NCBI GenBank assembly: GCA_902537815.1
Contig: CACBCS010000009.1
Span: 1 to 64,000 of the forward strand
DNA: 64,000 bases
Source of the DNA: an uncultured Pseudohongiella sp.
Lineage (GTDB): Bacteria; Pseudomonadota; Gammaproteobacteria; Pseudomonadales; Pseudohongiellaceae
Reading direction: 5' to 3'
In this document: positions 1-64,000 of the stretch, in pieces
How the letters are laid out: each line of letters begins with the position of its first letter
Numbering within the stretch: position 1 is the first letter of the stretch
Program-made: the position numbers and the translations under genes
The notes under the pieces: model-generated
Databases searched by the model: none
Told to the model about the DNA's origin: nothing
What the model saw: only the letters and a program-made list of their open reading frames with translations

Positions 1-24
1 GACCAATTCGAAACCTGTCTGCGC

Positions 25-735
25 TCATGGGATTTCCACCCCCTGCGAATTTTGTTGTTGCATGATGACCTCTGCGAGTAAAAGGTCGGATTCCTGGGTG
101 ATCTTGATGTTATCTGTGCTACCCGGAACGATGAGAGGAGACAATCCAAGACACTCAATGGCGGCAGAATCATCTGTTACGATCCTGTTTTGATCAGCAG
201 CGAGTTGCAGCGCACGGTACAGGATATGAAAGCGAAAGAGCTGAGGCGTCAGCGCTCGGTACAGCGCTGTTCGATCGACGGTTCCGTCAACCTCACCTTC
301 ATAGTTGGCCCGCTTCAATGTATCGGCGACCGGTGCTGCCAGCACACCGCCCACGTCATGCGTACCAACCACCTCAATCAGTCTATCTACCTCTGAAGGC
401 CTCAAGCAGGGCCGGGCAGCATCATGCACCAAAACCCAGTCATCAGATGCCAGCTCGGGCTCCAAAATCTTCAAGGCGTTGAGCACAGAATGACAGCGCT
501 CATGACCCCCACGCGCTATCCTGACGGGCAAACTCTGGGGAATTTCTGCAGGAAATGGCGTTTCATCATCTGGGTGCAGTACCAGGACCACTCCGGAAAG
601 CGCCCTGACGCGCCCTATGCGTTCCAGAGTATGCTGCAGCACCGTTTTTCCGCAGATCGACAAATATTGTTTAGGGATCTCAGTCCCCATTCGCTTGCCG
701 ACCCCCGCCGCTGGCACGATAGCCCAGATCGCCAT
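25..735 (-). CDS. ispD: 2-C-methyl-D-erythritol 4-phosphate cytidylyltransferase
   Basis: Translation MAIWAIVPAAGVGKRMGTEIPKQYLSICGKTVLQHTLERI matches the IspD nucleotidyltransferase N-terminus; followed by ftsB/eno context. Confidence 0.96.
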   Translation of the reverse strand: MAIWAIVPAAGVGKRMGTEIPKQYLSICGKTVLQHTLERIGRVRALSGVVLVLHPDDETPFPAEIPQSLPVRIARGGHERCHSVLNALKILEPELASDDWVLVHDAARPCLRPSEVDRLIEVVGTHDVGGVLAAPVADTLKRANYEGEVDGTVDRTALYRALTPQLFRFHILYRALQLAADQNRIVTDDSAAIECLGLSPLIVPGSTDNIKITQESDLLLAEVIMQQQNSQGVEIP

Positions 736-810
736 TCGCTATTCGCTATTCGCTATTCAGAAGTTTGGATCGAGTTTACCGACATCAAGCACCTAACTCG
801 CGCCTTCCGC

Positions 811-2396
<1,586 letters not shown>

Positions 2397-2423
2397 TTAT
2401 AGAGCTTTTGCAGAATTTTTCTG

Positions 2424-3278
<855 letters not shown>

Positions 3279-3300
3279 TCAGTCATGGGTCCGGTGACGC

Positions 3301-5022
<1,722 letters not shown>

Positions 5023-5112
5023 TCACTCAGATGGAGTTACAGCCTACCAGAATGCCCCACCAAGCTCAATCTGGATTCAGTGCACCCTGGTTGATGACAA
5101 AGCCCTCGACGC

Positions 5113-6489
5113 CTATTCGGCTTTCGATTCCAGCGGCTGCTCCAGAGTGATAACTTGCGTTGGCGCTTGCCACTGGATATGTAGACCTGAATCGCCAGGC
5201 TCAGCCTGGTGGCTCTCTGCCACCCCGATACCGGGCACACAGACCAGCTCGGCCTCGGCATATATGAGCGGCACACGCTGTCTCTGCCAGGGCGGCACGC
5301 CGGACTCGTGCAGCAGATCTTTAAGGGATTTAGTCGGGCGCCCTGGCAATTTTAAGGTTTCTCCTCCATTGCGATAGCGCACCGCAAGATTCTGTAGTCG
5401 CTTGCTTATCCCGTTACCGCTCAGCGACGAAAGCAAGAGCGCCCCGTTTCCCGGCCTCATTTCCACTGATCGGTCATTGGCAGTAAAACTGGTCGGATCA
5501 GGCGCATCAGCAACTCCTTTGCGGACAGCAAATAACTGGCCATCATGGCGATACAGCAGACAATCGGTGATGTCGAAACTGGAGTCCGACCCCGAAGCCG
5601 ACAGAAATTCATCAACCAGCTGATGGGTAATTCGCCAGCCCAAGGCCTGAAGCCCAAGCCGCTTTGCCCAGCGACGTATGACATTGCGCTGACGGGCCGG
5701 ATTCAGCTGTTCGAGATGAACCATCAACAAGCCGCCCCGCGGCGAAAGGAGCGAGACCAGATCCTGATCGGCCAGTTCTCTTTGAAGCGCGTTGCTTTCC
5801 ACCATCAAGTTCAGGCTTTTAAGCCAGCTCGCGCGATAGTCTGGCCACCGACTTTCCAGAACCGGAAAGACATGATGCCTCAAGAAATTTCGATCGTGAC
5901 GGTCATCCTGGTTTGATTCATCTTCTTTCCATTGCAGGCCTTTGGCGACCGCGTAGGTGTGCAGCTCAGCACGCGTAAACTCAAGCAGCGGCCGCCATAA
6001 AGTAGCTGCACCCAGACCGCGCATCCTCGGAATCCCTGAGAGCCCCTGCGCCCCCGCACCGCGCAGAAGCCGATAGAGGAAAGTTTCGATCTGATCATCC
6101 AGATGGTGCGCAAGGAGCAGTGAGTCACCGCCTTGAACCAGGTCACGAAAGGCGTCATATCTCGCTGCTCTGGCCGCCGCTTCCAGAGAACCGTCGGCAG
6201 AAACAGCAACATCTCGGGTTGTCAGCGGCACCTGCCACCGCTGGCAAATCTCAGCGCAGAAAGCCTGCCATTCCATGGCCATATCAGAGAGCTGATGATT
6301 GATGTGAACGGCTGCAAGCTCTGCGTGAAGTGAATCCGCATCTCGCAAACTCGCTAAGGCATGAAGCAGAACGATTGAGTCCAGCCCGCCACTGAGCGCG
6401 ACAACGTACCGTCCCGGCGCACTTTCGCGACGCAATTCCGCAAGGAGTTTAACGGCCAAGTCACTCATTGTGTTGCCCGTTCCGGGCAA
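5113..6489 (-). CDS. tilS: tRNA(Ile)-lysidine synthase
   Basis: PP-loop VVALSGGLDSIVLLHAL and C-terminal TilS domain; between accA and pyrG. True start may be the internal Met (MSDLAVKLL...). Confidence 0.95.
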   Translation of the reverse strand: MPGTGNTMSDLAVKLLAELRRESAPGRYVVALSGGLDSIVLLHALASLRDADSLHAELAAVHINHQLSDMAMEWQAFCAEICQRWQVPLTTRDVAVSADGSLEAAARAARYDAFRDLVQGGDSLLLAHHLDDQIETFLYRLLRGAGAQGLSGIPRMRGLGAATLWRPLLEFTRAELHTYAVAKGLQWKEDESNQDDRHDRNFLRHHVFPVLESRWPDYRASWLKSLNLMVESNALQRELADQDLVSLLSPRGGLLMVHLEQLNPARQRNVIRRWAKRLGLQALGWRITHQLVDEFLSASGSDSSFDITDCLLYRHDGQLFAVRKGVADAPDPTSFTANDRSVEMRPGNGALLLSSLSGNGISKRLQNLAVRYRNGGETLKLPGRPTKSLKDLLHESGVPPWQRQRVPLIYAEAELVCVPGIGVAESHQAEPGDSGLHIQWQAPTQVITLEQPLESKAE

Positions 6490-6506
6490 CCGGTCCCGGA
6501 CTTGAC

Positions 6507-7460
6507 TCAGCTGCTGATTCCATAGCTCATCAGACGTTCATAGCGACGGCTGACCAGTTCGTCGAGGTCCATCGCCTGCAGCCTGTCCAGTTGCTGCAAC
6601 AATGCCTGTTTGATGTTGGCACTGGTTACCGCAATATCGCGATGGGAGCCACCAAGCGGCTCAGGGATTGTCTGATCGACTATACCGAGCTCGACCAGGC
6701 GCTCGGAGGTCACTCCCATGGCTTCGGCCGCTGACGCTGCATGGTCAGCAGATTTCCACAAGATGGTCGCACAGCCCTCCGGGGTGATAACCGTATAGGT
6801 AGAGTACTGCAGCATGTTCAACTGGTCGGCAATGCAAATGGCGATTGCGCCACCGGAGTTAGCCTCCCCGGTAACCGTCGCGATCAAGGGGGTCCTGACT
6901 CTCGACATCATCGCCATATTTTCAGCGATTGCTTCATTGATCCCGCGCTCTTCCGAATCCATGCCAGGGTAAGCCCCTGGCGTGTCGATGAAACTCAGCA
7001 CCGGAAGCTGATATTGTTCCGCGAGTTTAATCAGACGCCTGGCTTTGCGGTACCCTTCCGGTCTCGGCATGCCAAAGTTATGGCGTACCTTTTCCTTGGT
7101 GCCTCTGCCTTTTTGGTGACCGATAACCATGACCGGTCGGCCATCAAGCCTGGCAAGGCCTCCGATAATTGCCAGATCGTCGGCAAACAACCGATCTCCG
7201 TGCAGCTCATCAAAATCTGTAAATATGTGCTCAATAAAATCCAGGGTGTAAGGTCGCAAGGGGTGTCTCGCGACCTGTGAAATCTGCCATGAACTGAGAT
7301 TTGCGTAGATCTTTTCAGTCAGCTTGGTGCTTTTGTCCTGCAAATTCTGAATTTCTTCGCTGATATTGAGATCATTGTCCGTGCCGACAAGACGCAGCTC
7401 TCGGATCTTTGCCTCCAATTCCGCGATGGGTTGTTCAAAATCTAAGTAATTCGGGTCCAT
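6507..7460 (-). CDS. accA: acetyl-CoA carboxylase carboxyltransferase subunit alpha
   Basis: [23 protein letters not shown]... [27 protein letters not shown]. Confidence 0.98.
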
Positions 7461-7536
7461 GAGTATTCCGCTTCAATTGCTCAAAGATGCATGCTTGGGC
7501 AAACGGGTCTGGCATCGGCTGACGCAATCGTACAAT

Positions 7537-10500
7537 CTAATTCAAACTGATGTGCTGACTGTAAGCCAGTTCGATTCTGTCCTTTCCAAATTCTCTTCGT
7601 AAATTCTGGAGCAATTCGTCGGTCGGCGAGACGAACCACTCCGGGCCCAGTATTATACACCCTCTGGAATCGGCGCGCTGATAGTCGATAATGACCCGAC
7701 AGCCGGAATCCGGCCGACGATCTCCGGACGTTGAGCCTGAGCCGTTTGATCCCGCCGGCATGTCTGGCAGATTCGATTCAGCCTGGGCTGCCTGACAATG
7801 GGGGCGGAGAATTGAAGCCAGATGGTCGCAAAAGGCCGGCATCAGCTCCTCTGACCGCAGCCGGACCGCGAGGCGTTTCGCGAAGCGTTTGCGCGCCTCG
7901 AGCAAACTCATCAGCTGCTTGGCGCGGCCACGCATACCGTCGTTATAATCGTCCACGCTGACCGTACATTCGGCGATAATGATCGAATCAAGCTGTAGCT
8001 GGTCCCGGTACCTCCCATAATCCCGGGCAGACAATGACAGTTCAAAGCGGGCACTGCGATCATCGAGCGTGAGGAACGCCATGGTATCACCGTTCCTTGT
8101 TTGCATGGTCCTGATTCCATACAGCAAACCGGCGACCAATTGGGTGCCGCGCTCAGGGCGTAATCCCGACAGGCGGCTGCGGGTTATTTTTGACAGCTCT
8201 GGCAGAAATTCTTCAATAGGATGACCTGACAAATACAGCCCGATTGTTGCTTTTTCTGCCTGCAACCGCTCCTGCTCACTCCAGGCATGAAAACTGGCGC
8301 CCGAACTGTGGTTCTCGCCGGTTGGTGCCTCAGGGGCAATATCCCCAAATAGATCATCTACCCTACTCTCAGAATTCCGTTTGCTTTGTTCAGCAGCCTG
8401 TATGGAACCGGGTAACAGCGTCAGCAGCGCAGCCCTGACAACATCGGGACCGCCTTCCATAAGGTTATCAAATGCGCCTGACTTGATCAGAGCTTCCTGT
8501 GAGCGTCTGTTGACCAATTGAGAATCCAAGCGTTGGCAAAAGTCCAATAAACTTTCAAAAGGTTTCTTTTGTCGTTCGGATATTATTGCCTCAATCGGCC
8601 CTTCACCCAGTCCCCTGATGGCGCCAAGGCCATAAACAATTACTCCGCTGTCATTTACCGTGAAGTTGAACTGACCGACATTAACGTCCGGCGGCACTAT
8701 TTTGAGACCCATTGCATGACATTCATCGACGTACATCACAATCTTATCCGTGTTCTGCATATCGGCGGACAAGACCGCCGCCATGAAAAAGTCCGGATAG
8801 TGTGCTTTGAGCCAGGCCGTCTGATAGGAGACCAGCGCATAGGCAGCAGAGTGCGACTTATTAAAACCATAGCCGGCGAATTTTTCCATGAGATCAAAAA
8901 TTGAACCGGCCAGAACTTGGTCTATCTGCCGCGCTACTGCACCCTCCATAAACAGATCGCGCTGCTTCGCCATCACAATCGGGTCCTTCTTACCCATGGC
9001 CTTACGCAGAATATCGGCCCCACCCAGGGTGTAGTTTGCGAGCACTTGCGCAATCTGCATCACCTGCTCCTGATAAAGAATAACGCCGTAGGTGTTGGAC
9101 AACACCGGCTCTAGTTCAGGGTGCGGATAAGCGACTTCGGTACGGCCGTGCTTCCTCTCAATGAAATCATCAACCATGCCTGACTGAAGTGGCCCGGGAC
9201 GGAACAGTGCAACCAGCGCAATAATGTCCTCAAAGCTACTAGGCTTGAGTTTCTTGATCAGTTCTTTCATCCCGCGTGATTCGAGCTGAAATAACGCAGT
9301 GGTTTCTCCCTTTTGCAGGATCCGGTATACCGATTCATCATCCAGGGGCAAGGCATCAATGGCGAGAGGTTCTACACCGCCCTGACGTTCATTGATCATC
9401 TTCACCGCCCAGTCAATGATCGTGAGCGTACGAAGGCCTAAAAAATCAAACTTGACCAGACCAGCAGTTTCGACGTCATTTTTGTCGAACTGAGACACCA
9501 GTCCGCCACCGGTTTCTTCACAGTACAGTGGCGTAAAATCAGTCAGTTTAGTCGGCGCTATGACCACCCCGCCGGCGTGCGTACCGACATTACGCGTAAT
9601 CCCTTCGAGCTTGAAGGCCATGTCCATCACTTCCTGGGCATCTTCGTCGCTGTCAACGAATTGTGACAACTCCGGCTCTTCCTCAATTGCTTTTGCTAGC
9701 GTCACATCAGGCCCAAACGGGATAAGTTTAGACAGCTTATCACCGAGGGAGTACGGCTTACCCTGAACCCTAGCAACATCTCGCACTACCGCTTTCGCTG
9801 CCATCGTACCGAAAGTGATTATCTGGGAAACTGCGTCGTGCCCGTAGAGGTCGGCAACGTGCTGAATCACCAGGTCTCGGCCTTTCATGCAAAAATCTAC
9901 GTCAAAATCTGGCATCGACACCCTTTCTGGATTCAGAAAGCGCTCAAACAGCAGGTCGTATCTGAGAGGATCCAGATCCGTGATACCTAAAGCATAGGCC
10001 ACGATAGAGCCAGCGCCCGAACCCCGGCCGGGACCGACCGGAATATCATTCTCTTTTGCCCAGCGAATAAACTCCATGACAATCAGGAAGTAGCCGGGAA
10101 ACCCCATCTGGTTGATGACGCCCAACTCCATTTCGAGCCGGTCAAAATAGACACGGCTTTGTTGTTCACTGCTCCCGGTCTCGCCGAATAATTTTTTCAG
10201 CCGTGCTTCCAGACCCTGCCTGCTGAGGTCCTCAAGATAGGCTTCCAGCGATCTATCATCGGGTACCGGGTAGTTGGGCAGATAGGGGGTGCCGAGACTC
10301 AGCGACAAACTGCACCGCTTACCAATCTCAGTGGCATTCAGGCAGGCTTCCGGGATATCTGCAAACAGCTCAGCCATCTCCTGGGTGCTCTTGAGGTACT
10401 GCTGGTCTGTATAGTTTCTCGGCCTGCGGGGATCGTCAAGCGTCCTTCGCCCGCTGATACAGACCCTGACCTCGTGCGCTTCAAAATCACTGGAATCAAT

Positions 10501-11106
10501 AAATCTCACATCATTTGTGGCAACAACCGGCGCATGATGCGCGACTGCCAGGGGCAGTACGCGCTCGATGTAAGCTTCCTCTTCCGGCTTCCCCACCCGC
10601 TGCAGCTCAAGGTAAAACCGGTCGGGAAAGAGTCTCAGCCACTGTGAAAGGCATGAAGCTGCGCGCTCGGTATCATCTGCAAGAAGTGCTTGGCCAATGT
10701 CCCCATACTGCGCGCCAGACAGGGCGATAAGACCTTCCGTTTTGCCCTCGAAGTCTTTGTCAGATAGCCTCGGCTCTCCGCTTCTGTCGCCTGCCGTATA
10801 CATCTGCGAGACCAGCTGAGTCAGGTTCAGATAACCCTGTTCGCTCTGAACCAGCAACACCAGCGGCGTCAGCACGCCGTCCTCACCTACAACCACGACA
10901 TCGCAGCCGCCGATGGGTTTGATACCCGCTGATTGAGCGGCTGAATAGAATTTAACCAACCCGAACAAATTGGCCAGATCGGTTACGGCCACTGCCGGCA
11001 TCTCAAGATCTACCAGCCGCTTGACCAGCGGGCCGATTGTCACTAATCCATCACTGATGGAAAACTCAGTATGAAGCCGGAGGTGTGTAAATGTGTCTGC
11101 AACCAA
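7537..11106 (-). CDS. dnaE: DNA polymerase III subunit alpha
   Basis: 1189 aa; PHP domain FTHLRLHTEFSISDGL, VGPGRGSGAGSIVAYALGITDLDPL, PDFDVDFCM. Confidence 0.99.
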   Translation of the reverse strand: MVADTFTHLRLHTEFSISDGLVTIGPLVKRLVDLEMPAVAVTDLANLFGLVKFYSAAQSAGIKPIGGCDVVVVGEDGVLTPLVLLVQSEQGYLNLTQLVSQMYTAGDRSGEPRLSDKDFEGKTEGLIALSGAQYGDIGQALLADDTERAASCLSQWLRLFPDRFYLELQRVGKPEEEAYIERVLPLAVAHHAPVVATNDVRFIDSSDFEAHEVRVCISGRRTLDDPRRPRNYTDQQYLKSTQEMAELFADIPEACLNATEIGKRCSLSLSLGTPYLPNYPVPDDRSLEAYLEDLSRQGLEARLKKLFGETGSSEQQSRVYFDRLEMELGVINQMGFPGYFLIVMEFIRWAKENDIPVGPGRGSGAGSIVAYALGITDLDPLRYDLLFERFLNPERVSMPDFDVDFCMKGRDLVIQHVADLYGHDAVSQIITFGTMAAKAVVRDVARVQGKPYSLGDKLSKLIPFGPDVTLAKAIEEEPELSQFVDSDEDAQEVMDMAFKLEGITRNVGTHAGGVVIAPTKLTDFTPLYCEETGGGLVSQFDKNDVETAGLVKFDFLGLRTLTIIDWAVKMINERQGGVEPLAIDALPLDDESVYRILQKGETTALFQLESRGMKELIKKLKPSSFEDIIALVALFRPGPLQSGMVDDFIERKHGRTEVAYPHPELEPVLSNTYGVILYQEQVMQIAQVLANYTLGGADILRKAMGKKDPIVMAKQRDLFMEGAVARQIDQVLAGSIFDLMEKFAGYGFNKSHSAAYALVSYQTAWLKAHYPDFFMAAVLSADMQNTDKIVMYVDECHAMGLKIVPPDVNVGQFNFTVNDSGVIVYGLGAIRGLGEGPIEAIISERQKKPFESLLDFCQRLDSQLVNRRSQEALIKSGAFDNLMEGGPDVVRAALLTLLPGSIQAAEQSKRNSESRVDDLFGDIAPEAPTGENHSSGASFHAWSEQERLQAEKATIGLYLSGHPIEEFLPELSKITRSRLSGLRPERGTQLVAGLLYGIRTMQTRNGDTMAFLTLDDRSARFELSLSARDYGRYRDQLQLDSIIIAECTVSVDDYNDGMRGRAKQLMSLLEARKRFAKRLAVRLRSEELMPAFCDHLASILRPHCQAAQAESNLPDMPAGSNGSGSTSGDRRPDSGCRVIIDYQRADSRGCIILGPEWFVSPTDELLQNLRREFGKDRIELAYSQHISLN

Positions 11107-11177
11107 AACAGCTGTCTCGCGCTCTAATGAACCCTGCGACGATGGCAGATCAATATACTCGCTTTCATTGTGAATGT

Positions 11178-11783
11178 TTACCTGAGCAGGGCCGAAACAG
11201 GCGCAAAACTCTTGCGATGAATAGGACTTGGACCCAGGTTTGCCAGCGCTTCAAGATGCTGTTTGGTCGGGTAACCCTTGTGCTTCGCCAGGCCATATCC
11301 CGGGTAAAGGCTATCCAGCGCCTCCATTTCGCGGTCTCGCGTCACTTTCGCCAGCACCGAAGCCGCCGCAATTGCTGGAATCTTGGCATCCCCTCTGACG
11401 ATCGCCTTCGACTTATACCGCCAGTCCGGGAGGTGGTTACCGTCCACGTACACCAACTGCGGTCGCAGCGGCAAAGCCTGCACTGCCCGCCGCATCGCTA
11501 ACAAACTTGCCTGCAGTATGTTCAGACTGTCTATTTCCATCACGCTGGACCGGCCGATGGCGAGGGCGAGCGCGCGTTCTTTGATCAGAATGACAAGTTG
11601 CTGCCGCTGTTTGTCAGACAATTTTTTAGAATCATTCAGACCAGGGATCGGGGTGGCGGGATCAAGAATAACCGCTGCTGCGACAACCTCACCTGCCAAA
11701 GGACCCCGGCCCACTTCATCGGTCCCGGCAATCCAGCGACCATTACGGGAATCGATTATCTCTTCTGACGCTGAGCAATCCAT
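11178..11783 (-). CDS. rnhB: ribonuclease HII
   Basis: [43 protein letters not shown]. Confidence 0.97.
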
Positions 11784-11792
11784 GAAATCTGT

Positions 11793-12944
11793 TTAGCTAC
11801 GGTTCAAAAGCTCAGTGATGGCCGCCGACGCCGCTTCCGAAGCCCCTTTGCGTAACTCATGATGCAGGCTGTCGAATTGACGCAAAACCCCTTCGAACGC
11901 ATCCGGATCTGAGAAATAGTTCAGAATTTGCGATTCAACCGCCGCCTCTGTGACTTCACCCTGGATCGCTTCAGGCACCAGACGCTTACCCGCCAGAAGG
12001 TTAGGTAAAGCCACATGAGGAACATCAACGATTCTCGAGGCAATCAGATGCGTTAGAGGGGCCAGCCGATAGAAAACTGCCATTGGCTTGCGGAGCAACA
12101 TGGCTTCCAGCGTCGCTGTTCCACTTGCCAGTACTACAAAGTCAGCCGCTGCCATCGCTTGCTGCGAATTATCCACGAGGCGAAACTGCTCGCCAAGAAA
12201 TATACTGCACCGCGCAAGAGCACGCTCAATACAGGCCCGGCTTTCTGCACCGCTGCAGGGAATCAGGAACCTCAATTTTGGCATTGAGCGGAGCGACTTG
12301 ACCGCCGCCGCGAAAAAGATCGGAGCAAGACGCTCAATTTCACTGACCCTGCTTCCCGGAAGAAGCGCCACCACCTGCTCAGACTGTGACAGACCGAGTA
12401 TCTGACGAGCGCCTGCCGTTTTATTTTCAAAACCTATTTGGTCAGCAAGGGGATGGCCGATGCAGGTTGCCGCTATGTCAAATTCGTCATAGATCGCAGT
12501 CTCGAAAGGAAAGAGTGTAAGCATGAGATCTACGGCGCGCTTTATTTTGTGAATCCGGTTCTTCCGGTAAGCCCAGACGCTGGGACTGACATAATGGACG
12601 GTGGCGATGTGATTAGACCTGAGCGTTTCTTCTATCCGCAGATTGAAGTCCGGAGAATCAATGCCAATAAAAACCGACGGGGGATGAGCCTTGAAATAGG
12701 CTTCAAGCTTCCGCTTGATGTGCAGCAGTTCGGGCAACCGACCCAGTGGCTCGACAAATCCCATGACTGAGAGTCGCTCCATCGGAAACAGTGACCGACA
12801 CCCAAGAGACACCATGTCAGGACCGCCAATCCCGACGAATTCTGCAGTGGGATAGCGCTCGCGAAGCGCAGCGATCAAACCGGCTCCCAAGATATCGCCT
12901 GATTTTTCGCCGGCGACTATACCGATCTGAATGGGGTCAGCCAT
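11793..12944 (-). CDS. lpxB: lipid-A-disaccharide synthase
   Basis: IGIVAGEKSGDILGAGLIAAL... GIDSPDFNLRIE; lpx cluster. Confidence 0.97.
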   Translation of the reverse strand: MADPIQIGIVAGEKSGDILGAGLIAALRERYPTAEFVGIGGPDMVSLGCRSLFPMERLSVMGFVEPLGRLPELLHIKRKLEAYFKAHPPSVFIGIDSPDFNLRIEETLRSNHIATVHYVSPSVWAYRKNRIHKIKRAVDLMLTLFPFETAIYDEFDIAATCIGHPLADQIGFENKTAGARQILGLSQSEQVVALLPGSRVSEIERLAPIFFAAAVKSLRSMPKLRFLIPCSGAESRACIERALARCSIFLGEQFRLVDNSQQAMAAADFVVLASGTATLEAMLLRKPMAVFYRLAPLTHLIASRIVDVPHVALPNLLAGKRLVPEAIQGEVTEAAVESQILNYFSDPDAFEGVLRQFDSLHHELRKGASEAASAAITELLNRS

Positions 12945-12976
12945 AGGTTTCAGTCATACTGAACACGAGCGGGAAA

Positions 12977-13747
12977 TTACCGATGAATGCCTTTTTTGGA
13001 AGACTCCAGAGACGCGACAAGAGTTGCCAAGGGGGCACAATTTTCACTGAGAACGCGAATCTGATCTATGGCCTCCTGAAGACTGTAGTTTCTTTTATAA
13101 ATAATTTTGAAGGCCTCACGAATTTCTGCGATCGATTCTTTATCAAAATCGCGGCGCTCCAGGCCGATGGTATTGACGCTGCGCACCGTAGCCGGTCTGC
13201 CGCTGACGATCATATAAGCCGGTACATCATTAGAAATGTGGGTCATGCCACCGATCATCGCATGAGCCCCCACGGTAAGAAATTGGTTCACACCGGCATA
13301 TCCACCAAGAATCGCCCAATCATCGATGGTGACATGCCCACACAGACCCACGTTATTCGCGAAAACAGTGTGACTTCCGACAACGCAGTCATGGGCCACA
13401 TGCCCATAAGCCATCATCAGATTATCGTCTCCGATCTTGGTATACCCTCCTCCGGCACCGGTCCCTCGATGCAGCGTGACCCCTTCCCTGAACACATTAT
13501 CGTCACCAATCTCCAGCCAGGTCTCCTCTCCCTCAAATTTCTTATCGGCCGGATCTTCTCCCACAGAGCAAAATTGGTAAAAGCGATTGTTCGTGCCAAT
13601 TGTTGTGTTGGCGCGGATTACCACATGGGACTCGATGACCGTACCGGCACCAATCCGCACTCCGGGGCCAACGATACACCAGGGGCCAATAGTTACGCCT
13701 TCGTCAATTTCCGCTTTCGGATCAATCTCAGATTGATTGCTGATCAT
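12977..13747 (-). CDS. lpxA: UDP-N-acetylglucosamine acyltransferase
   Basis: Left-handed beta-helix hexapeptides; [29 protein letters not shown]-type LpxA motif. Confidence 0.97.
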
Positions 13748-14199
13748 GTGTCGCCATCCTCAACTTTGCGTTCGGCGCAAAGGATATTCATGGTACCTAC
13801 CAGCTCATCTCCCACCGAAGCTTTCGCCGCGAACCGGTAGACTCCCCTGCGGTTCGTAATGACATTCACCTCGAGCTTGAGCTGATCTCCGGGCACAACG
13901 GGACGTCTGAGCCGAACATCATCTGCTCCGACGAAGTAATAGAGATAACCATCTTTAGGCTTCTTTTCCTGGCTTTTGAATCCCAATACTCCAGCAGCTT
14001 GCGCGAGAGCCTCAATAATCAGGACACCGGGCATGATTGGCTGGTGGGGGAAATGCCCTTCGAAAAAAGGTTCATTAACTGTGACATTCTTATAGGCGAC
14101 TATCGATTTGCCCAACTCCATTGACACAATTCTGTCCACGAGCAAAAAAGGATACCGCTGAGGCAAGTATTCCTTAATTTCCTGCACATCCATTAACAT
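13744..14199 (-). CDS. fabZ: 3-hydroxyacyl-ACP dehydratase FabZ
   Basis: [13 protein letters not shown]... [25 protein letters not shown]. Confidence 0.98.
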
Positions 14200-14292
14200 C
14201 TTATTGCCTTAAACAAATTAACTCGGTGAGACCCAATTACTTAGATGGTCTCTGAACAACGTTACGCTCAGCCTGAGGAAACCCCGAACCGG

Positions 14293-15327
14293 TCAGCGTG
14301 CACTACCTTCTTCTTCAATCAGCCTTTCCAGCTCTTTCACTCTACGGGCGATACTGTCGAGCTGTTGGAATCTTACTATGGCCCTTTTCCAGTCAGCGAC
14401 TTTCATTTGACCCGTGCCGGATGAATAGGTTCCTGGCTCGCTAATCGATTTGTTCACAAGAGACATGGCGCTGATTTGCACGCCATCAGCCAGCGTGAGA
14501 TGACCTATCATGCCGCTTGCGCCACCGAGGATACAATAGCTGCCAATCTTCGCACTACCCGCAATGGCAGTACATCCGCAAATTATGCTGTGTGCGCCAA
14601 TGTGACAGTTATGTCCGATCTGCACCTGATTGTCGATCTTCACGCCATCCTCGACTATCGTATCCTCGATCGCACCACGGTCAATGGTTGTACCGGCACC
14701 GACATCAACATCATCGCCAATCAGAACAGCACCGAGTTGCTGGATTTTAATGCTGCGCTCACCATCAAACGCAAAACCAAACCCATCGGCACCAATGACC
14801 GCATGGCTGTGTATGTTGACCCCCGATCCTATTCGAACTCCGTGATAGAGAGTCACCTGAGCATGTAGCCTGCAGTTCTCACCCAAACGCACTCCACGTC
14901 CAATGACAGTGCCGGGGCCAATTGAGCTGTTCGCCCCAATCTCGACATCCTCCTCAATAACGACATTGGCGCCAATACAAACTCCTTCTCCGAGAGATAC
15001 CGTATCGGCCACACAGGCAGAAGCGTGCACACCCGCGACAACCTCCGGTTGCTCAGCGAACAACTGCGAAACGTAGGCAAAGGCAACGTAAGGCTGATCC
15101 GCTACCAGCGCATTTGTCGGAACAGCATCAGTCTGACTTGCATCGACGATGACCGCAGACGCACTAGTATTCGCCAATTGTTCGAGATAAGAAGGGTTGC
15201 TGAGGAAACTGATGTCCCCAGTATTCGCACTGGCGAGGGTTCCCAGACCCTGAATCTGACAGTCAGGGTCGCCGATAAGCCGCAGGTTCAGCCGGCTTGC
15301 TATGTCTCCGAGCGAGTAGCTCTTCAT
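14293..15327 (-). CDS. lpxD: UDP-3-O-acylglucosamine N-acyltransferase
   Basis: Hexapeptide repeats, IGADGFGFAFDG and DVDVGAGTTIDRGAIEDTIVEDGVKIDNQVQIGHN. Confidence 0.97.
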   Translation of the reverse strand: MKSYSLGDIASRLNLRLIGDPDCQIQGLGTLASANTGDISFLSNPSYLEQLANTSASAVIVDASQTDAVPTNALVADQPYVAFAYVSQLFAEQPEVVAGVHASACVADTVSLGEGVCIGANVVIEEDVEIGANSSIGPGTVIGRGVRLGENCRLHAQVTLYHGVRIGSGVNIHSHAVIGADGFGFAFDGERSIKIQQLGAVLIGDDVDVGAGTTIDRGAIEDTIVEDGVKIDNQVQIGHNCHIGAHSIICGCTAIAGSAKIGSYCILGGASGMIGHLTLADGVQISAMSLVNKSISEPGTYSSGTGQMKVADWKRAIVRFQQLDSIARRVKELERLIEEEGSAR

Positions 15328-15364
15328 GTGTCACCTGACACTTAGGCCTGCGATTTACCTAAAT

Positions 15365-15907
15365 CTAATTACTAGAAGCAGCAGCCGCACGCTCATTAAG
15401 TTTTGCAGTTACCCGGGCAGTGATATCGAGCACAGGCGCAAAGTAAGGAGCTGTATCGGCGTTCAAAATAAGATCAAAACCACCTTCAGCTACAACGTCT
15501 GTGACAGCAGCGGCCAACTCGTTTTGCATGCTGGCCAGAAACTGCTGATTCTTCTCTTGGAGGGCCTGCTGCACTCGTTCCTGTATAAGTTGGAGCTGCA
15601 CCTGCAAATCCTGGGCATTCGCGTTCATTCGTCGGATCTCATCCTCAGTCATCACCGCCTCATTCTGCTGATACTCTGACTGCAGAGACTGAAGCTGTTC
15701 TGTAAGCTCAGTCGCGCGGGCTTCATCTAACGCAAATTCCTGTTCCAGTTCAGTCTGGACGACCTGTGCGGCATCGGAATTAAAGAGCGCCTGCAGCGCG
15801 TTAAGAACACCAATTTTAGTATCCTGCGCAGCCGCACCCTGTGCAAAAAATGCCAAAGCCAAACCAACCAGCAGATGTTTTCGCGTATTCACTCTACCTA
15901 TCTCCAA
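15365..15907 (-). CDS. OmpH/Skp family periplasmic chaperone
   Basis: Signal peptide, Q/E-rich coiled coil, between lpxD and bamA. Confidence 0.92.
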   Translation of the reverse strand: MEIGRVNTRKHLLVGLALAFFAQGAAAQDTKIGVLNALQALFNSDAAQVVQTELEQEFALDEARATELTEQLQSLQSEYQQNEAVMTEDEIRRMNANAQDLQVQLQLIQERVQQALQEKNQQFLASMQNELAAAVTDVVAEGGFDLILNADTAPYFAPVLDITARVTAKLNERAAAASSN

Positions 15908-15970
15908 AAGTCCAAAGCATCCCCGGCCGGGAATGCTCAGTTTCTACAACAAATCAGGCCGCCGGCCGGC

Positions 15971-18649
15971 TTAAAATACGCCAACGGTAAAATCGAATGT
16001 CTTGGTGTCGTCCCCTTCCTTACCGAAAGGCGCGGCCACATAAAATGTCAACGGCCCGAACGGTGACAAATAGGTGATGGACAGTCCCGCCGCATAGCGA
16101 ATTTCACCAACATCGAAGTTCGAGCAGTTATTGAGCAAGCGCGTGCGTTCAGTGCAATTTGACGAGAAAACGTTTCCAGCGTCAATAAAAAAGGCTGACC
16201 GCACCTGATTCTGATTAGGCACAAAAGGCAGCGGAAAAATCAGTTCCAGAGTTGCTGTGGTCAATATGTTACCACCGAAACTGTCAAAATCCCTATCGAG
16301 AAAGAAGTTTTGTACCGCCAGGGCCACTTCAGGATTTCCGTTCGCATCCGGGACCGGATTACCCGCTGCGTCCAGCAAGGGTTCGGTCTGGTAGCCATAT
16401 TCACGCGCAAAACTGGCGTTACCCGCAATGTCGGTGACGATATTCCCCTGATCGTCACGGAGCAAAGTGATCGGTCCCTCCGTCAGGTATCTAGCACCCG
16501 CAGTGCTGTTCGGCCCTAAGCTGTTCTCTTCGAAGCCACGAACCCGTCCGCCACCTTGAATCAGACCGCCAGCAAAAAAATTATTGAAAAAAGGCATCTC
16601 GCTATTTTCGCCGTAGCCAAAGCCATACCCCAGGTTGGTTTGTAGGCCGATCACCCAGTTGCGGGCGAAACTCAAAGGCCAGTAGATTTGATTAGTATAG
16701 TTAATCCTAGCGTACTCGAGATCGCTCCCAGGCAAGGTCACTTCTATACCGATATTGTGAGATGCGCCGTCTGTCGCCAATTGACCCCGATTGAGGGTAT
16801 TACGAAACCATCTTCCGGTGATCGAAAAATTGTCAAACGTATCGCCAAATCTGTCAACAAACCCTAAGTCTGTCGGCGCCCGGAGTTGATCGGCACGCAA
16901 ATCCGCAACACTCCCAAGTACTGCATCACTGACTGGCCCATCAAATGGATTTGCATTGGCCGGTTGAATAACGTAACTGTCAAGGCCGTCAATGAGTTTT
17001 GGACTAGCAATAATTTCTTGCACTGAGCCTGTGCCAGTCCCCAGCTCGGTATGGGTAAAGCCAAGATCTGCACCCAACGCCGAAATCTCACTTAGTGGGT
17101 AACTAAAACTTACAGAACCACCAAAAGATGTCGTGTTGAAAGCAGATACGTTGAACGGAGAATCAATTTCCCTGGCGAAGATATTAAAGCCCCTCGACAC
17201 CCCATCTGGCGTAAAATACGGATCTACGTACTGAAAGTTCAAACCACTCTGGAATCGGCTCCGGTTGACGCCGACACCCACTGTTCGACCGGTTCCCAGA
17301 AAATTTTGCGCCTGCAGATTCGAACTGATGAAGAAATTACCACCGCCACCGGTACCAACCTGAAAACTGACCGCACCGAAATTTTGCTCAACCACGTCGT
17401 AATTGACATCAACCTGATCTTCCGTGCCAGGAACTTCCTCAGTTTCCACTTCCACTGTCTCGAAGTATCCGAGTCTTTCCAGACGCACTTTGGATTGCTC
17501 AATTTGAATACTGGAGGCTGGCGCACTTTCTAACTGCCGCATTTCCCTGCGGAGCACGTCATCGGCAGTGGACAGATTCCCGGAAAAGTTGATCCGGTTT
17601 ACATAGGTACGGTTTCCGGGCTCAATAAAGAAAGTCACTTCAACCGTTTCGTCTTCCTCGTTAACTTCCGGAACCCCCGTTGCCTCGGCAAATGCGTACC
17701 CAAGATTGCCGAGAAACTGCACCATGATTTCTTCGGTTCCGGTCACCAGCGATTGGGAAAAAATCTGGCCTGGCTGGACGAAGATAGCGGCGCGCAGTAA
17801 CGCCTCTGCATCAACCAGATCACCGGCGAGATCTACCCCGCTGACCGTGTATTGATCACCTTCATTCACATTGATTGTGATGTAGACTTCTTTTCGGTCC
17901 GGCGTAATCGAAATTGGCGTAGATTCAACGGTAAATTCGACGTAGCCATTGTCCAGGTAGAATGACTCAAGTCTCTCAAGGTCGCCAGAAAACTGTTCTC
18001 TTGAATAACGGTCTTTCCTGCTGAGAATCAGATACCAGGGCTTGGTGCCTAACTCGAACAAGCCGAGAAGTTCCTCTTCCTCGAAAGCCTCATTACCAAC
18101 GATATTGATGTGCCTTATCCGGGACTCTTCACCCTCGTTAATATCCAGGCTGATGGCAACCCGATTTCGGGGCAAATCTTCAACGGTTACCTCGACCGAT
18201 GCCCCGTAGCGGCCCCGGGAGGAGTACACTTCCTGTATACCCTGCTGAATCGCCTCCAGCGCAGCGCGGGTAAAAATCTGACCCTCCGCAATGTCAGCGG
18301 TCGCCATATTTTCGATAATGTCTTCCGTTTCGAGGACACTGTTGCCCTCAACAGTAATTTCTGCGACGGAGGGACGCTCGAGAACCGTTATCACAAGAAT
18401 ATTGCCTTCTCGTGCCACTTCGATTTCATCGAAATATTCCGAGGTGACCAGCGAACGGATGACCTCAGCGGCGGTACGTTCGGTGACCACATCACCGATA
18501 CCAATTGGCAGCAGGTTGTAAATAATACCGGGGGAAATTCGCTGATAACCGTCGACAATGATGTCAGCAACGGTGAACTCTTGTGCTTGCGCAACGGCAC
18601 GAAGACCGAGCGCCACCAGCATTGCGATCGCCAGTTTTCTCATGTTCAA
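15971..18649 (-). CDS. bamA: outer membrane protein assembly factor BamA
   Basis: 892 aa, POTRA repeats, C-terminal beta-barrel with VRGFEENSLGP (VRGF motif) and terminal F (DFTVGVF). Confidence 0.98.
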   Translation of the reverse strand: MNMRKLAIAMLVALGLRAVAQAQEFTVADIIVDGYQRISPGIIYNLLPIGIGDVVTERTAAEVIRSLVTSEYFDEIEVAREGNILVITVLERPSVAEITVEGNSVLETEDIIENMATADIAEGQIFTRAALEAIQQGIQEVYSSRGRYGASVEVTVEDLPRNRVAISLDINEGEESRIRHINIVGNEAFEEEELLGLFELGTKPWYLILSRKDRYSREQFSGDLERLESFYLDNGYVEFTVESTPISITPDRKEVYITINVNEGDQYTVSGVDLAGDLVDAEALLRAAIFVQPGQIFSQSLVTGTEEIMVQFLGNLGYAFAEATGVPEVNEEDETVEVTFFIEPGNRTYVNRINFSGNLSTADDVLRREMRQLESAPASSIQIEQSKVRLERLGYFETVEVETEEVPGTEDQVDVNYDVVEQNFGAVSFQVGTGGGGNFFISSNLQAQNFLGTGRTVGVGVNRSRFQSGLNFQYVDPYFTPDGVSRGFNIFAREIDSPFNVSAFNTTSFGGSVSFSYPLSEISALGADLGFTHTELGTGTGSVQEIIASPKLIDGLDSYVIQPANANPFDGPVSDAVLGSVADLRADQLRAPTDLGFVDRFGDTFDNFSITGRWFRNTLNRGQLATDGASHNIGIEVTLPGSDLEYARINYTNQIYWPLSFARNWVIGLQTNLGYGFGYGENSEMPFFNNFFAGGLIQGGGRVRGFEENSLGPNSTAGARYLTEGPITLLRDDQGNIVTDIAGNASFAREYGYQTEPLLDAAGNPVPDANGNPEVALAVQNFFLDRDFDSFGGNILTTATLELIFPLPFVPNQNQVRSAFFIDAGNVFSSNCTERTRLLNNCSNFDVGEIRYAAGLSITYLSPFGPLTFYVAAPFGKEGDDTKTFDFTVGVF

Positions 18650-18701
18650 TTCTTGATTCCTAAAAAGTCAGCACGACTTCAATGGCGAGAGTAAATTAAG
18701 G

Positions 18702-20090
18702 TCACAACAAACGGCTTACATCGTTGTAGATGGCCAGCACCATCACTCCAGAAATAAGCAGCAACCCCAGCTGCAGCCCCCAGGCCTGAATCCGCTCCGG
18801 AACCGGCCGTCTGATCACCGCTTCTATCGAGTAATACAGAAGGTGTCCCCCATCGAGCACCGGGATTGGCAGCAGATTGAGTACACCCAGCGATATACTG
18901 AGCAGTGCCAGAAAGCCCAGGTATACATCCAAACCATAACTGGCGGTCTCACCGGCAACCTGTGCAATCGTAATAGGCCCGCTGATATTCTTTACAGATA
19001 TCAGCCCGATCACCATTTTCTTGACAGAATCCAGTACGAAAATAGATTTATTCCATGTCTCCTGAAGTGCCGGGCGCAGCGCCCCCAGCACAGTAAACTG
19101 TAGTTCACGACGATGCTCAGCAGGCACTATGTCCACCAAGCTAGCCTGACGCACTGAAGCGCCAATGCTTCCGATCACCCTATCGTCGGCCAACACCATT
19201 CGCTCTGGTCGGATTAACAGCGACTGTGACCGCTCGTTCCGTTTGACTACGACATCCAGAGAGAGTTCTGGATTCGCCCGCACCCGCTCTACCCAGTGCG
19301 TCCAGCCGCGTATTGCCTCGCCATTTACCGACAGGATTTCATCTCCCGGAAGCAGCCCACCCGCTTCCGCCCGACCCCCTGAGATCACATCAGCGATCAG
19401 CGCCGGGATTTCAAACTGAACGATGCCGAGGTCGGCAACCGGATTGGGCTCAGTTTCGCCACCCAGCCAGTTCCGGATAGGGATCTGTACTTCCCGCACT
19501 CGACCTGTCTCCGATGAAGCCACCGTCAGGTTGACTGCGCCGGTTTCCCCGAGACGCGCCAGCAGTTGCAGCGTAACCTGCTGCCAGATCATCGTCGGCT
19601 CACCATCTACGGTCAGAATTTCATCTCCCTCACGTAGTCCGGCAGTCTCGGCTGCGGATTCATCCAACACTCCGTTGACCACGGGGGCGATTCCACTCAC
19701 GCCATAGCTGACGTGTATCAACCAGAACACAAAAATCGCCAGCAGAAAATTGGCAGCAGGGCCGGCGGCCACAATGGCTATTCTCTGCCACAGAGGCTTG
19801 CAGGCAAAAGACTCATGACGCTCGCTCGGCGGAATGGCACTGCGCTCTGGGGCGCTGGTGTCTTCCTGACCGAGCATTTTGACGTACCCGCCAAGCGGTA
19901 TCGGGGCAATGACATATTCCACCCCGTCTTTACCAATCCAGGATTTAGCCGCCTTGCCAAATCCGATCGAAAAGCGAAGGACTTTTACGCCACAGCGGCG
20001 CGCCACCCAAAAATGGCCAAACTCATGAATGGTCACGAGAATGCCCATAGTCACAATCAAGGCAAAAATGTTAATCAGTATGTCAGTCAT
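18702..20090 (-). CDS. rseP: RIP metalloprotease RseP
   Basis: HEFGHFWVARRCGVKVLRFSIGFGK (HExxH), PDZ domains, LLPIPVLDGGHLLYY; start set at the internal Met MTDILINIF (ORF opens at 20135). Confidence 0.96.
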   Translation of the reverse strand: MTDILINIFALIVTMGILVTIHEFGHFWVARRCGVKVLRFSIGFGKAAKSWIGKDGVEYVIAPIPLGGYVKMLGQEDTSAPERSAIPPSERHESFACKPLWQRIAIVAAGPAANFLLAIFVFWLIHVSYGVSGIAPVVNGVLDESAAETAGLREGDEILTVDGEPTMIWQQVTLQLLARLGETGAVNLTVASSETGRVREVQIPIRNWLGGETEPNPVADLGIVQFEIPALIADVISGGRAEAGGLLPGDEILSVNGEAIRGWTHWVERVRANPELSLDVVVKRNERSQSLLIRPERMVLADDRVIGSIGASVRQASLVDIVPAEHRRELQFTVLGALRPALQETWNKSIFVLDSVKKMVIGLISVKNISGPITIAQVAGETASYGLDVYLGFLALLSISLGVLNLLPIPVLDGGHLLYYSIEAVIRRPVPERIQAWGLQLGLLLISGVMVLAIYNDVSRLL

Positions 20091-20143
20091 CTCAAGCGGT
20101 CGAATGCGCTGGATCGGGCACTTTGACCCGAGCAAATCCCCTT

Positions 20144-21322
20144 CTATATCATATCTTTAGCTGCAATCCTTGCAGCACTGTCTGCACCCTGAATGATATC
20201 GAGAGACACAGCCGGTTCACAAGGGGTTTTCGATAATACGGCCTCAATGATTGCCGGAATTTGCTGAAACCCCAGTCGATTCGACAAAAAGGCCGCGACG
20301 GCAATTTCATTGGCAGCATTCAGCACCGCTGGGGCCGTGCCACCCGCCTCAAGCGCTGCCCTGCCCAGACTAACACAGGGAAAGCGGTCGACATCAGGCT
20401 TCCTGAATTCGAGCGCAGGCTGACGGGTCAGGTCCAATACTTCGGCACCTGACGCCATACGGTCAGGGAAAGCCAGTCCGTAAGCAATCGGCACGCGCAT
20501 ATCCGGATTGGCAAGTTGCGCCAGCACGGACCCATCACGGTAATACACCATCGAATGCACAATACTCTGCGGGTGAACCACGATATCGATAGCAGTGCCG
20601 GGCAGGTCGAATAGAAAGCTGGCCTCAATCAGCTCCAGCCCCTTATTCATGAGGGTGGCCGAATCAACCGATATTTTCTGGCCCATCGACCACTTCGGAT
20701 GGGCACAGGCCTGTTCTGGCGTAACCTTTGCGAGCGCTTCTTTGGGTGTACTAAGGAATGGTCCCCCAGAAGCCGTCAGGACAAGTTTATCTACAAAGCG
20801 CCCATCGGTGACCGACAACCCGGAGCGCGTTTCCGCGAGACACTGAAAGATCGCATTGTGCTCACTGTCTATAGGAATGATGTCTGCGTTATTCTGTTTT
20901 GCTGCGTCAATAAAGAGCTTACCGGACATAATCAAGGATTCTTTATTGGCGAGCAGCAGACGCTTGCCGGCTGACACCGCTGCCAGCCCGGAAGCCAAAC
21001 CGGCCGCACCCACGATAGCGGCCATCACCACATCGACCTGTTCGTGGGCCGCAACAAGTTCCAGCGCATCTTCTGTGTCAATAAATTCTGTTTTACAGCC
21101 AGACTCGGCGAGCAGGCGCTTGAAGTGCTGATGCTGCTCCGGGTCCACAAGCACGGCATACCGTGGCTCATACTGCAAACACTGGCTCAGAAGCATCTCA
21201 CTGTTGCGGTAGGCGCTCAGCGCAAAGACGGAAATGTTGTCGCACCGGGAGACTACGTCCAGCGTGCTGCGGCCAATCGAACCGGTAGATCCCAGTACCG
21301 TTAACTGCCTGTATCCGGTCAT
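20144..21322 (-). CDS. dxr: 1-deoxy-D-xylulose-5-phosphate reductoisomerase
   Basis: LTVLGSTGSIGRSTLDVV, LLANKESLIMSGKLF, PIDSEHNAIFQCL. Confidence 0.98.
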   Translation of the reverse strand: MTGYRQLTVLGSTGSIGRSTLDVVSRCDNISVFALSAYRNSEMLLSQCLQYEPRYAVLVDPEQHQHFKRLLAESGCKTEFIDTEDALELVAAHEQVDVVMAAIVGAAGLASGLAAVSAGKRLLLANKESLIMSGKLFIDAAKQNNADIIPIDSEHNAIFQCLAETRSGLSVTDGRFVDKLVLTASGGPFLSTPKEALAKVTPEQACAHPKWSMGQKISVDSATLMNKGLELIEASFLFDLPGTAIDIVVHPQSIVHSMVYYRDGSVLAQLANPDMRVPIAYGLAFPDRMASGAEVLDLTRQPALEFRKPDVDRFPCVSLGRAALEAGGTAPAVLNAANEIAVAAFLSNRLGFQQIPAIIEAVLSKTPCEPAVSLDIIQGADSAARIAAKDMI

Positions 21323-21325
21323 GGT

Positions 21326-22198
21326 TCAGCGAGCCCAGTCCAGCGCGAGCATCAGTATGAGCACGCTCATGGGTGCTACTGCCAGCAATCCATCGACACG
21401 ATCCAACACCCCACCATGACCAGGAAGTATGGATCCGCTGTCTTTAAGATCCGAATTGCGTTTCAACATACTCTCCACCAGATCACCTACCACGGCAAAC
21501 AGGGTCGTGGTTATACAGGACAGCAACAGAACTGAAATCTGCGCCAGGTTCAGCTCAAGCAAATAACGCTGCGCAGCCCATACTAACACTGCGCTGACAG
21601 CGCAGCATGTCGCAAACCCGCCCCACACGCCCTCCCAGGTTTTCTTCGGGCTTAAGCTCGGGGCTAGCGTCCGGTTTCCGAGAAACCTACCGGCAAAGTA
21701 TGCGCCGACGTCGACTGCCGCAACGGCTATCACCACACCAAGCACCAGATAGCCTGAGGGCAAAATGACTTTCAGGGCCACCAAGCCCGTCCAGGTCGGA
21801 ACCAAAGCCAGCAGGCCCATCAGGCCAATGATAGCTCGGTGATCCCAGTCGGCTGAATTCCCGGGATAACCAGCAAGGAGAAAGGCTGCGACACACCACC
21901 ACAGCACACCGGAACACAGGATCAGAATAACTCGAAAGAACAAGAAAGCCCCTGCGCTTGACCAGAAACCACACAGCACAGCGACCCCCAGCAGGCTGAA
22001 GAAGACAATCAGGGTGTAGAGCAGCCTGGAGGCCACGCCCCCTAATCGTGCGAAAGCGCCCCACTCCCAGGCAGCCAGCACGACGATAACCGCGACAGCG
22101 GCTGCAAAAGTCAAAGGTGTGGTAAGCAAAGTCAGAGCAATTAGAGCCACCAGCAGAATAAGGGCGGTAACGACACGCTGCGTGAGACCATCACTCAT
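21326..22198 (-). CDS. cdsA: phosphatidate cytidylyltransferase
   Basis: ORF open to 22519, but Met at 22198 (MSDGLTQRVVTALILL) gives 290 aa overlapping uppS by 8 nt; SPKKTWEGVWGG and DRVDGLL motifs. Confidence 0.93.
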   Translation of the reverse strand: MSDGLTQRVVTALILLVALIALTLLTTPLTFAAAVAVIVVLAAWEWGAFARLGGVASRLLYTLIVFFSLLGVAVLCGFWSSAGAFLFFRVILILCSGVLWWCVAAFLLAGYPGNSADWDHRAIIGLMGLLALVPTWTGLVALKVILPSGYLVLGVVIAVAAVDVGAYFAGRFLGNRTLAPSLSPKKTWEGVWGGFATCCAVSAVLVWAAQRYLLELNLAQISVLLLSCITTTLFAVVGDLVESMLKRNSDLKDSGSILPGHGGVLDRVDGLLAVAPMSVLILMLALDWAR

Positions 22199-22931
22199 CA
22201 CCAGCGCCCTCAACCTGAGTTGTTCCGAACCGCCGTTGGCGGCTGGCAAACTCTTCGAGTGCGCGCTGAAACTCAGCTTCTGTAAATTCCGGCCAGTAAC
22301 AGTCTGCAAAATAGAATTCAGTGTATGCAAACTGCCACAACAGAAAATTACTGATTCTTTTCTCTCCCCCGGTCCGGATACACAGATCTGGATCGGGAAA
22401 ACGCCCCAGACTGGTCTGCGCACGGAGCGATTCAGCATCAATATCGGACGATCTGATCTGGCCCGCCTCAACCTGTCGACCGAGCGCGACAGCCGCTTCA
22501 GTAATATCCCAGCGCCCACCGTAGTCCACAGCGACTGTGACTATGGTCCCGGTGTTATGTTCGGTAAGACCTTCTACTTCGTCCATGCTACGCAATAGTT
22601 TAGGCGCCAGACCGTCTCGTTTCCCGATAAAGTTAAACTTGACACCCTTTTGATGAAATTGATTGATCTCATTTCGCTTGAGAACTGACAAAAACAGCGC
22701 CATGAGGCCGTCAACTTCAGCAATCGGACGCATCCAGTTCTCATTACTGAATGCAAACAGGGTAAGGTAGGGGATGTTGCGCTCTACGCAGGCCTCAACA
22801 ACAGAACGAGCCGCTTCTGCACCGTGGCGATGGCCGAATTTTACCGGCTTGCCTCGTTGGCGGGCCCAACGACCGTTACCATCCATAATGATGGCGACAT
22901 GTGCAGGCAACTTAGTTGGATCAGGTGTCAT
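22191..22931 (-). CDS. uppS: undecaprenyl diphosphate synthase
   Basis: HVAIIMDGNGRWARQRGKPVKFGHRHGAEA. Confidence 0.98.
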   Translation of the reverse strand: MTPDPTKLPAHVAIIMDGNGRWARQRGKPVKFGHRHGAEAARSVVEACVERNIPYLTLFAFSNENWMRPIAEVDGLMALFLSVLKRNEINQFHQKGVKFNFIGKRDGLAPKLLRSMDEVEGLTEHNTGTIVTVAVDYGGRWDITEAAVALGRQVEAGQIRSSDIDAESLRAQTSLGRFPDPDLCIRTGGEKRISNFLLWQFAYTEFYFADCYWPEFTEAEFQRALEEFASRQRRFGTTQVEGAGDE

Positions 22932-22993
22932 AGACGAAGCATTTAGCAGAAAAGATCACCTGGTCAAATTCCAAAGCAGCAGATGGCGGAGAG

Positions 22994-23551
22994 CTAGAAC
23001 GAGAGCAGATCCTGTTCCTTCACTTGAAAGGCTGCCTCAACTTCGGCGATGTATTTGTCGGTCAGCTTCTGAACCCGATCTTCAGCGCGCCGTTGCTCGT
23101 CTTCTGAAATTTCTTTCTCCTTCTCGAGTTCTTTAAAATCAGAATTGGCATCGCGCCTGATGTTGCGTATTGCAACCCGCGCATTTTCAGCCTCCTGCTT
23201 GGCCTGCTTCGTATATTCCCTGCGGGTCTCTTCCGTTAAAGGAGGCATGGGCACCCGAATCGTGTCACCGTTGTTGGATGGATTCAGGCCAAGGTTCGAC
23301 TTCATTATGGCTTTTTCAACATCACCGATCAGGTTTTTCTCCCAAGGCGAAACCAGAAGCGAGCGCCCCTCCTCCACCGTGACGTTTGCGAGCTGATTTA
23401 GCGGAGTCTCAGAACCGTAGTAAGCAACCATGACGCTGTCCAGAATACTGGGGTGCGCCCGCCCGGTGCGAATGCGTTTAAAGGCATCATTCAGCGCTCC
23501 CAAGCTTTTTGTCATCCGCTCTTCTGCATCTGAAATTATATCGTCGATCAT
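22994..23551 (-). CDS. frr: ribosome recycling factor
   Basis: [34 protein letters not shown]. Confidence 0.98.
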
Positions 23552-23588
23552 CCTTTCGCCTCTCTTAACCCTATTCGCGTTATTGACA

Positions 23589-24308
23589 CTACTCTATCAA
23601 GGTGCCGTCCTGCTTGCCCATGACGTTATCCAGCAACGCGCCCGGGCGGGTCATGTTAAAAACCTTGATGGGAATCTTGTGATCGCGACTCAAACAGATC
23701 GCGGTGAGATCCATCACGCCAAGCTTCTTATCAATGACTTCATCATAGGTAAGCTCATCGAACTTTTCTGCATCTGAGTGCAATGCAGGGTCAGCTGAAT
23801 AGACCCCATCTACCTTGGTTGCCTTGAGGATAAGATCCGCGTCAATCTCAATGCCGCGGAGACAGGCAGCCGAGTCAGTCGTAAAAAACGGGTTCCCGGT
23901 GCCAGCGGAGAAAATCACAACATCTCCCGCATTCAGATGCCGGATGGCGTTTCTTCGATCGTAATGCTCAACCACACCGCTCATCTGGATCGCTGACATG
24001 ACCCGAGTTGCAATGCTGGCTCGCTCGAGAGCGTCCCGCATGGCGAGCGCATTCATGACAGTTGCCAGCATCCCCATGTGGTCTCCGGTCACCCGCTCCA
24101 TACCCGCAGCGTGCAGTCTCGCCCCGCGAAACAGGTTGCCTCCGCCTATTACCATGCCGACCTGAACCCCGAGGCCGATTAACTGACCTACTTCCACCGC
24201 CATTCGGTCCAGTATTTTGGGGTCAATGCCAAAATCCGCATCGCCGGTCAGGGCCTCTCCGGAGAGCTTCAACAGAATCCTGTTGTATTTACGTTCTCGC
24301 TGTGGCAT
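23589..24308 (-). CDS. pyrH: UMP kinase
   Basis: [16 protein letters not shown]... [13 protein letters not shown]. Confidence 0.98.
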
Positions 24309-24332
24309 CGCTGCTTATCCAGTCGTCGACAT

Positions 24333-25205
24333 TTAATTGGCCAATTGTGCAGCAACTTCTGCCGCGAAGTCATCTTCCTCTTTCTCAATGCCCTCGCCGA
24401 CCTCAAAACGCACGAACTGCGCCACTTCAGCATCAGCTTCTTGCAGGAGCTTCCCCACCTTGGTATCCGGATCTTTGACAAACGCCTGTTCCATCAGACT
24501 GATTTCAGCGACAAATTTGCGAAGGCGGCCTTCAATCATCTTCTTGACAATTTCTTCAGGCTTGCCGCTTTCCTGCGCCTGAGCTGAGTAGATTTCAGAC
24601 TCCTTTGCCAGCACATCTTCCGGTACATCTTCTGCTCGATTCACCATCGGATTGGCGGCTGCGATATGCATCGCGATGTCACGGGCCAAGGCAGCATCTC
24701 CACCGCGAAGGGCAATCAGCACACCAATTTTGTTGTTATGGATATAACTCTCTACAACACCTGCAGCATCACCTTCTATCGACAAGCGTTCTATCCTGCG
24801 AAGATTGATGTTCTCACCGATTTTCTGTACCAGCGCCTGCCGGGCATCTTCAATGCCGGAAGCCAGCAGCGTTGCAGCATCAGCTTCTTTATCTGAGAAA
24901 CTTGACTGCAACACCTGGTCGGCGAACCCCAGGAAGTTCTCATCCCTCGCCACAAAGTCGGTTTCGCTGTTTACTTCGATAACTACCCCGTAATTGCCCT
25001 CGTCAGCAATTTTGGTCAGCACCACGCCTTCTGCGGCAACCCGGCTGGCCTTCTTCGCAGCTTTTAATCCGCTCGCCTTGCGCAGATCCTCGATGGCTTT
25101 CTCCATGTCACCGTCAGCCTCAGATAGCGCCTTTTTGCAATCCATCATGCCCAAGCCTGTCCGCTCACGCAGTTCCTTCACCATGCCCGCTGTAATATTT
25201 GCCAT
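24333..25205 (-). CDS. tsf: translation elongation factor Ts
   Basis: VKELRERTGLGMMDCKKALSEADGDMEKAIEDLR. Confidence 0.99.
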   Translation of the reverse strand: MANITAGMVKELRERTGLGMMDCKKALSEADGDMEKAIEDLRKASGLKAAKKASRVAAEGVVLTKIADEGNYGVVIEVNSETDFVARDENFLGFADQVLQSSFSDKEADAATLLASGIEDARQALVQKIGENINLRRIERLSIEGDAAGVVESYIHNNKIGVLIALRGGDAALARDIAMHIAAANPMVNRAEDVPEDVLAKESEIYSAQAQESGKPEEIVKKMIEGRLRKFVAEISLMEQAFVKDPDTKVGKLLQEADAEVAQFVRFEVGEGIEKEEDDFAAEVAAQLAN

Positions 25206-25273
25206 TCTTACAATGCCTCTCTGAATCGTTTAATTCTCTTTTACGCCTGCGTCATACTTTAATGACATAGAAA

Positions 25274-25297
25274 AAAGGGGCCACAAGTGCCCCCTTT
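25274..25297 (-). terminator. Intrinsic terminator/attenuator between rpsB and tsf
   Basis: Minus strand AAAGGGGGC-ACTTGTG-GCCCCTTT followed by a T-run (TTTTTT). Confidence 0.75.
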
Positions 25298-25359
25298 CAG
25301 CTTTGGTCTCAATTATCTGTGCGATGCCTAAGACTGGGGCAGTAATCCTCTGCCTGTCA

Positions 25360-26490
25360 TTACTCATCGCCGCTATCGGTTTTCTCGTCAGCCGCTTTTT
25401 TCTTGGCAGGCGCTTTTTTGGCGGCAGCTTTTTTCTTCGCCGGAGCCTTTTTAGCAGCTGCTTTTTTCTTGGCAGGCGCTTTTTTGGCAGTAGCCTTTTT
25501 CTTCGCTGGCGTCTTTTCCTCGACCGGGGCGCTTTCTACCTCAGCTGGAGCGCCTTCTTCCTCGGCCGGGGGCGCAGTTTCTTCGGCCGGAGATGCAGCC
25601 TCTTCGCTTGGTGCAGCAGCCTCTATCTCATCAGAACTTTCAGCCTGCACAGGCCCACTGGTCGGCTCGGCCGTTACAGGAGGTTCATCAGAAACGGGGG
25701 CAGCGGCAGGAGCCGGGGCGTCTTCTGCCGGCGCATCCACTGCGTCAGTAACTTCTGCCGCGGTCGCTTCGTCGACTTCAACAAATTCGCTGTCCCCGCC
25801 CGCAGGACCGTGAAGTTTTGTGCCTTCAATGCAGGCATCGGCAACGGCCGAAGCGTAAAGCTGAATCGCGCGAATTGCGTCATCGTTGCCGGGAATCACA
25901 TAATCCACGCCTTCAGGGTCGCTGTTTGTGTCAACGACTCCGATAACTGGAATCTTGAGATTGTTGGCTTCGGTCACAGCGATCCGCTCATGTTCGACAT
26001 CAATCACGAACAGCGCATCAGGCAGGCCACCCATATCTTTGATGCCTCCGATACTGCGCTCCAGTTTTTGCTTCGCCCGTGTCAGCATCAGCGCCTCTTT
26101 CTTGGTAAGGCGGTCAAAAGTACCATCCTGCTCCTGAGTTTCGAGATCTTTGAGCTTTTTAATCGAGCCTCGGATAGTCTTATAGTTAGTCAGCATGCCA
26201 CCGAGCCAGCGGTGATTGACATAAGGCATTCCCGCACGCTCTGCCTGCTCTCTGACAATCTTGGCTGCAGCGCGCTTGGTGCCTACGAAAAGGATCTTCT
26301 TCTTTTTATCAGCAAGCTCGGTTATCTGTTCGAGAGCATCATTGAATGCTGGGACAGTGTGTTCCAGATTGATGATGTGAATCTTGTTGCGGGAGCCAAA
26401 AATGTATGGCTCCATCTTCGGGTTCCAGTAGCGGCATTGGTGCCCGAAATGTACTCCTGCACGGAGCATTTCCTTCATATTGACGTTCAT
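25360..26490 (-). CDS. rpsB: 30S ribosomal protein S2 with long acidic/Lys-Ala C-terminal extension
   Basis: [45 protein letters not shown]... S2 core, followed by ~130 aa A/P/E-rich then [11 protein letters not shown] repeats; 376 aa total. Confidence 0.98.
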
Positions 26491-26600
26491 GTTGGTACCT
26501 TTTCTGTTGGGTTAGGCCTCCATACACCCCATCTCTCAACCCGCCTTGCCAAGGATAAACCGGGCACCCAGAAAGATGTGTCGGCGCATGTGCGACATTA
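26491..26600 (-). promoter_or_regulatory. Candidate rpsB 5' leader (possible S2 autoregulatory RNA)
   Basis: Long leader with GGGTTGAGAGATGGGGTGTATGGAGGCCTAACCC (GGGTT...AACCC pairing) just upstream of the rpsB start; possible -10 TATAAA at about 26641-26654 (minus strand). Confidence 0.4.
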
Positions 26601-26808
26601 AAATTAGCGCCAGTCAGGGCTATGCCATACTGAGCGCGGCGCTTTATACCATAAATGGGCTCTATCTGGAAGATTTAGGGAGAGGAATTCCCCGGCCTGG
26701 AGACCAGACTCAGCAATTTGGCAGGCTTTTAGCGGCAGCGCTGTTCTGGCCGACACAGCTGATTTAGAATAGCGGTCTCTGAACATCTCATCGGCATTAC
26801 CTACGATC

Positions 26809-27582
26809 ATGAGCATCCACATCAAGAACCCAGACGAAATCGAAAAGATGCGTGTTGCCGGCCGACTGGCTGCTGAGGTGCTGGAGATGATCGGGCCCCA
26901 TGTGCAACCCGGAGTCAGCACCGGCGAACTGGACAGACTGTGCCATGATCACATCGTTAACAACCAGCGAGCCATTCCTGCGCCGCTCAACTACAACGGA
27001 TTTCCCAAATCGATATGCACCTCCATTAACCATGTGGTCTGTCATGGTATTCCGAGTGACGGGAAAATCCTAAAGTCCGGCGACATCATCAATATTGACA
27101 TCACTGTCATCAAGGAGGGGTTTCATGGGGATACCAGCAAAATGTTCTGTGTTGGCAATGTCCCGGACCACGCCAGACGCCTGATTCGTGTGACACAGGA
27201 ATGTCTGTACAAGGCCATAGATCTGGTTCGACCGGGAGTCACGCTAGGTGATATCGGCCACATCATTCAGCAGCACGGAGAGGCCAACCATTACTCCATC
27301 GTTCGGGAATATTGTGGTCACGGCATCGGCCGCATCTTCCATGAAGAACCCCAGGTACTTCACTTCGGCCGCCCCAACACCGGCACCAAGCTGGTGGAAG
27401 GTATGACTTTTACTATTGAGCCCATGCTAAACGCCGGCTCCCGGCATACCAAACTCTCCAAAAAAGATGGCTGGACCGTAACCACAAAAGATCGCAGATT
27501 GTCCGCACAGTGGGAGCATACGCTGGCCGTCACTGGCAACAGCTGCGAAATTCTGACACTAAGAGATGAAGAATCCTTGTGA
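26809..27582 (+). CDS. map: type I methionine aminopeptidase
   Basis: IKNPDEIEKMRVAGRLAAEVLEMI... NYNGFPKSICTSINHVVCHGIP. Confidence 0.98.
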   Translation: MSIHIKNPDEIEKMRVAGRLAAEVLEMIGPHVQPGVSTGELDRLCHDHIVNNQRAIPAPLNYNGFPKSICTSINHVVCHGIPSDGKILKSGDIINIDITVIKEGFHGDTSKMFCVGNVPDHARRLIRVTQECLYKAIDLVRPGVTLGDIGHIIQQHGEANHYSIVREYCGHGIGRIFHEEPQVLHFGRPNTGTKLVEGMTFTIEPMLNAGSRHTKLSKKDGWTVTTKDRRLSAQWEHTLAVTGNSCEILTLRDEESL

Positions 27583-30302
27583 AGCTTGACGAATCATCAG
27601 TATCAGAAAGCGAACCAAGCAAACTCCTGCTCCAGGCCCAACTGATCGACAGAGACTCACTGGCCAAGCGTCTTTCTTACTGCAACGATACTCATCACAC
27701 GGCCGAACTGAGAACAATACTCGCCGAAGCCAACGCGACTCTCAACGAGTATTACAGACAAAATCTCGATATCAGCAACATCGTCAGCAAACGCGCCCAC
27801 TTGGTTGATCTGGTTCTCGAATGGGTTTGGTCCCGCCAGCCAGAACTGCAATCCAATGAACTCGCGCTTGTAGCGGTAGGGGGATATGGTCGTAGCGAGT
27901 TGATGCCCTACTCTGACATCGACCTGCTCATTCTGACAAGAAAGAACAACAACAAGTCTTACAAAGAAGCCATCGCTTCATTTCTTGCAGCGTGCTGGGA
28001 TCTGGGGCTGGATATCGGTCAGAGCGTCCGTTCTGTTAAACAGTGCGCTCAGGAAGCCCGCAAGGATATCACCGTTGCTACCGCCCTGATGGAATCCAGG
28101 ACCATCGCCGGTTCGGCAGAATTACTGCCTATGATGACGGCAGCGACCGCTACAGGCAAAGTCTGGCCCACAAAGGCTTTCCTCAAAGCCAAGGTTACAG
28201 AACAAAAGGCTCGCCATGCCAAGTACCACGATGTTGATTATGCGCTGGAGCCGAATGTCAAGAACTCCCCCGGCGGACTCAGGGATATTCAAACCATTGC
28301 CTGGGTCACTAAAAGGCAATTTGGCGCGAAATCTTTTCGTGACTTAACCGAATTGGGTTTCCTCAAACCCTCCGAAGAAGCCATGATAAATAAAGGACAG
28401 CAGTTTCTGTGGAAACTTCGCTATGGCTTGCACACCCTGAGTGGTCGGGCAGAGGACCGACTCCTGTTCAACATGCAAAGGGAGCTGGCGATTCTGTTCG
28501 GGTATGAAGATGACAAGTCTTCCCTCGGCGTGGAAAAACTCATGAAACAGTACTACCGCGCGGTGGCTAATCTGAGAGAACTCAACGACGCACTACTTCA
28601 GCATCTTGATGAAGCTATCGTCCAAGCCGGCACGCGCGCGAAGATCATTCCTCTTAACAAACGCTTTCAGATCAACAATGGCTATATAGAAGTCACCGAC
28701 CCACGAATCTTCGAGCGATTCCCATTTGCCCTGTTGGAGATCTTTGTCCTCATGGCGCAAGATCCTGAGATCGAAGGGATCAGAGCCTCAACGATTCGGT
28801 TGCTGCGCGAGAACCGCCGGCTCATTGATGATAATTTCCGCCATGATCTGCGCAATCTGACTCTTTTTATGGAGTTGCTGCGCTCCCCTTACCATATGAC
28901 GCTTCATTTGCGCCGCATGGCCCGGTACGGCATTCTCGGGCGCTATCTGCCCGAATTCGGCCAGATAACCGGACAAATGCAACACGATCTGTTTCATATT
29001 TACACGGTAGACGCGCACACACTCCAGGTTGTGGAAAATATGCGCCGCCTGTATCGCCCTGAAGCTGAAGAGCAGTTACCGCTCGCTGCAGACATTGCAA
29101 AACAACTGCCCAAACCCGAACTGCTTTACATTGCCGGGCTGTATCACGATATTGCAAAAGGTCGTGGTGGCGATCATTCTGAACTCGGTAAGGTCGATGC
29201 AAAAGATTTTTGTCAGCGGCATCGATTAGCTGAATGGGACACCGATCTGGTTTGCTGGCTGGTGGACAAACATCTGCTGATGTCAATGACGGCGCAGAGA
29301 AAGGACATCACTGACCCAATGGTGATCCATGAGTTTGCTGAGGTGGTTGGCGACAAAACCCGTCTGGATTACCTGTACGCCCTGACGGTTGCGGATATCC
29401 GCGCAACAAATCCGGAGCTGTGGAATTCATGGCGGGCCTCCCTGCTCAGTCAGCTCTACAGCAACACCCTGCGAGCTTTAAAAGCAGGATCGACTGACTC
29501 ACCGAACAGCACCGAGTTAATCCGCAGCAAAAAGACTCTGGCGGAGCAACAGCTGATTTCAAGCAGATTCACTGAAAAACAAATTCAGCAGATTTGGACG
29601 AACAATCCGGACGAATATTTTGAACGGGAATCAGTCGACAATATCTTCTGGCACACACAGGAGCAACTTAAGGCGGCACCGGGCAAGCCGCTGGTAGCGG
29701 TCAAAGAGCTCGAGGCTAATGATCATCCGGAAGGGGCAACTCTCATTTTCATTCACACTAAAGATGCGGAATTCCTGTTTGCCAAGACCACAGCGGCATT
29801 CGAAAGGCTGCACTTAAACATCGTTAACGCCAGAATCATTACGTCACTGAATGCGCACTGCCTGGACACCTACACCGTGCTGGAATCAGATGGTAAGCCT
29901 GTCGGTGCAAATCCACGGCGAATACAGGAGATTGAGACAACTCTGCTGCAGAGTCTGACACAAACCACTGCCAAGGTAAGGCCGACCAATTACCGCAGAA
30001 GCCGGAAGCTCCGCTATTTCAACGAGCCGATCACGACAATGCTCACCAATACTCCGGGCAAGGGCTATTCGACGCTTGAGGTAAATTGCCCGGACCAGCC
30101 CGGGATTTTGGCGACATTGGGGAAAGTAATTGCGGACAATCAGCTTCGAATCGTCGACGCGAGGATAACGACCCTGGGCGAAAGAGTGGAAGATATCTTC
30201 TACCTGAAAGACCATAAAGGCCGTCCAATTATCGATCCGGATGTCGAGCGTGATTTACTCGCGGATATAGAGAGTCGTCTTAGCGAAAGGCTGGCTGGCT
30301 AA
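27579..30302 (+). CDS. glnD: [protein-PII] uridylyltransferase / UMP-removing enzyme
   Basis: 907 aa; GGYGRSELMPYSDIDLLIL, HD domain LYHDIAKGRGGDHSELG, C-terminal ACT domains. Confidence 0.98.
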   Translation: MKLDESSVSESEPSKLLLQAQLIDRDSLAKRLSYCNDTHHTAELRTILAEANATLNEYYRQNLDISNIVSKRAHLVDLVLEWVWSRQPELQSNELALVAVGGYGRSELMPYSDIDLLILTRKNNNKSYKEAIASFLAACWDLGLDIGQSVRSVKQCAQEARKDITVATALMESRTIAGSAELLPMMTAATATGKVWPTKAFLKAKVTEQKARHAKYHDVDYALEPNVKNSPGGLRDIQTIAWVTKRQFGAKSFRDLTELGFLKPSEEAMINKGQQFLWKLRYGLHTLSGRAEDRLLFNMQRELAILFGYEDDKSSLGVEKLMKQYYRAVANLRELNDALLQHLDEAIVQAGTRAKIIPLNKRFQINNGYIEVTDPRIFERFPFALLEIFVLMAQDPEIEGIRASTIRLLRENRRLIDDNFRHDLRNLTLFMELLRSPYHMTLHLRRMARYGILGRYLPEFGQITGQMQHDLFHIYTVDAHTLQVVENMRRLYRPEAEEQLPLAADIAKQLPKPELLYIAGLYHDIAKGRGGDHSELGKVDAKDFCQRHRLAEWDTDLVCWLVDKHLLMSMTAQRKDITDPMVIHEFAEVVGDKTRLDYLYALTVADIRATNPELWNSWRASLLSQLYSNTLRALKAGSTDSPNSTELIRSKKTLAEQQLISSRFTEKQIQQIWTNNPDEYFERESVDNIFWHTQEQLKAAPGKPLVAVKELEANDHPEGATLIFIHTKDAEFLFAKTTAAFERLHLNIVNARIITSLNAHCLDTYTVLESDGKPVGANPRRIQEIETTLLQSLTQTTAKVRPTNYRRSRKLRYFNEPITTMLTNTPGKGYSTLEVNCPDQPGILATLGKVIADNQLRIVDARITTLGERVEDIFYLKDHKGRPIIDPDVERDLLADIESRLSERLAG

Positions 30303-30320
30303 TCCAAAAGAGGCAAACAC

Positions 30321-30671
30321 TTGGAAACGACACTATACGGCATCACCAATTGCGACACGATAAAGAGAGCCAGAACCTGGCTGAAAACTATGGGCATCGA
30401 CTACCAATTGCACGACTATAAAAAACTGGGATGCTCAACGGATCAGGCCAGACAGTTCCTCGATCATTTTGGCATGGACGCAGTGCTTAACCGGCGTGGC
30501 ACAACCTGGCGTAAACTCAGCGACGATCAGAAGTTTGACCTTACCGAAGACTCCGTGATTTTATTGATGTCGGAGCACCCTTCGCTTATCAAACGACCTA
30601 TCCTGCAGCGGAAAAGCGACTGGCTGATCGGATTTGATGAGCCCGCATGGCAGAATTTTTTCAATTCCTAA
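30321..30671 (+). CDS. ArsC/Spx-family reductase-like protein (YffB-type)
   Basis: LYGITNCDTIKRARTWLKTMGIDYQLHDYKKLG; located upstream of dapD as usual. TTG start. Confidence 0.9.
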   Translation: METTLYGITNCDTIKRARTWLKTMGIDYQLHDYKKLGCSTDQARQFLDHFGMDAVLNRRGTTWRKLSDDQKFDLTEDSVILLMSEHPSLIKRPILQRKSDWLIGFDEPAWQNFFNS

Positions 30672-30679
30672 TCACGTAG

Positions 30680-31726
30680 GTGGAAAGTATGAGCAATACT
30701 GGATCTCTCAGCGCAGGAATTGGCTTGATCTCAAGCAACTCCGCCGGTGATGTCATTGAGGTTTTTTACCCCAGTCCTGTTCGCGGCATACAGGCGGCGG
30801 AGTTTGAACTAATTACCGCAGCGACCGGACTGCATCCGGACCGGAGTGGTCACGAAGCACTGAACACATCACAAACGAAGCGCCTGAGTGCCGATTTCCG
30901 AGCGGCAGGATTAACAGACTGGGCCAAACTGCTCGAACAGGCTGACATCGGGCAATGGCTGGTCTGTTTCACGTTTGATCGGACACCACCAGCGAACATT
31001 CCTGAAGCATTCCTCAAGCTGCATCTGCTTTCGCATCGATTATGCAAGCCTCACGAGCAAAATCTGGACGGACTGTTTGGCACCCTGAAAAACCTGGCAT
31101 GGACCAATGAGGGTCCGGTTGATCTCGCGGATCTGCCGGCTCGCCGTCTCAGTGCCCGACAGCGCGGTGAACCGCTGAATGTGATGTCAGTGGACAAATT
31201 CCCCAAAATGGCGAACTACGTAGTACCTGCCGGGGTTCGGCTTGCGGACACCGCTCGAATACGGCTTGGCGCTTATATCGGTGAAGGCACAACTGTCATG
31301 CATGAGGGGTTTGTCAATTTCAATGCCGGCACACTGGGTGCAGCCATGATTGAAGGGCGCGTCAGCGCCGGGGTGGTAATCGGCGCCGACAGCGATCTCG
31401 GGGGCAGCTGCAGCACCATGGGCACACTATCCGGCGGTGGAACAGAAATCATCTCTGTCGGTGAAAATTGCCTGATCGGGGCGAATGCAGGAATCGGTTT
31501 TCCTCTCGCCGACGGATGCACCATTGAAGCCGGTCTGTATGTTACAGCGGGCACCAAGGTCAACCTACTGGATGCTTCAGGCGCGCTGGTTAAGACCGTA
31601 AAAGCGGCACAGCTCAGCAAGGAGCGCAATCTGTTGTTTCGACGGAATTCGCTTTCTGGTGCCGTGGAAGCGCTACCTCAGCAGACTCAGATAAGTCTTA
31701 ATCAAGAACTGCACAGCAATAACTAA
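30680..31726 (+). CDS. dapD: 2,3,4,5-tetrahydropyridine-2,6-dicarboxylate N-succinyltransferase (long DapD type)
   Basis: GEGTTVMHEGFVNFNAGTLGAAMIEGRVSAGVVIG, SCSTMGTLSGGG; next to dapE. Confidence 0.95.
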   Translation: MESMSNTGSLSAGIGLISSNSAGDVIEVFYPSPVRGIQAAEFELITAATGLHPDRSGHEALNTSQTKRLSADFRAAGLTDWAKLLEQADIGQWLVCFTFDRTPPANIPEAFLKLHLLSHRLCKPHEQNLDGLFGTLKNLAWTNEGPVDLADLPARRLSARQRGEPLNVMSVDKFPKMANYVVPAGVRLADTARIRLGAYIGEGTTVMHEGFVNFNAGTLGAAMIEGRVSAGVVIGADSDLGGSCSTMGTLSGGGTEIISVGENCLIGANAGIGFPLADGCTIEAGLYVTAGTKVNLLDASGALVKTVKAAQLSKERNLLFRRNSLSGAVEALPQQTQISLNQELHSNN

Positions 31727-31731
31727 TTCCC

Positions 31732-32856
31732 ATGATGACTGATACCCTGCAGCTGGCGAAAGCGCTGATTTCCATCGAGTCCGTTACCCCGAACGACAAT
31801 GGCTGTCTTGAGCTGATTGCTCAGCGTCTTGAGCCGCTTGGTTTCACAACTGAACGAATTGACTCAGGTGCTGTCAGCAATCTCTGGGCCACATTGGGAG
31901 ATGAAGGCCCGCTGCTGGTCTTTGCCGGGCATACTGATGTGGTGCCGCCCGGCTCACTCGATGAATGGCGCTATCCGCCATTCCAGCCAACAGAGGATGG
32001 CGAATTCCTCTACGGTCGCGGCAGTGCAGACATGAAATCAAGCCTTGCTGCCATGGTGACAGCCTGCGAGAGATTTATTGCAAATCGCCTTCCCGCAGCT
32101 CGTCTGGCATTTTTAATCACCAGTGACGAAGAAGGCCAAGCCGTAGAAGGCACCCGTTATGTCATAGAGCGGCTGACCGAGCGCGGTGAAAAGATAAACT
32201 ACTGCGTTGTCGGCGAACCCAGCAGCTCAGAGCGATTGGGGGATACCATTAGAGTTGGTCGCCGCGGCTCGCTTTCCTGCAAACTGCGGGTGAACGGCAT
32301 CAAAGGTCACGTCGCCTATCCACATCTGGCACGCAACCCGATCCACGAAGCCCTGCCGGTGCTCCTTCGGCTCTCGGAAACCCACTGGGACGACGGCAAT
32401 GAGTCTTTTCAACCAACGAGCTTTCAAATATCCAATATCCATGGCGGAGTTGGCGCTAATAACGTCATCCCCGATCGGGTAGAAATTGACTTCAACCTGC
32501 GGTTTTCCACTGAACATACCTCGAGCGCATTGATCAGTCATATTGAACAGGAATTGAGTTCGGCGGGGGTCGACTACGAATGTGAGTGGCATGTCTCCGG
32601 CGAACCCTTTTTAACCGTGGAGCCGGAATTGATCACAGTCGTGCAAGACTGCGTTAAACAGGTAACCGGAATTCTCCCGGACGCCTCGACAGGAGGTGGG
32701 ACGTCAGACGGTCGATTCATCGCGCCAACTGGTGCGCAGGTTGTTGAAATAGGCCCCTGCAATGCCACAATACACAAGCTCAATGAACGAATGCGGATCA
32801 CCGATATTGAGAAGCTTTCTGCCATCTATGAGCTCATCCTTCAGCGCCTGCTTTAG
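31732..32856 (+). CDS. dapE: succinyl-diaminopimelate desuccinylase
   Basis: LLVFAGHTDVVPPGSLDEWRYPPF, GRGSADMKSSLAAMV, STGGGTSDGRFI. Confidence 0.98.
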   Translation: MMTDTLQLAKALISIESVTPNDNGCLELIAQRLEPLGFTTERIDSGAVSNLWATLGDEGPLLVFAGHTDVVPPGSLDEWRYPPFQPTEDGEFLYGRGSADMKSSLAAMVTACERFIANRLPAARLAFLITSDEEGQAVEGTRYVIERLTERGEKINYCVVGEPSSSERLGDTIRVGRRGSLSCKLRVNGIKGHVAYPHLARNPIHEALPVLLRLSETHWDDGNESFQPTSFQISNIHGGVGANNVIPDRVEIDFNLRFSTEHTSSALISHIEQELSSAGVDYECEWHVSGEPFLTVEPELITVVQDCVKQVTGILPDASTGGGTSDGRFIAPTGAQVVEIGPCNATIHKLNERMRITDIEKLSAIYELILQRLL

Positions 32857-33650
32857 CAGCAGTAAACGTCGAATCTCAACCTGCTCCCCTGGAATTTCAA
32901 CGTCGGTTTTGTCCCGCCCAGCTCGGGGGATCTCCGGTTACGTTTGACCACTACCCGTCTCCTGGCACACCGCAACGACTGTGACAGCAGTTCGGACTCG
33001 CTTTGATGCTCAGTCGCAATATTCTGAAGCATGGTCATCTCCTTTCTGGAGCTCGCTTTCCGGCGGTCAGCAGGGAACATAGGATCGAGGTAGACCACAT
33101 CATAGGCTTTATCGGGCCAGTCCATCAGCAGAAAATCCCCCCGCTGGATTTCGATACGGCGCGCGACCTCCGAAGCGCATTTCCGGACGCACCCGGCCTG
33201 AACTGCCCGCCGCAGACCATCTTCCAGCAGCGCAAAAATGGCCGGGCTGCGCTCGATTGCGGTAACCAGACAACCCGCATGCGCCATCAAGTAGGAATCT
33301 GTGCCGAGCCCGGCAGTCGCGTCTAAGACAGTCGGGGTACGCAGGCTTTTTAAGCCCAGCGCCTTGCCCATTAACTGACCGCGCAAACCGCCGGCGAGAC
33401 GACGCTGAAACGCTCTGTCAAAAAAATCGACCAGGACCGGAGATTGGCGTCGATTCTGCACAGAAATCAGTGCCAGCCGACCCTGATCAAGAATGAACTG
33501 GTAGTCAGCTGCAGCAGCACAGGCGGTATCAGGGGAATCCAACTGAGCAAGAAAGCAGTTGCTGACTGTCTCTGACGGAATCTCTGCTGAGTCGAAATCT
33601 CTCAGAAACTTTGCCTGATCAGACTTCAAATCACCCATAAGTACAGGCAA
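32853..33650 (-). CDS. rsmJ: 16S rRNA (guanine1516-N2)-methyltransferase
   Basis: VLDATAGLGTDSYLMAHAGC and DVVYLDPMFPADRRKASSRKEM typical of RsmJ. Confidence 0.92.
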   Translation of the reverse strand: MPVLMGDLKSDQAKFLRDFDSAEIPSETVSNCFLAQLDSPDTACAAAADYQFILDQGRLALISVQNRRQSPVLVDFFDRAFQRRLAGGLRGQLMGKALGLKSLRTPTVLDATAGLGTDSYLMAHAGCLVTAIERSPAIFALLEDGLRRAVQAGCVRKCASEVARRIEIQRGDFLLMDWPDKAYDVVYLDPMFPADRRKASSRKEMTMLQNIATEHQSESELLSQSLRCARRRVVVKRNRRSPELGGTKPTLKFQGSRLRFDVYCC

Positions 33651-34444
33651 ACCCCGAGAATCAAACGGTAAATGATGAACGGGAGAAACCCAATTCTGTC
33701 AATCAGAGTCAGAAACGCATGGATACACAACAGCGCAGTGAGCAGGGCCACACTGAAAGCCATAAACAACATTAGGAGATCGAACTCCCGCAGCGCACTG
33801 TCGCCGAATAACGCAATTCCTTGCATAAGCCCGCTTCCCGCGATGATCGGAATTGACAGTAAAAACGAAAATTTCGAAGCTGCCTGTCGGTCCAGACCAC
33901 ATAACAAAGCCATGCTTATGGTAATTCCCGAGCGTGAGGTGCCCGGAATCAGAGCCAGACACTGAGCGAACCCTATCCATAACGCGCGCCCGTGACCCAG
34001 CTCCTTCAGGCTCAGTTTGCATTCGCCCATTTTGTCGGCGAACCACAATACACCGGCAAACAGGAGTGTAGCTGTAGCAATGACAGCACTTGACCGGAGC
34101 GTGCCCGCAATTAACCCCTCTGCCAACAAGCCCACGATAGCCGCTGGCAGAGAGGCATAGAGTAGTAGCCAGGCCAATTTACCTGACTCGGTGAGCCCCT
34201 GCCCCACCAGACTTTTGAACCAATCCTTAAGCAACTGCACAAGATCATCACGAAAATACACAAGTACTGCAAAAAGGCTTCCCAGATGAACAGCCACATC
34301 GAAGACAAGGCCTTGATCGGCCCACCCCATAATTTCACTAACCAGAATCAGGTGAGCTGACGAGGAAATCGGGAGAAATTCGGTACCGCCCTGAACAAGG
34401 GCTAGAATCAGAGACTGGAGAAAGGTGACATCCTCGCCATTCAT
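33626..34444 (-). CDS. uppP: undecaprenyl-diphosphatase
   Basis: ALVQGGTEFLPISSSAHLILV and IPGTSRSGITISMALL. Confidence 0.97.
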   Translation of the reverse strand: MNGEDVTFLQSLILALVQGGTEFLPISSSAHLILVSEIMGWADQGLVFDVAVHLGSLFAVLVYFRDDLVQLLKDWFKSLVGQGLTESGKLAWLLLYASLPAAIVGLLAEGLIAGTLRSSAVIATATLLFAGVLWFADKMGECKLSLKELGHGRALWIGFAQCLALIPGTSRSGITISMALLCGLDRQAASKFSFLLSIPIIAGSGLMQGIALFGDSALREFDLLMLFMAFSVALLTALLCIHAFLTLIDRIGFLPFIIYRLILGVCLYLWVI

Positions 34445-35142
34445 GACTTGGGATAATCCAGCACTTCTTTTACATAGTTTGCTTGAGCGACACGATCAAT
34501 ATCAGCATGCCCGGACTTCTTCATCAACTCCGCCAGGCCACAGAGCGAAACAACAGCGGGAGGCGTGAAAGCCACAACCGATCTGCCAGCCTCAGTTGTT
34601 AGGCCTTCCTCCAGCACACTTTGCAGCGCATCTCCCGTCAATACCCAATCACCGGTACCAACGGCCAGATTCTGCGCCAGGCACACCTCAGAAATGCTCT
34701 CAGGTCTCACAACCTGCTCCGAGATGACGCGAAACTCATTTTTTCCCAGAGATAAGTGGTAAGTTCCGAGATAATACTCGCACTCCCGCGCATGCATGAA
34801 CACACTAATTGCCTGCTTCCCGGTCGCCAGGCTCGCCTCGTAAGCCACATGTGCCAGAGAGGAAACAGCCATAACTTCAACGCCCGCGGATTCCCCGAGA
34901 CCCTGGGCAACTCCCAGCCCAATTCGAACGCCTGTAAACGAACCGGGTCCGGCACTGACCGCGATTAAATCCAGGTCAGCCACAGAAATGCCTGCTTCTT
35001 TCAGAAGTGCATCAACCATTGGCAGGAGCTCCCTTGCTGCCGCGCGCGGGGATTCGCTGCGTTCAAAGCCGACGCGCCCGCCGTGAAGCAAGCCTGCTGA
35101 ACAGGAACAAGAGGAGGCGTCTAAGGCGAGTATAGTGGTCAT
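34441..35142 (-). CDS. tsaB: tRNA threonylcarbamoyladenosine biosynthesis protein TsaB
   Basis: ILALDASSCSCSAGLL... AVSAGPGSFTGVRIGLGVAQGL. Confidence 0.96.
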   Translation of the reverse strand: MTTILALDASSCSCSAGLLHGGRVGFERSESPRAAARELLPMVDALLKEAGISVADLDLIAVSAGPGSFTGVRIGLGVAQGLGESAGVEVMAVSSLAHVAYEASLATGKQAISVFMHARECEYYLGTYHLSLGKNEFRVISEQVVRPESISEVCLAQNLAVGTGDWVLTGDALQSVLEEGLTTEAGRSVVAFTPPAVVSLCGLAELMKKSGHADIDRVAQANYVKEVLDYPKS

Positions 35143-35165
35143 TCGAACGATTTAGCTGACATTAA

Positions 35166-35197
35166 AAAATCCCTCTAGATTACTCTAGAGGGATTTT
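35166..35197 (-). terminator. Intrinsic terminator downstream of the H1-like gene
   Basis: AAAATCCCTCTAGA-TTAC-TCTAGAGGGATTTT perfect dyad with T-run on the minus strand. Confidence 0.85.
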
Positions 35198-35284
35198 CAG
35201 GAGCGACACTGTCTGGCCCCGTTGGTGAGGTCGATATCAACGGAACCAGGCAGAGCGGTTGGTGCCTAACGGAGGCCAGATCGC

Positions 35285-36349
35285 TTAGTGCTTCTTGCGT
35301 GCTGGCGTCTTCTTCTTAGCAACTTTCTTCTTCGCCGCCTTTTTGGCTACTTTTTTAGCGGCCTTTTTGACTACCCTTTTCTTTGCTGCCTTCCTGGCAA
35401 CCTTCTTCTTAGCAGCTTTTTTCACCATTTTTTTCTTAGCCGCTTTCTTAGCTACTTTCTTGATTGCCTTCTTGGCTACCTTTTTTGCGGCCTTTTTCGC
35501 GACTTTCTTTTTAGCAGCTTTCTTGACGCCTTTCTTCTTAGCGGCTTTTTTGGCTACCTTTTTCCTGGCAACTTTCTTGGCGGCCTTTTTAGCAACCTTC
35601 TTTTTGGCCGCTTTCTTAGCTGGCGCCTTGCGCTTAGCAACCTTACGCGCAGCGGCCTTTTTCGTCGCCGACTTACGCTTCACCTTTTTCTTAGCCGCCT
35701 TCTTGGTCACCTTCTTCTTGGCAACTTTTTTGGCTACCTTCTTTTTAGCAGCTTTCTTAGCCACTTTTTTCTTGGCTGCTTTTTTAGCTACCTTCTTCTT
35801 AGCGACTTTTTTGGCCGCTTTTTTGGCTACCTTCTTGGCAACTTTCTTTTTCGCTACCTTCTTAGCAACTTTCTTTGCTACCTTTTTGGCAGTTTTTTTC
35901 TTCGCTGCCTTCTTGGCTGGTGCTTTACGCTTAGCTACCTTCCTGGCAGCCGCTTTCTTGGCCGCAGCCTTACGCTTTACCTTCTTCTTGGCGACTTTCT
36001 TCTTCGCCGCCTTTTTAGCTACCTTCTTTTTGGCTGCTTTCTCGGCAACCTTCTTCTTTGCTACTTGTTTTTTAGCAGCCTTTTTCGCGACTTTTTTCTT
36101 CGCGGCTTTCTTGGCTACCTTTTTCTTTGCAGCTTTCTTTGCGACTTTCTTCTTAGCTACTTTCTTAGCAACCTTCTTCTTCGCTACCTTTTTAGCAACT
36201 TTTTTCTTTGCCACTTTTTTAGCGGCTTTCTTCTCCACCACCTTTTTTGCAGCCACTTTCTTCTTGACCGCTACTTTTTTCTTAGCGACAACCTTCTTTT
36301 TGGCTACCTTTTTCTTGGCAACCTTCTTTTTTGCAACTTGTTTAGCCAT
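35285..36349 (-). CDS. Lysine/alanine-rich histone H1-like protein
   Basis: ~354 aa almost entirely K/A/V repeats (KKVAKKAAKKKVAKK); start MAKQVAKKK at 36349 (ORF opens at 36367); hairpin terminator follows. Confidence 0.85.
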   Translation of the reverse strand: MAKQVAKKKVAKKKVAKKKVVAKKKVAVKKKVAAKKVVEKKAAKKVAKKKVAKKVAKKKVAKKVAKKKVAKKAAKKKVAKKAAKKKVAKKAAKKQVAKKKVAEKAAKKKVAKKAAKKKVAKKKVKRKAAAKKAAARKVAKRKAPAKKAAKKKTAKKVAKKVAKKVAKKKVAKKVAKKAAKKVAKKKVAKKAAKKKVAKKAAKKKVAKKVAKKKVTKKAAKKKVKRKSATKKAAARKVAKRKAPAKKAAKKKVAKKAAKKVARKKVAKKAAKKKGVKKAAKKKVAKKAAKKVAKKAIKKVAKKAAKKKMVKKAAKKKVARKAAKKRVVKKAAKKVAKKAAKKKVAKKKTPARKKH

Positions 36350-36532
36350 TTTCGACCTCGCTACCATTTTCAGTGTTACTCGATTAAAAGTACTACCTCG
36401 CCTTACTTACCGTCAAAACAGATCGTCAATCTGGTGCTCCCTTCCCAACCGCCCTGTTTCGTTGGCATGTAATTTGTCACTCGCGTGTTCAGGTCTTCTA
36501 ATTTGAACCGATACGCACCGAGCTTGAACCGT

Positions 36533-37099
36533 TTATTCCTGTATTTTCCGCGCTTTCGTCGCGCGGCGCGCAGCCGCTTTAGCATTCTCCGCCGCAGCTG
36601 CTGCAATTTTTCTGTCTTTATCGCCTGATCTGTCTGCCAGAGCGCGCAATTTGACCGCGTATTTTTTTGCGCGATTAGCCTCTGTCGCTGCCTCTTCTCG
36701 ATCTCGCTTTTTATTCCACTTTCTTACAAAGGCGTTTATCGCCCTGTCCAGGTCTTCTTTCCGCTTAACCTTCTCTTCCCGTTTTCGAAGTATTTCTGCT
36801 TCCGCAAACTCTACTGCGCGAGCCTTGGCCTTGGCGGTACGCAAATTGGCTTTCGCTATCGCTGCTTTGGCTGCCGCTTTACCGGCGATTTTTTTTGCCT
36901 GTTCAAGCGACCGTCGCAGAGCATTTCGTCTGCTGCTGCCCGGGCTGGCTGTCCTAAAAGCTGATCTCGTCGTGGCGACAGCATCTCTGGCTCTTCGATG
37001 CTCCTTAACCGCGCATTTAAGCTTTTTCTGATGTTTGTGTACGCTTTCAGAAGCCTTGACCAGGACCGCGCTTGACTGCTGCTTTCCACGCTTTTCTAT
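36533..37099 (-). CDS. Basic coiled-coil-like protein of unknown function (non-canonical ATA start, or start-codon mutant)
   Basis: Open frame in phase with ORF 36533-36844, extending to an in-frame ATA at 37097-37099 with AAAGGA SD at 37106-37111 (6-nt spacing); K/A/R/E-rich throughout (EKRGKQQSSAVLVKASESVHKHQKKLKCAVKEHRRARDAVATTRSAF...). Confidence 0.5.
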   Translation of the reverse strand: MEKRGKQQSSAVLVKASESVHKHQKKLKCAVKEHRRARDAVATTRSAFRTASPGSSRRNALRRSLEQAKKIAGKAAAKAAIAKANLRTAKAKARAVEFAEAEILRKREEKVKRKEDLDRAINAFVRKWNKKRDREEAATEANRAKKYAVKLRALADRSGDKDRKIAAAAAENAKAAARRATKARKIQE

Positions 37100-37326
37100 T
37101 CGTTGTCCTTTACTGCCTCAGTGAGACTTAGACTCAGTCTAAAATCTTTTTTACTTCCCGCTCTGATCTGCTACGGCTGATTCTTCAAAGTTGACTCTCA
37201 TGGGCTGCCATGAAAACAGCTTCTCTGCTTTGTAAAAAAAGTGCGTAGTGTTGGTAACCCAACTGAAAAAACAAAGCACCAGAACTTGCGGCAACATATC
37301 ACATATTTTTTTCTCTAACACCAAAA

Positions 37327-37344
37327 GCCTCTCGTAAGAGAGGC
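37327..37344 (-). terminator. Hairpin, probable terminator
   Basis: Minus strand GCCTCTC-TTAC-GAGAGGC followed by TTTTGG. Confidence 0.55.
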
Positions 37345-37476
37345 GCTTCTAGGTTATTTCGCTTGCTGACTCAAAAACTTTAAAAAAAAATGAGTTAATA
37401 CGGAACGTTGATTGCAGGATAGATGAGATAGTTTGATGCAGACCACAATGTCGTGAGGTGCTGATGCGATGCGCAA

Positions 37477-37803
37477 TTAAAAGTGCATCCTGTTAGCGCT
37501 TTGCCGTCTTGGCATAATCGCGAATCGTTTTGATGATTTTCGAAAAAACTTATCGCCGTTTAAAATTGTCTGTCCTATTCGCGAATTGAAGTCATTCCGC
37601 GTTTGTTTGAGTTTTTTACTCTTTTTTGCAATGCGTTTTGCCTGTTTCCTCCCTTGCTTCCTGCTTATTTTGCTCGATGTGATTTTAGGTGGCCGGTCAG
37701 ATTCTCTTTTGACGTATCTTAGCGGGCAAAATCCAAACATTGGCCCCATAAACCAACGCAGCAATTCGGGGCAGATAAGGAACGAGGCGGCACCTCGCCC
37801 CAC
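37477..37803 (-). CDS. Small basic protein of unknown function
   Basis: C-terminal ~75 aa very K/R-rich (RKQGRKQAKRIAKKSKKLKQTRNDFNSRIGQ...); start uncertain. Confidence 0.35.
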   Translation of the reverse strand: MGRGAASFLICPELLRWFMGPMFGFCPLRYVKRESDRPPKITSSKISRKQGRKQAKRIAKKSKKLKQTRNDFNSRIGQTILNGDKFFRKSSKRFAIMPRRQSANRMHF

Positions 37804-37884
37804 TGCAGCAGATGTCCTTCAAGATGGAATGAATACTGTTTCATGCGCGCTGTGGCGGCACGCTTTGTACCTAGTATGAATCAG

Positions 37885-38532
37885 TTACGCGAGCGCTGTG
37901 GAAATGGCCTCCCGGATTCTATCCACTGACTCAACACCATCAACTTTGATCACATTGAGATCAGCTCCGTCCTTCTGGAGACCTTCATAAAAACCAACCA
38001 ATGGCTGAGTTTGCTCATGATAAACCGCCAGGCGCTTCCTTACCGTTTCTTCTTCATCGTCGGGTCGCTGAATCAACGGTTCCCCTGAAACATCATCGAT
38101 TCCTGACTCCGCCGGTGGATTGAATTCGATATGATAAACCCGCCCCGAATCCAGATGAACACGGCGCCCGCTCAGTCGCTTCACAATTTCATCATCCGGT
38201 ACGTCTATCTCCAGCACTACATCGATCTCTACACCGGCGGTAACCATAGCTTCCGCCTGAGGAATGGTCCGCGGAAAACCGTCAAATAAAAATCCACTTT
38301 GGCAGTCCGGTTGCGCGATTCGCTCCTTAACTAAGGCAATGATGATATCATCAGTTACTAACGCCCCTGACGCCATCACCAGCTCCACCTTGAGCCCCAA
38401 CTCAGATTTTTCCTTGACTGCTGCTCTCAACATATCGCCCGTCGAAATCTGCGGGATACCGTAGGTCTCCGTAATGTATTTCGCCTGTGTGCCTTTACCA
38501 GCGCCCGGCGCTCCTAACAGTATGATCTTCAT
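37885..38532 (-). CDS. adk: adenylate kinase
   Basis: [39 protein letters not shown]. Confidence 0.99.
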
Positions 38533-38563
38533 ATTGAAGTCTCCTCAGTCTCTGTCCCTTGAA

Positions 38564-39457
38564 TTAAAGCCCTTGTGTTTTTGCCTCTGCCCACAATGTA
38601 TCCAGCTCTTCCAGACTACAACTTTCTAACGATCTGGATTCTGCGCTAAGCCGTGCTTCTATCCATCTGAACCTGTCCTCGAATTTCAGATTAGCTTGTC
38701 GCAGCACTGTCTCCGGCTCAGTTTTCTGATGACGGGCAAGATTAACCGCCGAAAAAAACACATCGCCCAGTTCGCTTGCCGCACGATCGCTATCACCTTC
38801 GCTCAGAGCTTGCTCAAACTCATCCAGCTCTTCCCTTAGCTTGGCAATTACCGATGCAATTTCTGTCCAATCGAAGCCAGCACGCGCGGCCTTCTTCTGC
38901 AGTTTCCGGGCACGCTCCAGCGCCGGCAGAGCCCGCGGCACTTCATCCAGGATGCTGAGAGACTCCGACTGTCCCACATCCGAGTCAGCTGCCTGCTGCT
39001 TGGCACGCTTAATCTCTCTTTCCTTACCCTTGATCTTTTCCCAGTTTGTCACTACCTGTTCCGGGGACAAGTTGACTGATTTGCCAAACGATTCGATAGC
39101 GCCTGTGCTGAACACATGAGGGTGGCGCCGAATCAGTTTCTCTGTCACCGTTTCAGCAACGTCTGCGAAGGAAAAAGTATCGGTCTCTCTGGTGAGTTGC
39201 GAGTAAAAAACAACCTGGAAAAGCAAATCGCCCAGTTCATCTTCCAGATCCATCATGTTCTTACGCTGAATTGCGTCCACTACTTCATAGACTTCTTCGA
39301 TGGTGTACGGAATCAGGCTCTGTATGGTTTGTTCGAGATCCCAGGGACAACCATGTTCAGCGTCTCTCAACATAGCCATGACCTGAAGCAGTTTTTTTAT
39401 GGCATTCGCATCAGCTGCAAATTCAGGGGATTCTGGGTCGTACATAAGACGGATCAA
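38564..39457 (-). CDS. mazG: nucleoside triphosphate pyrophosphohydrolase MazG
   Basis: MAMLRDAEHGCPWDLEQTIQSLIPYTIEEVYEVVDAI, ELGDLLFQVVFYSQL. Confidence 0.97.
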   Translation of the reverse strand: MIRLMYDPESPEFAADANAIKKLLQVMAMLRDAEHGCPWDLEQTIQSLIPYTIEEVYEVVDAIQRKNMMDLEDELGDLLFQVVFYSQLTRETDTFSFADVAETVTEKLIRRHPHVFSTGAIESFGKSVNLSPEQVVTNWEKIKGKEREIKRAKQQAADSDVGQSESLSILDEVPRALPALERARKLQKKAARAGFDWTEIASVIAKLREELDEFEQALSEGDSDRAASELGDVFFSAVNLARHQKTEPETVLRQANLKFEDRFRWIEARLSAESRSLESCSLEELDTLWAEAKTQGL

Positions 39458-40887
39458 TTGTGTTGTTGTTCAAATACAGCCATCGACTCGACATGGGCTG
39501 TGTGAGGAAACATATCCATTACGCCGGCAGATTTCAATTGATAGCCTTGCGCAAGCAACTCGGCGCTGTCTCTGGCCAGCGTAGCCGGGTTACAGGAGAC
39601 ATAAACGATCCGTTTTGGCGAAAATCTGCGCATTTGCTGGATCACTTCGATCGCGCCTGGACGAGGCGGGTCGAGTAAGACCTTGTCGTAGCGCTGCTGC
39701 GCCCATTCAGCATCCTCAAGGGGTTTGAATAAGTCTTCGCAGTAAAACTCCAAACCCTTCAAGCCGTTAAGATCCGCATTTTCATAACCCCGCTCAACCA
39801 TCGTCTGACTGCCTTCGACGCCAACAACCTGCGCTCCCTGTTTAGTAAGCGGCAGAGTAAAGTTACCCAGGCCGCAAAAGAGATCGAGCACACGTTCGCC
39901 GGGCTGGACAGCCATCAGTTCTACTACTCTGGAGACTATTTGACGGTTGATGGGCCCATTAATCTGCGTGAAATCCATAGGATGAAACGCATACTGCACT
40001 TGCTGATCAGGCAAAAAGTATGTGAGTCGCTCTCTGCCGCCGTCTGGATAAATTCTGTGTGCCGAATCGAGCCCTCCCGGTTGCAAATAGCAGTGTATCT
40101 GGTGCTCTGAGGCAAACTGAATCAGCGCGTTCTGATCAGCGGGAGTCAAGGGCTTCAGATGACGAAAAATCAGCGCAATCTCAAGCGGAGCTCCCGGGTC
40201 TGGCTCTGTCTCTCCGGCTGCGACCTCAATCTGTGGAATATCTGCCGCTGAACTTAAGTCGGAAATCAGATTTTTGAGAGTATTGATCAGTTTTGAGACT
40301 TCACTAACCAGAACCCGGCAGTCGTCCATGACCGTGATAAAACTTGAATGCTTCTCCCTGAAACCAACCAGTGCACCACCTTTTTTCTGCACATATCTTA
40401 CCGCCAGCCTGGCTTTTCGCCGGTAGTGCGAGGTATCCGCTGCCAGCTTGGGCAGCAACTTAAAATCACTGGAGGTAAGCCCTGTGCTGTGCTGCAAAAG
40501 GTCGAGCATCATTTCCTGTTTCATTTCCAGCTGCTGATCTGGATGCATGTGCCGCAGCGAACAACCACCGCAGATGTCTGAAACAGGACAGTCCGACTCG
40601 ACTCTTGCATCGCTACTATGCAGAATCTGTTCAGCGCTCAATACGTCGAATTGCGAGCGCGAATGAACGTATCTGGCCAGCACCGTTTCACCCGCCAGAG
40701 CGCCCTCAACGAACGCCACTTTGCCATCGATACGGGCAACTCCTCTTCCCTCATGGCTGAGCGATTCAACGTTCACCTCGATCGGTTCGAGCGGGAGTCT
40801 ATGGCGTCGGGATCTACGTGGGCTCATAGGCAGAAAAAACACCTGTCGACAGGTATCGATCTCCACGATCGCAAATGATGGCAACAA
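39454..40887 (-). CDS. rlmD: 23S rRNA (uracil1939-C5)-methyltransferase
   Basis: TRAM domain, CPVSDICGGCSLRHM cluster, VLDLFCGLGNFTLPL, LLDPPRPGA; true start probably the internal Met MSPRRSRRHRLPLEP. Confidence 0.95.
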   Translation of the reverse strand: MLPSFAIVEIDTCRQVFFLPMSPRRSRRHRLPLEPIEVNVESLSHEGRGVARIDGKVAFVEGALAGETVLARYVHSRSQFDVLSAEQILHSSDARVESDCPVSDICGGCSLRHMHPDQQLEMKQEMMLDLLQHSTGLTSSDFKLLPKLAADTSHYRRKARLAVRYVQKKGGALVGFREKHSSFITVMDDCRVLVSEVSKLINTLKNLISDLSSAADIPQIEVAAGETEPDPGAPLEIALIFRHLKPLTPADQNALIQFASEHQIHCYLQPGGLDSAHRIYPDGGRERLTYFLPDQQVQYAFHPMDFTQINGPINRQIVSRVVELMAVQPGERVLDLFCGLGNFTLPLTKQGAQVVGVEGSQTMVERGYENADLNGLKGLEFYCEDLFKPLEDAEWAQQRYDKVLLDPPRPGAIEVIQQMRRFSPKRIVYVSCNPATLARDSAELLAQGYQLKSAGVMDMFPHTAHVESMAVFEQQHN

Positions 40888-41716
40888 TTACTGCGTGCTC
40901 AATTCTTTCCGCCAATTGCAGCGCACCATACACTGAGCCTCCTGATGAAACGCCGCAGAAAACGCCTTCGTTTTCAGCCATTGCCCGCATGATCTGCTCT
41001 GCATCGGACTGATCGATATCAATGACTTCATCGACCAGCTTCCGGTCGAAGATGCGGGGCAGATAAGCCTCGGGCCACCGTCTTATGCCGGGAATCTGGC
41101 TGCCGTCCTTCGGTTGTAAACCGACTATCTGCACGTCAGCATTTTGTTCCTTCAAATAGCGTGAGACGCCCATGATGGTGCCGGTGGTCCCCATAGAGCA
41201 GACAAAATGCGTCACCCCGCCCTGAGTATCACGCCAGATCTCCGGACCCGTGCTGGCGTAATGGGCACTGGGATTATCCACATTAGAAAACTGATCCAAG
41301 ACCCTGCCCCTTCCTTCTGTTTCCATCTTGAGGGCAAGATCCCGGGCACCCTCCATGCCTTGCGCTGAACTCACCAATATCAGTTCAGCACCGTAGGCCA
41401 GCATGGAAGCCTTGCGTTCATCGCTCAAGTTATCCGGCATAATCAATGTCATGCGATAGCCTTTGGCGGCGGCAACCATAGCCAGTGCTATTCCGGTATT
41501 ACCGCTGGTGGCTTCGATCAACCGGTCCCCCGGCGAAATTTCACCCCGACGCTCGGCCTGCAGAATCATGTTTAATGCCGGACGGTCTTTTATCGAACCC
41601 GCAGGGTTGTTTCCCTCGAGTTTCAGCAGGATCGTGTTCTTGTTCGGAACAGGGGTTCGCTGCAGACGCACCAGTGGTGTGTTGCCGATGAGATTGTCGA
41701 TAGAGGGATAGGGCAT
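40814..41716 (-). CDS. cysM: cysteine synthase B
   Basis: IDNLIGNTPLVRLQR, EGNNPAGSIKDRPALNMI, ATSGNTGIALAMVAA. Confidence 0.96.
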   Translation of the reverse strand: MPYPSIDNLIGNTPLVRLQRTPVPNKNTILLKLEGNNPAGSIKDRPALNMILQAERRGEISPGDRLIEATSGNTGIALAMVAAAKGYRMTLIMPDNLSDERKASMLAYGAELILVSSAQGMEGARDLALKMETEGRGRVLDQFSNVDNPSAHYASTGPEIWRDTQGGVTHFVCSMGTTGTIMGVSRYLKEQNADVQIVGLQPKDGSQIPGIRRWPEAYLPRIFDRKLVDEVIDIDQSDAEQIMRAMAENEGVFCGVSSGGSVYGALQLAERIEHAVIVAIICDRGDRYLSTGVFSAYEPT

Positions 41717-41779
41717 GGAAACCAGCGCGTCTGGACGGAGCCGAATTGTACCTTGATTGCTTCCTCGACCAAAGCGACA

Positions 41780-42499
41780 CTAAGTCGAAACTGCAAACAG
41801 CCCCCTGCTGTGCAGCGGTTTGTCGCCCAGATGGGCTGATAACGCCAGTCGAAGCAGGCGTTTCGCCGCCGATACGGTTTGCTCATTAGCGAAATCCATC
41901 TCCCGCAGCGCGATCAGATCAGCCCCTCTGAATTCAGTAGGGCCTGATGCGGCGCCGGCTGACAGACTGCTGGCCTGAAAGCCCAAATCCGGAATGAATC
42001 GGTAGACTGACCCGGCAACAATCGGCAGATCCGTTTTCCAATCATGCTCAAGGTTGATGGCATAGCCAAGCTCTGCCAACAAATTCATTTCGAAACGCCG
42101 CAACAAAGGTTCTAACTGGCTCGTACCCTGTAAAGCTACCAGCGCTTCCCGGTAGCTTTTATACAATCCGGCGTGTTCTTCCTGATTCTGCAGCAAGCGA
42201 CACAGCAACTCGTTAAGGTACAAACCACTGAACAAACGCTCGCCCTGCAGCCTCATCGCTGACATATTGCTCTCGACCGAAGTCAGTGTCTTGACCTCTC
42301 CTTTACCGCTCACTGAAATCAGCAAGGGCTGAAACAACTGTAGCAAAGCCCGAGAACGTGATTTCTCACGTCGCGCCCCTTTGGCAACCGCGCGAATCAG
42401 GCCGAAGTCGAGAGTGAAAATATCAACCAGCAAACTGGTATTCTGAAAAGGCCTTCGATGGAGGACATAGGCCGGCTGCAGCGTGATCTTGGAATTCAT
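41780..42499 (-). CDS. recO: DNA repair protein RecO
   Basis: AYVLHRRPFQNTSLLVDIFTLDFGLIRAVAKGARREKSRSRALLQ. Confidence 0.96.
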   Translation of the reverse strand: MNSKITLQPAYVLHRRPFQNTSLLVDIFTLDFGLIRAVAKGARREKSRSRALLQLFQPLLISVSGKGEVKTLTSVESNMSAMRLQGERLFSGLYLNELLCRLLQNQEEHAGLYKSYREALVALQGTSQLEPLLRRFEMNLLAELGYAINLEHDWKTDLPIVAGSVYRFIPDLGFQASSLSAGAASGPTEFRGADLIALREMDFANEQTVSAAKRLLRLALSAHLGDKPLHSRGLFAVST

Positions 42500-42512
42500 T
42501 CCCTAACAGCCG

Positions 42513-43418
42513 TTAGTCCAGATACCCTAGGCTCTGCAGGGCGCGCTCATCATCAGCCCATCCCCCTTTCACCTTGACCCACAGATTCAGCATGACTTTG
42601 CCGTCAAACGCCAGCTCCATGTCTGCTCTGGCTGCGGATCCGATTTGCTTCAGGCGGCTCCCGTCATTACCAATTATGATTTTCTTCTGACCGGGTTTGT
42701 CTACGAGTATCAGACCGTGAACATGCGTCACAGCCCCTTCCAGCTTGAAACGTTCAATCTCTACAGTCACTTCATAAGGGAGCTCGTCACCTAGTTGACG
42801 GGTAACTTTTTCGCGTATCATTTCCGCCGCCAAAAAGCGGGAACTTCGGTCAGTCACCTGATCTTCTGGAAAAAGAAAGGGGCCTTCTGGCAAGCTTGCC
42901 TTAACCAGCATCTCTAAGCGCTCAAGATTATGTCCACCAAGAGCAGAAACGGGGATGATCTCACTAAAATCGTGCTTGTTGACCAACTCCTGAATGTGCG
43001 GCAACAGTCGCGCCTTGTCCTGAATCTGGTCAATCTTATTAATCACGAGAATTACTGGCACCTTGCACTTCTGAACTTGCTGCAAGACCAATTCGTCCTC
43101 AGGATTGAAGGTAAGGCGCTCAAGCACGAACAAAACCATATCAACATCCCGCAGCGTGCTGATTACTGTATCGTTCATGACTTTGTTCAGCGCTTTCGTG
43201 TGCTGACTGTGGAGACCTGGGGTGTCTACGAAAACACACTGCGTTTTCTGGTCACTCAGAATGCCAAGAATCCGGTGGCGGGTTGTTTGAGGCTTGCGCG
43301 AGGTGATGCTGATTTTCTGACGCAGTAAATGATTGAGCAATGTCGACTTGCCGACATTCGGACGGCCGATCAGCGCAACGTAGCCGCAGCGTTTCTCTTC
43401 CTGCCCTGTTTCAACCAT
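42513..43418 (-). CDS. era: GTPase Era
   Basis: GYVALIGRPNVGKSTLLNHLLRQKISITSRKPQTTRHRILG. Confidence 0.99.
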   Translation of the reverse strand: MVETGQEEKRCGYVALIGRPNVGKSTLLNHLLRQKISITSRKPQTTRHRILGILSDQKTQCVFVDTPGLHSQHTKALNKVMNDTVISTLRDVDMVLFVLERLTFNPEDELVLQQVQKCKVPVILVINKIDQIQDKARLLPHIQELVNKHDFSEIIPVSALGGHNLERLEMLVKASLPEGPFLFPEDQVTDRSSRFLAAEMIREKVTRQLGDELPYEVTVEIERFKLEGAVTHVHGLILVDKPGQKKIIIGNDGSRLKQIGSAARADMELAFDGKVMLNLWVKVKGGWADDERALQSLGYLD

Positions 43419-43442
43419 GGCATTCCACCCTCAATCGCTGTG

Positions 43443-44129
43443 CTAGTCTGACATCAAGGCTGATTCAAGGCTCTTCAGAGTCTCTAAAGCAGCCTGTTGT
43501 TCTGCCGCTCTCTTGCTGCGGCCCCTGCCCCGGTGAACCCGCTCTAACCCCTCGACCCGACACTCAACCAGGAAACTCTGAGCGTGCGCTTCGCCTTCGA
43601 TAGCCAGCACCTGATAGTCTGGCAAACCGTGACCGGACGCCTGCATTTTTTCCTGTAACCGGGTTTTCGCATCCTTGGTTTGCCGGGCTTCAGGATTGCG
43701 AACAAACTCCAGTGTCCAAGCATCAACCAGTTTTCGGCACGCCGCCAGCCCGCCATCGAGATAAACGGCAGCGACTACGGCCTCAACGGTATCGGCCAAG
43801 ATAGAATCTCTGGACCTACCGCCGCTCTTCAGCTCTCCAGCTCCCAACAGCACATGCTCACCGAGACTCCATTTTCTGCCGATGCCGGCGAGCGCAGACT
43901 TATTCACTATTGAGGAGCGCAGTCGGCTGAGATTGCCCTCGTCAGCACCCGGATGCTGATTGAACAGGGATTCACCAACAATCAAATCCAACAGGGCGTC
44001 ACCAAGAAATTCAAGGCGCTCGTTGTTGTCCGCTCCAAAACTGCGATGCGTCAGCGCCTGCTTCAGCAGCTGAGAATTTTTAAACTGGTAGGCGAGTGTG
44101 GTCTGCAGTTGAACCAGATCCGCACCCAT
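43443..44129 (-). CDS. rnc: ribonuclease III
   Basis: ALTHRSFGADNNERLEFLGDALLDLIV plus C-terminal dsRBD. Confidence 0.99.
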   Translation of the reverse strand: MGADLVQLQTTLAYQFKNSQLLKQALTHRSFGADNNERLEFLGDALLDLIVGESLFNQHPGADEGNLSRLRSSIVNKSALAGIGRKWSLGEHVLLGAGELKSGGRSRDSILADTVEAVVAAVYLDGGLAACRKLVDAWTLEFVRNPEARQTKDAKTRLQEKMQASGHGLPDYQVLAIEGEAHAQSFLVECRVEGLERVHRGRGRSKRAAEQQAALETLKSLESALMSD

Positions 44130-44131
44130 CT

Positions 44132-44509
44132 CTAACGCAGCGACTCATCAAACGTGGCTACGATATCCAGATTCGCAATAAGCGGAACCTGCTTTTCATA
44201 GGCGACTGTGATAATGGCTTCGCCGTTTTCCTTGCGCAAGCCGATGCTGTTGAGGTCGAAATCGGTGACATTGTTTATCCGCAGGGTGCTGGAGATCCTG
44301 TCGCGCACTTCGGTGACAGTCATGCTGTTGGCCTCTCCATTATCAATCAAACCCTGACACAATCCGGTGATCAGATTGTGATCGACATAGAGCGGCCCGA
44401 CTTTCAAGCCAAGGGTAAAAAACAAACCAAGAAGCACCGCAATCAGCAGAACTCCGGCCGAGGAGATTCCTCGCTGGCGAGACAAATTGTTAACCGCTAT
44501 TTTCTTCAT
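44132..44509 (-). CDS. DUF4845-type small membrane protein
   Basis: QRGISSAGVLLIAVLLGLFFTLGLKVGPLYVDHNLI between lepB and rnc. Confidence 0.85.
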   Translation of the reverse strand: MKKIAVNNLSRQRGISSAGVLLIAVLLGLFFTLGLKVGPLYVDHNLITGLCQGLIDNGEANSMTVTEVRDRISSTLRINNVTDFDLNSIGLRKENGEAIITVAYEKQVPLIANLDIVATFDESLR

Positions 44510-44611
44510 TCTTTCTTCTTCTCGCTAATCGATCAGCACTTTGACATGCTGTTGGAGCTTTCACTGCTGCGGAACCTGAAACAGCCCTCTGGCTCCTCGA
44601 GCAGGCTGATC

Positions 44612-45451
44612 TCAGTGGATAAGCTGATTACGGCTGAATGTGGGCAAAGACAAGCCGGGCTCCTTGTGCATCCAGACAGCAACTGCTTTACCGACAATGT
44701 TTTTTTCAGGCACCGCACCCCACTCTCTGCTGTCGGCGCTGTTGTCCCGGTTATCCCCCATCATGAAATAATGCCCGCTCGGAATTACCCATGTCGTGCG
44801 CGTCCGACGCTGACCGACCACGTCAATATACTGAGTGGTATGCGGCACTTCTCCGAGCGTTTCACTGTAGGCCTTGCCGGACAGCGGACCAATACCCGTA
44901 GGCACCTCAATATCGCCCAAATACTGTTTATCGATCAATTGCCCGTTTATGTAGAGATTTTTCTCCTCATAGCGAATGGTATCGCCCGGCAGTCCGATGA
45001 CACGTTTAATGTAATACTTATCCTCATGAGGTGGGATGAAAACCATGACTTCCCCGCGCTTTGGGTCGTCGACATCCAGAATTTTCGTGCCAATGACCGG
45101 TAAGCGGACCCCATAGGCGTACTTGTTGACCAGGATAAAGTCACCGACCTCCAGCGTCGGGATCATTGAACCGGTCGGAATCTGAAACGGTTCAACCAGA
45201 AACGAGCGCAGCAGGAAAACAATCAACAATACCGGAAAAAACGATTTTGCATACTCAATAACGAGCGGCTCCTGACTCAAATCGGCAACTGCGCGATTGA
45301 TCTCTTCCTCGCTCTTGCCCTTACTGCCAGTTCGTCGGTAGTTATCAACGGCTTCAGTCCGGGATTTCTTAATCAGCATGGAATCCAGAGCCCACAGGAA
45401 CCCGCAAAACGCGACCAGCACGAACAAAACCAGCGAAAAATCAATATTCAT
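44612..45451 (-). CDS. lepB: signal peptidase I
   Basis: FLVEPFQIPTGSMIPTLEVGDFILVNKYAYG, YYIKRVIGLPGD, MMGDNRDNSADSR. Confidence 0.98.
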   Translation of the reverse strand: MNIDFSLVLFVLVAFCGFLWALDSMLIKKSRTEAVDNYRRTGSKGKSEEEINRAVADLSQEPLVIEYAKSFFPVLLIVFLLRSFLVEPFQIPTGSMIPTLEVGDFILVNKYAYGVRLPVIGTKILDVDDPKRGEVMVFIPPHEDKYYIKRVIGLPGDTIRYEEKNLYINGQLIDKQYLGDIEVPTGIGPLSGKAYSETLGEVPHTTQYIDVVGQRRTRTTWVIPSGHYFMMGDNRDNSADSREWGAVPEKNIVGKAVAVWMHKEPGLSLPTFSRNQLIH

Positions 45452-45461
45452 CTGCGTCTAC

Positions 45462-47261
45462 TCAGCTCTCTACCTTCAGTACGGCCAGAAATGCCTCCTG
45501 CGGCACCTCCACATTCCCGACCTGCTTCATTCGTTTTTTCCCTGCTTTCTGCTTTTCCAGCAATTTTTTCTTGCGAGAGACGTCCCCACCATAGCATTTC
45601 GCAGTGACGTTTTTACGCAGCGCCTTGACCGTTGAACGGGCGATTATCTGTCCGCCGATCGCAGCCTGTATTGCGACATCATAGAGCTGCCGCGGAATCA
45701 ATTCCTTCATCTTTTCCACGAGCAGACGTCCCTTTGACTGAGCATGATCGCGGAATACAATCAATGCAAGGGCGTCAACCCTTGAGCCATTGATCAGCAC
45801 GTCCAGCCTCACGAGGCTGGAACGCTCGAACCGATCGAACTGATAATCCAGAGAAGCATAGCCCCTGCTCACGGATTTGAGACGGTCAAAGAAATCCATA
45901 ACCACTTCGTTCATCGGTAGCTCATAGCTCAGCGACACCTGTTTGCCGATAAACTGCATGTCCTTTTGCACACCGCGCTTTTCAACACACAGATTAATCA
46001 CATTGCCAAGGTATTCCTGAGGCACGAGGATGCTTGCTAGCACGATAGGCTCACGCATTTCCTTGATATTGTTTACCGCTGGCAGCCTGGAAGGGCTGTC
46101 CACCATCACAAGCTCTCCATTTTCCAGCTCAACCTCGTACACAACCGTGGGCGCGGTGGTGATCAGCGACAGGTCGTATTCCCGCTCGAGCCGCTCCTGG
46201 ATGATTTCCATATGCAGCATACCGAGGAAGCCGCATCGAAAACCGAAGCCGAGCGCATCGGAATTTTCCGGCTCATATTGCAGTGAGGCATCATTCAGCG
46301 TCAGCTTTTCCAAAGCGTCCCGGAAATTTTCAAAGTCGTCTGAAGAAACCGGATAAAGCCCGGCGAAAACCTGTGGCTGAATCTGGCGGAAGCCAGCGAG
46401 CGCTGCGACCTCCTGTGTTTTCGCCAGCGTCAGGGTGTCCCCGACCGGAGCACCATGAATGTCTTTAATCCCGGCTTCAACAAACCCGACCTCACCCGCC
46501 GCCAATATGCCCGTCTGAGTTCTCTTCGGAGTAAATACACCAACGTTATCAACCACATGTGCTTTGCCAATTGACTTCGCAACAATTTTATCGCCTTTTA
46601 GAAGAGTTCCTTGCACAACCCTGACAAGAGACACGACACCGAGATAATTATCGAACCACGAATCGATGATCAGCGCCTGCAGATCTCCCTCTTTATCCCC
46701 CGTCGGGGCAGGCACGTTATGTACTATTTGTTCCAATATATCCTGAATACCTAAACCAGTTTTTGCACTGGCACAAACCGCTTCAGTCGCATCTAACCCG
46801 ATAATCTCTTCTATTTCCACGCGAACCCGATCAGGTTCCGCCTGCGGCAAATCCATTTTGTTGAGCACGGGCAGCACTTCCAAACCCTGTTCAATGGCGG
46901 TGTAACAGGTCGCCACAGATTGCGCTTCAACGCCCTGCCCCGCATCAACCACCAGCAACGCCCCTTCACAGGCGGCCAGCGATCGAGACACCTCATAGGT
47001 GAAGTCGACATGGCCCGGCGTATCAATAAAGTTCAGCTGATAGCGCTTACCGTCCTGAGCGTCATAGCGCAGAGTGACGCTCTGCGCCTTGATGGTGATT
47101 CCCCGTTCACGCTCTATATCAAGCGTGTCGAGTATTTGCGTATCCATCTCGCGCTCTTCCAGACCGCCACAGTATTGTATGAACCGGTCCGCCAGCGTCG
47201 ACTTACCATGATCAATATGGGCAATGATGGAAAAATTACGAATATGACTAAGATCAGACAC
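45462..47261 (-). CDS. lepA: elongation factor 4 (LepA)
   Basis: [49 protein letters not shown]-terminus. Confidence 0.99.
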
Positions 47262-47385
47262 GATGTGGTCGGCGCTGGCGGTTTAGTGCTGCGTGTAATC
47301 AGGAAAATTGGCGGCAAGTCTACCTGAAAGGCTGACTCAGTGGCAGAAAAAATGGCAACCCCGCGACTGCCATTCCGTTCACTAA

Positions 47386-48837
47386 TCAGGGCGAAAGTTC
47401 GAGTACAAGGGTCGTTGCCTGCCCTTCGCGTACAATCCGGATCGGAACGAATCCGGATTCCGGCAAATTTCTGGCCACTTCAGCTAATCGGTCAGCAGAG
47501 GCCACGGGCTGTCGGTCTAATGCCACGATGACATCTCCTTCCAAAAGGCCGGCTTCGCGACCGGGCCCGTCGTCGAGCTCAGCAATCCGCACGCCTTCCA
47601 GGCCGGAGATTTGTCTGGCTTCCTCTCCTAGTTCGACAACTCGGAAACCCAACGGATTACCACGCTCGATTCGGGCAGCGGATGTTTCCGCCACCGCCAC
47701 ATTGGTCGGAGAACTGCCGAGGACCACAGTCTGCTCGATCAGCTCACCATTGCGGTAGAGCCTGACCGCGGCTTCTGTACCGGGACCGTACTGCCCCACG
47801 TAGAAAGGCAGATCCGTGTAGTATTCGATGGCGTGGCCATTAAATTCGAGAATAATGTCTTCGTTCTGTATGCCACCCCGGGCGGCTGGACTTTGCGGCT
47901 GCACCTCGTCAACAAACGCGCCGCGCGGGCGTTCCATGCCGAATATTTCCGCGAGCGCAAAATCCACCTCGCGCATGCGGACCCCGAGCAGCCCCCGCTC
48001 AACGACTCCTGACTCACGCAATTGCTCGATTACGTTCATGGCAACGTTACTGGGGATCGAAAAAGAAATGCCGTTCGAGCCACCGGTACTGCTCAGAATT
48101 TGCGAATTGATCCCAATGACATCCCCTTCGAGGTTGAATAAGGGGCCGCCGGAGTTACCCTGGTTGATAGCCACATCAGTCTGTATGAAAGCCATGTAGT
48201 TGTAAGAGGAGCGACCGGGAACGGAACGGCCTTTGGCACTGACAATCCCGGCGGCTGCCGAGAACTCAAGACCAAACGGCGACCCGATGGCCAGGACCCA
48301 CTCACCGACCCGAAGCGCATCCGAATCTCCGAAACCGACATAGGGAAGACCCTCTGCGTCTACTTTCAATAACGCAAGGTCCGAAGGCTCATCTAGGCCG
48401 ATGACCTCCGCATTGAAAACGCGGCGATCATTCAAAGTTACCTGAATTTCATCCGCACCAACCACGACGTGATTGTTGGTGATCACATAACCGTCCCCGG
48501 AAATCAGGAAGCCGGATCCCACCGCAGCCCTCTGTCGCTGTTCAGGCAGACCCTCGATCTCCAGATCGGGCTCCTGACCGGGATTAATGCGGCGCAACAA
48601 CTCTTCCAGCTCAGAATCCGCGACTGGCGAGCGGGCAGCTATCCGGCGGATCGTCGAAATCTCCACAATCGAAGGAGCATTGCGTTCGACCAGATCGGCA
48701 AAATTGGGCAGCTCAGCAGCAGCGAGGGGCTTGGCCGGACCGATCTGTAGCGCGACCGCCAGAATGCCTGCTGCCAGCGAGAAAGCCAAACGTGTGAAGT
48801 GTGATTTCAAAACTATGGTGTGGGATTTTGCCAACAT
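47386..48837 (-). CDS. mucD: DegP/MucD-type periplasmic serine endoprotease
   Basis: GSGFLISGDGYVITNNHVV, AINQGNSGGPLFN, two PDZ domains; downstream of rpoE-mucA. Confidence 0.93.
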   Translation of the reverse strand: MLAKSHTIVLKSHFTRLAFSLAAGILAVALQIGPAKPLAAAELPNFADLVERNAPSIVEISTIRRIAARSPVADSELEELLRRINPGQEPDLEIEGLPEQRQRAAVGSGFLISGDGYVITNNHVVVGADEIQVTLNDRRVFNAEVIGLDEPSDLALLKVDAEGLPYVGFGDSDALRVGEWVLAIGSPFGLEFSAAAGIVSAKGRSVPGRSSYNYMAFIQTDVAINQGNSGGPLFNLEGDVIGINSQILSSTGGSNGISFSIPSNVAMNVIEQLRESGVVERGLLGVRMREVDFALAEIFGMERPRGAFVDEVQPQSPAARGGIQNEDIILEFNGHAIEYYTDLPFYVGQYGPGTEAAVRLYRNGELIEQTVVLGSSPTNVAVAETSAARIERGNPLGFRVVELGEEARQISGLEGVRIAELDDGPGREAGLLEGDVIVALDRQPVASADRLAEVARNLPESGFVPIRIVREGQATTLVLELSP

Positions 48838-49023
48838 GCTATTCCTTACGCTGAGAGCAGAAGTTTCCGATCAGAGGGCGAACGGCAGGCACGGGGCCCG
48901 TCCTCCCAAAACAGGCTCGGGACTCTAGCATAACTGACGAAGATACGCAGCGCTGCCGCTACTGACTTGAGTCAGGCTGCGTCACTAGCGATTAGCGTCC
49001 ATCGGACGCGCTGGGCAGGCAGA

Positions 49024-49695
49024 TCAGGGGTTGTCGGCTTCCAGCTGATTGACCAGCCGGTAAAGAGGGGAGCTTTGGATATGTTCGCTGCGCACCGCCT
49101 CGTCAGAATCGAAGCTCATGCTTTCGATGTAATCTCTCAGTCGCTGCTGCGCCTCTGGATCGACTGGCGCCAGTGACACGGCAGACTCAGAGCCCGCGAG
49201 GTATACCTGCGCGGGCATCTCGGCATCATACTGCTGGCTGACATCTGTGGCAGACAGACCGGCGGCAGGCAATTCTGATCCGTTCTGCCCGGGTTGCAGC
49301 GTGACAGCAGCCACTACCGCAACAGTGGCCGCAACGGCGAATTTGACCAATGATTGAGGCAATCTGCTTCCAGTCACGCTCGCTGCCTGCGGGACGGTCT
49401 CAGCATCGATCGCCGCCGCTACTCTTGCAGAGAAGCCCGACGACAGAGGCCTACCGCGACCGTGAATCACATCCCGTGCGAGGTGGTACCGCCCCCACTT
49501 CTCCGTCAAAGCAGGGTCGCCAGCGGATTCCTGAATCAGACGACGCAAGGCCAGATCATCCACCTCCCCATCCATCACTGCAGAGAGAGATTCGCTCAAG
49601 CGCTCAGAACTTGTGGCAACCGCCGGCTGTCCCGGCTGTCCCGGTTGTTCAGTTTGTTCAGTTTGTGTCGTTTTTTCAAACGTTGCTTTTGCCAT
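49024..49695 (-). CDS. mucA: anti-sigma factor MucA/RseA-like
   Basis: LSESLSAVMDGEVDDLALRRLI...W.RYHLARDVI followed by a single TM segment; directly downstream of rpoE. Confidence 0.9.
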   Translation of the reverse strand: MAKATFEKTTQTEQTEQPGQPGQPAVATSSERLSESLSAVMDGEVDDLALRRLIQESAGDPALTEKWGRYHLARDVIHGRGRPLSSGFSARVAAAIDAETVPQAASVTGSRLPQSLVKFAVAATVAVVAAVTLQPGQNGSELPAAGLSATDVSQQYDAEMPAQVYLAGSESAVSLAPVDPEAQQRLRDYIESMSFDSDEAVRSEHIQSSPLYRLVNQLEADNP

Positions 49696-49954
49696 AGCGC
49701 ATTTTCCATTTGCACCGACTGCCCGGCGTCTCGAATTCGCTCATTCCCGGTACCGGCACCCGCTGTACCAGGAGATATCAGCCTGTTCCCGGCTGTCGCG
49801 CCGTCCAAACCGGGCGTTCAAACCCGTCCTGATTCGGACACATTCCGGCTGAATTAACCCCAGTAATGTTATCTTCTGCCTAGGTAAGACAGCAACTTTG
49901 CCGGAAAGTTCTCAATTTTCTGCATTTTATCTGCCCGCCTGTGCGTATGGGGCC

Positions 49955-50533
49955 CTACAGCATCTCCTTGATTTTGCGGTCAATCGCTTCTCGGGCGCGG
50001 AAAATGCGCGAGCGTACGGTGCCGACCGGGCAATCCATAACCTCAGTAATATCTTCATAACTCAACCCGGAAAACTCCCGCAAGGTGAAAGCTGTCTTCA
50101 ATTCCTCTGGCAATGAATCCACGGCCGCCTCAATAGCGTCTTTCAACTCACTGGTTGAGAGACTGCCTTCCGGGCTTTCGATCTCATGAAGCACACTTCC
50201 TATCTCCGTCGGCTCCACTTCGTCAATCTCCAGATCGTGGGCAGGCGGCCTGCGACTGCGGGCAACCAGATGGTTTTTGGCGGTGTTCACTGCGATCCGG
50301 TAGAGCCAGGTATAGAATGCGCTGTCACCACGGAATAGCGGCAGGGCCCGGTACGCCTTGATAAAGGCTTCCTGAGCCACATCTTCTACTTCCTGTGGAT
50401 CCTGCACAAATCGCGCGATCAGAGCAGCGACACGATGCTGATAGCGCATCACCAGCAGGTTGAAGGCATTTTTGTTGCCCGCCATCACCTGATCAACCAA
50501 CTGCTGATCGGTGGTTTCTTCCACTCCAGACAT
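49955..50533 (-). CDS. rpoE: RNA polymerase sigma factor RpoE/AlgU
   Basis: TDQQLVDQVMAGNKNAFNLLVMRYQHRVAALIARFVQDPQEVEDVAQEAFIKAYRAL; start chosen at MSGVEETTDQQ (ORF opens at 50653). Confidence 0.97.
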   Translation of the reverse strand: MSGVEETTDQQLVDQVMAGNKNAFNLLVMRYQHRVAALIARFVQDPQEVEDVAQEAFIKAYRALPLFRGDSAFYTWLYRIAVNTAKNHLVARSRRPPAHDLEIDEVEPTEIGSVLHEIESPEGSLSTSELKDAIEAAVDSLPEELKTAFTLREFSGLSYEDITEVMDCPVGTVRSRIFRAREAIDRKIKEML

Positions 50534-50831
50534 GCCTGATTTCCAGCCGAGCTTTGCAGCCCGGGCCCCTGCAACACTGACGCATCGGGCTTTTATGACA
50601 GCGGTTCCGTCGCGCCCGTACCACGCAAGAAACTCAGCAAAGCCAGCGTGCAAAATTCGGTAAAAAGGATAAACTTGGTTCCATTCTACCGGAACGCTCG
50701 GTATTCCGCTTCTTAAGAGTGGATCAGGCCACTACCGCGCCTCTTTGTCAGGACTCGACCTGCCCTACGGCCCCGAATCACGCCTCAATGAAAGCTAATG
50801 CCATTATTTTTCAATAATTTACAGTGGATAT

Positions 50832-52484
50832 ATGAACGAAATTCGAGAAAATGAAACCCGGGACACTGATATTGTCATAGTCGGGAGCGGCGCAGCAGGC
50901 CTGACTCTGGCGCTTCGAACCGCCGACTTCGCGCGGGTCACAGTGCTCAGTAAGGGCGATCTGCAGGAAGGCGCGACATACTATGCGCAAGGAGGCATCG
51001 CCGCGGTACTCGATGACAGCGACAGTATAGACTCTCATGTCACAGACACCCTGCATGCAGGAGTCGGACTTTGCCACCGTGACGTGGTGGAACATGTGGT
51101 TGAGCGCAGCACCTCCGCGGTCAGCTGGCTCGTGGCGCAGGGTGTCCCTTTCACCACCGAATCAGCGGCAGAAGCCACAGGCGATGACGCCGCACCATCG
51201 AGCCAGACGGAGCTCTCCTCCCTTCACCTGACCCAGGAAGGAGGACACAGCCACCGACGCATCATCCACGCGACAGATGCGACGGGAAAGGCCGTTTTTC
51301 TGACTCTGCAGCAGCGAGCCAGAGAACACGCCAACATCACACTTTTGGAAGGCTGCACTGCCGTCGACCTGGTGACGAAACCGAGCGCAGACGGAACCGG
51401 GCGCACCTGTGTCGGGGTTTACGTGCTTGTTCAGGCGAGCGGCCGCGTCGAAGCGATTCGCTCACGCTTTGTCGCTCTGGCCACCGGCGGCGCCAGTAAA
51501 GCCTATCTTTACACCAGCAACCCTGACGGAGCGAGCGGCGACGGCATCGCCATGGCCTGGCGCGCAGGCTGTCGGGTTGCGAATCTCGAGTTCAATCAAT
51601 TCCATCCCACCTGCCTGTATCACCCGCATGCGAAATCGTTTCTGATTACTGAGGCACTGCGTGGAGAAGGCGCTCTCTTAGAACTACCCGACGGGACGCG
51701 CTTCATGCCAGATTTTAACGAATTGGCTGAACTGGCGCCGCGGGACATAGTGGCCCGCGCCATCGATCATGAAATGAAGCGCCTGGGCTGCGACTGCGTA
51801 TATCTCAACATCACGCACAAGCCACCGGAGTTCATCAAAGCGCACTTCCCCACCATTTACGAGCGCTGTCTGAGCTTCGGGATCGACATCACCCGTGACC
51901 GGATTCCGGTGGTACCGGCAGCCCATTACACCTGTGGCGGCGTCATGGTAAACACAGAGGGCGAAACGGATGTCAGCAACCTCTACGCGATCGGAGAGAC
52001 CAGTTTCAGTGGTCTGCACGGTGCCAACCGGATGGCAAGCAACTCCCTGCTCGAATGTTTTGTGATTGCATTCGGCGCAGCCGATAGCATCAGATCACGC
52101 TTTGAGCAGACTGCACTGGTGGATCACATCACTCAATGGGACGAAAGCCGGGTAACCGATTCAGACGACGAAATTCTGGTATCCCATGACTGGGATGAAA
52201 TACGCCGCTTCATGTGGGACTTTGTCGGCATCGTACGCACAAGTAAGCGGCTGCAGAGAGCCCGCAGTCGCATCAGCGTCATTCGAGAGGAAGTTCGGGA
52301 CTATTACATCAAGCACCGGGTGACCAACGACAATCTTGAGCTTCGCAACTTGGCGCTGGTCGCAGAACTGATCATTAACAGCGCTTTGCAGAGACAAGAG
52401 AGTCGCGGCTTGCACTTCACGCTTGATTTCCCTGACACTTTGGCTCACGCCAAAGACACGATCCTCTCGCCTGAAACCCATTAA
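50832..52484 (+). CDS. nadB: L-aspartate oxidase
   Basis: [17 protein letters not shown]; divergent from rpoE as in related genomes. Confidence 0.97.
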
Positions 52485-52494
52485 CTTTCCGAGA

Positions 52495-52920
52495 TCACCT
52501 GATCCGGAAATCGCAGAAAGCAGCGCACCGGCTGGATTGGCTCGGCGACAGACTGTCAGAAAACAGACACAGGCAAAGCTTGTTCGGACCCTCAATTTGT
52601 GAGTCAGGGCAGGTAGGAAATTCCACAACAATAAGCAATTCGCTGATGAAAATCGGCCTGGGAGGCAAAACGGTGACCCTGCCCGCCGCATTCTCCAGGT
52701 GCCAGCGCGTTTCACCAGCGAGGCACCGCCGAAACCGCCTGGGAGAAACAGCGAGCTCTTCACTGATTCGGCGTTTGCCGGTCAGCACCATCACCACAAG
52801 GGATCCTGCGACCAGCCAGACAGGAAGCTTGGCAACACACAGCGCCAGCACTGCCTTACCGTGGACAGCACACAGTACAACGAGCGCCACTCTCGAAGGC
52901 AAAATACCCGGAACAAACAT
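52495..52920 (-). CDS. YgfX/CptA-like protein
   Basis: Two TM segments then W-x-L...G-type C-terminal domain; adjacent to and downstream of sdhE. Confidence 0.65.
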   Translation of the reverse strand: MFVPGILPSRVALVVLCAVHGKAVLALCVAKLPVWLVAGSLVVMVLTGKRRISEELAVSPRRFRRCLAGETRWHLENAAGRVTVLPPRPIFISELLIVVEFPTCPDSQIEGPNKLCLCLFSDSLSPSQSSRCAAFCDFRIR

Positions 52921-52954
52921 GATTCAGCGCCAAATGCTGAGGTAACGCTTCAGT

Positions 52955-53209
52955 CTAGACCTGAGCAGCCTTGTGGGCGAGTATCTGGGCGATCAACGGC
53001 TTGAATTTGGGTTGAGGGGGCTCCGCTCTGTCGAGAAACCAGTTCCAAAGGTCCTGATCTTCCTCCTGAAGCAACTCTTCATAAAGCTGTTGCTGATCCG
53101 GAGCCAGTGTTTCAAAGACCTCCTGCGTGAACGGAACCAGCATCAAATCCAGCTCCAACATGCCACGACGACTGTGCCAGAAAATTTTTTGCTTGTTCAA
53201 TTCAGTCAT
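52955..53209 (-). CDS. sdhE: FAD assembly factor SdhE/CptB family
   Basis: KIFWHSRRGMLELDLMLVPFTQEVFETLAPDQQQLYEELLQEEDQDLWNWFL. Confidence 0.95.
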   Translation of the reverse strand: MTELNKQKIFWHSRRGMLELDLMLVPFTQEVFETLAPDQQQLYEELLQEEDQDLWNWFLDRAEPPQPKFKPLIAQILAHKAAQV

Positions 53210-53335
53210 ATAATCACGCACGCAGAGCGCACCCATTGGCCAACCACAGGCGGCGCATTATGCGACAATACCGCTTCACGTTCTAGTAGACTCAACTGCC
53301 GAATACTGACCAAGGGGCAAATCCAGAAAATTAAC

Positions 53336-54271
53336 ATGCAAGTGTGTGAACTGAGACAGTATGAATACATCCTGATCGCCGGACCCGACTCGTTCCCTTT
53401 TTTACAGGGACAGGTCACCTGCGACATGACACAACTGACAGATGAACAGTGCCTGGCCGGTGCGCTGTGTAATCTGAAGGGGCGCGTCATCGGAGACTTC
53501 CTGTGCGTGCGTTCCGCGGAAGGCTGTATGCTGCAAATTTCCGAGGGCAATGGGCAGAAAATCGCCGAGACACTTTCCAAATACGCAGTATTTTCCAGAG
53601 TGGAGGTTGCAATCCATAGCGGGCCCTGCCGCACCTTTGGCATCGTTGCTAATGAACGCCCCGTACTGCAAGAACTGCTGCCAGCCCCTCCCACTCTTTC
53701 CTATCAGACGGCGACTTCGAACTCTGCCACCATAATTAAACTGGCCGGCACCCCGGACAGGTTTCAAGTATGGGCCTGGGATGCTGAAAACGCAGACTTG
53801 GTGGCTGAAAGTCTTCGGAGGCTGACTGACCAGCAGACTCTGGCAGATTCCCGGCACTACGATTACGCAGAGACACTTGCCGGCCGGGCTCACGTCAGCG
53901 CGCAGCACAGCGAAGCTTTCACGCCACAGCTGCTGAACTACGATCTCTCCGGCGTCGTTAACTTTAGGAAGGGGTGCTACACCGGACAGGAGGTGGTTGC
54001 CCGGATGCATTACAGGGCTGAAGCAAAAAAGCGCCTGTTCCTGCTACTGGCTGACGGCCCGTCAGACGCACTCAATGACGGAGCGGACATTGCACTCGTA
54101 CAACAGGACCAGCAGATTAAAGCTCAGGTCGTGCACCGCTCTTGCGGTCCCGGTGATTCGGTCGCCATGCTGGTCATACTGCCCACAGCTTGCGCGAATT
54201 GCCAAGAATCCTTGCTGCTCGAGCAGGATCCGAAAGTGGGATTGACTGTCAGCGCACTGAGCTATACGTAA
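53336..54271 (+). CDS. ygfZ: tRNA-modifying protein YgfZ (folate-binding)
   Basis: FPFLQGQVTCDMTQ and KGCYTGQEVVARMHYR signature; true start MQVCELRQYEY (ORF opens at 52973). Confidence 0.95.
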   Translation: MQVCELRQYEYILIAGPDSFPFLQGQVTCDMTQLTDEQCLAGALCNLKGRVIGDFLCVRSAEGCMLQISEGNGQKIAETLSKYAVFSRVEVAIHSGPCRTFGIVANERPVLQELLPAPPTLSYQTATSNSATIIKLAGTPDRFQVWAWDAENADLVAESLRRLTDQQTLADSRHYDYAETLAGRAHVSAQHSEAFTPQLLNYDLSGVVNFRKGCYTGQEVVARMHYRAEAKKRLFLLLADGPSDALNDGADIALVQQDQQIKAQVVHRSCGPGDSVAMLVILPTACANCQESLLLEQDPKVGLTVSALSYT

Positions 54272-54480
54272 TCTGCCGCTATCTGCCCGGCCTCTGCCCG
54301 TCCCCGAGGCAGGCTCGAGGGAACGGCACACAGCACCCCAGTAAGAACCGTGGCAACGCGACCGCTGTGGACATCATGATCATTGGGGTCATTGTGGATA
54401 TTGTGAATACCGTCAGCGTCGGCACTGTCACACGACTCCCTGCAGCAACTCATTTCAGTAATTAAAGGTCTTCGGCACCC

Positions 54481-54666
54481 ATGATCACTAAATGGCCCTA
54501 CACCATGAAGATTAAACCGAACACGCGGCGGAAATATGCCAAGAATCTGTATTGGTTGCGCAAAGAAATCGCCAAGCGCAACGACACTGTAGATGACACG
54601 AAAGATGGCGCTGCAGATCAAAAACACAGCAAAACGCCGAATACAGCAACCCACACTGCACCATGA
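54481..54666 (+). CDS. hypothetical small protein
   Basis: MITKWPYTMKIKPNTRRKYAKNLYWLRKE...; 4-nt overlap with the following TIGR03643-type ORF. Confidence 0.3.
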   Translation: MITKWPYTMKIKPNTRRKYAKNLYWLRKEIAKRNDTVDDTKDGAADQKHSKTPNTATHTAP

Positions 54667-54944
54667 CCGCCAGCAACGAAAACCAACAGGCCTTCAACGC
54701 GGCTGAACTGTCCCGCATCATTGAGATGGCGTGGGAAGACCGCACCCCCTTCGAAGCGATCGAGGCTCAGTTCAATTTGTCGGAGACAGAGGTGATTCAG
54801 CTCATGAGAAAATCACTCAAGGACAGGTCGTTCCGACTCTGGCGCCAGCGCACATCCGGCCGAGCAACTAAACACCAGAAGTTGCGCCCGAAGGACGTTC
54901 TCCGGGCTTACTGCCCCACTCAGTACAAGAGCAAAAACAAATAG
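54663..54944 (+). CDS. TIGR03643/DUF2805 family protein
   Basis: LSRIIEMAWEDRTPFEAIEAQFNLSETEVIQLMRKSLKDRSFRLWRQRTSGRATKHQK, characteristic family sequence. Confidence 0.9.
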   Translation: MTASNENQQAFNAAELSRIIEMAWEDRTPFEAIEAQFNLSETEVIQLMRKSLKDRSFRLWRQRTSGRATKHQKLRPKDVLRAYCPTQYKSKNK

Positions 54945-55038
54945 CGCGGCTCGAACGGTAAGAAACTTACGGCTTCGGCAGTTCGCTTCAACCGCCGGCC
55001 AGGAGGAATGCCCAATTCCGCCTATAGATGAATCTAAG

Positions 55039-55095
55039 CCCAGCAAAGAAGAACTAGAGCGGCGGATGAGTGTGCTGCTACCTACTAAATCACCC
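55039..55095 (+). repeat. Tail/leader repeat copy 1
   Basis: cccagcaaagaagaactagagcggcggatgagtgtgctgctacctactaaatcaccc; 54/57 identical to 56125-56181. Confidence 0.97.
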
Positions 55096-55162
55096 CAGTG
55101 AAGCGGGTTTTAACTTGCCGCGTGTAAAGGTTAGGATAGCAATCTTATTCAATCAGGAGATT

Positions 55163-55537
55163 ATGATGGATCTTTCTAACCCAGACGGCAGAGGAAAGTT
55201 GAAAGTTACGAGGATGACCCTTAGTGAGGAGAAAACATCCTTTGACTATGAGGGCAAGGTTGAAGGTTATGGATCGCCCTTTCTTACGCATGAATATTTC
55301 CACAACCCTCAGGACCGCACTCGCGGCAAGCTCATCGGTGAAGCTCGTACGTTCTTGGAAGATGGTACATTGATTAGCACGCCCCACATGGGAACTTTCA
55401 GAAGGGAACAATCAAAGGCTCATGTCTATTTTACAGATGCCTGCAACAACGGAGCGGTTAACTTCGTCATTTTAGAAGTTGACGTAGTCACAAAGGATGT
55501 TGACCTCAAATTTTGGGAAATACGACCAGCTGACTGA
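55163..55537 (+). CDS. hypothetical protein (cassette-like)
   Basis: 124 aa with SD aggaga; MMDLSNPDGRGKLKVTRMTLSEEKTSFDYEGKVEGYG...; flanked by repeat copies. Confidence 0.7.
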   Translation: MMDLSNPDGRGKLKVTRMTLSEEKTSFDYEGKVEGYGSPFLTHEYFHNPQDRTRGKLIGEARTFLEDGTLISTPHMGTFRREQSKAHVYFTDACNNGAVNFVILEVDVVTKDVDLKFWEIRPAD

Positions 55538-55670
55538 CCTCTACTATCCCTGACTATTTTTAGGACTCTAATAAGGATAGCTTAGAGTAACTTTCTCATC
55601 CTGCTCATGGTGCTAACTCAGGGTAAAGCCCGAGAGACTGCTCATTCCACTGAGCAGCCTCTCAGAGCCA

Positions 55671-55703
55671 GCTGCTACCGACTAAATCACCCGATAAAGA
55701 GGA
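55671..55703 (+). repeat. Tail/leader repeat copy 2 (short)
   Basis: gctgctaccgactaaatcacccgataaagagga identical to 56160-56192. Confidence 0.97.
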
Positions 55704-55711
55704 ATAATAGG

Positions 55712-56032
55712 ATGGTTATTTACATAACTCTTTTTGCGGCGGTTGGGTTCGAGGTTGCAGGTACGATGCTTCTTCCGCTGACTCAAAATTTTTCAAAACC
55801 CTTACCAAGCACATTATTGATACTTTTTTATGGATTCTCTTTTTACCTGCTCGCGTTGGTGACTGGGAAGTTACCGCTTCCTGTAATATATGCTTCATGG
55901 GCGGGCCTTGGCGTATTCTCAGTAGCTATTTTAAGCAGCATATTCTATCGGCAAGCACTCAACTGGCAATCTGTAGCAGGGCTGTTCCTGATTGTTGTGG
56001 GTGTGACCATTGTTAACGTCTATAAAACATAA
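55712..56032 (+). CDS. Small multidrug resistance (SMR/EmrE-type) transporter
   Basis: 106 aa, four hydrophobic segments, VIYITLFAAVGFEVAGTMLLPLTQNF...LPLPVIYASWAGLGVFSVAILSSIFYRQALNWQSVAGLFLIVVGVTIVNVYKT. Confidence 0.88.
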   Translation: MVIYITLFAAVGFEVAGTMLLPLTQNFSKPLPSTLLILFYGFSFYLLALVTGKLPLPVIYASWAGLGVFSVAILSSIFYRQALNWQSVAGLFLIVVGVTIVNVYKT

Positions 56033-56124
56033 ATAATCAAGGTGCCTTTGCTTCTGGCTATTTACCTTCTTCGGGATTATGGGTGACGCCGCTCAAGCCG
56101 GATGTTTTTAGAGACGCATCTCAA

Positions 56125-56192
56125 CCCAGCAAAGAAGAACTAGAGCGGCAAATGAGTGTGCTGCTACCGACTAAATCACCCGATAAAGAGGA
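56125..56192 (+). repeat. Tail/leader repeat copy 3
   Basis: Contains the 57-bp unit of copy 1 and the 33-bp unit of copy 2. Confidence 0.97.
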
Positions 56193-56703
56193 GAAGCCCG
56201 ATGACAAATAAATTCAGATATTTACCTCTCGCGGTAATTCTATCCGCTACACCAGTACTAGCGCAGGAAGACGGCGAGCAGGAAATTCGCATTGAACTTG
56301 AGAGCGGCGGCAGTCTCTCAGGCTTTTCACCCATCACTTCAAAAGTCCAGTGACGGTCTTTAACGCTATCGCCCTGCTCCGCCTTAGCTATTTCCAGTTG
56401 GTGCTTCTCCGACCAGCCAGCTTGAGTCTTTAGCCAGAACTGAATCGCTCGCATGTCACCTCTCTGAATTGCGTCCATCAATGCAGACACGACTTGGACG
56501 GTTGTTTCGGCTCTACCCCGCCTGTATGCATCAAAAACCTCCGGCTGACGCTTACAGATTTCATTGAGCGTGTTCTCGCACATACCGAAATAGGCTGCTA
56601 GCTGCTGCTTTGAGAGTACTCCGGCCAGCGTTTTGACCTCCTGTACCTGCTGCTCGCTCAGGCTCTTCTGTGGACGACCGCCAACGTCTTTAACCAACTC
56701 CAT
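56176..56703 (-). CDS. Phage terminase small subunit-like DNA-binding protein, C-terminus probably chimeric
   Basis: MELVKDVGGRPQKSLSEQQVQEVKTLAGVLSKQQLAAYFGMCENTLNEICKRQPEVFDAYRRGRAETTVQVVSALMDAIQRGDMRAIQFWLKTQAGWSEK; SD GGAGG before Met at 56703. Confidence 0.65.
   Translation of the reverse strand: MELVKDVGGRPQKSLSEQQVQEVKTLAGVLSKQQLAAYFGMCENTLNEICKRQPEVFDAYRRGRAETTVQVVSALMDAIQRGDMRAIQFWLKTQAGWSEKHQLEIAKAEQGDSVKDRHWTFEVMGEKPERLPPLSSSMRISCSPSSCASTGVADRITARGKYLNLFVIGLLLFIG
56201..56353 (+). pseudogene. Truncated secreted protein (signal peptide plus short acidic mature part)
   Basis: MTNKFRYLPLAVILSATPVLAQEDGEQEIRIELESGGSLSGF then runs antisense into the terminase-like ORF and stops. Confidence 0.55.
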
Positions 56704-56725
56704 CGCTAGACCTCCGTTCATCAAA

Positions 56726-56837
56726 TTCATCAAACAGAAAGACAGTCACCATCTTCCGCACATGACTGGCTAAAGATATGTCTTCAGGCTTGTCTGGTAG
56801 CACCCGCATATAGAAAAAATCACGCCAGTTGTTCCAG
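56726..56837 (-). pseudogene. Remnant of a ribbon-helix-helix-like gene (3' part)
   Basis: 112 bp, 94% identical to 58066-58177 within the intact ORF 58018-58290. Confidence 0.8.
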
Positions 56838-57376
56838 AGGCAGGAATCGAAATGCGGCGCGAATCTCCTGTGTTGGAGAGGTCAACGAGCCACAATCATC
56901 AGTTGTTACATCCAGAGGTACATTGATTCGCCTCGGCACATTCAATTCGGGCAAATAATAATCCTCTTCAGCCCAAATATGGTGCTCAAAAAGACGCAAA
57001 TGCGCCACAGATGATCGTCCTCCTCAAGTTGCCTTGTCTCCTAACAGGCACCCGCTCAAACTGAAACATAGATCCAAACAATAGCGGTGATGATGGCCTG
57101 ACTCCTCAAGTTCGTTACGAAATGCTGAGCAAGCCTGAAATTCTAGATGCTCCACAAGATTCTTCTCAAGATTAAGTTTTCATAATGTTTGGGATTTCAA
57201 GGGTAGTGGAATTATCCACCGTAATTGGACCGTTTCTTGCTGAAAACTGAAGGGAATCAACCTCGATTGATTAGAGGCACTTGAATCTGACGTCATAGAT
57301 CGACGAACCCATTCTATACTGGCTTTGCAAATTTCAACCGTTCGATGCGGCTTGCGTTTATAAAGAAAGATAAAAA

Positions 57377-57982
57377 TTGAGAAATCGTTTCGTTATAATC
57401 GACGATTTTTACACCGATCCGAAAGGCTTGGTCACACACGCGCTCAACACAAAGCTTAGTCATCAAGGCCAAGGCAACTACGCAGGGCGAATGACAACTC
57501 AATCTTTTCTCTCTGAGCAACACCGCACCCTCTTCGAGCAATTAACTTTAGAAAAACCAATAAATTCCGCTACTGACGGAAATGGGAGAATCAGGTTCTC
57601 GCTACCATCAGATACTTTCAAACAAGATATCCACTTTGATGGGATAGGGGTGAGTTGGTCTGGGGTAATTTATTTAAGCGAGCAGCATCCTGAAGTTGAT
57701 GGAACGATTTTTTGGAAACATCGGAAGACAAACCTGGAAGAAATTCCCCATGACCTCGACAAACTCCAAAAGCATGGATTAGGAACACCACAAGCAATTG
57801 AAGCGTTGTTGAATACCGATGGTGTTGACAAATCAAAATGGCAAAAAGTGTTCACTGTTCCATATCGCTTTAACAGATTAGTGTTGTTTCGACCTTGGCT
57901 CTTCCACTCTCCAGGACCTGCTTTCGGTGATAAATTGGAAAACTCACGGATCGTCCAGACATTATTTTTAACCGGCCAGTGA
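57377..57982 (+). CDS. DUF6445-like / 2-oxoglutarate-dioxygenase-fold-like protein
   Basis: FVIIDDFYTDPKGLVTHAL...FDGIGVSWSGVIYLSEQHPEVDGTIFWKHRKTNLEEIP...YRFNRLVLFRPWLFHSPGPAFGD. Confidence 0.6.
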   Translation: MRNRFVIIDDFYTDPKGLVTHALNTKLSHQGQGNYAGRMTTQSFLSEQHRTLFEQLTLEKPINSATDGNGRIRFSLPSDTFKQDIHFDGIGVSWSGVIYLSEQHPEVDGTIFWKHRKTNLEEIPHDLDKLQKHGLGTPQAIEALLNTDGVDKSKWQKVFTVPYRFNRLVLFRPWLFHSPGPAFGDKLENSRIVQTLFLTGQ

Positions 57983-58017
57983 TGCCAAGTGTTTGAATTT
58001 TTGATTAGCAGTCTAGC

Positions 58018-58290
58018 CTAATTTACACTTTTGCAAATATCACTTAGATTGTCAGAGTTGGCATGTTCATCAAACAGAAATACAGTCACCATCTTTCGCA
58101 CATGACTGGCCAAAGATATGTCTTCAGGTTTGTCTGGTAGTACCCGCATATAGAAGAAATCACGCCAGTTATTCCAGCCGTCTTCATAGGCCAGGACTTC
58201 AAGTGCTTGCCAATATTCACGCTCTAAAGCCAAACAACTGCGACCGCTGTCTAGGTCAATGTGACGCTGTTCTAGGTATCGTCTGAGCAT
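58018..58290 (-). CDS. Ribbon-helix-helix domain-like protein
   Basis: LALEREYWQALEVLAYEDGWNNWRDFFYMRVL RHH-type helix pattern; phage-like neighbours. Confidence 0.55.
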   Translation of the reverse strand: MLRRYLEQRHIDLDSGRSCLALEREYWQALEVLAYEDGWNNWRDFFYMRVLPDKPEDISLASHVRKMVTVFLFDEHANSDNLSDICKSVN

Positions 58291-58582
58291 TGTTCAACGA
58301 CCTCTCCGTCTATCACTTTCGCCTTTGCATCAATCACGCTAATTGTGACTTTGACCGATTCACGGTTATCAAACTTCTTCTCAAAGGTGCTGATAGGCAG
58401 CAATCTGTCCATCACTAGCTTCTGAGCGACTGCTTGGTTCTTATGCTCACATCCAGTGCAGCACTAACGACCTTCTTAAGCACCTTGGGAACGTCTGGAT
58501 GCTCCAAAAGCGTTTGCTTTAACTCAAGCTGTCTAGCCCGCATTCCTGCTGGTCTGCCACGTTTGACGGGTGTTTTACTCAT
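58272..58582 (-). pseudogene. Frameshifted phage-like packaging/DNA-binding ORF
   Basis: MSKTPVKRGRPAGMRARQLELKQTLLEHPDVPKVLKKVVSAAL continues in another frame as GCEHKNQAVAQKLVMDRLLPISTFEKKFDNRESVKVTISVIDAKAKVIDGEVVEQCSDDT*. Confidence 0.7.
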
Positions 58583-58631
58583 GATGTGTCATGTCCTAGA
58601 ATTTAGGTAAATAGTGGAAGAAGTAATCCTT

Positions 58632-58832
58632 ATGAAGCGTTGGACTATTCTACTCGGTTCATTGTGTTTCTGGACATGTGCCGTAGATCTGAGGGAGGTG
58701 CCAACACCGAGGCTTTGTAACCAAGTTCTTAATTATCAGTCGCCCCAGATGCGCAGAATCAACCCGGTTAATGATGCTCGTTTAGAAGAACTCAACAGGC
58801 GTGGTGAAGATTGCTCCGAGTACGTCCAATAG
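58632..58832 (+). CDS. Small secreted/lipoprotein-like protein
   Basis: MKRWTILLGSLCFWTCAVDLREVPTPRLCNQVLN...DARLEELNRRGEDCSEYVQ; SD-like region upstream. Confidence 0.55.
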   Translation: MKRWTILLGSLCFWTCAVDLREVPTPRLCNQVLNYQSPQMRRINPVNDARLEELNRRGEDCSEYVQ

Positions 58833-58904
58833 ATCCTGAGTGGCTACTTGATATGTATATTTACCATATACTCAAGTTACATGTGTGGCTGAGGAAAACA
58901 TAAA

Positions 58905-58994
58905 TTGAAGCTTGATCTGGGTAATTTCATTCTATTCACCACACTGCTGGCGATTGCATATCTATTGATCACTAACCCCACATTGATAACCTAG
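58905..58994 (+). CDS. Candidate 29-aa single-TM small protein
   Basis: SD gagg then TTG start: MKLDLGNFILFTTLLAIAYLLITNPTLIT*. Confidence 0.35.
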   Translation: MKLDLGNFILFTTLLAIAYLLITNPTLIT

Positions 58995-59038
58995 ATCGAT
59001 TTGCGGCACCAAACCATTTAGAGACAAGGCGAACACAA

Positions 59039-59644
59039 ATGAGAGACCCCAGAATATTCAGTATTTTGCTTATCATGCTATTGATGGCAGGTTGTAGTCC
59101 TCCATCACATCGCAACTTTTATCTGCCTGGTGATACCGTCGAAGAGGACAATTACTCAATGTCGAGCTTTATACCATCTGAATTCATCGTGCCCGAGAAG
59201 TTAGAAACAGAAGAGTTTAGACTACGGATGCTTTCAATTGATGATGTAGATAAAGACTTTGAGGCTGTTACCTCCAGCACGGATCACCTTAGTAAGGTTT
59301 GGCCGGAAACTGGATGGCCAAAAGGCCTTACACTCAAACAAAACCTAATTGATCTCGGTTGGCACGAAAAAGAATTCCAGAACAGAACGTCATTCGCCTT
59401 CACGATGGTCACACTAGATGAATCAAAAGTTCTTGGTTGTGTTTATTTCTTTCCATCGAGAAAAGCCGGTTACGACGTAGAGATCTTTATGTGGGTAAGA
59501 GCCAGTGAGTTGGCAAAGGGCCTCGATCAGAGGCTCTTTAATGTTGTTCAGAGCTGGACTGCTTCGGAATGGCCTTTCAAGAATCCGGCATATCCAGGTA
59601 GATCAGTCAGCTGGGAAAGTTGGAATCGGCTGCCGAGGTCATGA
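59039..59644 (+). CDS. Predicted lipoprotein fused to a GNAT-like domain
   Basis: Lipobox LMAGC (MRDPRIFSILLIMLLMAGCSPPSH) then FRLRMLSIDDVDKDFEAVTSSTDHLSKVWPETGWPKGLTLKQNLIDLGWHEKEF...FAFTMVTLDESKVLGCVYFFPS. Confidence 0.7.
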   Translation: MRDPRIFSILLIMLLMAGCSPPSHRNFYLPGDTVEEDNYSMSSFIPSEFIVPEKLETEEFRLRMLSIDDVDKDFEAVTSSTDHLSKVWPETGWPKGLTLKQNLIDLGWHEKEFQNRTSFAFTMVTLDESKVLGCVYFFPSRKAGYDVEIFMWVRASELAKGLDQRLFNVVQSWTASEWPFKNPAYPGRSVSWESWNRLPRS

Positions 59645-59763
59645 CTTTTTGGTGTGGCAAACAATCTGTGACACAATTGCGTTCCTCATCAAGAAGTCGT
59701 AACGTGTAACTCCGTAGTAACTACTTTGGAGTGTCCAAGTTATTTCGTATTTGAAAGCCTTTA

Positions 59764-59800
59764 AGTGCAGTTGCACTTTGAGCAGGTGCAGTTGCACTTA
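59764..59800. repeat. Two direct copies of a palindromic 14-mer
   Basis: aGTGCAgtTGCACtt and gGTGCAgtTGCACtt, 21 bp apart. Confidence 0.8.
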
Positions 59801-60526
59801 CTCGTCAGTCTTTTGCGGCTCTGGGTCTATTCCGTACTGGCGAAGGATGGGATTAACGTCTTTCCAGAGTTTTTTGAGAGTGTCAGCAGCCAAGCCTTTA
59901 TTTTTCAGCTTTGGACCTTCCGTCACATAATTTTGTTCAATCCAGTGTCTGAGCGTTTCTTGGTCTTTGAATGGAAGAGCCTTTAGTTTCGGGTCTAGAA
60001 GTGCAGTTTTGAGTATACCAATCACTAAAAGCAGGTTGTTTCTGGCCGTTTCACCCATCTGCTGTTCCTCGACGGGCGGTTCTTGCTTACTGGGCCGTTT
60101 TCGCTTGATGGGAACGTTTATAACGTTGCCGTCAATCAGTTTCGCAATCCGGCGTTTCTCGTCCTCTTTCAGATGCCCTTCGCTGTAAGCCCAGTCAAGC
60201 CACTCAACTTCGATAAAAGGTTTTTGTGCTGCCCAGTGCAAGTAGTAATACTTGTTATAAGAGTTCCAGCTTAAATAGGAAAGCGAAGTAGAAATCTGGG
60301 TGTTCGTGTAAGGATGCGAGTCTTGAGTCCAACTGTCGAAGATATGCTTGTATGCAAATTTCGCCTCGTTCGCCGGAACACGTTTACCTGTTCGCAGACT
60401 CGTAAAACTTGTTTCAGACTCGTTAGGTTTAATACCAGCAAGTGTGTAAATCGCTTTGTTTTCAGCCCAAAATTCATTATAGAGCAACGGTATCAGCGCA
60501 TCCCAATCAGGCTTTGAGTCACTCAT
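59798..60526 (-). CDS. Hypothetical protein translationally coupled to the integrase
   Basis: 242 aa (MSDSKPDWDALIPLLYNEFWAENKAIYTLAGIKPNESE...); ATG overlaps the integrase stop (ATGA). Confidence 0.7.
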   Translation of the reverse strand: MSDSKPDWDALIPLLYNEFWAENKAIYTLAGIKPNESETSFTSLRTGKRVPANEAKFAYKHIFDSWTQDSHPYTNTQISTSLSYLSWNSYNKYYYLHWAAQKPFIEVEWLDWAYSEGHLKEDEKRRIAKLIDGNVINVPIKRKRPSKQEPPVEEQQMGETARNNLLLVIGILKTALLDPKLKALPFKDQETLRHWIEQNYVTEGPKLKNKGLAADTLKKLWKDVNPILRQYGIDPEPQKTDE

Positions 60527-61866
60527 TTGCTTGCTCTCCTTCGCATTGGAATCACATCCGCTGTGTGGCCTTTCGCTTTGGTAATCCAGTCTTCCCACGC
60601 CTTCAGGAGTTTGACCCGTTCGTCAAAGCACTGACCTCTGGCATAGGCAGCACGAGTGCTATCGCTATTCACGTGCTTCATGCTCAATCTGACAGCATCT
60701 TCAGTCCATCTGCCGACTTGCGCATCCTGCACCCAAGTCTCAAACGATGACCGGAAACCATGCGCTACACCGTCATAGCCAAGGCTGTCTGGTATGCACG
60801 ATACATAGTTGTCGGGTATTGCCTTGCCGCTATCCAGAGCAAAGATAAGACCGCTCCGCTTCGGGCCTTGGGCTTTCAGTATCTTGATTGCCTGCGGTGT
60901 CAGAGGCACCGTCCACTCGTACTCGCTTTTATGTAACTCAGCGTCATTTTTCGGGATGAACCAGCACTTTTGCTCTAGGTCTATTTCGCTCCAATCTGCT
61001 AGACGCGCTTCTGATGGCCTTGCGATTGTGAGTATCTGGAATGCCAAACAGGCTGCTTCAGGCTTGGCGCCGACCGGATGTGTAAGTTCCAGTAACTTCG
61101 GCATGAACTTCGGCATAAGTCGCCAATCAACTGAGCGTTGATGTTGGACTGTGTGGACTTTCTTTGGTGCTGGAAACTCAATGTCTAAGTTGCTTTGCCA
61201 TCTGGCAGGATTATCACCAGTCGGTCTTAGCTTCCGGCGGATTCCGAGATTAACTATGTGTTCGCAGTGTCTGATTATCTTCTGCGCAGTGCCGGTCTTG
61301 GTTGTCCAGATGGGCTTAAGAATCGCAATGAAATGCGCCGGCTCTAGTTCGCTGACCAGAATATTGCCTACGACCGGATTGATGTAGTCTCTCAGGAACT
61401 GCTGAAGACGACTGACCTGCTTTGTTGTTTTCCAGCTAGCGGCTTTGATTTCAACGTAGTCTTGAGCCAACTCTCTAAATGTAACGTCAATAGATTTTGA
61501 TGCCGCCTCTGAACGCTTTCGTCTCTTCTCAGCGAGCGGGTCTAAACCCGCCTTGATATCATCAAGCATCTTCAATCCGGCTTTGCGGGCAGCACTCAGA
61601 GTCATGCCTGTGCTTCGTTCGTCGCCGCTTCTCTTTTTGCGGGTTGCTTTACCGCCGCTGTAGGTACCCAAGCCGATTTCAGGTCTCCGCCTGCCAATGA
61701 GCGGGCGTAGTAGCCACGACTTTGAGCCGCTTGGTTTGACGCAGCAATATAGATTTGGACAGCCACCGACCAGCACCATGTTCTTCACAAGTGTGCCGTC
61801 TGGCTTTTGCTTGGGTTTCAGGTTTTTTACTGCAATTTCAGTGAGCGGTTTTACTTGTTTCGGCAT
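60523..61866 (-). CDS. Tyrosine recombinase/integrase, DUF4102 (P4-type) family
   Basis: KQVKPLTEIAVKNLKPKQKPDGTLVKNMVLVGGCPNLYCCVKPSGSKSWLLR; catalytic regions ARPSEARLADWSEID and AHGFRSSFETWVQ; adjacent to tRNA-Arg. Confidence 0.93.
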   Translation of the reverse strand: MPKQVKPLTEIAVKNLKPKQKPDGTLVKNMVLVGGCPNLYCCVKPSGSKSWLLRPLIGRRRPEIGLGTYSGGKATRKKRSGDERSTGMTLSAARKAGLKMLDDIKAGLDPLAEKRRKRSEAASKSIDVTFRELAQDYVEIKAASWKTTKQVSRLQQFLRDYINPVVGNILVSELEPAHFIAILKPIWTTKTGTAQKIIRHCEHIVNLGIRRKLRPTGDNPARWQSNLDIEFPAPKKVHTVQHQRSVDWRLMPKFMPKLLELTHPVGAKPEAACLAFQILTIARPSEARLADWSEIDLEQKCWFIPKNDAELHKSEYEWTVPLTPQAIKILKAQGPKRSGLIFALDSGKAIPDNYVSCIPDSLGYDGVAHGFRSSFETWVQDAQVGRWTEDAVRLSMKHVNSDSTRAAYARGQCFDERVKLLKAWEDWITKAKGHTADVIPMRRRASK

Positions 61867-62004
61867 CAGTCCCACCAACTGTCCCACCAAAAACAATGTG
61901 CTTATGGCGGGACGCAATGTTACACAACTACACCGAAGTATAGCGTTTTATACCGATATTTATAGTGTTTTTGCTACGTGGAGTGTCGGAAGGTTACTGT
62001 AAGT

Positions 62005-62081
62005 TGGTGTCCCCGGCAGGGGTCGAACCTGCAACCTACGCCTTAGGAGGGCGTCGCGCTATCCAGTTGTGCCACGGGGAC
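62005..62081 (-). tRNA. tRNA-Arg(CCT)
   Basis: GTCCCCGTGGCACAACTGGATAGCGCGACGCCCTCCTAAGGCGTAGGTTGCAGGTTCGACCCCTGCCGGGGACACCA; anticodon loop CTCCTAA; CCA encoded; one A-C mismatch in the D stem. Confidence 0.95.
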
Positions 62082-62239
62082 TTGTCGCCAAGTATACCGC
62101 AAGCACGATAAATAGCCGATTTTTGTTCTGCCGCAGCACCTGCACTGAATCCGGGAGCGGCCCTTACATTGACCTGACTTGCAGTAGTGAGGCAGACCCC
62201 CTAAAGTCTCGACATCACTGGATTCACGGACAACATGCC

Positions 62240-62689
62240 ATGTCAGCGTTCACCTGGACGTGCAAAACCTTTGATCAGCTCAGCCGCGATGAACTGTATG
62301 AGATCCTTCGATTACGCTCGGCAGTCTTCGTGGTCGAACAGCAGTGCGTCTATCAGGATGTCGATAATTTTGATCAGGCAGCCCATCATGTCATGGGCCT
62401 GACCGGGGGCGCGATCACCTGTTACGCGCGACTGCTGGCACCAGACACCAAATACCGGACCGCTTCCATCGGCCGGGTGGTTGCGAACCGGGCTAAGCGC
62501 CGCCGAGGCTTTGGCAAGGAGCTTATGAGCTTCGCGATCCAGCAGTGCGAGGATTTGTGGCCAGGGCTTGGAATCACCATTTCCGCCCAGCAGTATCTGG
62601 AAGGTTTCTATCAGCAGCTTGGGTTTGTCACGGCCAGCTCACCCTATCTGGAAGACGAGATCGCCCACATCAAAATGGTGCGCACCTGA
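62240..62689 (+). CDS. ElaA-family GNAT N-acetyltransferase
   Basis: MSAFTWTCKTFDQLSRDELYEILRLRSAVFVVEQQCVYQDVDNFDQAAHHVMG; start chosen by family N-terminus. Confidence 0.9.
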   Translation: MSAFTWTCKTFDQLSRDELYEILRLRSAVFVVEQQCVYQDVDNFDQAAHHVMGLTGGAITCYARLLAPDTKYRTASIGRVVANRAKRRRGFGKELMSFAIQQCEDLWPGLGITISAQQYLEGFYQQLGFVTASSPYLEDEIAHIKMVRT

Positions 62690-62691
62690 GC

Positions 62692-63999
62692 TCAACCAGC
62701 CCGCCGCAGAAGCTCAACCGCCTCAAACTCAGCAAGCACCTGTTTATTCTGTTCAGGTTTAAGGACACTGATTCCCAGTATCGCCAGCGAGGCAAACACG
62801 AAGCCCGGCACGATTTCATACAGATCAAAAATGCCGCCCTGAAGGTTTGACCAGAAAACTACTGTCAACGCCCCGGTCAGCATGCCGGCAATGGCTGCGC
62901 GCGCGGTCATCGCCCGCCAGAAGAGTGAAAATATGATGATGGGGCCGAAGGCGGCACCGAAACCGGCCCAGGCATAGCTGACAAGATCCAGCACGCGGCT
63001 CTGTCGATCACTGGCAATGACCAAAGCCAGAATCGCGATAACGATGACAGCTGCGCGACTCACGGCCAATAGCTCTCGCTCGCTGGCCTGCGGCCTGATA
63101 AAAACCCGATAGATGTCTTCGCTGATCACGCTCGAAGACACCAGCAACTGGGAATCAATGGTGGACATGATAGCCGAAAGAATGGCCGCAGTAATGATGC
63201 CTGCTACCCAGGGATTAAAGAGACTCTGGCTGAGCTCAATGAATACCGTTTCCGGATTCACCAGAGGAGTTTCTGCGAAATAAGCGATGCCGGCCAAGCC
63301 TGTGCTTACCGAACCAAAGAGCACGACAACCATCCACGCCATGGCGAGGCGGCGCGCCGGCAGCAGCTTTTCAGGATTTTCTGCTGCCATGAACCGCGCG
63401 AGGATATGGGGTTGTCCGGCATAGCCCAGACCCCAGGAGACCAGAGACAGGAAAGCCAGCACCCCCATGCCTGTAAACAGGGACATGCTATCCGGATTGA
63501 TGTGCTGCAATTGACCGAATACGGTAGAGAGGCCACCTGATCCTATTACCACTGCCACAGGGGCAATCAGCAGAGCCAGCAGCATCAGAACAGCCTGAAT
63601 GGCATCGGTCCAGGCCACAGCGAGGAACCCGCCGATGAAAGTGTATGACACAATAATTAAGCCACCCGTCAGCAGCGCAGTGGAGTACTCCAGGCCGAAA
63701 CTGTTCTCAAACAGGATCGCCCCGCCCACCAGACCAGACGCTGTATAAAAAGTAAAAAACAGCAGAATCACGCTGGCCGACAGGGTGCGCAGAATGCGGG
63801 TCGGATCCTGAAACCGATTTTCGAAATAATCAGGCAGGGTAAGGGCGTTGCCGGCATGCTGACTGTAAAGTCGAAGTCGCTTTGCCACAAACAGCCAGTT
63901 CAGATACGCACCAAGGGTCAGCCCGATGCCAATCCACACCTCACTGAGTCCGGACAGGTAAATGGCACCCGGCAATCCCAGCAGCAGCCAGCCGCTCAT
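62692..63999 (-). CDS. putP: Sodium/proline symporter-like SSS family transporter (5' end beyond window)
   Basis: Multiple TM segments, FIGGFLAVAWTDAIQAVLML, SWGLGYAGQPHILARFMAAEN, AILSAIMSTIDSQLLVSSS. Confidence 0.88.
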   Translation of the reverse strand: MSGWLLLGLPGAIYLSGLSEVWIGIGLTLGAYLNWLFVAKRLRLYSQHAGNALTLPDYFENRFQDPTRILRTLSASVILLFFTFYTASGLVGGAILFENSFGLEYSTALLTGGLIIVSYTFIGGFLAVAWTDAIQAVLMLLALLIAPVAVVIGSGGLSTVFGQLQHINPDSMSLFTGMGVLAFLSLVSWGLGYAGQPHILARFMAAENPEKLLPARRLAMAWMVVVLFGSVSTGLAGIAYFAETPLVNPETVFIELSQSLFNPWVAGIITAAILSAIMSTIDSQLLVSSSVISEDIYRVFIRPQASERELLAVSRAAVIVIAILALVIASDRQSRVLDLVSYAWAGFGAAFGPIIIFSLFWRAMTARAAIAGMLTGALTVVFWSNLQGGIFDLYEIVPGFVFASLAILGISVLKPEQNKQVLAEFEAVELLRRAG

Positions 64000-64000
64000 G

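Follow-up and report, generated by a model that had tools for sequence, protein, structure and literature searches.

In class 1 integrons, the leader at attI1 combines the Pc promoter with a short open reading frame (ORF-11) and gives expression to whichever gene follows, and SMR (QacE/EmrE-type) genes are classic gene-cassette cargo. In cluster K mycobacteriophages, a 13-bp repeat, the start-associated sequence (SAS), is found where ribosomes bind ahead of many small genes that are unrelated to each other, and sometimes holds the stop codon of the preceding gene (PMC3203893). PICI, PICMI (PMC10803314) and tycheposons are small elements integrated at tRNA genes of marine bacteria; they have a tyrosine integrase and a terminase-small-like gene, and their cargo is exchangeable.

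The array described here lies in a 64,000-nt stretch of DNA from an uncultured Pseudohongiella sp. ('the window') and has the appearance of cargo genes swapped behind a constant leader for their expression, not that of a classical integron. As with SAS, a repeat stands in ribosome-binding position before unrelated genes of mobile elements; SAS, however, is a 13-bp sequence of phage genomes, whereas the repeat in this case is the coding end of a 60-70-codon ORF within a leader of ~340 bp, in tRNA islands with different payloads. As with attI1, a presumably constant upstream promoter and a short ORF precede an exchangeable gene, but there is no IntI, attI or attC, and every payload comes with a leader copy of its own, where attI1 provides one leader per array. 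The SMR gene of the window is carried behind an island leader, unlike SMR genes in gene cassettes. The leader thus appears to work like the cluster K SAS and the attI1 short ORF while being a member of neither, and its likeness to SAS would be one of function. The island shares with PICI, PICMI and tycheposons the parts named above. The PICMI core int-alpA-prim (PMC10803314) was not found in the window island, where neither a primase nor AlpA was recognised among the scanned proteins; nor is a reused leader of this kind described for PICI, PICMI or tycheposons in the passages compared.

The original prediction had pointed to a 57-bp unit at 55039-55095 and 56125-56181 (3 mismatches) and to a third copy at 55671-55703, identical to 56160-56192 at 33/33 positions. 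Both repeats are borne out and lie far above chance: the 22-bp core was found 3 times in the window, against 0.00 expected from shuffles. The alignable repeat extends beyond 57 bp (55023-55095 versus 56109-56181, 89%). Copy 1 (55023-55095, forward strand) is the 3' part of a DESKP-type leader (DESKPSKEELERRMSVLLPTKSP) whose upstream portion has been deleted and whose ribosome-binding part is lost; it contains the left 22-bp direct repeat (GCTGCTACCTACTAAATCACCC, 55074-55095, forward strand), the right copy of which is at 55671-55692. Copy 2 (55671-55703, forward strand), with a hairpin (GAGAGACTGCTCA/TGAGCAGCCTCTC, 55632-55663) immediately to its left, is the 3' half of the leader unit and provides the ribosome-binding site for the SMR gene. 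Copy 3 (56109-56192) is part of a third leader remnant (56087-56192, forward strand), in which the leader ORF (...SKEELERQMSVLLPTKSPDKEEKPDDK) overlaps the following start codon. The reading frame of the unit and the AAAGAGGA ribosome-binding region were as claimed. Each copy had also been placed just upstream of a small ORF. Past 55095, copy 1 has lost its ribosome-binding half or diverged from it, so copy 1 does not serve the 124-aa gene that follows, which has its own ribosome-binding site near 55152. Further copies were sought beyond the window and found in the same genome, where a fourth lies on contig C69, and in eight other genomes. A local tandem duplication including the flanking ORFs is ruled out: the copies have unrelated flanking sequences and are also present on other contigs and in other genomes. 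Outside the island, the window also contains an exact 29-bp repeat (25394-25422 and 25460-25488, 66 bp apart).

The units are fragments of the ~340-bp leader. In one Pseudohongiella-related genus, 15-25 occurrences of this leader are spread over nine genomes, and many of these copies come from draft MAGs. The unit is present in 9 of the 84 genomes of the genus (G000, the genome of the window, and G060, G061, G062, G067, G071, G111, G118 and G121), and leader copies are found at several loci per genome. The matching records point to a marine gammaproteobacterial clade; a search of the family outside the genus gave weak 24-base matches only, and phage, viral-contig (IMG/VR) and plasmid collections gave no match to unit or leader.

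A full leader consists of a conserved non-coding block (..AGTTATAGTATCTTCCCAGACTTGCTTGAGCCGATTTTGAAAAAAAAGTGA..) followed by the leader ORF, which ends in ...SKEELERQMSVLLPTKSPDKEDS and a stop codon. The unit comprises the 3' end of this ORF plus the ribosome-binding site, and its copies read SKEELERQMSVLLPTKSPDKED(S) in frame. Differences among diverged unit copies are mostly synonymous in the leader frame (pS 0.42, pN 0.16), whereas in the other two frames pN equals or exceeds pS (pS/pN 0.22/0.22 and 0.15/0.25). Because the synonymous bias is confined to the leader frame, the unit is the C-terminus of a translated ORF. The N-terminus of the leader ORF has two forms, MMGTQ-GLIFAVLVIPAVLGWLVWQRYMNRFELPEDDESKP, with one membrane segment, and MTNDTKSDKDMHKSGWMVPPRPNVPREIEEARQIAKDTYRKARA; both are preceded by the same upstream block, and 15 copies of this non-coding block align. 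No conserved RNA structure was predicted in the 15-copy block, no Rfam family was found on the leader or the window array, and a promoter scan showed no sigma-70 consensus on the leader coding strand. On the 3' side of the unit there is a GAGGA, and in copies with an intact end the payload starts 70-74 nt from the unit start. Leader and payload always have the same orientation, and in several intact copies the leader stop is at or overlaps the payload start (TAATG, ATGA). This overlap resembles classical translational coupling, and on that resemblance the two ORFs may be coupled. Since the leader ORF is broken or truncated in G071, G118 and G121:C6, coupling would not be kept everywhere.

At least nine unrelated payload families stand behind leaders in the nine genomes. 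An SMR-type small multidrug transporter is the payload in the window and in G071:C30, G118 and G121:C9, and a 387-aa exported peptidase-like protein is the payload on C69 and in G060 and G121:C6; further payloads include a 66-aa MSERR protein, a 90-aa MTNKF protein, a 68-aa MKDKS family, a 135-aa protein and others, some of them behind longer leaders. By eye, the majority of payloads look membrane-bound or exported, and no match to a defence system was found among them. The SMR gene of the window (55712-56032, forward strand; Pfam PF00893, 4.9e-19) scores far under the curated Qac cut-offs. The ORF after copy 3 (56201-56353, forward strand; MTNKFRYLPLAV...) had been described as a signal-peptide protein. 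It is indeed homologous to an exported protein, but as a truncated copy: the 90-aa protein is intact in G121:C4, and in the window homology ends at 56315, where the ORF is cut by a block of terminase-small and ribbon-helix-helix (RHH) genes. In G067, an in-frame fusion places a gene for an ABC-membrane protein (337 aa; PF13748, 2.4e-55) inside the leader ORF, with the leader N-terminus on one side and the unit on the other. Alignments to relatives from other genomes begin at residue 18-38 and end at about 305-313 (at 329 in one match); because they match only the middle of the G067 protein, both ends, the leader N-terminus and the unit, must have been added.

The array is placed between a chromosomal DUF2805 gene (54663-54944, forward strand; Pfam PF10985, 1.9e-34), which by synteny marks the left edge of the island, and tRNA-Arg(cct) (62005-62081, reverse strand), the integration site. 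The remaining genes of the island described here are all on the reverse strand. Next to the truncated payload there are a small-terminase-like gene (56354-56703; phrog_309, 7.3e-14), which is a packaging gene of the kind found in PICI-like satellites, and an RHH gene fragment (56726-56837) that is 94% identical to 58066-58177 within a whole RHH_4 gene (58018-58290; Pfam PF13467, with 8 whole or partial matches in the genome). A second small-terminase-like/HTH gene (58293-58582) is broken by frameshift. It is followed by a 266-aa gene of unknown family (59798-60598), which also adjoins leaders in G071:C30 and G121:C6, and by a P4-type tyrosine integrase (60523-61917; PF13356, PF22022, PF00589; phrog_1) beside the tRNA gene. 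The original prediction had asked for a linked recombinase; the integrase is one, but its site is the neighbouring tRNA-Arg and not the unit. No far att repeat of tRNA-Arg was found within the window. Beside the 266-aa gene, the 14-bp GTGCAGTTGCACTT occurs twice at a distance of 21 bp (59765-59778 and 59786-59799) and could be an operator.

Sister islands with such parts are located at tRNA-Pro, tRNA-Leu and tRNA-SeC, although some leader-bearing contigs are too short to reveal a tRNA or an integrase. The order tRNA-Pro, integrase, leader is seen in two genomes; a sister island of 22.5 kb is flanked by a 23-bp repeat of the tRNA-SeC 3' end (L128/L106/L127; G120:C1, 15997 and 38468); and in G000:C13 a tRNA-Arg end, an att remnant with an integrase-side flank, lies near a leader. 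From these contexts we conclude that the leader belongs to tRNA islands.

Taken together with the payload data, this makes it probable that the units derive from the 3' part of a modular leader for expression, carried by a family of tRNA-integrated, satellite-like islands in one clade of Pseudohongiella-related bacteria, working by translational coupling and with payloads exchanged by recombination. A promoter in the conserved block (the CCCAGACTTGC region) would transcribe leader ORF and payload, and ribosomes finishing the leader ORF would restart on the payload, so that any gene put behind the leader could be expressed. Related islands would pile up at the same tRNA genes, recombination between leader copies would swap payloads, and the arrays would then decay through deletion and IS insertion. 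In the window, the outcome would be a leader now interrupted by the stretch that holds the 124-aa gene, followed by the SMR gene and then by a second leader remnant with a truncated payload. The suggestion in the original prediction that genes had been captured behind a constant leader fits the variety of payload families across nine genomes and with a unit made of a coding leader-ORF end plus ribosome-binding site. Such a leader may be a way for small open-ocean mobile islands to give new genes ready-made expression signals without an integron, and it offers a handle for finding island cargo.

The units could instead be passive debris: fragments of an island gene family that recombination has spread and that contribute nothing to expression of the gene that follows. 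Truncated or broken copies are numerous, and pieces of RHH, terminase and integrase pseudogenes abound in the arrays; the coding constraint in the unit, the constant spacing from ribosome-binding site to the start of unrelated payloads, and the uniform orientation of leader and payload nevertheless make this unlikely. Several small, unrelated genes in the same orientation separated by a repeat also recall a degenerate, CALIN-like integron array with no integrase close by, and integron integrases do exist in the genus. Here, though, the repeat precedes the genes, is coding and does not form a strong hairpin. The integron reading was rejected on both features tested: G000, a genome ~71% complete, has 0 matches to the integron integrase model TIGR02249, and 54900-56400 holds 0 attC-like RYYYAAC/GTTRRRY box pairs (shuffle mean 0.19). 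The original judgement that the repeat does not resemble attC was right, and we regard a CALIN-like origin as scarcely credible. Integron integrases above the TIGR02249 cut-off are found in 11 of the 84 same-genus genomes (e.g. L052-L062), none of which bears the unit.

A different question is how the 124-aa gene (55163-55537, forward strand) came to lie within the array. The gene has no Pfam, NCBIfam, PHROG or PADLOC match, but six genomes of the genus have orthologues with 81-87% identity, which lie in different surroundings and are not accompanied by the unit; when these natural flanks are compared, homology around the relatives stops at the ribosome-binding site and the stop codon. Deleting 597 bp, that is, one 22-bp repeat plus 55096-55670, recovers the leader-SMR order of G118:C93, G071:C30 and G121:C9, and the 124-aa gene is therefore an insertion flanked by the 22-bp repeat, within the leader that precedes the SMR gene. 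The DUF2805 gene adjoins leader and SMR gene directly in G118 and is ~2 kb away in G071:C30. On C69, a cassette with the MSERR gene interrupts the leader of the peptidase gene at the corresponding part of the unit, and this leader is whole in G121:C6 and G060:C57. These two cases are compatible with the proposal of the original prediction that serial insertion regenerates the 3' end of a gene, but they do not establish a site-specific mechanism. In that mechanism the unit, with core GCTGCTACCGACTAAATCACCC, would be an attachment site, and circular cassettes would rebuild the leader 3' end. There are only two such cases, which two tandem leaders, each partly deleted, would fit equally; the inserted stretch contains a residual end of an IS3-family insertion sequence (55579-55641; 79-82% identity to repeated ends in G106, G088 and G116, with transposase ORFs beside such an end in L141); other junctions fall at different positions in the leader; and no recombinase is tied to the unit, the linked integrase being at tRNA-Arg. 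Given the varying breakpoints and the IS3-family end, we claim no site-specific system, and consider insertion of this kind improbable. A combined version seems more doubtful still: the unit would serve as an expression leader and, at the same time, as the attachment site for an unknown recombination system. Circular gene cassettes would integrate at GCTGCTACCGACTAAATCACCC in the leader ORF, rebuild it and bring each added gene under translational control by that ORF, in islands lacking an integron integrase. With the in-frame capture of the ABC-membrane gene and two insertions in the same unit, the question of how cargo is exchanged behind the modular leader can be tested directly in more genomes.

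Other recurrent features were noted in and around the islands. A family of 155-aa proteins with one membrane segment (..QLLGMLGVLGGLVFVGLEMRQSQRIAIA..) accounts for 52 ORFs, at L106 5295-8460 (G120:C1 17295-20460) and in 12 other stretches, with up to five in tandem between terminase-small-like and RHH genes at tRNA islands; one typical member was scanned and had no Pfam, NCBIfam or PADLOC match. In two genomes (L044 9368-9555; L108 2114-2307), islands contain or adjoin an IMES-1 RNA (RF02034), a marine RNA motif whose function is unknown. Finally, a module made of a conserved hairpin (CCGCCTCACC...GGTGAGGCGG) and, downstream of it, a TGACAG-A-GTTTCC motif is present at L103 14540-14780, L102 5470-5760 and 8 other loci; it is found after RHH genes or within some leaders and is possibly a packaging, operator or RNA element.
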